Shown here: positions 1 to 25,988 of the stretch, piece by piece
Layout: the number at the start of each line of letters is the position of its first letter
Numbering within the stretch: the stretch's first letter is position 1
Source: a virus
Length of the DNA stretch: 25,988 nucleotides
IMG/VR virus record: IMGVR_UViG_3300014501_000063
Span: 1-25,988 of that record
Strand: one strand, 5' to 3'
Position numbers and translations under genes: made by a program
The notes under the pieces: model-generated
Database searches by the model: none
What the model was told of the DNA's origin: nothing
Seen by the model: the letters and a program-made list of their open reading frames with translations, nothing else

Positions 1-1
1 A

Positions 2-361
2 CCCGCACTTACACTTGCGCTGAACCTGCACCTGGCCGCGCAGACGCCGCGGGCGCATCTGGATCGCGCGGAGTGGGCGCTGCTTGCGGCCGATGCGGGC
101 TCGCGGGCGCTCGATACGTACTCGACCAGGCTGTCGCTCCGAGAGGGCGCGCGCGAAATGTTTCTCCCCGGAATCGTCGTCGACCACACATGGACGATGG
201 CGGCCTACAGCGGCGGCGTGGTGGCGCTCGATGGATGGGCCACAAACGAGCTTGAGCGACATCATCATGCGCGCCTGGCGCATGCGCTGCCCGCGATCGA
301 TATTGGCCTGGACCTGCCGTGGGCGATTCACAACCTCTATCTGCCGAGGCATAAACCGTGA
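2..361 (+). CDS. Unknown protein, 5' end outside window
   Basis: The frame is open from the first bases of the window and stops at TGA 359-361, so the gene begins upstream. About 119 residues are visible. No family is recognised. The visible part has an Ala/Leu/Arg-rich helical N-terminal half (residues near DRAEWALLAADAGSRAL) and a C-terminal half rich in Trp and His, including the run ELERHHHARLAHALP, then a short basic end (LPRHKP). Its stop overlaps the GTG start of the next gene by 4 bp (GTGA), which suggests translational coupling and membership of the same early-gene operon. An internal ATG at 158 could give a 67-residue product, but the GC-rich third positions continue upstream of it, so the longer reading is preferred. 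Function is unknown. Confidence 0.6.
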   Translation, partial: PALTLALNLHLAAQTPRAHLDRAEWALLAADAGSRALDTYSTRLSLREGAREMFLPGIVVDHTWTMAAYSGGVVALDGWATNELERHHHARLAHALPAIDIGLDLPWAIHNLYLPRHKP

Positions 362-639
362 CTGCACCCCTCGAGCCCGTTTGCCGGTATTGCCGGTGCA
401 CGGAAGCTGCGCCCTGCTGGGCGTGTCGCACGGGCCACGAGGGGGCCGTCTGGTCGAACGAGGAGCGGAATGTGTGCGCGGGTCCGGCATGCATGAAGGC
501 GGAGGCGGCACGGATTCGGGCGCTGCGTAAGCCGAAGCCGCGGTCGCGGTTCGCGGGCTGGGGTAAAGGTGCGATCGATATCCAGTTGGGGCTTGAAGAG
601 CGCGCCAGACGGCGGCGCAAGAGGAAGAAGGCGGCGTGA
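358..639 (+). CDS. Small Cys-rich zinc-binding-type phage protein
   Basis: 93 residues, GTG start overlapping the previous stop. The N-terminal half carries cysteines at residues 9, 12, 14, 20 and 23 (CRYCRCTEAAPCWAC) and further Cys in NVCAGPACM. This matches the general layout of small phage zinc-finger proteins of the pattern CRxCxCT...C..C followed by a second Cys pair. The C-terminal half is strongly basic and ends in a run of Arg/Lys (RARRRRKRKKAA), which would favour nucleic-acid binding. Seen: the cysteines and the basic tail. Inferred: a structural zinc ion and a DNA/RNA-binding or adaptor role in early phage metabolism. The exact function is unknown. The stop overlaps the next GTG by 4 bp (636-639). 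Confidence 0.7.
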   Translation: MTAPLEPVCRYCRCTEAAPCWACRTGHEGAVWSNEERNVCAGPACMKAEAARIRALRKPKPRSRFAGWGKGAIDIQLGLEERARRRRKRKKAA

Positions 640-894
640 GAAAGACGAGCGTGGGTGTGGTCGGCGGGGTATTGAGTTTCGCGTTCGCGGTCGGGGGGAC
701 TGCTGAGCGCGGAAGGGGTGGGGCGGGAGCAGAACAGCGCCAGGTGTATGGGCCGCGAGGCTATCTGCCTGGTCCCGGAAGGGTTGACCGCCCCAGTCCT
801 GAAAACAGGTGTCAGGTGTCAGGAAGGCGTGGAGCTGCTGAGTTCGAAATCGGACGGCGGCAAGACGCGGTACTTCTGGCTGGAAAAGCTCTAA
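636..894 (+). CDS. Small protein of unknown function, frame broken at a G-run
   Basis: Two pieces of one likely gene lie in different frames. From GTG 636 (GTGA overlap with the gene before) the sequence reads about 20 residues with a hydrophobic stretch (GVVGGVLSFAFAVGG) and GC-rich third positions. After the six-G run at 693-698 that frame loses coding character. The frame one base further on is open, GC3-rich and reads a convincing protein (motifs CLVPEGLTAPVLKTGV and DGGKTRYFWLEKL) to TAA 892-894. Removing one G from 693-698 would give a single 85-residue protein with an N-terminal membrane or signal segment. The sequence as given supports either the downstream piece alone (GTG 718 or ATG 748) or a frameshifted gene. 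The uninterrupted 636-908 frame is Arg/Gly-rich beyond the break and looks like a shadow. No family is recognised. Confidence 0.5.
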
Positions 895-953
895 AACTAC
901 TGCAGTAGAGAATAGCTCGTCGAGCCGCGTGGACACGGCCAGGGGAAAACACT

Positions 954-1712
954 GTGAGTATTCCGTTGATGGGGCTTGTGTGGACGTCGACCATGAAGGA
1001 CGCCACGGAGGTCGCAGTACTTTCCTGCCTGGCGAGTCACGCAAACGACGATGGCGAGAGCTGCTTTGCTGGAATTCCGCGCATCGCCAAGCTGGTGCGG
1101 CGCTCGGAGCGGACGGTGCAGCGGACGCTTGACGCTCTCGAGGCCGCGGGCTGGCTGACGGTTCTGCGCGGAGATGGTGCGGGGAATTTCACCCGGTACG
1201 AGATCTCCGTGGAGCAGTTAAAAGGGTGTCAGGATGTCACCCTTTTGAGGAAGGCGAAAAGGGTGACATTGGCGCAGGAAAGGGTGACATTGACGACACA
1301 AAAGGGTGACATTGGCGACACGCTCATATTGAAAGGAAACGTTAGTGAAACAAAAGCAAACGGGACACCCCCTCGCCCCCTCGCAAGCGAGGGGGGGAGA
1401 GGACTGAAGAACGCCCTGAACTACGCCGTTGACCAGGTGTGCTCTGCCCTGGCGGTGACGAACCGCAGAAAACATAAACTGCTTCGGGATGTGATTGCTC
1501 TCGAAGCCGAAAAGGGCGATCCGCCGGCAACCATTGCGCTGGCCATGATCGCCGCATGGAATGCGCAGGCCGTGAATTCGCCGGTATTGCGCGTGAAGCT
1601 GGGGCTCGCGCGGTTTTTCGGCGAGGGCATTTGGAAAGATGGGCGCCGCTGGCACTGGGACGAAGAGCAGCTGCGGCGCAACGGGCAGGCGAGCGTGGGG
1701 AGCGGGCGATGA
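954..1712 (+). CDS. Winged-helix phage replication initiator with origin repeats inside the gene
   Basis: 252 residues, GTG start with AGGGGA at 941-946, 7 bp upstream. Residues about 12-85 form a winged helix-turn-helix of the kind found in phage replication initiators (DATEVAVLSCLASHANDDG, then IPRIAKLVRRSERTVQRTL as the helix-turn-helix and GWLTVLRGDGAG as the wing). Residues about 88-150 are a low-complexity linker encoded by iteron-like DNA repeats. Residues about 150-252 form a second helical domain ending in ARFFGEGIWKDGRRWHW. The arrangement of DNA-binding domain, linker carrying iterons, then C-terminal domain parallels lambda O, whose ori lies inside the gene. Expected role: bind the internal repeats and recruit the host replicative helicase or its loader. 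An early transcriptional regulator is the alternative. The stop overlaps the next ATG (ATGA, 1709-1712). Confidence 0.7.
   Translation: MSIPLMGLVWTSTMKDATEVAVLSCLASHANDDGESCFAGIPRIAKLVRRSERTVQRTLDALEAAGWLTVLRGDGAGNFTRYEISVEQLKGCQDVTLLRKAKRVTLAQERVTLTTQKGDIGDTLILKGNVSETKANGTPPRPLASEGGRGLKNALNYAVDQVCSALAVTNRRKHKLLRDVIALEAEKGDPPATIALAMIAAWNAQAVNSPVLRVKLGLARFFGEGIWKDGRRWHWDEEQLRRNGQASVGSGR
1220..1320 (+). repeat. Iteron-like repeats inside the initiator gene, candidate replication origin
   Basis: Copies of AAAAGGGTGACA lie at 1257-1268, 1280-1290 (AAGGGTGACAT; the run begins AAA at 1279) and 1300-1311. A one-mismatch copy (AAAAGGGTGTCA) is at 1220-1231 and an inverted exact copy (TGTCACCCTTTT) at 1235-1246. 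The three exact direct copies continue with ATTGGCG or ATTGACG. Two copies are read as K/E-R-V-T-L and the third in another frame as K-G-D-I, so the DNA rather than the peptide is what is repeated. The first two copies face each other and could form a 9-bp stem hairpin. Confidence 0.75.
1317..1395 (+). other. A-rich segment and GC hairpin next to the iterons
   Basis: Immediately after the last iteron, about 1322-1362 is locally A/T-rich for this GC-rich genome (CATATTGAAAGGAAAC, GTGAAACAAAAGCAAAC) and could be the duplex-unwinding part of an origin. It is followed by a near-perfect inverted repeat, CCCCCTCGC at 1376-1384 and GCGAGGGGG at 1387-1395, with only 2 bases between. The role in replication is inferred from position by analogy with lambda ori. 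Confidence 0.45.
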
Positions 1713-1951
1713 GCGAGCGGGGTGGGGCGTGCCGGGCGCCGCGGTTTCTTTTGCCGGTGTTGGATTCGCTGCACAGGGCGTGCACGCACCTGGCCGGCCA
1801 GGTGAATTTTGAATCTTCGCGCGAAGTGTTTCAGGCCAACATCGACGCGCGGGTTTTGCTGATCAAGGCAGCGCAGAAGCTGCTGAAACAGTGGGAATTT
1901 ACGAGAGGGAAATATGCGGCCAAAGAAAAAGATTCTGCTGATCGATTCTGA
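1709..1951 (+). CDS. Small helical protein, unknown
   Basis: 80 residues. The ATG lies in an ATGA overlap with the initiator stop, so it is probably translated by coupling. A longer in-frame reading from 1556 would run inside the initiator gene and is not preferred. After a short N-terminal part the protein is predicted mostly helical (LDSLHRACTHLAGQVNFESS, ARVLLIKAAQKLLKQWEF) and ends in a charged tail. No catalytic motif or family is recognised. It overlaps the next gene by 38 bp, which may mean the real stop region is under dual coding or that the downstream start is used at low efficiency. Early-operon context suggests a replication or regulatory accessory protein, but this is a guess. 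Confidence 0.55.
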   Translation: MSERGGACRAPRFLLPVLDSLHRACTHLAGQVNFESSREVFQANIDARVLLIKAAQKLLKQWEFTRGKYAAKEKDSADRF

Positions 1952-2330
1952 TGAGACGCGGTGTTCTGTGCGCAGTTTCGTTTTAGCCAACCGCGGCTTT
2001 GCGGTCTACCCGGTGGCCACCGCGCACGAGGCGCGAGCGACGGCCGAGATCATCGATCCGGAGGTGATCGCGCTGGCGTGGCCTTTCGAGGGCGGCGCAG
2101 CGATGCTCGACGAGCTACATGCGCTGCGGCCCTACGCGGGGACGATGGTGATTGCCGACGAGCTCACGGAAGCCCCGGCAGATCTCTACGTCGACGCGAT
2201 CCTGCTGAAGGGCGCGTGCTCGCAGGCTGAGATCACGGACTGCGCCAAATCGCGCGCGGCGCGCAAGCGCGGGCCGCGGAAGCAGTGTGCGGGTGTGGGT
2301 GCGAGTGTGGCGATGGCGGAGGTGGCGTGA
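1914..2330 (+). CDS. Degenerate response-regulator receiver-like protein
   Basis: 138 residues, ATG with AGAGGGA just upstream (1904-1910). The N-terminal 110 residues follow the CheY receiver layout: strand 1 with acidic pair (KKILLIDSDE, D11 and D13), helix 1, GFAVYPVATAHEA as strand/helix 2, VIALAW as strand 3, MVIADE as strand 4, and AILLKGA as strand 5 with Lys99 at the conserved Lys position. The phosphoacceptor Asp expected at the end of strand 3 is missing (Trp-Pro there). The tail from about 111 is basic (KSRAARKRGPRK) and could bind nucleic acid. Receiver-like proteins without the phosphoacceptor are known as stand-alone pseudo-receivers. A phosphorylation-independent interaction role is inferred. 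It sits between the replication gene and the XRE regulator and overlaps the latter by 1 bp (TGATG). Confidence 0.6.
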   Translation: MRPKKKILLIDSDETRCSVRSFVLANRGFAVYPVATAHEARATAEIIDPEVIALAWPFEGGAAMLDELHALRPYAGTMVIADELTEAPADLYVDAILLKGACSQAEITDCAKSRAARKRGPRKQCAGVGASVAMAEVA

Positions 2331-2662
2331 TGCCAAAGTCGAAGACAGAAGAGGAGAGGCGCTTCGACATTGAAGTTGGAAGCCGCATTGAGCGCTTGCG
2401 GGTGGAGCGTCGCGTGAGGCAGGGGGAACTGGCAAAGGCTATTGACGTCACGCCGCAACAGCTCTACTCCTACGAAACTGGACAAAACGGCTGTCCATCG
2501 TGCCGGCTGCGCATGATTGCAGGCTTTTTTGGAATCGAGATTGGCGCGTTGGTTCCGGAAATTGACGTAACCCTCTGTTCTGCGGAACGGCCCCCGGTTC
2601 TATATCGCGCTGACCGGAGCGCGAAGCGCATGGTTGAGCTGGCGCAGAGGGATGCTCGCTGA
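2330..2662 (+). CDS. XRE-family helix-turn-helix transcriptional regulator
   Basis: 110 residues. The ATG at 2330 overlaps the previous stop (TGATG), with GGAGG at 2318-2322. A longer in-frame reading from 2285 lies inside the preceding gene and is rejected. Residues about 14-72 make a Cro/C1-type helix-turn-helix: IEVGSRIERLRVERRVRQGELAKAI, then VTPQQLYSYETG as the recognition part, and RLRMIAGFFGIEIGALV as the closing helices. The C-terminal 40 residues are unlike known sensor domains. Probable role: a phage repressor or late/early switch protein acting on the inverted repeat just downstream (2669-2699) or elsewhere. The target is inferred from proximity only. Confidence 0.8.
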   Translation: MPKSKTEEERRFDIEVGSRIERLRVERRVRQGELAKAIDVTPQQLYSYETGQNGCPSCRLRMIAGFFGIEIGALVPEIDVTLCSAERPPVLYRADRSAKRMVELAQRDAR

Positions 2663-2668
2663 GTCTGA

Positions 2669-2730
2669 TTGTAAAGTTGAACCGCCAATTAGTTTACAAA
2701 TGTTGCATTCGATCTCGACGCGTGTAGAGT
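2669..2730 (+). promoter_or_regulatory. Inverted repeat (possible operator) and candidate promoter
   Basis: A 7-bp perfect inverted repeat, TTGTAAA at 2669-2675 and TTTACAA at 2693-2699, lies just after the XRE gene. It is followed by TTGCAT (2703-2708), a 16-bp spacer and TAGAGT (2725-2730), which resemble -35 and -10 boxes. Together they could form an operator and promoter for the genes starting at 2852. The leader up to 2851 also holds a small hairpin (CGCCGG / CCGGCG, 2761-2777) and no Shine-Dalgarno for the 2852 gene. The assignment is by pattern only. Confidence 0.4.
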
Positions 2731-2851
2731 CGGCAATGGAACAAGAACATCTGAACCCGACGCCGGCAAGACCGGCGAGCACTGCGACAGTGAGCGCGTA
2801 GCAAGGGTAGGCTGAGCTGTCTCTCCATCCTCTTCCTGTGCACAAACTTCT

Positions 2852-3448
2852 ATGAGCAAAACCAGTGCGGATCGCCGTGCGGCGCGCGGCGTCAAGATCA
2901 ATCTCTTCGACTCCAACATCTCTCTCGGCTGGCGCGTAATTTATCAAGTGCGGCTTTCGCTGGCTCTGGAAAAGGTCGCGGCCAGGCAGTGGCGCGAGGT
3001 GTGGCTCACGAACGGCGAGCTGGCCGGCGTACAGCCGCTGCCGCCGAAACAGCAAAAGACTCTGCATCAAATTCTGGTCGAGCACTTGATCGCGGTGACG
3101 ATCACGCTGGCCGAGCTTGAGCGCAACGCGGGATTGTATGGCCGGTCGCACACGCTGGGCATGAGTGAGTGGAAGCGGCTGCGCAGGCACGTGGTGCGCA
3201 GAGGGCAGCCGGTTGAGCCTGGCGGAAAGCCGGTCTATTACGAGACGGGCCAGATCGCCGATCCCGAAGACGCGACGGAGCTGGCGATTGAGAAAGTGCG
3301 GTTGTGGCCGTATCCGGCCTCAGTGATAGGGACGGATAAACACGGGAAGCCGGTGTTCGGCGACAGAGCGGTGCGGGTGTATCCGCATCCACCACAGCGA
3401 CGTGGACCTGTCGCCCGGGACCCCGGGAGCATGCGGCGCGGGGGGTGA
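2852..3448 (+). CDS. Unknown phage protein
   Basis: 198 residues, ATG at 2852 without a visible Shine-Dalgarno. Codon third positions are GC-rich across the whole frame. The N-terminal 100 residues look helical and amphipathic (WRVIYQVRLSLALEKVAARQW and QQKTLHQILVEHLIAVTIT), the middle carries basic and Gly/Pro segments, and the end is Arg/Pro/Gly-rich (PHPPQRRGPVARD). No TM segment or catalytic motif is recognised. It is the first gene after the control region and overlaps the first small membrane protein by 4 bp (GTGA), so it probably belongs to the same transcript as the lysis-type genes. Function is unknown. Confidence 0.65.
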   Translation: MSKTSADRRAARGVKINLFDSNISLGWRVIYQVRLSLALEKVAARQWREVWLTNGELAGVQPLPPKQQKTLHQILVEHLIAVTITLAELERNAGLYGRSHTLGMSEWKRLRRHVVRRGQPVEPGGKPVYYETGQIADPEDATELAIEKVRLWPYPASVIGTDKHGKPVFGDRAVRVYPHPPQRRGPVARDPGSMRRGG

Positions 3449-3669
3449 GTGTGGGTAACTTCTGGCAGGTTGTAGCCACGGCTATCGCGCAGCTGGCGGT
3501 CGCGGTCTATGTTTACGGGAAACTGACGGAGCGTGTGCGCGGCCAGGGCATCGAAATCCGCGACATGAAAACGGACGTCAAGGATATACAGACGGACGTT
3601 TCGGGGCACGAGCGCCGCATCTCGCACATCGAGGGCCGGAAGGGAATTCCGCTCGGGGATGAACGATGA
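3445..3669 (+). CDS. Small membrane protein with coiled-coil tail, holin/lysis-type
   Basis: 74 residues, GTG start in a 4-bp overlap with the preceding stop. One N-terminal membrane segment (about residues 5-24, FWQVVATAIAQLAVAVYVYG) is followed by a charged helical stretch with a heptad look (IEIRDMKTDVKDIQTDVSGHERRISHIE). A single N-terminal TM plus a coiled coil is common in small proteins of phage lysis cassettes and in phage membrane accessory proteins. XhlA-like haemolysin proteins have a similar size but the reverse order. The stop overlaps the next ATG by 4 bp (3666-3669), linking it to a second membrane protein. Role as a holin partner or lysis accessory protein is inferred from size, topology and neighbours. 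Confidence 0.65.
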   Translation: MSVGNFWQVVATAIAQLAVAVYVYGKLTERVRGQGIEIRDMKTDVKDIQTDVSGHERRISHIEGRKGIPLGDER

Positions 3670-3902
3670 AGCATTTTGATCTGGCGAGCAAGAACGCAGC
3701 GCTCGCGGTTTTGCTTGTGATGTGGCTGCTGTTCTTTGGGGCGGCAATCGGATTCTCTCTGCACCCGGGAACCAAGGATCTCGCAGCCGACATGTGGAAG
3801 CTGTTTGCCGGCGCGAATATCGGTGTGGTCGCGCTGTTGAACAGCAATGCGAAGGGCAGCGCGGATTCAGATAAGTCGGACCCTACGCAACCGGGCGCGT
3901 GA
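3666..3902 (+). CDS. Probable holin (two-TM small membrane protein)
   Basis: 78 residues, ATG in an ATGA overlap. Two hydrophobic segments are visible: about residues 11-31 (AALAVLLVMWLLFFGAAIGF) and about 43-58 (MWKLFAGANIGVVALLN), separated by a short polar loop. The C-terminus is hydrophilic and charged (KGSADSDKSDPTQPGA). Size, two TM helices and position in front of a peptidoglycan-cleaving enzyme fit a class II holin, which forms membrane lesions that time lysis. No sequence family is recognised directly, so an unrelated phage membrane protein remains possible. Confidence 0.6.
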   Translation: MKHFDLASKNAALAVLLVMWLLFFGAAIGFSLHPGTKDLAADMWKLFAGANIGVVALLNSNAKGSADSDKSDPTQPGA

Positions 3903-3934
3903 TCGCGCCTGGGCAATCGAAAGCTTGTGCTGTC

Positions 3935-3985
3935 GCGGGCGACTCGCGAGTCCGAAGCGCCAGTAGCAACGCCCGCCAAGGCGGG
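3935..3985 (+). repeat. REP-like palindromic element in a gene gap
   Basis: The non-coding gap 3903-4003 holds nested inverted repeats: GCGGGCG (3935-3941) pairing with CGCCCGC (3970-3976), a 10-base perfect palindrome ACTCGCGAGT (3942-3951), and CCCGCC / GGCGGG (3972-3977 / 3980-3985). This is the architecture of REP/BIME-type elements or of a structured mRNA leader ahead of the 4004 gene. There is no T-tract, so it is not a simple terminator. Confidence 0.4.
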
Positions 3986-4003
3986 GGAAACACGGGGAGC
4001 GAT

Positions 4004-4339
4004 ATGAAAGTTTTCAAGAGTATCGGGCACTTCTTTGCGAATGCGATCCAGAAGCTGCTCGCGGCCGAGCCGACCGTCGTAGCTGATGCGACGAAGATCG
4101 AGGGAACGCAAGCAACAGTAACGGCAGTCAGCGCGGCAGTTCCGGTTTATGGGCCGCTGGCTGTGAATGTTGAGAACGCTGGTTACGCGCTGCTCGGCGA
4201 AGTGATTGCGGTTCTGAAAGCGGGCGGCGCGGCAGCCCAGGCGAAGCTCGCCGACGTGGGTCTCGACACCGCTGTGATCGCGACCGTAAAAGCGGTCGCC
4301 GAAGATCCTGCGATCGTCGCGGCTGGGAAGCTGCTCTAG
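4004..4339 (+). CDS. Ala/Val-rich small phage protein, unknown
   Basis: 111 residues from ATG 4004, with GGGGAG at 3994-3999. A longer in-frame reading from 3899 would run through the palindromic gap and is not preferred. The N-terminus is short and amphipathic (MKVFKSIGHFFANAIQKLL), the rest is Ala/Val/Gly-rich with alternating helical segments (VTAVSAAVPVYGPLAVNVENAGYALLGEVIAVLKAGG). It could be membrane-associated through its N-terminus. No recognised family. Placed between the holin-like gene and a membrane-anchored coiled-coil protein, so it is likely part of the same lysis or virion-associated set. Confidence 0.6.
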   Translation: MKVFKSIGHFFANAIQKLLAAEPTVVADATKIEGTQATVTAVSAAVPVYGPLAVNVENAGYALLGEVIAVLKAGGAAAQAKLADVGLDTAVIATVKAVAEDPAIVAAGKLL

Positions 4340-4343
4340 GCGA

Positions 4344-5042
4344 ATGGCTCGCGCGATACAAATTGCCGTGCTGGCGCTGCTGGCAAGTGTGGCAGCGCTG
4401 TGCGGCTTTGGTTGCTGGGGAGTTTACCGGTTTGAGAAATGCGTCTCTGCGCTGACCGCAGATTCGGATGCGTCGCTCAAAGCTGCGACGGTGGCGGAGC
4501 AAAAAGCCGCTGCCGTCGCGGATAACCTGAACGGCCTGGTTACGGAGACGAAGCCGGCGATTGCCGAGACGATCGCGCGCTTGAATGGCGCGATCGGCAA
4601 GGTGGACGAGACGGTTGCGGGACTGAATGAGACGGTTGCGAAAATCAACGCGCCGTGCGTTCCCGGGCCGTGTGGAACGGTCGCCGATGTAGCCAAGACG
4701 CTGAACACGTTTCGTTATACAGCGGGGCAGCTTGAGGTCGCGGCTAATCACGAAGACCAGCGGCTGACAGTGCTCGATAGCCAGGAAACTGAGTTGGTGA
4801 CGGATAGCCACGCGGATCTGACGAAGCTCGGCACGGCGATCGACGGAATCAACGGGCTGGTTACGAATCAGGATTTGGCTGGATCGCTGAAGCAGACGAA
4901 TGTGGCGCTGACTTCAGTCTCTGGCATGGCGAGCGAAACGGCGCAGGCCTGGCACGATTTTCTGCATCCGAAGCTACTGAAGCGAATTGAGAGCGCTGTG
5001 ACGACGTGGGGCGGCGCCGCGGCGAAGTTCTTTGTGCCTTAG
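4344..5042 (+). CDS. Membrane-anchored coiled-coil protein, possible spanin-like or lysis accessory
   Basis: 232 residues, ATG 4 bp after the previous stop. An N-terminal membrane segment (about 5-28, IQIAVLALLASVAALCGFGCWGV) is followed by a long stretch of heptad-like helices (about 35-105 and 120-215) with repeated DETVAGLNETVAKIN-type wording. There is one Cys pair in CVPGPCG in the middle. A single N-terminal anchor plus an extended periplasmic coiled coil is the topology of inner-membrane spanins, although at 232 residues it is longer than most. The alternative is a tail- or membrane-associated structural protein. No homologue is recognised, and the spanin idea rests on topology and on the muralytic enzyme two genes on. 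Confidence 0.55.
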   Translation: MARAIQIAVLALLASVAALCGFGCWGVYRFEKCVSALTADSDASLKAATVAEQKAAAVADNLNGLVTETKPAIAETIARLNGAIGKVDETVAGLNETVAKINAPCVPGPCGTVADVAKTLNTFRYTAGQLEVAANHEDQRLTVLDSQETELVTDSHADLTKLGTAIDGINGLVTNQDLAGSLKQTNVALTSVSGMASETAQAWHDFLHPKLLKRIESAVTTWGGAAAKFFVP

Positions 5043-5061
5043 AAGATTGCGGGAGACGAAG

Positions 5062-5388
5062 ATGACGACAAATCCAATCACACCCTTGACGCCCACCGAG
5101 ATCGCGACTCAGGAGCAGACGGCCGCGGCGGAAGGTCCAGTGAAGCGCGACCTGGTGGCGTTTGACCAGTTCGTGAATGTGCTGGCTGATGGCGATCCTG
5201 ACGAAACGATCAGTGCGCGCATGGCGCGCTGGGCGACTGAGGATGCTGGTCTCAAGCGCGACGTGGGCAGCGCGGTGTCGGCAGCGTTGAATCTAGCCGA
5301 GCCGGACCACGGGGCAAAGGCTGAAGCTGGCGACCTCGAAAGAGCGCAAAAAGTGGCCGCGGTCGAGCAGCAGGCGGAGGGCGCTTGA
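5062..5388 (+). CDS. Small acidic phage protein, unknown
   Basis: 108 residues, ATG 5062 with GGGAGA at 5051-5056. An in-frame start at 5032 would overlap the preceding gene and lacks this signal. The protein is soluble-looking, acidic and helical (AFDQFVNVLADGDPDETISARMARWATEDAG), with an Ala/Glu-rich end (ERAQKVAAVEQQAEGA). No TM segment, Cys or catalytic motif is seen. Its stop overlaps a TTG start by 4 bp (TTGA), coupling it to the muralytic enzyme gene. It may be an accessory or inhibitor of that enzyme, but this is only inference from gene order. Confidence 0.6.
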   Translation: MTTNPITPLTPTEIATQEQTAAAEGPVKRDLVAFDQFVNVLADGDPDETISARMARWATEDAGLKRDVGSAVSAALNLAEPDHGAKAEAGDLERAQKVAAVEQQAEGA

Positions 5389-5876
5389 ATAGCTTTGCGC
5401 AACAAGACGTGCTGGCGGCGTGTGAGTTTTACGGTGAGCAGTTGCGGGTTCCGGCGCCTCTCGATGGCGTGAAGGTGATGCGCGCGATCGCTTCTGTCGA
5501 AAGCAGCATGGGCGCGAATTGTGGGCCGCGTCACGAGCCGGCATATGAAGCGAACGGCGCGTTGTGGGCTCGTGTATCGATGGCGCCGCTGCTCGCGATT
5601 TATCCTCCAGTCGGGAATCCGCCGCAGTCGCCGGCTGCCATGAGCTACGGGCCGTGGCAGTTGATGTTCCTGAACTTTGAGCGCTGCTTCACGCCGCAAC
5701 AGCTGGAGACGGATATCGACGTTTGTGCGCGCGAGTTTGTGCGCTGGTTCAATAGCTACGTTGTGGGCGACAAGCCGCAAGACCTGGCTGAGATCGGCGA
5801 GATCTGGAACGCGGGTCATATCACACCGGATCCGGCGTATGTGGCGAAGTTGCAGGCAGCGTATGGCGCGGCGTAA
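5385..5876 (+). CDS. SLT-like peptidoglycan-cleaving enzyme (candidate endolysin)
   Basis: 163 residues, TTG start in a TTGA overlap. Three elements of the lysozyme-like transglycosylase fold are visible in order: a catalytic-type Glu39 in IASVESSMG, the GPWQ motif at 89-92 (SYGPWQLMF), and WNAGH at 141-145, which corresponds to the usual YNAG motif. The N-terminal helix and the helix around DVCAREFVRWFNSY complete the fold. Expected activity: cleavage of the glycan strand between MurNAc and GlcNAc. No signal peptide or TM is seen, so export would depend on the holin-like protein upstream. It could instead be a virion-associated enzyme for DNA entry, but its place after small membrane genes favours lysis. 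Confidence 0.7.
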   Translation: MNSFAQQDVLAACEFYGEQLRVPAPLDGVKVMRAIASVESSMGANCGPRHEPAYEANGALWARVSMAPLLAIYPPVGNPPQSPAAMSYGPWQLMFLNFERCFTPQQLETDIDVCAREFVRWFNSYVVGDKPQDLAEIGEIWNAGHITPDPAYVAKLQAAYGAA

Positions 5877-5884
5877 GAGAAGCA

Positions 5885-6271
5885 ATGTCGTCACGTACAT
5901 CGCGACCGTGTGCGCGCGCAGGTTGTCCGAATGTAGTGGCAAGTGGCTACTGCGATGCGTGTGAGGCGTTCTCGCCTGCACGAACTACAGAGCGCGCCCG
6001 GGGCAGCGCTGCTAAACGTGGATACGGTAGACCGTGGCAGCGCTATTCGCAAGGGCGACTGAAGCGCTTCCCTGACTGCGTTGACCCTGACGGGCAGCAT
6101 CATGGCGTGGTGATAGCTGCGACCTGCACGGATCACATAGTGCCGGCGGGGGTGGCTCCTGAGCGGTTCTGGGACAAGACGAACCACCAAAGTCTCTGCG
6201 ACTCATGTCACGGCTACAAGACGGCGACGGAGGATGGCGGATTCGGACGGGTGGGGGGTAGGGGGGGCTAA
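5885..6271 (+). CDS. HNH endonuclease
   Basis: 128 residues, ATG 8 bp after the previous gene. The N-terminus has a Cys-rich zinc-knuckle look (CARAGCPNVVASGYCDAC). The core reads CTDHIVPAG, then NHQSLCDSCHGYKT, giving the H-N-H residues and the CxxC pair that holds zinc in this family. In HK97-type phages the HNH protein encoded next to the terminase is needed with TerL for specific cutting at cos, and this gene sits directly in front of the terminase genes. Length is typical for the family. A role in cos cleavage is therefore likely, which also argues for cohesive-end packaging in this phage. Confidence 0.88.
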   Translation: MSSRTSRPCARAGCPNVVASGYCDACEAFSPARTTERARGSAAKRGYGRPWQRYSQGRLKRFPDCVDPDGQHHGVVIAATCTDHIVPAGVAPERFWDKTNHQSLCDSCHGYKTATEDGGFGRVGGRGG

Positions 6272-6476
6272 ATGTTTCAGAAGGATGGGGCCGTAGACCG
6301 ACATGGAAAGGCGCACGAACGTCCACAAAATCCAAGTTTTGGCCGAAAACAGAGCAAATCTGAGCATCTAGCCGTGTGAAATCAGGCATGGCCGCTGCCG
6401 GGCTTTGGAAAGGCTCTGCCGCTTCGGCAGCGCAGGGAAGGCTCGCAATCGAGGCTGAAGCGGCGAATCGAATCGT
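6272..6476 (+). other. Non-coding region before the terminase, possible cos site
   Basis: 205 bp between the HNH and small terminase genes without a convincing gene. It contains GTTTT / AAAAC around GGCCG (6336-6350) and CTGCCG / CGGCAG (6416-6430), two short inverted repeats. Position between HNH nuclease and TerS is where cos sites commonly lie in HK97-type phages. No T-tract follows the hairpins, so they are not clear terminators. Confidence 0.4.
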
Positions 6477-6899
6477 ATGGGGCGCAACCGCAAAATCACG
6501 GAGATCAACGAGCGGTCGGGGGCTTACAGGAAAAATCCGTCACGCGGCCGGGCGCGCTTCGGCGAGCCGGCGCGCGAGGAGCTCGTCGGCGACCCGCCAG
6601 CGAAGTGGCTCTCGGGCGCGGCCTTGACATCGGGCGGTGAGAGCGCGGAGAAATGTGCGATCTGGCATGAGCTTGCCGGCCACGCGGTTCGGCCGCTCAG
6701 GATCAATCACCGCATCGCGCTTGAGATGCTATGCGGCCTGGTCTACCGCATGCGCCACGGCTACGCGAAATGCGCGGAGCTCGCTCTGATCGTCCAAGTC
6801 AGCGGCAAGCTCGGCCTCGGAGACCTGGTCAACCAGTCCCGCCACGCAACCGGGAAAGCGCCGGTTCGGAGCGCGGATTGGGACGAGTATGTCGGCTAA
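6477..6899 (+). CDS. Terminase small subunit
   Basis: 140 residues, ATG 6477, directly followed by (and overlapping by 11 bp) the large terminase gene. The N-terminus is basic (MGRNRKITEINERSGAYRKN) and reads like the start of P27-family small terminases, with GRARFGEPAREE next. The rest is helical: a central WHELAGHAVRPLRINHRIALEML and a C-terminal LALIVQVSGKLGLGDLVNQ. The small subunit recognises the phage DNA end region and stimulates the large subunit. Identification relies on gene order, size and the N-terminal pattern. No single diagnostic residue is available. Confidence 0.75.
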   Translation: MGRNRKITEINERSGAYRKNPSRGRARFGEPAREELVGDPPAKWLSGAALTSGGESAEKCAIWHELAGHAVRPLRINHRIALEMLCGLVYRMRHGYAKCAELALIVQVSGKLGLGDLVNQSRHATGKAPVRSADWDEYVG

Positions 6900-8646
6900 G
6901 AAGAAGCTCTCAGCCGACAAACGCAAGCAGTTTCGGGCCTACGCCGCTGCCGCCAACGAGTACTGCCGCGCTGTTGTCGCCGGCGAGATTCGCGCCTGTA
7001 AGTGGGTGCGTCTGGCTTGTGCGCGCCATCTCGCGGATCTCGCGCGAAGCCGCACGGAGGAATTCAAGTACAAGTTCGATCCGATCCGCGCCGGCAAGGC
7101 CTGCGGCTTCATCGAGCGCTTTCCGCACGTCAAGGGGCATTGGGCCCAGAACGCGGAGCGGATCCGGCTCGGGCTCTGGCAGTGTTTTATTGTCTGTTCG
7201 ATCTTCGGCTGGGTCGACAAGGTTTCCGGCCTGCGCCGGTTTCGCCAGGCTGTCCTTTTGGTGCCACGGAAGAACGGCAAGACGGTTCTCGCCGCCGGCA
7301 TCGGGCTCTACATGTTCGTCGGCGACGGCGAGCCAGGCGCGGAAGTTTATACCGGCGCCGGCAATAAGAAGCAGGCGAAAGAGGTTTTCTCGCCCGCATC
7401 GAAGATGGCCAAGCGCGCCGAGGGTTTCAAGGATTGGTTTGGCATCGAGATCAATCTCGAATCGATGCAGCTGCCCGATGAGGGCTCGAAGTTTGAGATC
7501 GTGATCGGCACGCCTGGCGACGGACCGTCGCCGCATTGTTTCCTTCATGACGAGTTTCATGAGCAGCCCACCTGGGCGCAGTACGACACGGCAAGGACGG
7601 GCATGGGCGCGCGGCGGCAGCCGCTGCAGCTCGTCATCTCGACTGCTGGGATCGACATCGAGGGGCCCTGCTTCACGCTCCAGGAGGATCTGAAGAAGGT
7701 TCTTGACGGCACCTTTATTAACGATCGGCTGTTTGGCGTGGTTTACACCGTCGACGATCCGGACCGCCTGGTCGAGACGCCTGGCGGCCAGCTGCCCTAC
7801 TGGGCGACCATCGAAGCCGCGCAGGAGGTAAACCCGAATTACGGGGTCAGTGTCCTCGCCGACTACATCGAGGCGGAACTCAAGGAGGCAATTCAGCGGC
7901 CAGCGCGCCAGAACGCTTACAAGTGCAAGAACCTCAACATCTGGACCAACGCGCGCAACCCGTGGATGAACATGATTGCCTGGAAGGCCTGCGCGGATCA
8001 TTCTCTCTCGATGGAGGAGTTCCTGCAGTATCGCTGCTTCCAGGGCCTTGACCTGGGCGCGCGGATCGACCTCACCTCGCGCTGCCGCCTGTTTGTGAAG
8101 TGGCAGGGCGACCAGCGGCACTATTACGCGTTTGGCACGCATTACGTTCCCCGCGATCGCGCTAACGATGGCGAGCATCAGCATTACGAGCGCTGGATCA
8201 AAGAACATCGCATCGTCGACCACGAAGGCGCGGAAATTCAACTGGCTTTTGTGCAGAAAGAAATCGAAGCGGAGCTGCCGCAGTTCTCAGACGTGGTTCT
8301 GGCCTTCGACCAACACCAGGCCATGCAGATGCAGCAAGAGTTAAGGCTAAGGCTCGGCGACGCTAAAGTGCTCGATGTGCCTCAGACCTGGAAGTACCTC
8401 GATCCCGCCATGAAGGAGATCGAGGCCGCCGTTCTTTCCGGCCGCTTTCACTACGACGGCGATCCGGTACTGACCTGGGCTGTCGGCAACGTATTCGTTA
8501 AGCCGGACGCCAACGAGAACATTTTCCCGCGCAAGGAAGATCGACCCAACATCAAGATCGATCCAGCTAGCGCGCTCTTTAACGCCATGTACCTGGCGCT
8601 GTCTGCGGGCCCGCAGCAGAGCCCCAACGAAATGTTCTTCGTGTAG
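6889..8646 (+). CDS. Terminase large subunit (packaging ATPase and nuclease)
   Basis: 585 residues, ATG 6889. The ATPase half has a Walker A-type VPRKNGKT at 125-132, characteristic of the Terminase_1/HK97-like group, and a Walker B-type CFLHDE at 217-222. The C-terminal nuclease half has Asp388 in QGLDLGA, Asp474 in VLAFDQ and Asp558 in IKIDPA, which fit the acidic metal-binding triad of the RNase H-like fold. The protein docks on the portal, cuts concatemeric DNA and pumps it into the prohead using ATP. Full length for the family. The stop overlaps the portal gene's ribosome-binding site (AGGAGA, 8645-8650). Confidence 0.95.
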   Translation: MSAKKKLSADKRKQFRAYAAAANEYCRAVVAGEIRACKWVRLACARHLADLARSRTEEFKYKFDPIRAGKACGFIERFPHVKGHWAQNAERIRLGLWQCFIVCSIFGWVDKVSGLRRFRQAVLLVPRKNGKTVLAAGIGLYMFVGDGEPGAEVYTGAGNKKQAKEVFSPASKMAKRAEGFKDWFGIEINLESMQLPDEGSKFEIVIGTPGDGPSPHCFLHDEFHEQPTWAQYDTARTGMGARRQPLQLVISTAGIDIEGPCFTLQEDLKKVLDGTFINDRLFGVVYTVDDPDRLVETPGGQLPYWATIEAAQEVNPNYGVSVLADYIEAELKEAIQRPARQNAYKCKNLNIWTNARNPWMNMIAWKACADHSLSMEEFLQYRCFQGLDLGARIDLTSRCRLFVKWQGDQRHYYAFGTHYVPRDRANDGEHQHYERWIKEHRIVDHEGAEIQLAFVQKEIEAELPQFSDVVLAFDQHQAMQMQQELRLRLGDAKVLDVPQTWKYLDPAMKEIEAAVLSGRFHYDGDPVLTWAVGNVFVKPDANENIFPRKEDRPNIKIDPASALFNAMYLALSAGPQQSPNEMFFV

Positions 8647-8653
8647 GAGATCC

Positions 8654-10390
8654 ATGGGAAAGCTTGCCGAACTGTTCGGCCGCGGGCGCGGATCGGCGCC
8701 GAATGAGGCGCGAACCAGCCTGGAAAACCCGTCAGTTCCGCTCTCTCTGGCGTCGTTTCTGGGGTGGTTGGGAGCCGGCGAGCCGACAGCATCGGGCGAA
8801 ATCGTCAACGTCCAGACCGCTCTTCAGGTCACGGACTTCTACATCGGAGTGCGCTACCTCGCGCAGGCGATCTCTTCGCTGCCTCTGGTCATCTACGAGG
8901 TCAAGGCGGATGGCAGTAAAGAGCGCGTGGACCACGATCTGACCTGGCTGATTGCCACCGAGCCGAATGACGAGATGTCGGCGCCCTCGTTCTGGGAATC
9001 GCAGATCGGCGCCATGGCCTGCGCCGGTAACAGCTATGCGGAGATTATCCGCGACTTCGGCGGCCGGTGTCGCGGCCTGTATCCGCTTTCGCCTGGCGTC
9101 ACTGAGCCGCGCCGCAACAATAAGACTGGGGTTCTTGAGTATGTGACCAGGGCTGGCATGGAGTCCGGCCGCGAGCGCGTCATTCAAAAAGAGGACATGA
9201 TTCACTGCCCTCTGTTCTCCTTCGACGGGCTCAAGGGATTTTCGCCGGTTACTATGGCCCGCCAGACGTTGGGCCTGGCTCGGGCGTCGGAAAAATTCGG
9301 CGCTCGATTCTTCGGCAACGGCGCGGTGCCGCTGCAGATGTTGACTCCCGAGGCGGGGAATATCGTCACCCCGACGCAGGCCGCCTCGATCAAGGAATCT
9401 TTCGAGCGCAGTTTTGGCGGCGAGAATGCGCTGCGCACGGCCGTCCTTACCGGAGCCTGGAAGCTGCAGGCGATGGGGCTCTCTCCGGAAGACTGCCAGT
9501 TCATTCTTACGCAGCAATTCACGCGCTCGCGGATTGCGGGGCTGCTTGGACTTCCGCCTCACGTTCTGGGCGACACCACGCGGCTCAGCAATAATAACCA
9601 CGAGAACCAGACGCTGCAGCTGGTCACTGACACCTTCCGGCCGTACTGTAATCGCATTGAGAAGGAGTTGCTGCGCAAGCTGATGCCGCGCACGGGCCCC
9701 AAGGCCTACAGCTACATCGTCGAGTTCGATTTCACGGAGCGGCAGCGCGGCGATTTCGTTACCACACAGCAGGGCTTCGCACTCGGCCGGCAGTGGGGCT
9801 GGCTAAGCGCCAACGACGTGCGCCGCGCCCTGGGCATGAATCCCGGCGGTGCGGAGCTTGACATCTTTCTTTCGCCACTCAATATGCTCGACGCGAAACA
9901 GGTTCTCAATCCGCCCGAGGATCCACCGAAGGGCACAGGCGATCCGCTTGACGATGGCCAGGGCGCGGATCCGGCCTCTGACCCGGAGCCTGATGCGAAC
10001 GAGCGCACTGTTCTGGCTCGCTACGTTGCGCGCTACGGCAAACAGTTCGTCGACGCCTTCCACCGCGCAGGTTCCGACCTCGCAAAGCTCGCCGCCGAGC
10101 TTGGCCCGGTGGTTATATCGATTGCCGACGGCGCCATCCACGCGGATCCGTTCGGCGTCCGGGATGACGGCGCCGCGGCCGCGATCTCTGGCGAAGTGGT
10201 TGGCGCAGTGATTCGCAGGCTCAAGAAGCGCGGCGCGGCCTGGGTCTTTTCGGAGCAGCTCTGCCGCGATGAATTCCGGCGCGTAATTCGCGCCGTCCAC
10301 ATCCAATCCGCGCGCCAGAATGCGGTCACGATCGCGGTGCTCGAGCTCGCCGAGCCAGAAACCGAAGAGGAGGAAGTGCATGTCGATTGA
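8654..10390 (+). CDS. Portal protein, HK97-like, with C-terminal extension
   Basis: 578 residues, ATG preceded by AGGAGA. The first about 415 residues follow the HK97-type portal family: VTDFYIGVRYLAQAISSLPL near the N-terminus, FWESQIGAMACAGNSYAEI, FTRSRIAGLLGLPPHVLGD and the NPGGAELDIFLSPLNML end of the core. HK97 portals are about 420 residues. Here a Pro/Asp-rich linker (about 417-455) leads to an extra helical domain (about 456-578, YVARYGKQFVDAFHRAG ... QSARQNAVTIAVLELAEPE). The portal forms the dodecameric ring at one capsid vertex for DNA passage and tail attachment. The extension may contact the head interior or protease. Its end overlaps the protease gene by 11 bp. Confidence 0.93.
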   Translation: MGKLAELFGRGRGSAPNEARTSLENPSVPLSLASFLGWLGAGEPTASGEIVNVQTALQVTDFYIGVRYLAQAISSLPLVIYEVKADGSKERVDHDLTWLIATEPNDEMSAPSFWESQIGAMACAGNSYAEIIRDFGGRCRGLYPLSPGVTEPRRNNKTGVLEYVTRAGMESGRERVIQKEDMIHCPLFSFDGLKGFSPVTMARQTLGLARASEKFGARFFGNGAVPLQMLTPEAGNIVTPTQAASIKESFERSFGGENALRTAVLTGAWKLQAMGLSPEDCQFILTQQFTRSRIAGLLGLPPHVLGDTTRLSNNNHENQTLQLVTDTFRPYCNRIEKELLRKLMPRTGPKAYSYIVEFDFTERQRGDFVTTQQGFALGRQWGWLSANDVRRALGMNPGGAELDIFLSPLNMLDAKQVLNPPEDPPKGTGDPLDDGQGADPASDPEPDANERTVLARYVARYGKQFVDAFHRAGSDLAKLAAELGPVVISIADGAIHADPFGVRDDGAAAAISGEVVGAVIRRLKKRGAAWVFSEQLCRDEFRRVIRAVHIQSARQNAVTIAVLELAEPETEEEEVHVD

Positions 10391-11144
10391 ACGCCGTTTT
10401 ATCAAGGGTGCCAGCATCCAGGCCAGGTCCGGAGAAAAGCCGGGCATCGCCGGGATCGGCGTGGTTTACGACCAGGTCTATGACAATGGATGGTTCCTGG
10501 AGATCGTCAAGCCCGGAGCCTGCGCCCGCGTCCTCAGTGAGAATCAGGATGTGCGCTGCCTGTTTAATCACGACACGAATCAGCTTCTCGGGCGCACCAA
10601 GTCTGGCACGCTCCGGCTGCAGGATTCGGCTGCTGGATTCAGCTTCGACTGCGATACGGATCCTAACACCGGCCCGGGCCGCGATGTGTCCGCCATGATC
10701 AATCGCGGCGACATCGACGGCTGCAGCTTCAGCTTCAATGTCCGCAAAGACACCTGGTCCGATGAGTACGATGCGGCCGGCCATTACGTCTCGACGACGC
10801 GCTCGATCGACGACATCGACATGTTCGACATCGGCCCGGTTACTTTCCCGGCCTACACGCAAACTAGCGTGGGCGCGCGCAGCGCCTGGCCTGAGGGCAT
10901 TTCTGCCGAGCGCCGCTGCCACATTGAAGAGATGCGCCAGGCGTCCGCCATCGCGCCGCCGGGTGCGCCTCGCGCCGACAGCAAGTGTTTGTGCGATTGC
11001 GACGCATGCATGAATGGTGACTGCGAGAACTGCGGTCCTGACGTATGCGACGACACGGTCAATTGCATGTGTGCTGAGGCTGATCGCGCTCTCGCGCTCC
11101 GTGCCCGCGCTTACGTCAAGCCTGGGCCTCGGCTCGTCGCCTAG
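10380..11144 (+). CDS. Prohead protease (HK97 gp4-like, S78) with Cys-rich tail
   Basis: 254 residues, starting at ATG 10380 within the end of the portal gene. An in-frame reading from 10320 is not preferred. The core carries the family's His in FNHD (His64), Ser in GCSFSF (Ser116) and the strand MFDIGPVTFPAY, whose Asp150 stands where family members often have Glu. This protease cleaves the delta domain from the capsid protein in the prohead and then itself. After about residue 195 there is a tail with nine cysteines in residues 203-231 (pattern CLCDCDAC ... CENC ... C ... CMC), followed by a basic end. The tail might bind metal or form a scaffold. Similar acidic Cys-rich tails occur on some phage prohead proteases, but their role is not established. 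Confidence 0.9.
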   Translation: MSIERRFIKGASIQARSGEKPGIAGIGVVYDQVYDNGWFLEIVKPGACARVLSENQDVRCLFNHDTNQLLGRTKSGTLRLQDSAAGFSFDCDTDPNTGPGRDVSAMINRGDIDGCSFSFNVRKDTWSDEYDAAGHYVSTTRSIDDIDMFDIGPVTFPAYTQTSVGARSAWPEGISAERRCHIEEMRQASAIAPPGAPRADSKCLCDCDACMNGDCENCGPDVCDDTVNCMCAEADRALALRARAYVKPGPRLVA

Positions 11145-11281
11145 ATCGAATTTAAATTTCGTCCGCGCGGCCCAGAGCCGCTGCCTTCAATGGTGATCGG
11201 ACAGCCACGTCCTCATGCGAACGGCCGCGCCGCCAGCATGTCAACCGCAATCTGGTCGCTGATTGCTGACCACTGAACCCC

Positions 11282-11301
11282 GTTTTGCGAAGGAGCAAAA
11301 C
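11282..11301 (+). promoter_or_regulatory. Hairpin presenting the capsid gene's Shine-Dalgarno in its loop
   Basis: GTTTTGC (11282-11288) pairs perfectly with GCAAAAC (11295-11301), leaving a six-base loop GAAGGA, so most of the AAGGAG ribosome site (11290-11295) is in the loop and the ATG follows 1 base after the stem. This would hold the site in a fixed exposed position and could tune the high expression needed for the capsid protein. The rest of the 158-bp gap (11145-11302) shows an AT palindrome (AATTTAAATT, near 11149-11158) and no gene. Confidence 0.55.
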
Positions 11302-11302
11302 C

Positions 11303-12637
11303 ATGACCAAGCAGGAATTTCAACTGAAGCGCGGCCAGGTCGGTACCGAGGCCAGCCGCCTGGCGCAGCAAGCCAGCGAGCTCGTCTCGAAGTCCGGCCG
11401 CACCAAGGACGAAACCGCACGCGCCAAGGAGCTCCGCTCCCAGGCTACCGCGATGTTTGACGAAGCGGACGACATCTCCGAGCAGATCATTGCGCTCGAA
11501 CGTGGCGAGAAGTTTGAATCCGAACAGCGCGCCATCGTGCCCGCGCCCCGCCCCAAGCCGGGCCAGGAAGAGTCTGGCGTTCGCGCTGCCGGCGACAAGC
11601 TTCTCACCAACGCTGTCGAGGTCTATCTTCGCTTCGGCGACAGCGGCGTTGTCAGCATGTGTTCGCCGGAAGAGCGCGCAGCCTTTGCCCGCGGCCGCCG
11701 CGACACGCCCGCACGGGCCATCGTGATCGGCGGCGAGCGCCGCGACATCACTGAGGCCGGCACTGGCTCCTACATCGTGCCTCAGGAGTTCTATCCCGAA
11801 CTGGTCTCAGGCCAGAAGTTCGTCGGCCAGCTCACCGGCAGCGTCCGCAAAAAGGTCACCGCCGGCAATGGCGCGCCCATGAAGATCGGGCTCGAGAACG
11901 ACACTGCCAACACGATCGTGGTGATGGCCGAGAATACCGACGTCACCGAAACGGATCCCACGTTGAGCGGCTTCGTGGGATCGACCGACACGCTGGCCAC
12001 GCTGATTCTGATCTCGAAGCAGGAACTCGCCGACTCGGCCTTCCCGCTGGCGCAGATCTTCCGCGATCGGCTCACCAAGCGCTACGCCCGCGGCCTTGAG
12101 AACTTCATCGCCAACGGCGACGGCGCGAATATCGCGAGCATCCTGACCGCGCCGTTTGGTGGTTCAGAGGGTTCTACCTTTGGGACGGACACCTATTACA
12201 TCACGGCCACCAACGCGGGGCCTGGCTACCTGGACTTCAACATAGCTGAGGGTTTGCTCGATCCCATCTACGAAGAGAATGCGGCCTGGTACATGCATAA
12301 GTCGACACGCGTCTACGTGGCCGGCCTGCTCGATACCTTGAACCGCCCGCTCTTCCAGCCCAACCCGCAGAGCGGCATGCTGGATCAGATCCTCGGTTAT
12401 CCCATCAAGCTCTCGGCGTACATGCCGATCGGCACCACGGCCAGCGCGCAGGGCGTTCTTTTCGGCGACGCCGAAGAGGGCTACCTGCTCCGCACCGACG
12501 GCGACCTGGTTGTGCAGCGGCTCGACGAGCGCTTCGCCACCAAGCTGATGGTCGGCTTCCTGGCCTACACCCGCTCCGGCGGCTATGCCACCAACCCTGG
12601 CACAAACCCGCTGGTCGGCCTGCAGACGCACAGCTAA
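11303..12637 (+). CDS. Major capsid protein, HK97 fold
   Basis: 444 residues from ATG 11303 with a strong AAGGAG. An in-frame TTG at 11285 would include the Shine-Dalgarno and is rejected. The N-terminal about 80 residues are a charged coiled coil (QLKRGQVGTEASRLAQQA, RAKELRSQATAMFDEADD), the expected delta/scaffold domain removed by the protease. Then come the HK97-fold segments: ITEAGTGSYIVPQEFYPELV for the N-arm region, LATLILISKQELADSAFPLA, and FIANGDGANIASIL for the spine and P-domain. The end has the A-domain-like VVQRLDERFATKLMVGFLAYTRSGG. It assembles into the icosahedral shell. Length fits an uncleaved precursor of the family. Confidence 0.93.
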   Translation: MTKQEFQLKRGQVGTEASRLAQQASELVSKSGRTKDETARAKELRSQATAMFDEADDISEQIIALERGEKFESEQRAIVPAPRPKPGQEESGVRAAGDKLLTNAVEVYLRFGDSGVVSMCSPEERAAFARGRRDTPARAIVIGGERRDITEAGTGSYIVPQEFYPELVSGQKFVGQLTGSVRKKVTAGNGAPMKIGLENDTANTIVVMAENTDVTETDPTLSGFVGSTDTLATLILISKQELADSAFPLAQIFRDRLTKRYARGLENFIANGDGANIASILTAPFGGSEGSTFGTDTYYITATNAGPGYLDFNIAEGLLDPIYEENAAWYMHKSTRVYVAGLLDTLNRPLFQPNPQSGMLDQILGYPIKLSAYMPIGTTASAQGVLFGDAEEGYLLRTDGDLVVQRLDERFATKLMVGFLAYTRSGGYATNPGTNPLVGLQTHS

Positions 12638-12654
12638 GCCTCTGGGTTTGATGC

Positions 12655-12688
12655 GCCGCCGCCTGCGCCAGGTGCGTCAGGCGGCGGC
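12655..12688 (+). other. Strong hairpin after the capsid gene
   Basis: GCCGCCGCCTG (12655-12665) and CAGGCGGCGGC (12678-12688) form an 11-bp perfect stem that can extend by three pairs inside (CGC / GCG with one bulged T). There is no T-run, so full termination is not expected. Partial attenuation or protection of the capsid mRNA 3' end is more likely. Confidence 0.55.
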
Positions 12689-12727
12689 CAGACTTCAACC
12701 GATTTCCGCTCTCGAAAGGAGCTTTGA

Positions 12728-13180
12728 ATGGCACACACTCTCGTACTTGCCAACTCCGGCGCAGTGGTTCCCACCACCGGGGCACCGGACTACGGCGGCG
12801 GCGCAACTGACTTTGCGCTGCTCTGCCTGGCGCTGGCTGCGCTCGATGCCTGCGTCAAGAACGTCGCTCCGCAGCATCTTACCGCTGCCGGCGCTGTATC
12901 CATCAAGCCGGGCAACGTCTTCCTCAATACCGGGACCGCCGGCGCGTTCACTCTCGCGCTACCCACCGCCGGCTCTGTCGCTTCCGGTGGCAATGACGGC
13001 CAGGAGATGGCGTTCTTTGCCGAGGATGCCGAGGCTTACACCCTCACCACGCCGACCAGCGGCTATAACGATGCGCACCACATCGCCACCTTCGGCGGTG
13101 CGGCTGGCGATTCCATCACAGTCGTGGCTTACAACGGCTTCTGGTGGGTCAAGTCGCTCAACGCTGTCGTCATCTCGTAA
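12728..13180 (+). CDS. Putative head decoration or minor virion protein
   Basis: 150 residues, ATG with AAGGAG at 12716-12721, one of the best ribosome sites in the window. The protein is rich in Gly, Ala and Thr with short beta-type segments (GAVSIKPGNVFLNTGTAGAF, LALPTAGSVASGG, EAYTLTTPTSGYN, GDSITVVAYNGFWWVKSL), like trimeric surface or fibre-type virion proteins. Decoration proteins commonly sit directly after the capsid gene and need high expression. The strong ribosome site and the terminator directly behind (13199-13228) fit that. The family is not recognised, so decoration is inferred from position, composition and expression signals. Confidence 0.65.
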   Translation: MAHTLVLANSGAVVPTTGAPDYGGGATDFALLCLALAALDACVKNVAPQHLTAAGAVSIKPGNVFLNTGTAGAFTLALPTAGSVASGGNDGQEMAFFAEDAEAYTLTTPTSGYNDAHHIATFGGAAGDSITVVAYNGFWWVKSLNAVVIS

Positions 13181-13198
13181 CTGTTTCCATTTGCCTCC

Positions 13199-13228
13199 CA
13201 GGGCGGCCAGTCCGGCGCCCTGTTTTTT
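13199..13228 (+). terminator. Rho-independent terminator after the decoration gene
   Basis: CAGGGCG (13199-13205) pairs with CGCCCTG (13216-13222), with a 10-base loop, followed at once by six T (13223-13228). It ends the capsid-decoration unit. The 11 bases just before the stem (CATTTGCCTCC, 13188-13198) are repeated exactly before the second terminator at 15596. Confidence 0.85.
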
Positions 13229-13252
13229 CTCTCATATTCCTCAAGGATCTCA

Positions 13253-13438
13253 ATGAAGATCGCAACCGTCATCGCCGCCGACCGCATCCGCCCTGCCGGC
13301 GTGCATCGCCCCACCGCGCCTGGTGAGGTTCTCTATGTTCAAGCCGCGCAGGCTCGCGAGTTCGTCAAGCTTGGCCTGGCGATCCCGGCGAAGCGCGCGC
13401 CCGAATTTGCTGTGCGCGTACCGAAAGAGGCTCGCTAG
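13253..13438 (+). CDS. Small head-region protein, unknown
   Basis: 61 residues, ATG with AAGGA at 13242-13246, stop directly adjacent to the next ATG (13439). It has a short beta-type start (MKIATVIAADRI), a segment TAPGEVLYVQAAQAREFVKLGLAIPA resembling small phage head-region proteins with a residues-to-helix fold, and a basic end. Such short ORFs between capsid and connector genes are common in siphoviruses and often of unknown role. It is the first gene after the terminator, so it probably depends on read-through or its own weak promoter. No function can be given. Confidence 0.65.
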   Translation: MKIATVIAADRIRPAGVHRPTAPGEVLYVQAAQAREFVKLGLAIPAKRAPEFAVRVPKEAR

Positions 13439-14338
13439 ATGGCGCTCAATATCACCCGGATCTCCGACGCCATCGTCGAGCCCGTCTCGCTCGCCCTGGC
13501 GCATGCGCAGTGCCGCCTCGACCCCACCTTCATCGCCGACGACGTGCTGTTGACGCTCTATATCTCGTCCGCGCGCCAGACTGCGGAGAAGATCATGCAG
13601 CGCGCCATCTTCAATCAGACCTGGCAGCGCACGCTCGATAGCTTTCCTCTGTCTGCCAGTCTCGATTACGCGGCGTCGCCGGCGGACCGCTGGAATCTTC
13701 CCGTCTACGGCGCCCAGGTCAATCGCCTGGTCATCGATCTGCCCATGGGCCGCGCGCTGGCTGTCAATTCGATCACCTATGAGGCGTGCAACGGCGAGCT
13801 ATACACGCTTTCGCCATCGTCCTACGCTGCCGACTTCACCGGCATCCCCTGCCGCCTCACGCCGTCTCAGTTGTCTGAGGGCGCGAGCGTGTGGCCGTTT
13901 CAGGGTGGCTATCTGCCTGGCTCCGTCAAGATTCAGTGGCAGGCGGGAAGTTTCGTCGCGAGCTGCGTAGATAGCCTCGTCGTGCCGTCCACTGGCGCCT
14001 ACGCGGTGACGCTGTCGGCTTCGGCCGCGATCGCGGCGGGGACAACTGCGCTGACCAGCTCGGTGACTCTCGTCGACGCGGATGGAAACCCGGTAGTCTT
14101 CACGATTGCGGGCGGCGTTCTCACGGTTGCTTCAACCTATGCAGGCCAGACACTCAAGGCGAGTTATTACACCGGCAACTGCCCTGCAGACGTCCAGCAC
14201 GCCATTCTGTGGCTTGTCGCGCACTATTACCGCAACGCGGAAGCTGCCACCGATCTCAAGCTCGCAGATCTGCCGCAAGGCGTCCAGGCTAAGCTCACGC
14301 CGCACATCGTCGAATGGAGCGACTACCGGCCATGCTGA
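13439..14338 (+). CDS. Head-tail connector, phiE125 gp8-like, with inserted domain
   Basis: 299 residues. The N-terminal part (SLALAHAQCRLDPT, DDVLLTLYISSARQTAEKIMQRAIFNQTW) is the characteristic helical core of the phiE125 gp8 / HK97 gp6-type connector that forms a ring under the portal. The closing helix PADVQHAILWLVAHYYRNAE also fits. These two parts are normally close together. Here about 75 residues (about 172-246) of beta-type, Ser/Thr/Ala/Val-rich sequence (AYAVTLSASAAIAAGTTA, VTLVDADGNPVVFTIAGG) are inserted between AGSF and NCPAD, making the protein about 100 residues longer than usual (about 200). The insert could decorate the neck. The end overlaps the next ATG by 7 bp. Confidence 0.85.
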   Translation: MALNITRISDAIVEPVSLALAHAQCRLDPTFIADDVLLTLYISSARQTAEKIMQRAIFNQTWQRTLDSFPLSASLDYAASPADRWNLPVYGAQVNRLVIDLPMGRALAVNSITYEACNGELYTLSPSSYAADFTGIPCRLTPSQLSEGASVWPFQGGYLPGSVKIQWQAGSFVASCVDSLVVPSTGAYAVTLSASAAIAAGTTALTSSVTLVDADGNPVVFTIAGGVLTVASTYAGQTLKASYYTGNCPADVQHAILWLVAHYYRNAEAATDLKLADLPQGVQAKLTPHIVEWSDYRPC

Positions 14339-14691
14339 GCCCGTCGATCGCAGCCGCGGATCTTTGTCACTGGATCCAGATCCAGGCGCCCCAGAGCACT
14401 GCAGACGCGCGCGGGCTCTCAGTGTCGCCGGCGGCCTGGAATACCGTTTGCGCGACTCGGGCGGCCATCTACACCGCGGGCGGCCGCGAGACCTCGCAGG
14501 CCTCGCAGATCGTTTCCGAAGTTTCGCATGTGGTCAAGATTCGCTGGGGCGGCGTCGCGATCCTGGCAGGCTACCAGGTGCTTTTTAAGGATCGCGTCTT
14601 CATCGTGAAATACGTCGAAAACATCCTTGAGCGCAACCGCATGCTCGTTCTCTATTGCCTCGAAGTTAACCAGGGCGGAGGCCAGTTGTGA
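14332..14691 (+). CDS. Head-tail joining/stopper protein (SPP1 gp16-like)
   Basis: 119 residues, ATG 14332 chosen in preference to an in-frame 14314 start that lies deeper in the connector gene. Beta-rich pattern with AAWNTVCATRAAIYTAGGRETSQA, then VVKIRWGGVAILAGYQVLFKDRVFIVKYVENILERNRMLVLYCLEV, which follows the Phage_H_T_join family (typically about 110 residues, with R-E-x-x-Q-A and a final ERNRxLVLYCxE-type strand). It closes the head after packaging and links connector to tail. Overlaps the next GTG by 4 bp (GTGA, 14688-14691). Confidence 0.85.
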   Translation: MLSPSIAAADLCHWIQIQAPQSTADARGLSVSPAAWNTVCATRAAIYTAGGRETSQASQIVSEVSHVVKIRWGGVAILAGYQVLFKDRVFIVKYVENILERNRMLVLYCLEVNQGGGQL

Positions 14692-15107
14692 TCGATGCCG
14701 GTCTCTACGCGCTGCTCTCGGGCAACTCCGCTGTCGCTGCGCTGGTGGGCGCGCAGATCTTCGCCGGCGACGCGCCGGATGATATTTCGCAGTATCCGTG
14801 CATCGCGTATTCCTTTGTCGGCGGGTCGGCTGATCCGACTATGGCCACCTCCGGCATGATTCGCCAGCGGGTGCAGATCGATGCCTTCGCGGCGCTGCCG
14901 AGCGGGGGGTTGTCGGCCGGCTCTGTGGCTGCGGCGATTCGCTGCGCGGCGATCAAGGCTGTCAATGGCTGGCAGCAACTACTTTCTGACGGCACCAACG
15001 TTTCAAACGCCGTCCTGCTCAACCCTGGGACCGACTTCGTATCGGAAGACAGAATCTTCCGCTGCATGTGCGAGTTCTACGTCCTTTACACCCTTCCAAC
15101 CAGTTAA
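14688..15107 (+). CDS. Tail terminator/completion protein (DUF3168-like)
   Basis: 139 residues, GTG start in a 4-bp overlap. Reads as the DUF3168 pattern: IDAGLYALLSGNSAVAALVG at the start, IFAGDAPDDISQYPCIAYSFVGG, then RQRVQIDAFAA with an alpha/beta core and AIRCAAIKAVNGW. The protein caps the tail tube and provides the interface to the head (lambda gpU type). It sits directly in front of the tail-tube gene, as is usual. The end overlaps the ribosome-binding site (AAGGAG, 15106-15111) of the tail-tube gene. Confidence 0.85.
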   Translation: MIDAGLYALLSGNSAVAALVGAQIFAGDAPDDISQYPCIAYSFVGGSADPTMATSGMIRQRVQIDAFAALPSGGLSAGSVAAAIRCAAIKAVNGWQQLLSDGTNVSNAVLLNPGTDFVSEDRIFRCMCEFYVLYTLPTS

Positions 15108-15119
15108 GGAGCGAAAGCG

Positions 15120-15560
15120 ATGACATACGGCGGTTCTCAGGCACAGGCCGGGAGGGGATCAACTCTCTCTATCGGCGCGACCCCCACAATGATCGGCGAA
15201 GTCAAGGAAGTTCCGCTCAATCGCGGCAAGTGGGAAGTCGTCGACACTACAAACTTCGAGTCGGGCTCCGATTCTGAGCAGCTCGTCACCATGCGCAAGC
15301 CCGGATCGTGCACTTTCAAGGGTAACCGCGTATCTACAGATGCAGGCCAGGCCCTGGTCGAAGCGGCATACCAGAGCGGCGCGCTCACGGCCTTCGTGCT
15401 GCAGCTGCCCAGGAATCCCACGCAGACAACCATTGGCGACAAGTACACCTTCAATGCTTTTGTGGTTGGGTCTGACTTCACCGACGCGGTGACGCAGGCG
15501 ATCGAATTCTCGATCGAGCTCAATATCAGCCTCGGGTGCACTCTGACTGAAGGATCGTAA
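15120..15560 (+). CDS. Major tail tube protein
   Basis: 146 residues, ATG 15120 with AAGGAG. Beta-rich fold with GSTLSIGATPTMIGEVKEVPL, GKWEVVDTTNFESGSDSEQLV, RKPGSCTFKGNRVSTDAGQALV and AIEFSIELNIS at the end. This fits the siphovirus tail tube protein family (gpV-like) in size and pattern. Position between DUF3168 tail terminator and tail chaperones agrees. It stacks as hexameric rings to make the non-contractile tail. It is followed by a terminator-like hairpin, which fits its high expression relative to the chaperones. Confidence 0.88.
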   Translation: MTYGGSQAQAGRGSTLSIGATPTMIGEVKEVPLNRGKWEVVDTTNFESGSDSEQLVTMRKPGSCTFKGNRVSTDAGQALVEAAYQSGALTAFVLQLPRNPTQTTIGDKYTFNAFVVGSDFTDAVTQAIEFSIELNISLGCTLTEGS

Positions 15561-15595
15561 AGCTTCACCGCCTATCGCTCCTTTCATTTGCCTCC

Positions 15596-15627
15596 TCGGG
15601 CTGCTCTTCGGAGTGGCCCGACTTTTT
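15596..15627 (+). terminator. Terminator-like hairpin after the tail tube gene
   Basis: TCGGGC (15596-15601) pairs with GCCCGA (15616-15621). Inside, CTC / GAG close a UUCG tetraloop (15607-15610). CTTTTT follows (15622-15627). Read-through is expected because the chaperone gene starts just behind. It is preceded by the same CATTTGCCTCC (15585-15595) seen before the 13199 terminator. Confidence 0.75.
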
Positions 15628-15639
15628 AAAAAGGAAACT

Positions 15640-16077
15640 ATGAAGAATCCAGTTCAACCATCGACCACCCTGACTGTCGCCGATCCCGTGAAGGGCGGCG
15701 AAGTATCCTTCGAGCTGCTGTTTGACTTTGAGGCGATCGCGCGCGCCGAGGATCTGACGGGCCGCTCCTTACTCATGGGCCTCACGCGCCGGGATATCGA
15801 CCATCCGGCCATCGGGCTGGTGCGCGCCATGCTTTTTGCATTTCTACTACCGACGCAGCCTGAGATCACATTCGCAGAGGCCTCGACTTTTGTTACCTGG
15901 GAAACTGCCGATTTCATCTGGAATAAACTGATCGAGGCTTGGGTTGTAGCTGTCCCAGGTTTCGACTCCTGGCTGTCTGAGCAGGAGGCTTGGCGCTCGC
16001 ATCTTCCGGATGCTACCGGCTCAATGATCCCCTCAAATATCCCGCCACTAGCGCCACTTAAGGGGCGGATCGCATGA
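15640..16077 (+). CDS. Tail assembly chaperone, first paralogue
   Basis: 145 residues, ATG 15640 preceded by AAAAAGGAAAC. An in-frame start at 15613 falls inside the terminator hairpin and is rejected. Reads as a tail chaperone of the gpG type: GGEVSFELLFDFEAIARAEDLTGRSL, then LVRAMLFAFLLPTQPEITFAEASTFVTWETADFIWNKLIEAWVVA. This pattern of a beta hairpin followed by helices is repeated in the next gene, so the two are tandem paralogues. Chaperones of this kind coat the tape measure protein before tail assembly. The C-terminal part here is longer (PDATGSMIPSNIPPLAP). Overlaps the next ATG by 4 bp. Confidence 0.75.
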   Translation: MKNPVQPSTTLTVADPVKGGEVSFELLFDFEAIARAEDLTGRSLLMGLTRRDIDHPAIGLVRAMLFAFLLPTQPEITFAEASTFVTWETADFIWNKLIEAWVVAVPGFDSWLSEQEAWRSHLPDATGSMIPSNIPPLAPLKGRIA

Positions 16078-16463
16078 GCAAATCGCCGAACATTAAGCGC
16101 AGCATCACAGACGCGACATTGCCTAAGACGCCTATTGAGATCGACGGCAAGACTTACCAGCTTTGTTGCGATTTAGGTGCCCTCTCTGATGCGGAAACGC
16201 GAATCAATCAAGAGATGGCAAAAAGCGGTCAGGCGGCTCGCGTCAATCTCCTTTTTGCCATGGCTGAAGAGAACCTCGCAAACACGCGTGTCCTCTTTGC
16301 GGCGGCGCTCGGCCCCTACCAGCCAGAGATTTCCTTCGACCAGGCGTGCGCTCTGGTAAATGCGCAGAGCGTCTTTGAGATCCTGTTCGCCCTTCGCGTG
16401 GCATGGAAGGCTGCTACGCCGGAGGCAAAAGTAAACCCTCCCGCAGCTCAGGCGGAAAAGTAG
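16074..16463 (+). CDS. Tail assembly chaperone, second paralogue (gpG-like)
   Basis: 129 residues, ATGA overlap. The segments PIEIDGKTYQLCCDLGALSDAETRI and GPYQPEISFDQACALVNAQSVFEILFALRVAWKAA mirror the first paralogue (FDFEAIARAEDLTG and PEITFAEASTF), so it is a tandem duplication. It lies directly before an overlapping ORF in the -1 frame (16403-16795), as in lambda G-T. Expected role: short chaperone form made in excess over the frameshifted long form. The stop TAG at 16461-16463 follows the sequence G GAA AAG. Confidence 0.8.
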   Translation: MSKSPNIKRSITDATLPKTPIEIDGKTYQLCCDLGALSDAETRINQEMAKSGQAARVNLLFAMAEENLANTRVLFAAALGPYQPEISFDQACALVNAQSVFEILFALRVAWKAATPEAKVNPPAAQAEK

Positions 16464-16795
16464 CCGCTCCCTCTTGGGCTGAATATTGGGGTTTCGCGCG
16501 AGTTCGGCTTGGGATGCGGAAAGATGAGTTCTTCGCTCTGACGCCGCGGCTTTTCCTCGAACTTGTAGAACAGGAGCGCCTCCGGTCGCGCGAACTGCAG
16601 GCCTTATTCGCGCTGCTGCGACGGGATGTAATTAACTTCAGCATGTGTCATCCAAAGAAGGCGGTCGAGCTTTCCGACCTACTGCCCTCAGAGATCGGGG
16701 TGCGCCAGCCCAGCCCGGCGAGAATGAGCCCGAAGCGCCGCGCTGCGGTTGCTGAAAAGCTCAGGGTGGCGATGGGGATGTTCGCGGGCGGTTGA
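16403..16795 (+). CDS. gpT-like tail chaperone extension reached by -1 frameshift
   Basis: The open frame lies one base back from the second chaperone gene and overlaps its end by 61 bp. No Shine-Dalgarno is seen for the internal ATG at 16403, which argues for entry by frameshifting rather than an independent start. The part after the slip site (from 16460, about 111 residues) contains WAEYWGFARVRLGMRKDEFFALTPRLFLELVEQE, which matches the ARxRLGxxPxxFxxLTPRE pattern of phage and GTA tail assembly chaperones (TAC family), then RDVINFSMCHPKK and a basic helix. The fusion would be the long GT chaperone that links the tape measure to tail tube subunits. The stop overlaps an unused TTG of the next gene. 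Confidence 0.75.
   Translation: MEGCYAGGKSKPSRSSGGKVAAPSWAEYWGFARVRLGMRKDEFFALTPRLFLELVEQERLRSRELQALFALLRRDVINFSMCHPKKAVELSDLLPSEIGVRQPSPARMSPKRRAAVAEKLRVAMGMFAGG
16454..16460 (+). other. Candidate -1 ribosomal frameshift site
   Basis: The zero-frame codons GAA AAG TAG at the end of the second chaperone gene are preceded by G, giving the heptamer GGAAAAG. The A-site AAG can re-pair as AAA after a -1 slip and the ribosome then continues in the frame of the 16403-16795 ORF. GGAAAAG is not the classic GGGAAAG of lambda, and an alternative A-run lies at 16427-16430 (GCA AAA GTA). Confidence 0.5.
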
Positions 16796-16809
16796 TTCCG
16801 TGCTATACT
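16781..16809 (+). promoter_or_regulatory. Candidate extended -10 promoter of the immunity gene
   Basis: TGCTATACT (16801-16809) fits an extended -10 box (TGnTATAAT-like) with TATACT at 16804-16809. A weak -35 (TTCGCG) lies 17 bp upstream at 16781-16786. The predicted start near 16816 gives a leader of about 12 bases holding GGAGG (16819-16823) before the ATG at 16828. The extended -10 can compensate the poor -35. Confidence 0.5.
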
Positions 16810-16827
16810 TCCTGGCACGGAGGCGTT

Positions 16828-17103
16828 ATGAGCGGAAGCGATGTCGGTGGCACCCTGCTTTTGGGCTTTCTTGGGTTTCTTTATTTTCTGCCGTTCTTTG
16901 TCGCGTGCGTCCGTAAGTGTAAGGCGTTCGCGGGAATTGCGGTTGTCAACCTTTTTCTCGGCTGGACCCTCGTAGGGTGGGTCGTGGCCCTGGCTTGGGC
17001 TGCCTGTGGCGAAGTTAGAGCGCCGGAGGCGTCGCAGGCCGCGGAGTTGTCATTGTCTGACTATGACCCCCGTCTCTGGAAAGTGACGCGCACTGGAAAG
17101 TGA
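16828..17103 (+). CDS. Superinfection immunity protein, T4 Imm-like
   Basis: 91 residues from ATG 16828 with GGAGG 5 bp upstream. A TTG at 16792 would give 12 more residues but has no such site. Two membrane helices are visible: about 7-27 (GGTLLLGFLGFLYFLPFFVACV) and about 34-58, containing VVNLFLGWTLVGWVVALAW, which is the signature of the Imm superinfection family. A cytoplasmic-type charged tail follows (from about residue 60). In T4, Imm blocks DNA entry of related phages into an infected cell. Here it would exclude superinfecting phage. It has its own promoter-like and terminator-like signals inside the tail module, which makes it a moron. Confidence 0.85.
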   Translation: MSGSDVGGTLLLGFLGFLYFLPFFVACVRKCKAFAGIAVVNLFLGWTLVGWVVALAWAACGEVRAPEASQAAELSLSDYDPRLWKVTRTGK

Positions 17104-17128
17104 ACTAATCAGGTACCTCGTTTTCGGA

Positions 17129-17154
17129 AAGCCGCCTTTCGAGGCGGCTTTTCT
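17129..17154 (+). terminator. Rho-independent terminator behind the immunity gene
   Basis: AAGCCGCC (17129-17136) and GGCGGCTT (17143-17150) form an 8-bp stem with a TTTCGA loop, followed by TTCT, so the T-run reads CTTTTCT in total. It closes the immunity cassette 25 bp after the stop, with the next gene's Shine-Dalgarno (GGAG) directly behind. The short T-run suggests partial read-through into the tail genes. Confidence 0.8.
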
Positions 17155-17166
17155 ATTGGAGAAAAA

Positions 17167-17655
17167 ATGCCGATGAGCCTCAAGACGAAAGGTTTTCCTG
17201 AGACTCAGGCCGGGTTCGCGCGGGTGCGGGAGCTCGTGAGGACGGATGCAACCAGGAGCGCCGTCCGCGTCGGCGGGGCTGTCATGGTCGAGGAAATGAA
17301 GGAGGGGGCCCCCGTATTAGACGAAAAGAACGCGGGGAGTAACGCGCTGGAACCGAACGCGCTAAAGACGGGCATTGGCCTACGCGTTGAGCCGGTGCGT
17401 GACGGCCTGGTTATTGCGTTTATCGGCCCAAAGCGCGGAACGCGCCGCGTCGCGCACCTGGTGGAGTACGGCCACCGTTTGATCAAGGGCGGCAAATCAT
17501 ATGTCACGGCAGCGGGAGCGCAGGGGCCGGGGAAGCTGATCGGCGAAGTGCCCGCGCATCCGTTTTTGCGGCCCGCGTTTGAAACCAGCTGGCAAAGGTC
17601 GATTGAGGCCTTCGCGGCCGAACTGAAAGTGCAACTCGCGAGGTTTTCGAGCTAA
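17167..17655 (+). CDS. HK97 gp10-like tail completion protein
   Basis: 162 residues, ATG 17167 with GGAG (a second ATG at 17173 is possible). The pattern RVGGAVMVEEMKEGAPVLDEKN, then GPKRGTRRVAHLVEYGHRLIKGGKSY, then PAHPFLRPAFETSWQRSIEAFAAELK is characteristic of the HK97 gp10 family (helix, G-x(2)-RVAHLVEYG-H, and H-PFLRPAF ... the C-terminal helix). It normally sits between the head-closure protein and the DUF3168 tail terminator. Here it is about 2.5 kb further down, directly in front of the tape measure. Expected role: minor tail/neck component. Its stop overlaps the tape-measure ATG (TAATG). Confidence 0.85.
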   Translation: MPMSLKTKGFPETQAGFARVRELVRTDATRSAVRVGGAVMVEEMKEGAPVLDEKNAGSNALEPNALKTGIGLRVEPVRDGLVIAFIGPKRGTRRVAHLVEYGHRLIKGGKSYVTAAGAQGPGKLIGEVPAHPFLRPAFETSWQRSIEAFAAELKVQLARFSS

Positions 17656-19907
17656 TGGGTACATCGATTGGCACCGTAACCGCGATCCTCGAAGCGAACA
17701 CGAAAACTTTCGACACGTCGCTGCAGAGCAGCACAAACCAACTCAGGGCCGCGCAGTTCGCGGCCGAGAAGGCCGGCACCGCAATTTCAGTGGCGGGCGA
17801 GAAGATTGACCGCACGGCGCTGCTGCAGGAGCGCGCAGCAGACCGCGCCCGCGCGGCCTGGCAGCGGGAGCTGCTGCAGCAGGAGAAAGCGACGCTGGCC
17901 GAAGCTGCCACGGCGCGATCTAAAGAGATCGCCGCGCTCAAGACGGACATTCTTACGCGGGCGACGGAGAATGAGGCGAAAGCGCAGGCCAGGCTAAACC
18001 TGCTCCTTGGTACGGGGCGCACGGCCCTTCAGGGAGTGCAGACGATCGGGGTTGGCATTGGCTTCGGCTTGGCTGTCGCGGGGCTCAAGAGGATGATCGA
18101 GTCCACGATTGAGGCTGGCGTGGAACTCGGCCGGCTGCACGAGCAGACTGGGGTCTCGATGGAGGACCTTTCGGTGCTCAAGTTCGCGGCTGCGGAGACG
18201 GGCACTAGCTTTGAGACTTTGACGCGCGGCTTCCGCCGTCTGGCTGTCACCGTCTCCGACGCGGAGCGCGGCGTGAAAGTGGCAAAGCTTGGCTTTCAAG
18301 ACCTTGGAATTTCAACTGAAGACCTCAAGGCCAAGGGAAACGATATGTATGGCGTCCTGCAATTGATCGCTGACAAGTTCGAGCAGATGCCCGACGGGAT
18401 CGGGAAGAGCGACGCGGCCGCGAAGATCTTTGGAGTGCGTATGGGGTCGGAGATGATCCCGGTGTTGAACCAGGGCGCGGCGGCGCTGGAAAACTTCAAA
18501 TCGAAGGCTCCGATCATTACCGACCATGATCTCGAACAGTTAGAAAAGGCGCATAAGGCGACGGTAAATCTCAGTGCTGCATGGCAAAAGTTCTCGATGA
18601 ACCTGACTGTGGCTGTGGCGCCGGCCATGAGCACGTTTTTTAACTGGCTGGCGACTGGTATTGAGAAGAATGAAGCCGAGCTGGCTCACCTTGGGGAATC
18701 GTGGAAGGCTCTCGGCCGGACGGTTCTCCTTGCGGGGCAGGGCCTGTTCGGAGCGGCGTATCTTTCCGCGCAGGGAATTATGCCGCCTGTCGCTGCCGCC
18801 CCAGCGGCCTCCTCCGCGCCTAAAGCTGGCGGTGTCGGCCCTGGCGGTGGGTCGGTGAGGGGAATCGAGGGCGCGCTAGCTACTGCTGATTTCACAAACT
18901 ATTGGTCTGGTTATTTCAGGGCCGCGGCCGCGGCGGGGGCGCCGAGTAAGCTTCCGGCCGGCGCGTGGAACTGGGCCGCGCAGTACGGCGCCCCGGCCCC
19001 GGGCGCGGCTGCTATGCCCGGCTACAACCCCATGGCTCTGGGCCTCAACTTTGGCGCTTCCGCAAAGGTCATCGGTCCGAGCGCCGGGCCGTTCGATGCA
19101 TTCCTGAAAACCTTGAAGGATACGGCGGATGAATTCACGAACTTGAATCAGGTCCTCAGCAGCTTCACTATCGGAACCTTGAATAAGTTCAACGAAACGC
19201 TGATGAAGGTGCTTTCGACGCCGGACAGCATGCTGCGCGGGCAGCATCCCTGGCGCCAGCTCGGCGCGAGCACCGCTCAGAGCGCCGGCAGCGCTGCCCT
19301 CAAGTACGGCGAGGGCATGGCCATGTCAGAGCTCGGCAAGATTCCCGGCATTGGCAAGCTCTTCAAGAGCACGCATAAGCCGACGGGCTCGCAATCTGAT
19401 CCGCTTTGGGTCAAGCTGGTTGACGGCGGCGCGGGTAGTACGTCGAGCTCGATGGGGGGGGGGGACTCCATTAGTAGCAGTTTTTTGGGCGGCGGCGGCA
19501 GCGGCGGCGCGGGAAGCGCGATGGGGGCTGGCGGAGCCGGCGCGATCGGCGCCCTCTTCGGCGGCGGCGCGAGCGAAGGGTCTGGCGCGACGGCTTCGAT
19601 GGGGAAAGGTGCGGCGGAAGGCTTTGCTGAAGGTGGCATGATCCCCTCGAATATGCCGTCACTCGTCGGCGAGAAAGGCCCGGAGCTCTTCATGCCGAGG
19701 ACCTCGGGGCGCATCATACCCAACGGCTCGTTTGGCGGCGGTCAAACCGTCAACAACTACTTCGATAACAGGGGAAATTCGGATCCGGCTGCTTCGGAGG
19801 CGGCGATGCATCGCGTCGTGCGATCTTACCTGCCCCACATTAGCGGCATGGCGACGAACGCCATCCGCGACAGTAACCGCCGCCGGCCTCTCTCGAAGGC
19901 TCGCTGA
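17655..19907 (+). CDS. Tape measure protein
   Basis: 750 residues, ATG 17655. A coiled coil (about 40-115) is followed by a hydrophobic segment (about 127-147, GVQTIGVGIGFGLAVAGL), and a region FETLTRGFRRLAV ... KSDAAAKIFGVRMGSEMIPVLNQGA, seen widely in phage tape measures. A low-complexity Gly/Ser/Ala part follows (about 590-665), and then the typical C-terminus FAEGGMIPSNMPSLVGEKGP ELFMPRTSGRIIPNG. The protein sets tail length and is ejected with DNA. At roughly 1.5 angstrom per residue it would suggest a tail near 110 nm (rule of thumb). An 11-base poly-G tract (19454-19464) lies in the Gly linker. Confidence 0.93.
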   Translation: MGTSIGTVTAILEANTKTFDTSLQSSTNQLRAAQFAAEKAGTAISVAGEKIDRTALLQERAADRARAAWQRELLQQEKATLAEAATARSKEIAALKTDILTRATENEAKAQARLNLLLGTGRTALQGVQTIGVGIGFGLAVAGLKRMIESTIEAGVELGRLHEQTGVSMEDLSVLKFAAAETGTSFETLTRGFRRLAVTVSDAERGVKVAKLGFQDLGISTEDLKAKGNDMYGVLQLIADKFEQMPDGIGKSDAAAKIFGVRMGSEMIPVLNQGAAALENFKSKAPIITDHDLEQLEKAHKATVNLSAAWQKFSMNLTVAVAPAMSTFFNWLATGIEKNEAELAHLGESWKALGRTVLLAGQGLFGAAYLSAQGIMPPVAAAPAASSAPKAGGVGPGGGSVRGIEGALATADFTNYWSGYFRAAAAAGAPSKLPAGAWNWAAQYGAPAPGAAAMPGYNPMALGLNFGASAKVIGPSAGPFDAFLKTLKDTADEFTNLNQVLSSFTIGTLNKFNETLMKVLSTPDSMLRGQHPWRQLGASTAQSAGSAALKYGEGMAMSELGKIPGIGKLFKSTHKPTGSQSDPLWVKLVDGGAGSTSSSMGGGDSISSSFLGGGGSGGAGSAMGAGGAGAIGALFGGGASEGSGATASMGKGAAEGFAEGGMIPSNMPSLVGEKGPELFMPRTSGRIIPNGSFGGGQTVNNYFDNRGNSDPAASEAAMHRVVRSYLPHISGMATNAIRDSNRRRPLSKAR
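19454..19464 (+). repeat. Poly-G tract in the tape-measure linker
   Basis: Eleven consecutive G residues in the reading frame of the tape measure gene, in a Gly-rich linker. Homopolymers of this length slip easily in replication and sequencing, and a one-base change would cut off the last about 150 residues, including the conserved C-terminus. Confidence 0.8.
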
Positions 19908-20110
19908 TGCTGCGGATCAATCCCGATTATGACTGGGAGAGAATTTATCGCGAGGCGCGCATCGCGCGCGGCTGGCGCTTCCCCGTCCATGGCCCGATGA
20001 TGCGTTCCGTTGCCATCCCTCCGGGGATGACGGCAGAGGATCTGGAAACCCTACTTGTCGGCGTGTGTCATACGCAGGCGCTGCTCGATAGCCGTCACGC
20101 TCGGAACTGA
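19907..20110 (+). CDS. Small tail-region protein, unknown
   Basis: 67 residues, ATG in a TGATG overlap with the tape measure stop. Short helical and basic N-terminus (NPDYDWERIYREARIARGWRFP), then HGPMMRSVAIPPGMTAEDLETLLVGVCHTQALL. No TM or catalytic motif is visible. Position directly after the tape measure and before the distal tail protein suggests a tail-assembly accessory, but no family is recognised. GC-rich third positions support it as a real gene. Confidence 0.6.
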   Translation: MLRINPDYDWERIYREARIARGWRFPVHGPMMRSVAIPPGMTAEDLETLLVGVCHTQALLDSRHARN

Positions 20111-20119
20111 GGCTGATCC

Positions 20120-20767
20120 TTGACTACGATCACCATCGGCAGCAATACCTACAACCTGTGCGCGATGCCCTCGTCTCCTGGTCCGGCCGAGATTGAGCTG
20201 GGCATGAGCGACTCGGTTGCTGTCGTCGAGTCGCCATTTACGAAGGTCCAGCAGGTGCAGCCCTGGCCAGGCGCCGATTTCTGGGATGCGACAGTCACGC
20301 TGCCGCCTCTTAGTAAGGCACAGGCTTGGGCGTGGGAGGGTTTCCTTGCCGAATTGAGGGGAAGGGCCAACGTCTTCCAGCTTGGCGATCCACGGGCTGT
20401 TGGCGGCCTGCTGGGCTCCGGCCTGGGAACGCCGGTGGCCAACACTTACGGCGGGAATAACCTGCCCGGCACAACCTCGCTGGTTACCGCAGGATGGGCG
20501 CCGAGCACATTCAGGCTGTTATTGCCCGGCGACCAGTTTCAGATTAACTACCGGCTGCACCGGGTCTGCGAGCAGGTGAATTCCGATTCCGGCGGCAATG
20601 CCACTTTGGCGATCTGGCCGTCGCTGCGCGAGACGCCATCGACGGGGAACGGCCTTTATTTCGCTTCGCCACGAGGCTTATTTCGCCTGGCTTCGAACCG
20701 GCGCGCGATTCACTCGAGCCCGCAACGGCTCACGACGCTCAGCTTTCAGTGTATTGAGGTGCGGTAG
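20120..20767 (+). CDS. Distal tail-region structural protein, putative
   Basis: 215 residues, TTG start at 20120. No good ATG is available before the conserved-looking N-terminus (MTTITIGSNTYNLC). Beta-type pattern with PFTKVQQVQPWPGADFWDATVTLPPLSKAQAWAWEGFLAELRGRANVFQLGDP, then a Gly-rich loop region and LPGDQFQINYRLHRVCEQV. Alternating beta segments with an amphipathic helix and this position, right after the tape measure, fit a distal tail or baseplate hub component. The exact family is not recognised, so the role is inferred from position. The stop overlaps the next GTG (TAGTG). Confidence 0.7.
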   Translation: MTTITIGSNTYNLCAMPSSPGPAEIELGMSDSVAVVESPFTKVQQVQPWPGADFWDATVTLPPLSKAQAWAWEGFLAELRGRANVFQLGDPRAVGGLLGSGLGTPVANTYGGNNLPGTTSLVTAGWAPSTFRLLLPGDQFQINYRLHRVCEQVNSDSGGNATLAIWPSLRETPSTGNGLYFASPRGLFRLASNRRAIHSSPQRLTTLSFQCIEVR

Positions 20768-21018
20768 TGCGGGGATCAGGGACCAGGGACCGGGAGCCGG
20801 AAGAGATTGCGTGGCTGCTCGATGACGGCGTGATGTGTATCGGCGTCCTGTGCGGGCGGCTGAGTTTCGTCGCGTATACCGATTCCCGCGCGCTGCGCTT
20901 CGCGCGCCGCTCGGACGCGGAAAACATGATCCAGTTAATCGCCGGCGCGATCGGGCTGCCCCTGACGGCAGAGAATCTCGCGCCGGTCGAGCATTCATGG
21001 AGCTACGTTGCCGCGTAA
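20767..21018 (+). CDS. Small tail-region protein, unknown
   Basis: 83 residues, GTG at 20767 overlapping the previous stop by one base (TAGTG). After a charged start (GTRDREPEEIAW) it reads a compact alpha/beta pattern: LDDGVMCIGVLCGRLSFVAYTDSRALRFARRSDAENMIQLIAGAIGL. No catalytic residues or TM. It shares its end with the start of the next tail gene (11-bp overlap). The layout and GC3 suggest a genuine gene, perhaps a small accessory of the baseplate. The function is unknown. Confidence 0.6.
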   Translation: MRGSGTRDREPEEIAWLLDDGVMCIGVLCGRLSFVAYTDSRALRFARRSDAENMIQLIAGAIGLPLTAENLAPVEHSWSYVAA

Positions 21019-21559
21019 TCTGCCCAGCCCGATGATTACGGCCGTCAAGTCAAACGACGTGTCGCCGTGCGTGCTGGTCGATCTCACGCTCGCGACGGGC
21101 GTCCAGCATATCTGGTCGGGCATTGGCTCGCTGGTTTATAGCGGCAACACCTATCTCGGCGTGGGCTCGCTCGGCCAGATCGGCGACGTAACCGAGGGCA
21201 GCGATGTAAAGGCCGATGGCACCACGATCACGCTTTCCGGCATCGATCCGGTGCTTCTGAATGACTGCCTGCTTGAGATCCAGCTGGGCGCGCCGGTCAC
21301 CGTCTGGTTTGCGGTGTTTCAGAGCGGCGCGGTTCTTGGCGCCGCGTATCCGCTCTTTGTGGGCACGGTCGACCAGCCGGTGGTTCCGATTTCTCCGGAC
21401 ACGATCGCGATCACGCTCAAGCTTGAAACCCGCATGACGAATCTGCAGCGCGCTTCGAATCGCCGCTACACGGCGAGCGATCAGAACTATAACTACCCCA
21501 GCGATTCCGGCTTTAACTGGGTTGAAACCCTCAGCGATATTGCCCTGATCTGGGGCTAA
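21008..21559 (+). CDS. Baseplate/tail protein, DUF2163-like
   Basis: 183 residues. TTG 21008 is preferred to ATG 21032 because the reading RNLPSPMITAVKSNDVSPCVLVDLTLATGVQHIWSG fits the usual start of this family, in which a short helix leads to the strand [x]P-x-LVxL-x-F-x-(T)-x-x-WSG. Further segments YLGVGSLGQIGDVTEGSDVKADGTTITLSGIDP and a final FNWVETLSDIALIWG also fit the tail proteins of siphoviruses and gene transfer agents that sit near the tail tip. It probably forms part of the tail-tip hub. It is followed 14 bp later by the fibre gene's ATG. Confidence 0.7.
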   Translation: MPRNLPSPMITAVKSNDVSPCVLVDLTLATGVQHIWSGIGSLVYSGNTYLGVGSLGQIGDVTEGSDVKADGTTITLSGIDPVLLNDCLLEIQLGAPVTVWFAVFQSGAVLGAAYPLFVGTVDQPVVPISPDTIAITLKLETRMTNLQRASNRRYTASDQNYNYPSDSGFNWVETLSDIALIWG

Positions 21560-21572
21560 CAAGGAGCAAATC

Positions 21573-24452
21573 ATGCGTTTTCGCATCGCCGCCTTCACGG
21601 CGCTCGCGCTCTTGTGCGCGCTTTTTGCGCCCACGGCAGTCGCGCAATATACCACCGTCTCGGCGTCTTACACCGGAGGCACCGGCCACCTGGTCGCGAA
21701 CGGGACGGTTTACTGGCAGCTCGTCACGTCGTCGCGGATCGATACCGCCGGTGGCCAGCCTTTGGGCGTTCCCGTCACGGCGACGGTGACCAGCGGCGCA
21801 TTTTCGCTCTCGGTCGTAGATGTTTCGCTCAGCGACCCTGTGTATCCCTGCTACGCCGTGACGATCATCGATAACGTTACGGGCAGGGCGCTCCTGGGCG
21901 CGGGCCTGGCTTCAGACGGCGTCCATGTGAACCTGGGCGGCGCGTATGGCTGCGTGCAGCCCACGGGGAGTACCTGGAGTTTTGACAGCTTCATTCCTGC
22001 GACGCCGCCGACGGCGATGGTGGTTGCGGGGCCGACGGGGCCCGCGGGGCCCGCGGGACCAGCGGGACCGACCGGGCCGGCCGGGAGCGGTGGCTGCAGC
22101 GGCGGGGCGATTAGCGGGGGTTGCACTGGCGCAACTACGGCCCCAGGGGCCTTGTCGAACATCTTCGGCAACCCCACTGCAGGTGTGTATATCCAGAGCT
22201 GCTCGAGCACGTCGGCATGCGCGCCCCTCGCGTTCTCGGTGACTGCGACCGGCAGCTCGGGGCCTTCAACGTTTTCAGGTGGGGTCCTAAACATTCCGCA
22301 GTATTCCGGCGGCGGATCGTCGATCCCTACCGCCTACACCTGCTCGGGAACCGCGGGCACTGACACTGCTGCCATTAATGGCTACCTATCTACGCCGGGC
22401 ACCTATCTTTATACCTTTGGGAACTGCGCGACGAACAATCAGATCGTCCTCTATTCGAATGACACCTGGAACTTTGCGGGCCAGACTCTCACCAGCTATT
22501 TGCCGAATACCCTGGGCTCGATCGGCACCAACTACGCCTCGATCACGAATGAAGCCGTGGTCAGCCCCACCACGCACGCCTATACGTGCGCCCTGACGGC
22601 GTCGTCGCAGAGCGCCACCTGCTCGACGGCGAGCTTCACGAATGCAGATGTCGAGCAGAGCTTCCGTTGCACCGCGGCACTCGGCGGCGGCGTGGATCTC
22701 GAGACTACGATTGCCAAGGCTTCGGGCACGAGTCTCGACCTTTCAGACTTCACCGGCCCCGGCATCACGGCCGGCAACTTCTCCTGCACGGAGACAATCC
22801 GAGATCATGACATCCACGTGATCGCAGGCACGGTCTCGATGACGGCCGGAACATTCACTTCAGGCGCGCCGCAGGAAATTGCAATCGGCCATGCCAACCG
22901 CGTGACGGTGGATGGCGGCAACTGGCTCGACCCGGATGGCACATCGAACTGGCACACGTTCTTTTATGACGTGGACGAGATGCTGGTCGAGAATATGAAA
23001 CTGTTCTCGTTCTCTGGCTACGGCCAGGACGGCATCGACTTTGAAGGGCCGTGGCGCAACATTGCGGTGCGCGACATCACGTGCGATACCAGCGACGACT
23101 GCGTTGCGCTCAAGGATGGCGAGATCTGGCCGTCGCCGATCGGCATTCCCCGCAACACAAACGGGGCCGGCGTAGGCGCTTCCGTCTACAACGTGCAGGG
23201 TACCAGCGGCTCGCAGGGTGTCGTGGTCTATGCCTTTTGCGTGAATGCGAGCGGCACCTGCATCGGGTCGCCGATGAACAATATCAACATCGACACGGTG
23301 TTCGCGTCGACCATCAGTACGAGTGCCGGGCAGCAAGAGGGCTTCAATCTCCCCGTGAGCTTGAATGTCGGCGCAGCTTATGCCTCAGACCTCGGGACAT
23401 CGGCGCTCATCGATCAGATCTACATCTCACACGTCTACAACCAGTCGAACTTTAACTGGGGCCAGCAGGTCAATGTGGGCAGCGCGAGCATCGCCGCAAA
23501 CGAGTATTACGGCGCGATCAGCATCTCAGACGTGGGCCCGGACAATACGACAAACGCCGGCACGCAAGCCGCGATCATGCTACATGCGCCGTCGAATACG
23601 AGCTATAGGCTCGACGTTAAATCGCTGGCAATCCGCGACGCAGAGTACACGGCAACGCAGCCGCTGCTTGCCATTGTCGGCACGAACACCACGATCACAA
23701 GCTTTGTGGGTGACAACCCAAATTCTGCCGAGTATAACTTCGGCGGCGGGACGATCGCGAGCGAGTATATTGCCGGAGATACAACCAACTTCGCAATCAA
23801 CTCGACGGCGCTGAGTGGGGGCACTGCCGGGTACCTCGTCTACGACAAACTCATTACCGGGAATCATTTTGTTGGGGAGGAAGTTCCATCAACGAGCCTT
23901 CTACAGGATTTCAGCAACGCCGGTGCGGGTGTTGGCTCCTCTCTGCTCTGCGGGGCAACGACCTCGGGCAGTTGCACTGCGTGGGCCGCGGGCTGGCCTC
24001 ACATCTTTGTCGGCACGACGCAGGTCACTTCATGTACGTCGGGCTATATGCTTTATGACAACGCTGGGACTGTGGGATGCGAGGTCGCGCCATCTGCGCC
24101 GCACCCTATAAGTTTCCCCTTCGGTCAGGCTGGGGGATCGCCTATATCTCCGGGCGTGCTCGGCTATTACACCGTCCCTTTTAACTGCGTGATCAATGGC
24201 TGGTCGATTGAAGCCGACGCAGGCACTGACACAGTGAAATTCCTGAAAGTGGCGTCGGGCATCGCAGTCCCCACGCTCGGATCGAACTCGATCTCGACCA
24301 GTGGCGTTTCTCTCTCGACTGGCACGGTCATCCAGAGTGCAACCATGTCAGACTTTACGACGACAGCGGTTTCTCTCGGTGACATCATAGCGGCGGACCT
24401 GATTACAACCTCTGGGACCGGCTTCATCAACGCTCAGCTGGTGTGCCAATGA
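21573..24452 (+). CDS. Exported collagen-plus-beta-helix tail fibre/depolymerase
   Basis: 959 residues, ATG with AAGGAG at 21561-21566. Order of parts: a Sec-type signal peptide (1-24: basic MRFR, hydrophobic AAFTALALLCALFA, cut at AVA before Gln25), a beta-type domain (about 26-140) with the motif GGAYGCVQP, a collagen-like stretch (153-171, GPTGPAGPAGPAGPTGPAG), a Gly/Ser linker, then a right-handed beta-helix (about 255-700). The helix carries GH28-type signatures: DGID at 486-489 and SDDCVALK at 507-514 supply the Asp residues expected of a polygalacturonase-like site. The family's GHG motif is not seen. A C-terminal domain follows (about 700-959). Position and fold indicate a host-binding fibre or polysaccharide-degrading spike. 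A signal peptide is not expected on a virion protein, so export before assembly, or secretion as a free enzyme, is possible. Confidence 0.8.
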   Translation: MRFRIAAFTALALLCALFAPTAVAQYTTVSASYTGGTGHLVANGTVYWQLVTSSRIDTAGGQPLGVPVTATVTSGAFSLSVVDVSLSDPVYPCYAVTIIDNVTGRALLGAGLASDGVHVNLGGAYGCVQPTGSTWSFDSFIPATPPTAMVVAGPTGPAGPAGPAGPTGPAGSGGCSGGAISGGCTGATTAPGALSNIFGNPTAGVYIQSCSSTSACAPLAFSVTATGSSGPSTFSGGVLNIPQYSGGGSSIPTAYTCSGTAGTDTAAINGYLSTPGTYLYTFGNCATNNQIVLYSNDTWNFAGQTLTSYLPNTLGSIGTNYASITNEAVVSPTTHAYTCALTASSQSATCSTASFTNADVEQSFRCTAALGGGVDLETTIAKASGTSLDLSDFTGPGITAGNFSCTETIRDHDIHVIAGTVSMTAGTFTSGAPQEIAIGHANRVTVDGGNWLDPDGTSNWHTFFYDVDEMLVENMKLFSFSGYGQDGIDFEGPWRNIAVRDITCDTSDDCVALKDGEIWPSPIGIPRNTNGAGVGASVYNVQGTSGSQGVVVYAFCVNASGTCIGSPMNNINIDTVFASTISTSAGQQEGFNLPVSLNVGAAYASDLGTSALIDQIYISHVYNQSNFNWGQQVNVGSASIAANEYYGAISISDVGPDNTTNAGTQAAIMLHAPSNTSYRLDVKSLAIRDAEYTATQPLLAIVGTNTTITSFVGDNPNSAEYNFGGGTIASEYIAGDTTNFAINSTALSGGTAGYLVYDKLITGNHFVGEEVPSTSLLQDFSNAGAGVGSSLLCGATTSGSCTAWAAGWPHIFVGTTQVTSCTSGYMLYDNAGTVGCEVAPSAPHPISFPFGQAGGSPISPGVLGYYTVPFNCVINGWSIEADAGTDTVKFLKVASGIAVPTLGSNSISTSGVSLSTGTVIQSATMSDFTTTAVSLGDIIAADLITTSGTGFINAQLVCQ

Positions 24453-25255
24453 AAAAACTGCTTGTCTTTGCCGCGCTGGTTTTCCTGCCGGGGTTAGCGC
24501 GGGCGCAATACTACCTCGACCTCGATGCCCTGACCTCGCCCAGCACTACGAATACCTCGTCGCCGGGGTGGAACATCGACACGGTTCCCGCGAATACGGG
24601 CGGCGCGAACTCGCCGGCCTCGGCTTCGCAGGCGACCGGCGTCTCGTCGCCATGTTCCGGGGCGCCCAGCGGCACATCGATGTCCATGTCGGTAACCACA
24701 AGCGCGACGTCTACTCAGACCAACGCGCTGTTCTGGCTTTGGCTCACAGGCAATGATAGCGCCACTACGTTCGTTTCTAACCGTTGGATATGCGTCACAA
24801 ACATCGGCGCCGCCAACAATATTGAGATGGATTCCGCGCAGTACAATCTGACCCTTGGCCGCGAATTTATGTTCGGCTGGCAGTGCAATCTTGGTGGCTA
24901 CTGGCAGATCGATAACCTGGCTCACGGTTGGGAAAACACGACAGTCGCGTGCTCCTGGCCGACCGGCTGGAACAACGTCATTACGGTGGGTCACCGAACG
25001 CCGGGCGACACGAGTTGCGGCGGCGTTGCTTGCAATAACTACGACAAGTTGATTCTGAATGGTGCGACCTACAGCATCAACATGACGCTGCCGTCGGAAA
25101 CGCTTTTGTATAGCACGTCGGCACTTATCGACCAATTTCAGATAGATATCAGCGCAACATCAGGCACCGCTCAAACTGTTTCTTACAACGTGGATGATGT
25201 GAACTTCAACGCGTACATTCCGGCACCGCCCGCGCATTCGGCGGGGATGTTTTGA
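24449..25255 (+). CDS. Signal-peptide protein with beta-sandwich-like domain, fibre region
   Basis: 268 residues. ATG 24449 is in an ATGA overlap with the fibre stop. A GTG at 24443 would add only two residues. The N-terminus MKKLLVFAALVFLPGLARA is a classic Sec signal, with cleavage at ARA before Gln20. The mature part is Ser/Thr/Asn-rich at first (SPSTTNTSSPGWNIDTVPAN) and then a beta-type domain with Trp and Cys (ALFWLWLTGNDSATTFVSNRW, FMFGWQCNLGGYW, SWPTGWNNVITVGHRTPGDTSCG, YNVDDVNFNAYIP) suggesting a lectin- or concanavalin-like fold. No catalytic motif is recognised. Could be an adhesin displayed on the host surface or a virion-associated sugar binder. The gene is coupled to the fibre gene. 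Confidence 0.65.
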   Translation: MKKLLVFAALVFLPGLARAQYYLDLDALTSPSTTNTSSPGWNIDTVPANTGGANSPASASQATGVSSPCSGAPSGTSMSMSVTTSATSTQTNALFWLWLTGNDSATTFVSNRWICVTNIGAANNIEMDSAQYNLTLGREFMFGWQCNLGGYWQIDNLAHGWENTTVACSWPTGWNNVITVGHRTPGDTSCGGVACNNYDKLILNGATYSINMTLPSETLLYSTSALIDQFQIDISATSGTAQTVSYNVDDVNFNAYIPAPPAHSAGMF

Positions 25256-25309
25256 ATCCTAATGAGTGGCACGCCGCCAACCTGCACCTGTAACTAACCG
25301 GAGCGCTCG

Positions 25310-25885
25310 ATGAAAAAGCTTCTTATGGTTGCGGCCATCCTGGCCGCGTCGGTGCCGATCTGCGCGCAGACGGTGACCGTTAAAGCGTCGTATCTCTACG
25401 ACGGCCTGAACCCCGCGTACGGCACGTTGACGCTCGCTCCGGTCACTCCTACCGGCCAGCCGGCCAGCTACCATCGACCCGGCGGCGGCCAGGCGTCGAT
25501 CACACCGCTCACGGTCGGCGTCCAGAATGGCGCGTTCACTTTGGCGGGCGTGCCTGATACGGCGTTGGCGAGTCCCGCGAATATCTGCTTTGAGCTCATC
25601 CTGAGCACGCAGAACGGGTCGCAGGTTCTCGGACCTGGCTATGGATGCTTGCAGCCGAGCGCCACCGGGCAAAGCTCCTGGTGTAGCACGACCGGCGGCG
25701 TCACGACCTGCAATCTCGATAACTACCTGCCTAACATCGCGCCGCTGGCGCTGAATGGCTTTGTGCAGTCGATCAACGGCTTTCCTGGCGCGTGGACCAT
25801 GGGCACCGGGTTCACTTGCAACACGGCGACGCTCACGTGCACGGCGACTGGCGGCGGCTCAAACATTTGGGACTTATATACATGA
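25310..25885 (+). CDS. Signal-peptide protein paralogous to the fibre N-terminus
   Basis: 191 residues, ATG with GGAG at 25301-25304. Signal peptide MKKLLMVAAILAASVPICA with Gln20 as probable first mature residue. The domain after it resembles residues 26-140 of the large fibre: the strand TVKASYLYDGLNPAYGTLTL, then NGAFTLAGVPDTALASPANICFELIL, GYGCLQPS and DNYLP can be lined up with YTTVSASYTGG, SGAFSLSVVDVSLSDPVYPC, AYGCVQP and DSFIP. The C-terminal part (SINGFPGAWTMGTGFTCN) is different and has paired Cys. It may be a smaller exported partner of the fibre. No enzymatic motif is seen. Confidence 0.7.
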   Translation: MKKLLMVAAILAASVPICAQTVTVKASYLYDGLNPAYGTLTLAPVTPTGQPASYHRPGGGQASITPLTVGVQNGAFTLAGVPDTALASPANICFELILSTQNGSQVLGPGYGCLQPSATGQSSWCSTTGGVTTCNLDNYLPNIAPLALNGFVQSINGFPGAWTMGTGFTCNTATLTCTATGGGSNIWDLYT

Positions 25886-25900
25886 CTCCCTCGGAGGAAA

Positions 25901-25988
25901 ATGAGTACCCGTGATAGTCCGATAGAACTCGAAATGCCCCCCACGCTCTTTGAAGCCTATCCAGAGCGGCGGAAGCTGAATGCCAGCC
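25901..25988 (+). CDS. Unknown protein, 3' end outside window
   Basis: ATG 25901 preceded by an excellent CGGAGGAAA (25892-25899), running open to the window end with 29 visible residues: a charged N-terminus (MSTRDSPIELEMPPTLFEAY) then PERRKLNAS. It has no signal peptide, unlike the three genes before it. No function can be inferred from this fragment. Confidence 0.6.
   Translation, partial: MSTRDSPIELEMPPTLFEAYPERRKLNAS

Follow-up and report, generated by a model that had tools for sequence, protein, structure and literature searches.

Soil phages of Acidobacteria appear to send tail fibres out of the cell via the secretion pathway of their host, with disulphide folding taking place outside. 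We were led to this reading by a window of viral DNA, 25,988 bases long and recorded as linear in IMG/VR, near the end of which three consecutive genes each encode a predicted Sec/signal-peptidase-I-type signal peptide, called the leader in the following. As the best explanation of their sequences, genes 1 and 3 of this trio would belong to a family of tail fibres found in siphophages of Acidobacteriota, with gene 2 as an exported companion. With a probability of roughly 0.6, the family proteins would be true tail fibres: Sec would carry them out of the cytoplasm, the leader would be cut off and disulphide bonds formed, and only then, most likely when the cell lyses, would they be added to virions. 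By standard teaching, tailed phages assemble in the cytoplasm, where known tail fibres are also produced and folded. We found no precedent for exported tail fibres of tailed phages in the literature that we searched; phiCbK was checked as a precedent and proved irrelevant.

The gene content of the window, on one strand throughout, is that of an HK97-type siphophage. Large terminase (6889-8646), portal (8654-10390), prohead protease (10320-11144), major capsid protein (11285-12637), head-tail adaptor (13439-14338) and tail completion (17167-17655) genes precede those for the tape measure protein (17655..19907, + strand, phrog_8462), the distal tail protein Dit (20120..20767, + strand, phrog_1302, 4e-33) and a baseplate hub/tail protein (21008..21559, + strand, phrog_2048, 1e-40). 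Directly downstream of the last three follows the trio. A fourth gene starts behind GGAGG at 25901-25988 (+ strand; MSTRDSPIELEMPP...); it has no leader and is cut by the contig end. A gene of the superinfection-immunity family PF14373 (16792-17103, + strand, 7.5e-15; phrog_1039) lies in the head-tail module just 5' of the tail completion gene. An Rfam scan of the window gave no match.

Gene 1 (21573..24452, + strand) encodes a predicted exported tail-fibre protein, a precursor of 959 residues with 22 cysteines in its mature part. It starts at ATG 21573 with AAGGAG upstream, and its predicted leader of 24 residues (21573..21644, + strand), MRFRIAAFTALALLCALFAPTAVA|Q, ends in AVA|Q. An anchor-like beta-sandwich domain, the N-domain, follows at 21648..22022 (+ strand), then a short collagen-like GPAGPAGPAGP stretch at 22026..22085 (+ strand). 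Gene 2 (24449..25255, + strand; leader 24449-24505) encodes a predicted exported protein with six cysteines that lacks the N-domain. Its listed start is GTG 24443, but translation probably begins at ATG 24449, in an ATGA overlap with the gene 1 stop; the leader then reads MKKLLVFAALVFLPGLARA|Q and ends in ARA|Q. Gene 3 (25310..25885, + strand; leader 25310-25366) starts at ATG 25310 with CGGAG upstream and encodes a short protein, also predicted to be exported, whose leader MKKLLMVAAILAASVPICA|Q ends in ICA|Q. Its mature part consists of the N-domain (25370..25753, + strand), with two cysteine pairs (CF...YGC and WC...TC), and another 43 residues. The N-domain is common to genes 1 and 3 (BLAST 1e-7).

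An earlier note on this DNA had described three genes at this place with a basic start, a hydrophobic core and the cuts AVA|Q, ARA|Q and ICA|Q, and our rule-based assessment agrees with it. By a fixed rule of our own, which asks for a positive n-region, an uncharged core of nine residues, small residues at -3 and -1 and a cut at residue 14-37, all three N-termini carry the features of Sec/signal peptidase I substrates. Among other same-strand genes of at least 100 residues in the window and 24 related phage loci, the rule was passed by only 7/217 (3%), and three of these seven were gene 2 and two genes adjacent to another leader-bearing fibre. Since only about 3% of other genes pass, three leader genes in a row are not due to chance. 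The trio has no twin-arginine motif, and we hence rejected Tat export; likewise, lipoproteins were rejected as there is no lipobox at the cut.

Exposure of Gln after the cut is the pattern described as the Q-rule for Bacteroidetes. The same pattern at -3/-1 and Gln at +1 is also the commonest in two Acidobacteriota genomes (L057-L076), where Gln occupies +1 in 18/31 predicted secreted proteins under the full rule and in 11/34 without a bonus for Gln, the overall figure being 4%. As the host secretome is thus also rich in +1 Gln, the leaders of the phages seem fitted to the secretion pathway of the host.

Searches of viral contigs and Acidobacteriota genomes yielded 62 usable members of the N-domain family in phages and prophages of Acidobacteriota. 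One named genome that matches the family is an Acidobacteria MAG, and the family occurs in 33/298 genomes of that MAG's order; by tblastn, the gene 1 N-domain had no match among INPHARED phages. A leader is present in 47 of the 62 members and ends at, or a few residues from, the domain start (AQ|YTTV...). In the other 15, Met and a few further residues lead directly into the same YTTV edge, so that the whole leader segment is missing. Leaderless and leader-bearing genes share the same position: the gene order is tape measure, leader-bearing fibre, Dit, hub, NlpC and J in L102 and L123, and tape measure, leaderless fibre, Dit, hub, NlpC and J in L104 and L107, with other members placed after J. 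The family thus lies beside tape measure, Dit, hub and J genes, as tail fibres do. Leader state needs about two changes on a tree built from the first 30 domains, compared with 8.5 when labels are shuffled. The leader is hence a conserved character, and the leaderless members represent few independent cases.

That the trio might be an artefact, namely a chimeric contig or host surface genes beside a phage fragment, seemed worth asking because the window is a linear fragment that ends just after it. However, many phage contigs and prophages, independent of each other, carry the same genes within the same tail module, which refutes misassembled host genes for the family as a whole and makes such an origin hardly credible.

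Several lines of evidence point to a family of tail fibres. The C-terminal parts of leaderless members match tail-fibre PHROGs (phrog_4201, 3e-49; phrog_11419, 6e-51). The leader-bearing L042 gene also matches tail-fibre PHROGs, and the leader-bearing L043 gene matches tail-fibre or appendage families; in gene 1 itself, such PHROG matches fall on the collagen-like stretch only. The earlier note had asked for structure prediction of the mature parts, and for the N-domain this returned a beta-sandwich (AlphaFold2 pLDDT 87), whose best PDB match is the tail fibre 8KEC of cyanophage A-1(L) at a Foldseek probability of 1.00, though with an E-value of only 0.011. Tail-fibre and minor tail proteins are among its viral matches. 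Both fibres of A-1(L) are attached to the baseplate by their N-terminal parts (PMC10966104); our match to 8KEC comes without an aligned residue range. The N-domains, moreover, are kept while the C-terminal parts vary, with pairwise matches in 409/435 and only 14/406 comparisons, respectively, as is typical of tail fibres. Fibres and tailspikes of tailed phages, such as the A-1(L) fibre (PDB 8KEC; PMC10966104), resemble our family in N-domain fold, hypervariable C-terminus, collagen-like stretches and tail-module position; the Sec leader and cysteine pairs of the leader-bearing members set it apart from them.

The C-terminal part of gene 1 has no Pfam match, and an AlphaFold2 model computed without alignment was discarded at pLDDT 33. 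A stretch at 22944..23123 (+ strand; GQDGIDF...DDCVALK) weakly resembles pectate lyases and GH28 enzymes (phmmer against 5olp, E = 0.031), the GH28-like motifs having been read by eye, and a depolymerase would thus be a weak reading of the sequence.

Working leaders would bring the mature proteins into an oxidising place for folding, where paired cysteines are to be expected. In our first set, 20/20 leader-bearing domains contained 2, 4 or 6 cysteines; leaderless domains had between none and three, mostly one. We used the prophages as a second set. Over both sets, the cysteine count was even in 46/47 leader-bearing versus 5/15 leaderless domains (Fisher p 2.8e-7, a value inflated by kinship). 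The sole leader-bearing domain with an odd count is that of L131, where a cysteine directly behind the cut lies beyond the profile match. Among 29 aligned domains, cysteines at columns 57 and 89 occurred together in seven and in neither position in 22, and those at columns 181 and 192 together in 14 and in neither in 15, never singly; the pair 125/162 was single in four rows, all of them leaderless. The C-terminal parts, largely unrelated to each other, had even counts in 42/47 leader-bearing versus 6/15 leaderless members, and parity there is independent of the N-domain tree. Six leader genes without the N-domain at these loci, gene 2 and five others, encode 6, 6, 4, 10, 8 and 4 cysteines. 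By comparison, 30 structural control genes without leader were divided into 16 even and 14 odd counts, with 0.80 cysteines per 100 residues versus 1.53 in the exported fibres' C-terminal parts. When cysteine pairs were set against leader state in independent-contrast tests, these had no power, as the tree holds too few changes, and we do not rely on a Mann-Whitney test of cysteine counts in the first set, which ignores kinship. The pairing as such is that of Sec substrates in an oxidising compartment. Being independent of the leaders themselves, it points to working leaders and to folding in such a compartment, and export of the trio and its family is thus well supported by sequence.

A hydrophobic N-terminus by itself is no proof of export, and the N-termini might instead be uncleaved tips inside the virion or membrane anchors. 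We regard this as very improbable given the cut motif at the domain edge, Gln at +1 as in secreted host proteins, leaderless members that lack the whole segment and the parity of the cysteines.

The earlier note had also called for a comparison with other phage contigs, and this showed that runs of leader genes recur. The closest relative, L005, has five in a row, the gene 1 homologue and four after it. This homologue keeps its leader, MRFRIHAIVALLLLCALFAPAAVA|Q, which over 72 nucleotides differs from that of the window at six synonymous and eight non-synonymous positions. Gene 3 has a homologue of 282 residues in L005 (74% in the N-domain). The C-terminal domain of gene 1, its last 117 residues (24099..24449, + strand), shares 76% identity with the end of another leader gene of L005, which argues that C-terminal domains are swapped among exported genes. 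The viral-contig search found no relatives of gene 2 or of the C-terminal part of gene 1. Gene 2 has a homologue in L045:6764-7858 (27%, 7e-8) with a leader-like N-terminus, which lies between two leader-bearing fibres, so that the order fibre, companion, fibre is the same as in the trio. In L010, there is a leader gene on either side of the fibre, and two leader-bearing fibres stand in tandem in each of L105, L111 and L116. L118 carries at 9271-10980 a leader-bearing fibre copy split over two frames beside an intact one, possibly a decaying or phase-variable duplicate. The adjacent leader genes L005:7001-7849 and L005:7846-8763 have different N-termini, and their C-terminal domains seem similar by eye (SDVTNQTASQ... 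and SDVTSQSASQ...). Just upstream of the tape measure gene, L005:513-860 and L002:3095-3577 are short lipoprotein-like genes (..LPLAAC|D and ..SVAGC|Q) and may be surface or exclusion proteins.

Leaders and paired cysteines speak for export but would equally suit proteins that never join a virion, i.e., surface or slime adhesins, receptor-masking proteins or secreted polysaccharide or ester hydrolases recruited from tail fibres. Gene 2 lacks the anchor domain, and this leaves a place for it in the virion unsupported. Moreover, an exported L005 fibre (L005:4089-6974) has a GDSL lipase/esterase-like domain behind the N-domain (PF13472, 5e-6, below the curated cut-off), and a companion in L045 has a chitobiase C-terminal domain. 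Nixviridae phages of Porphyromonas gingivalis likewise carry several genes with Sec leaders that expose Gln after cleavage; in the accessible part of their description, these secreted genes are of unknown function, are read as modifiers of the host envelope and are not tied to tail fibres or disulphide pairs (PMC10367356). Against a role off the virion, the syntenic leaderless homologues are ordinary tail fibres, and the exported gene thus fills the fibre slot in leader-bearing phages; a kept N-domain with varying C-termini is, furthermore, what one expects of a virion anchor. We hence consider such proteins an unlikely alternative. The earlier note had envisaged export as part of a surface-modification system in the phage late region. 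Its export part is upheld by the cysteine pairing and by relatives that lack a leader but occupy the same gene position. A separate surface-modification system, however, is not needed, since the family of genes 1 and 3 is one of tail fibres, in which the N-domain is conserved and the C-termini are swapped.

Exported fibres might also serve twice, some acting on surface or slime before lysis while the rest ends up on virions. This fits all sequence evidence, and enzymatic C-termini would presumably help release in slime-rich soil bacteria; nothing, however, separates it from export followed by attachment to virions, and we judge such dual use improbable.

We therefore return to exported virion fibres, for which partial parallels exist. 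The precursor of pIII, the receptor-binding virion protein of filamentous phages, carries a Sec signal sequence (Sec/YidC; PMC8310372). Filamentous phages, though, assemble in the inner membrane without lysis, and the HK97-type siphophage studied here shares no common fold or gene order with them. In phage lambda, the gene of Lom, a beta-barrel outer membrane protein, lies between those for spike and fibre (PMC12309495). Like other surface morons of this kind, it is a leader-bearing gene of the tail region, whereas here the leader sits on the fibre itself.

For the fibres we infer the following course. Precursors would be threaded through the Sec translocon of the host, and signal peptidase I would cut exactly at the start of the N-domain, exposing Gln. 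In the periplasm, the fibres might then be oxidised and folded, with N-domain and C-terminal receptor-binding or enzymatic parts gaining disulphide bonds. The finished fibres would dock by their N-domain onto tails assembled in the cytoplasm, most likely at cell lysis, when both compartments mix. Of the options raised in the earlier note, attachment to virions after export would hence fit best.

We see a somewhat better than even chance that tailed phages in a widespread group infecting Acidobacteriota finish their virions outside the cytoplasm, with Sec-secreted fibres that are disulphide-bonded in the periplasm and added at or after lysis, the leader having been gained or lost within a tail-fibre family that keeps its place and anchor domain. 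The presence of exported, disulphide-bonded and cytoplasmic, cysteine-poor versions in the same gene position would make this family a natural experiment on where fibres are made and how they are joined, and addition of fibres to tails after lysis becomes directly testable. A leader together with an even cysteine count may serve as a simple export screen for phage genomes. Unusual secreted genes in the late regions of soil phages would thereby find an explanation.
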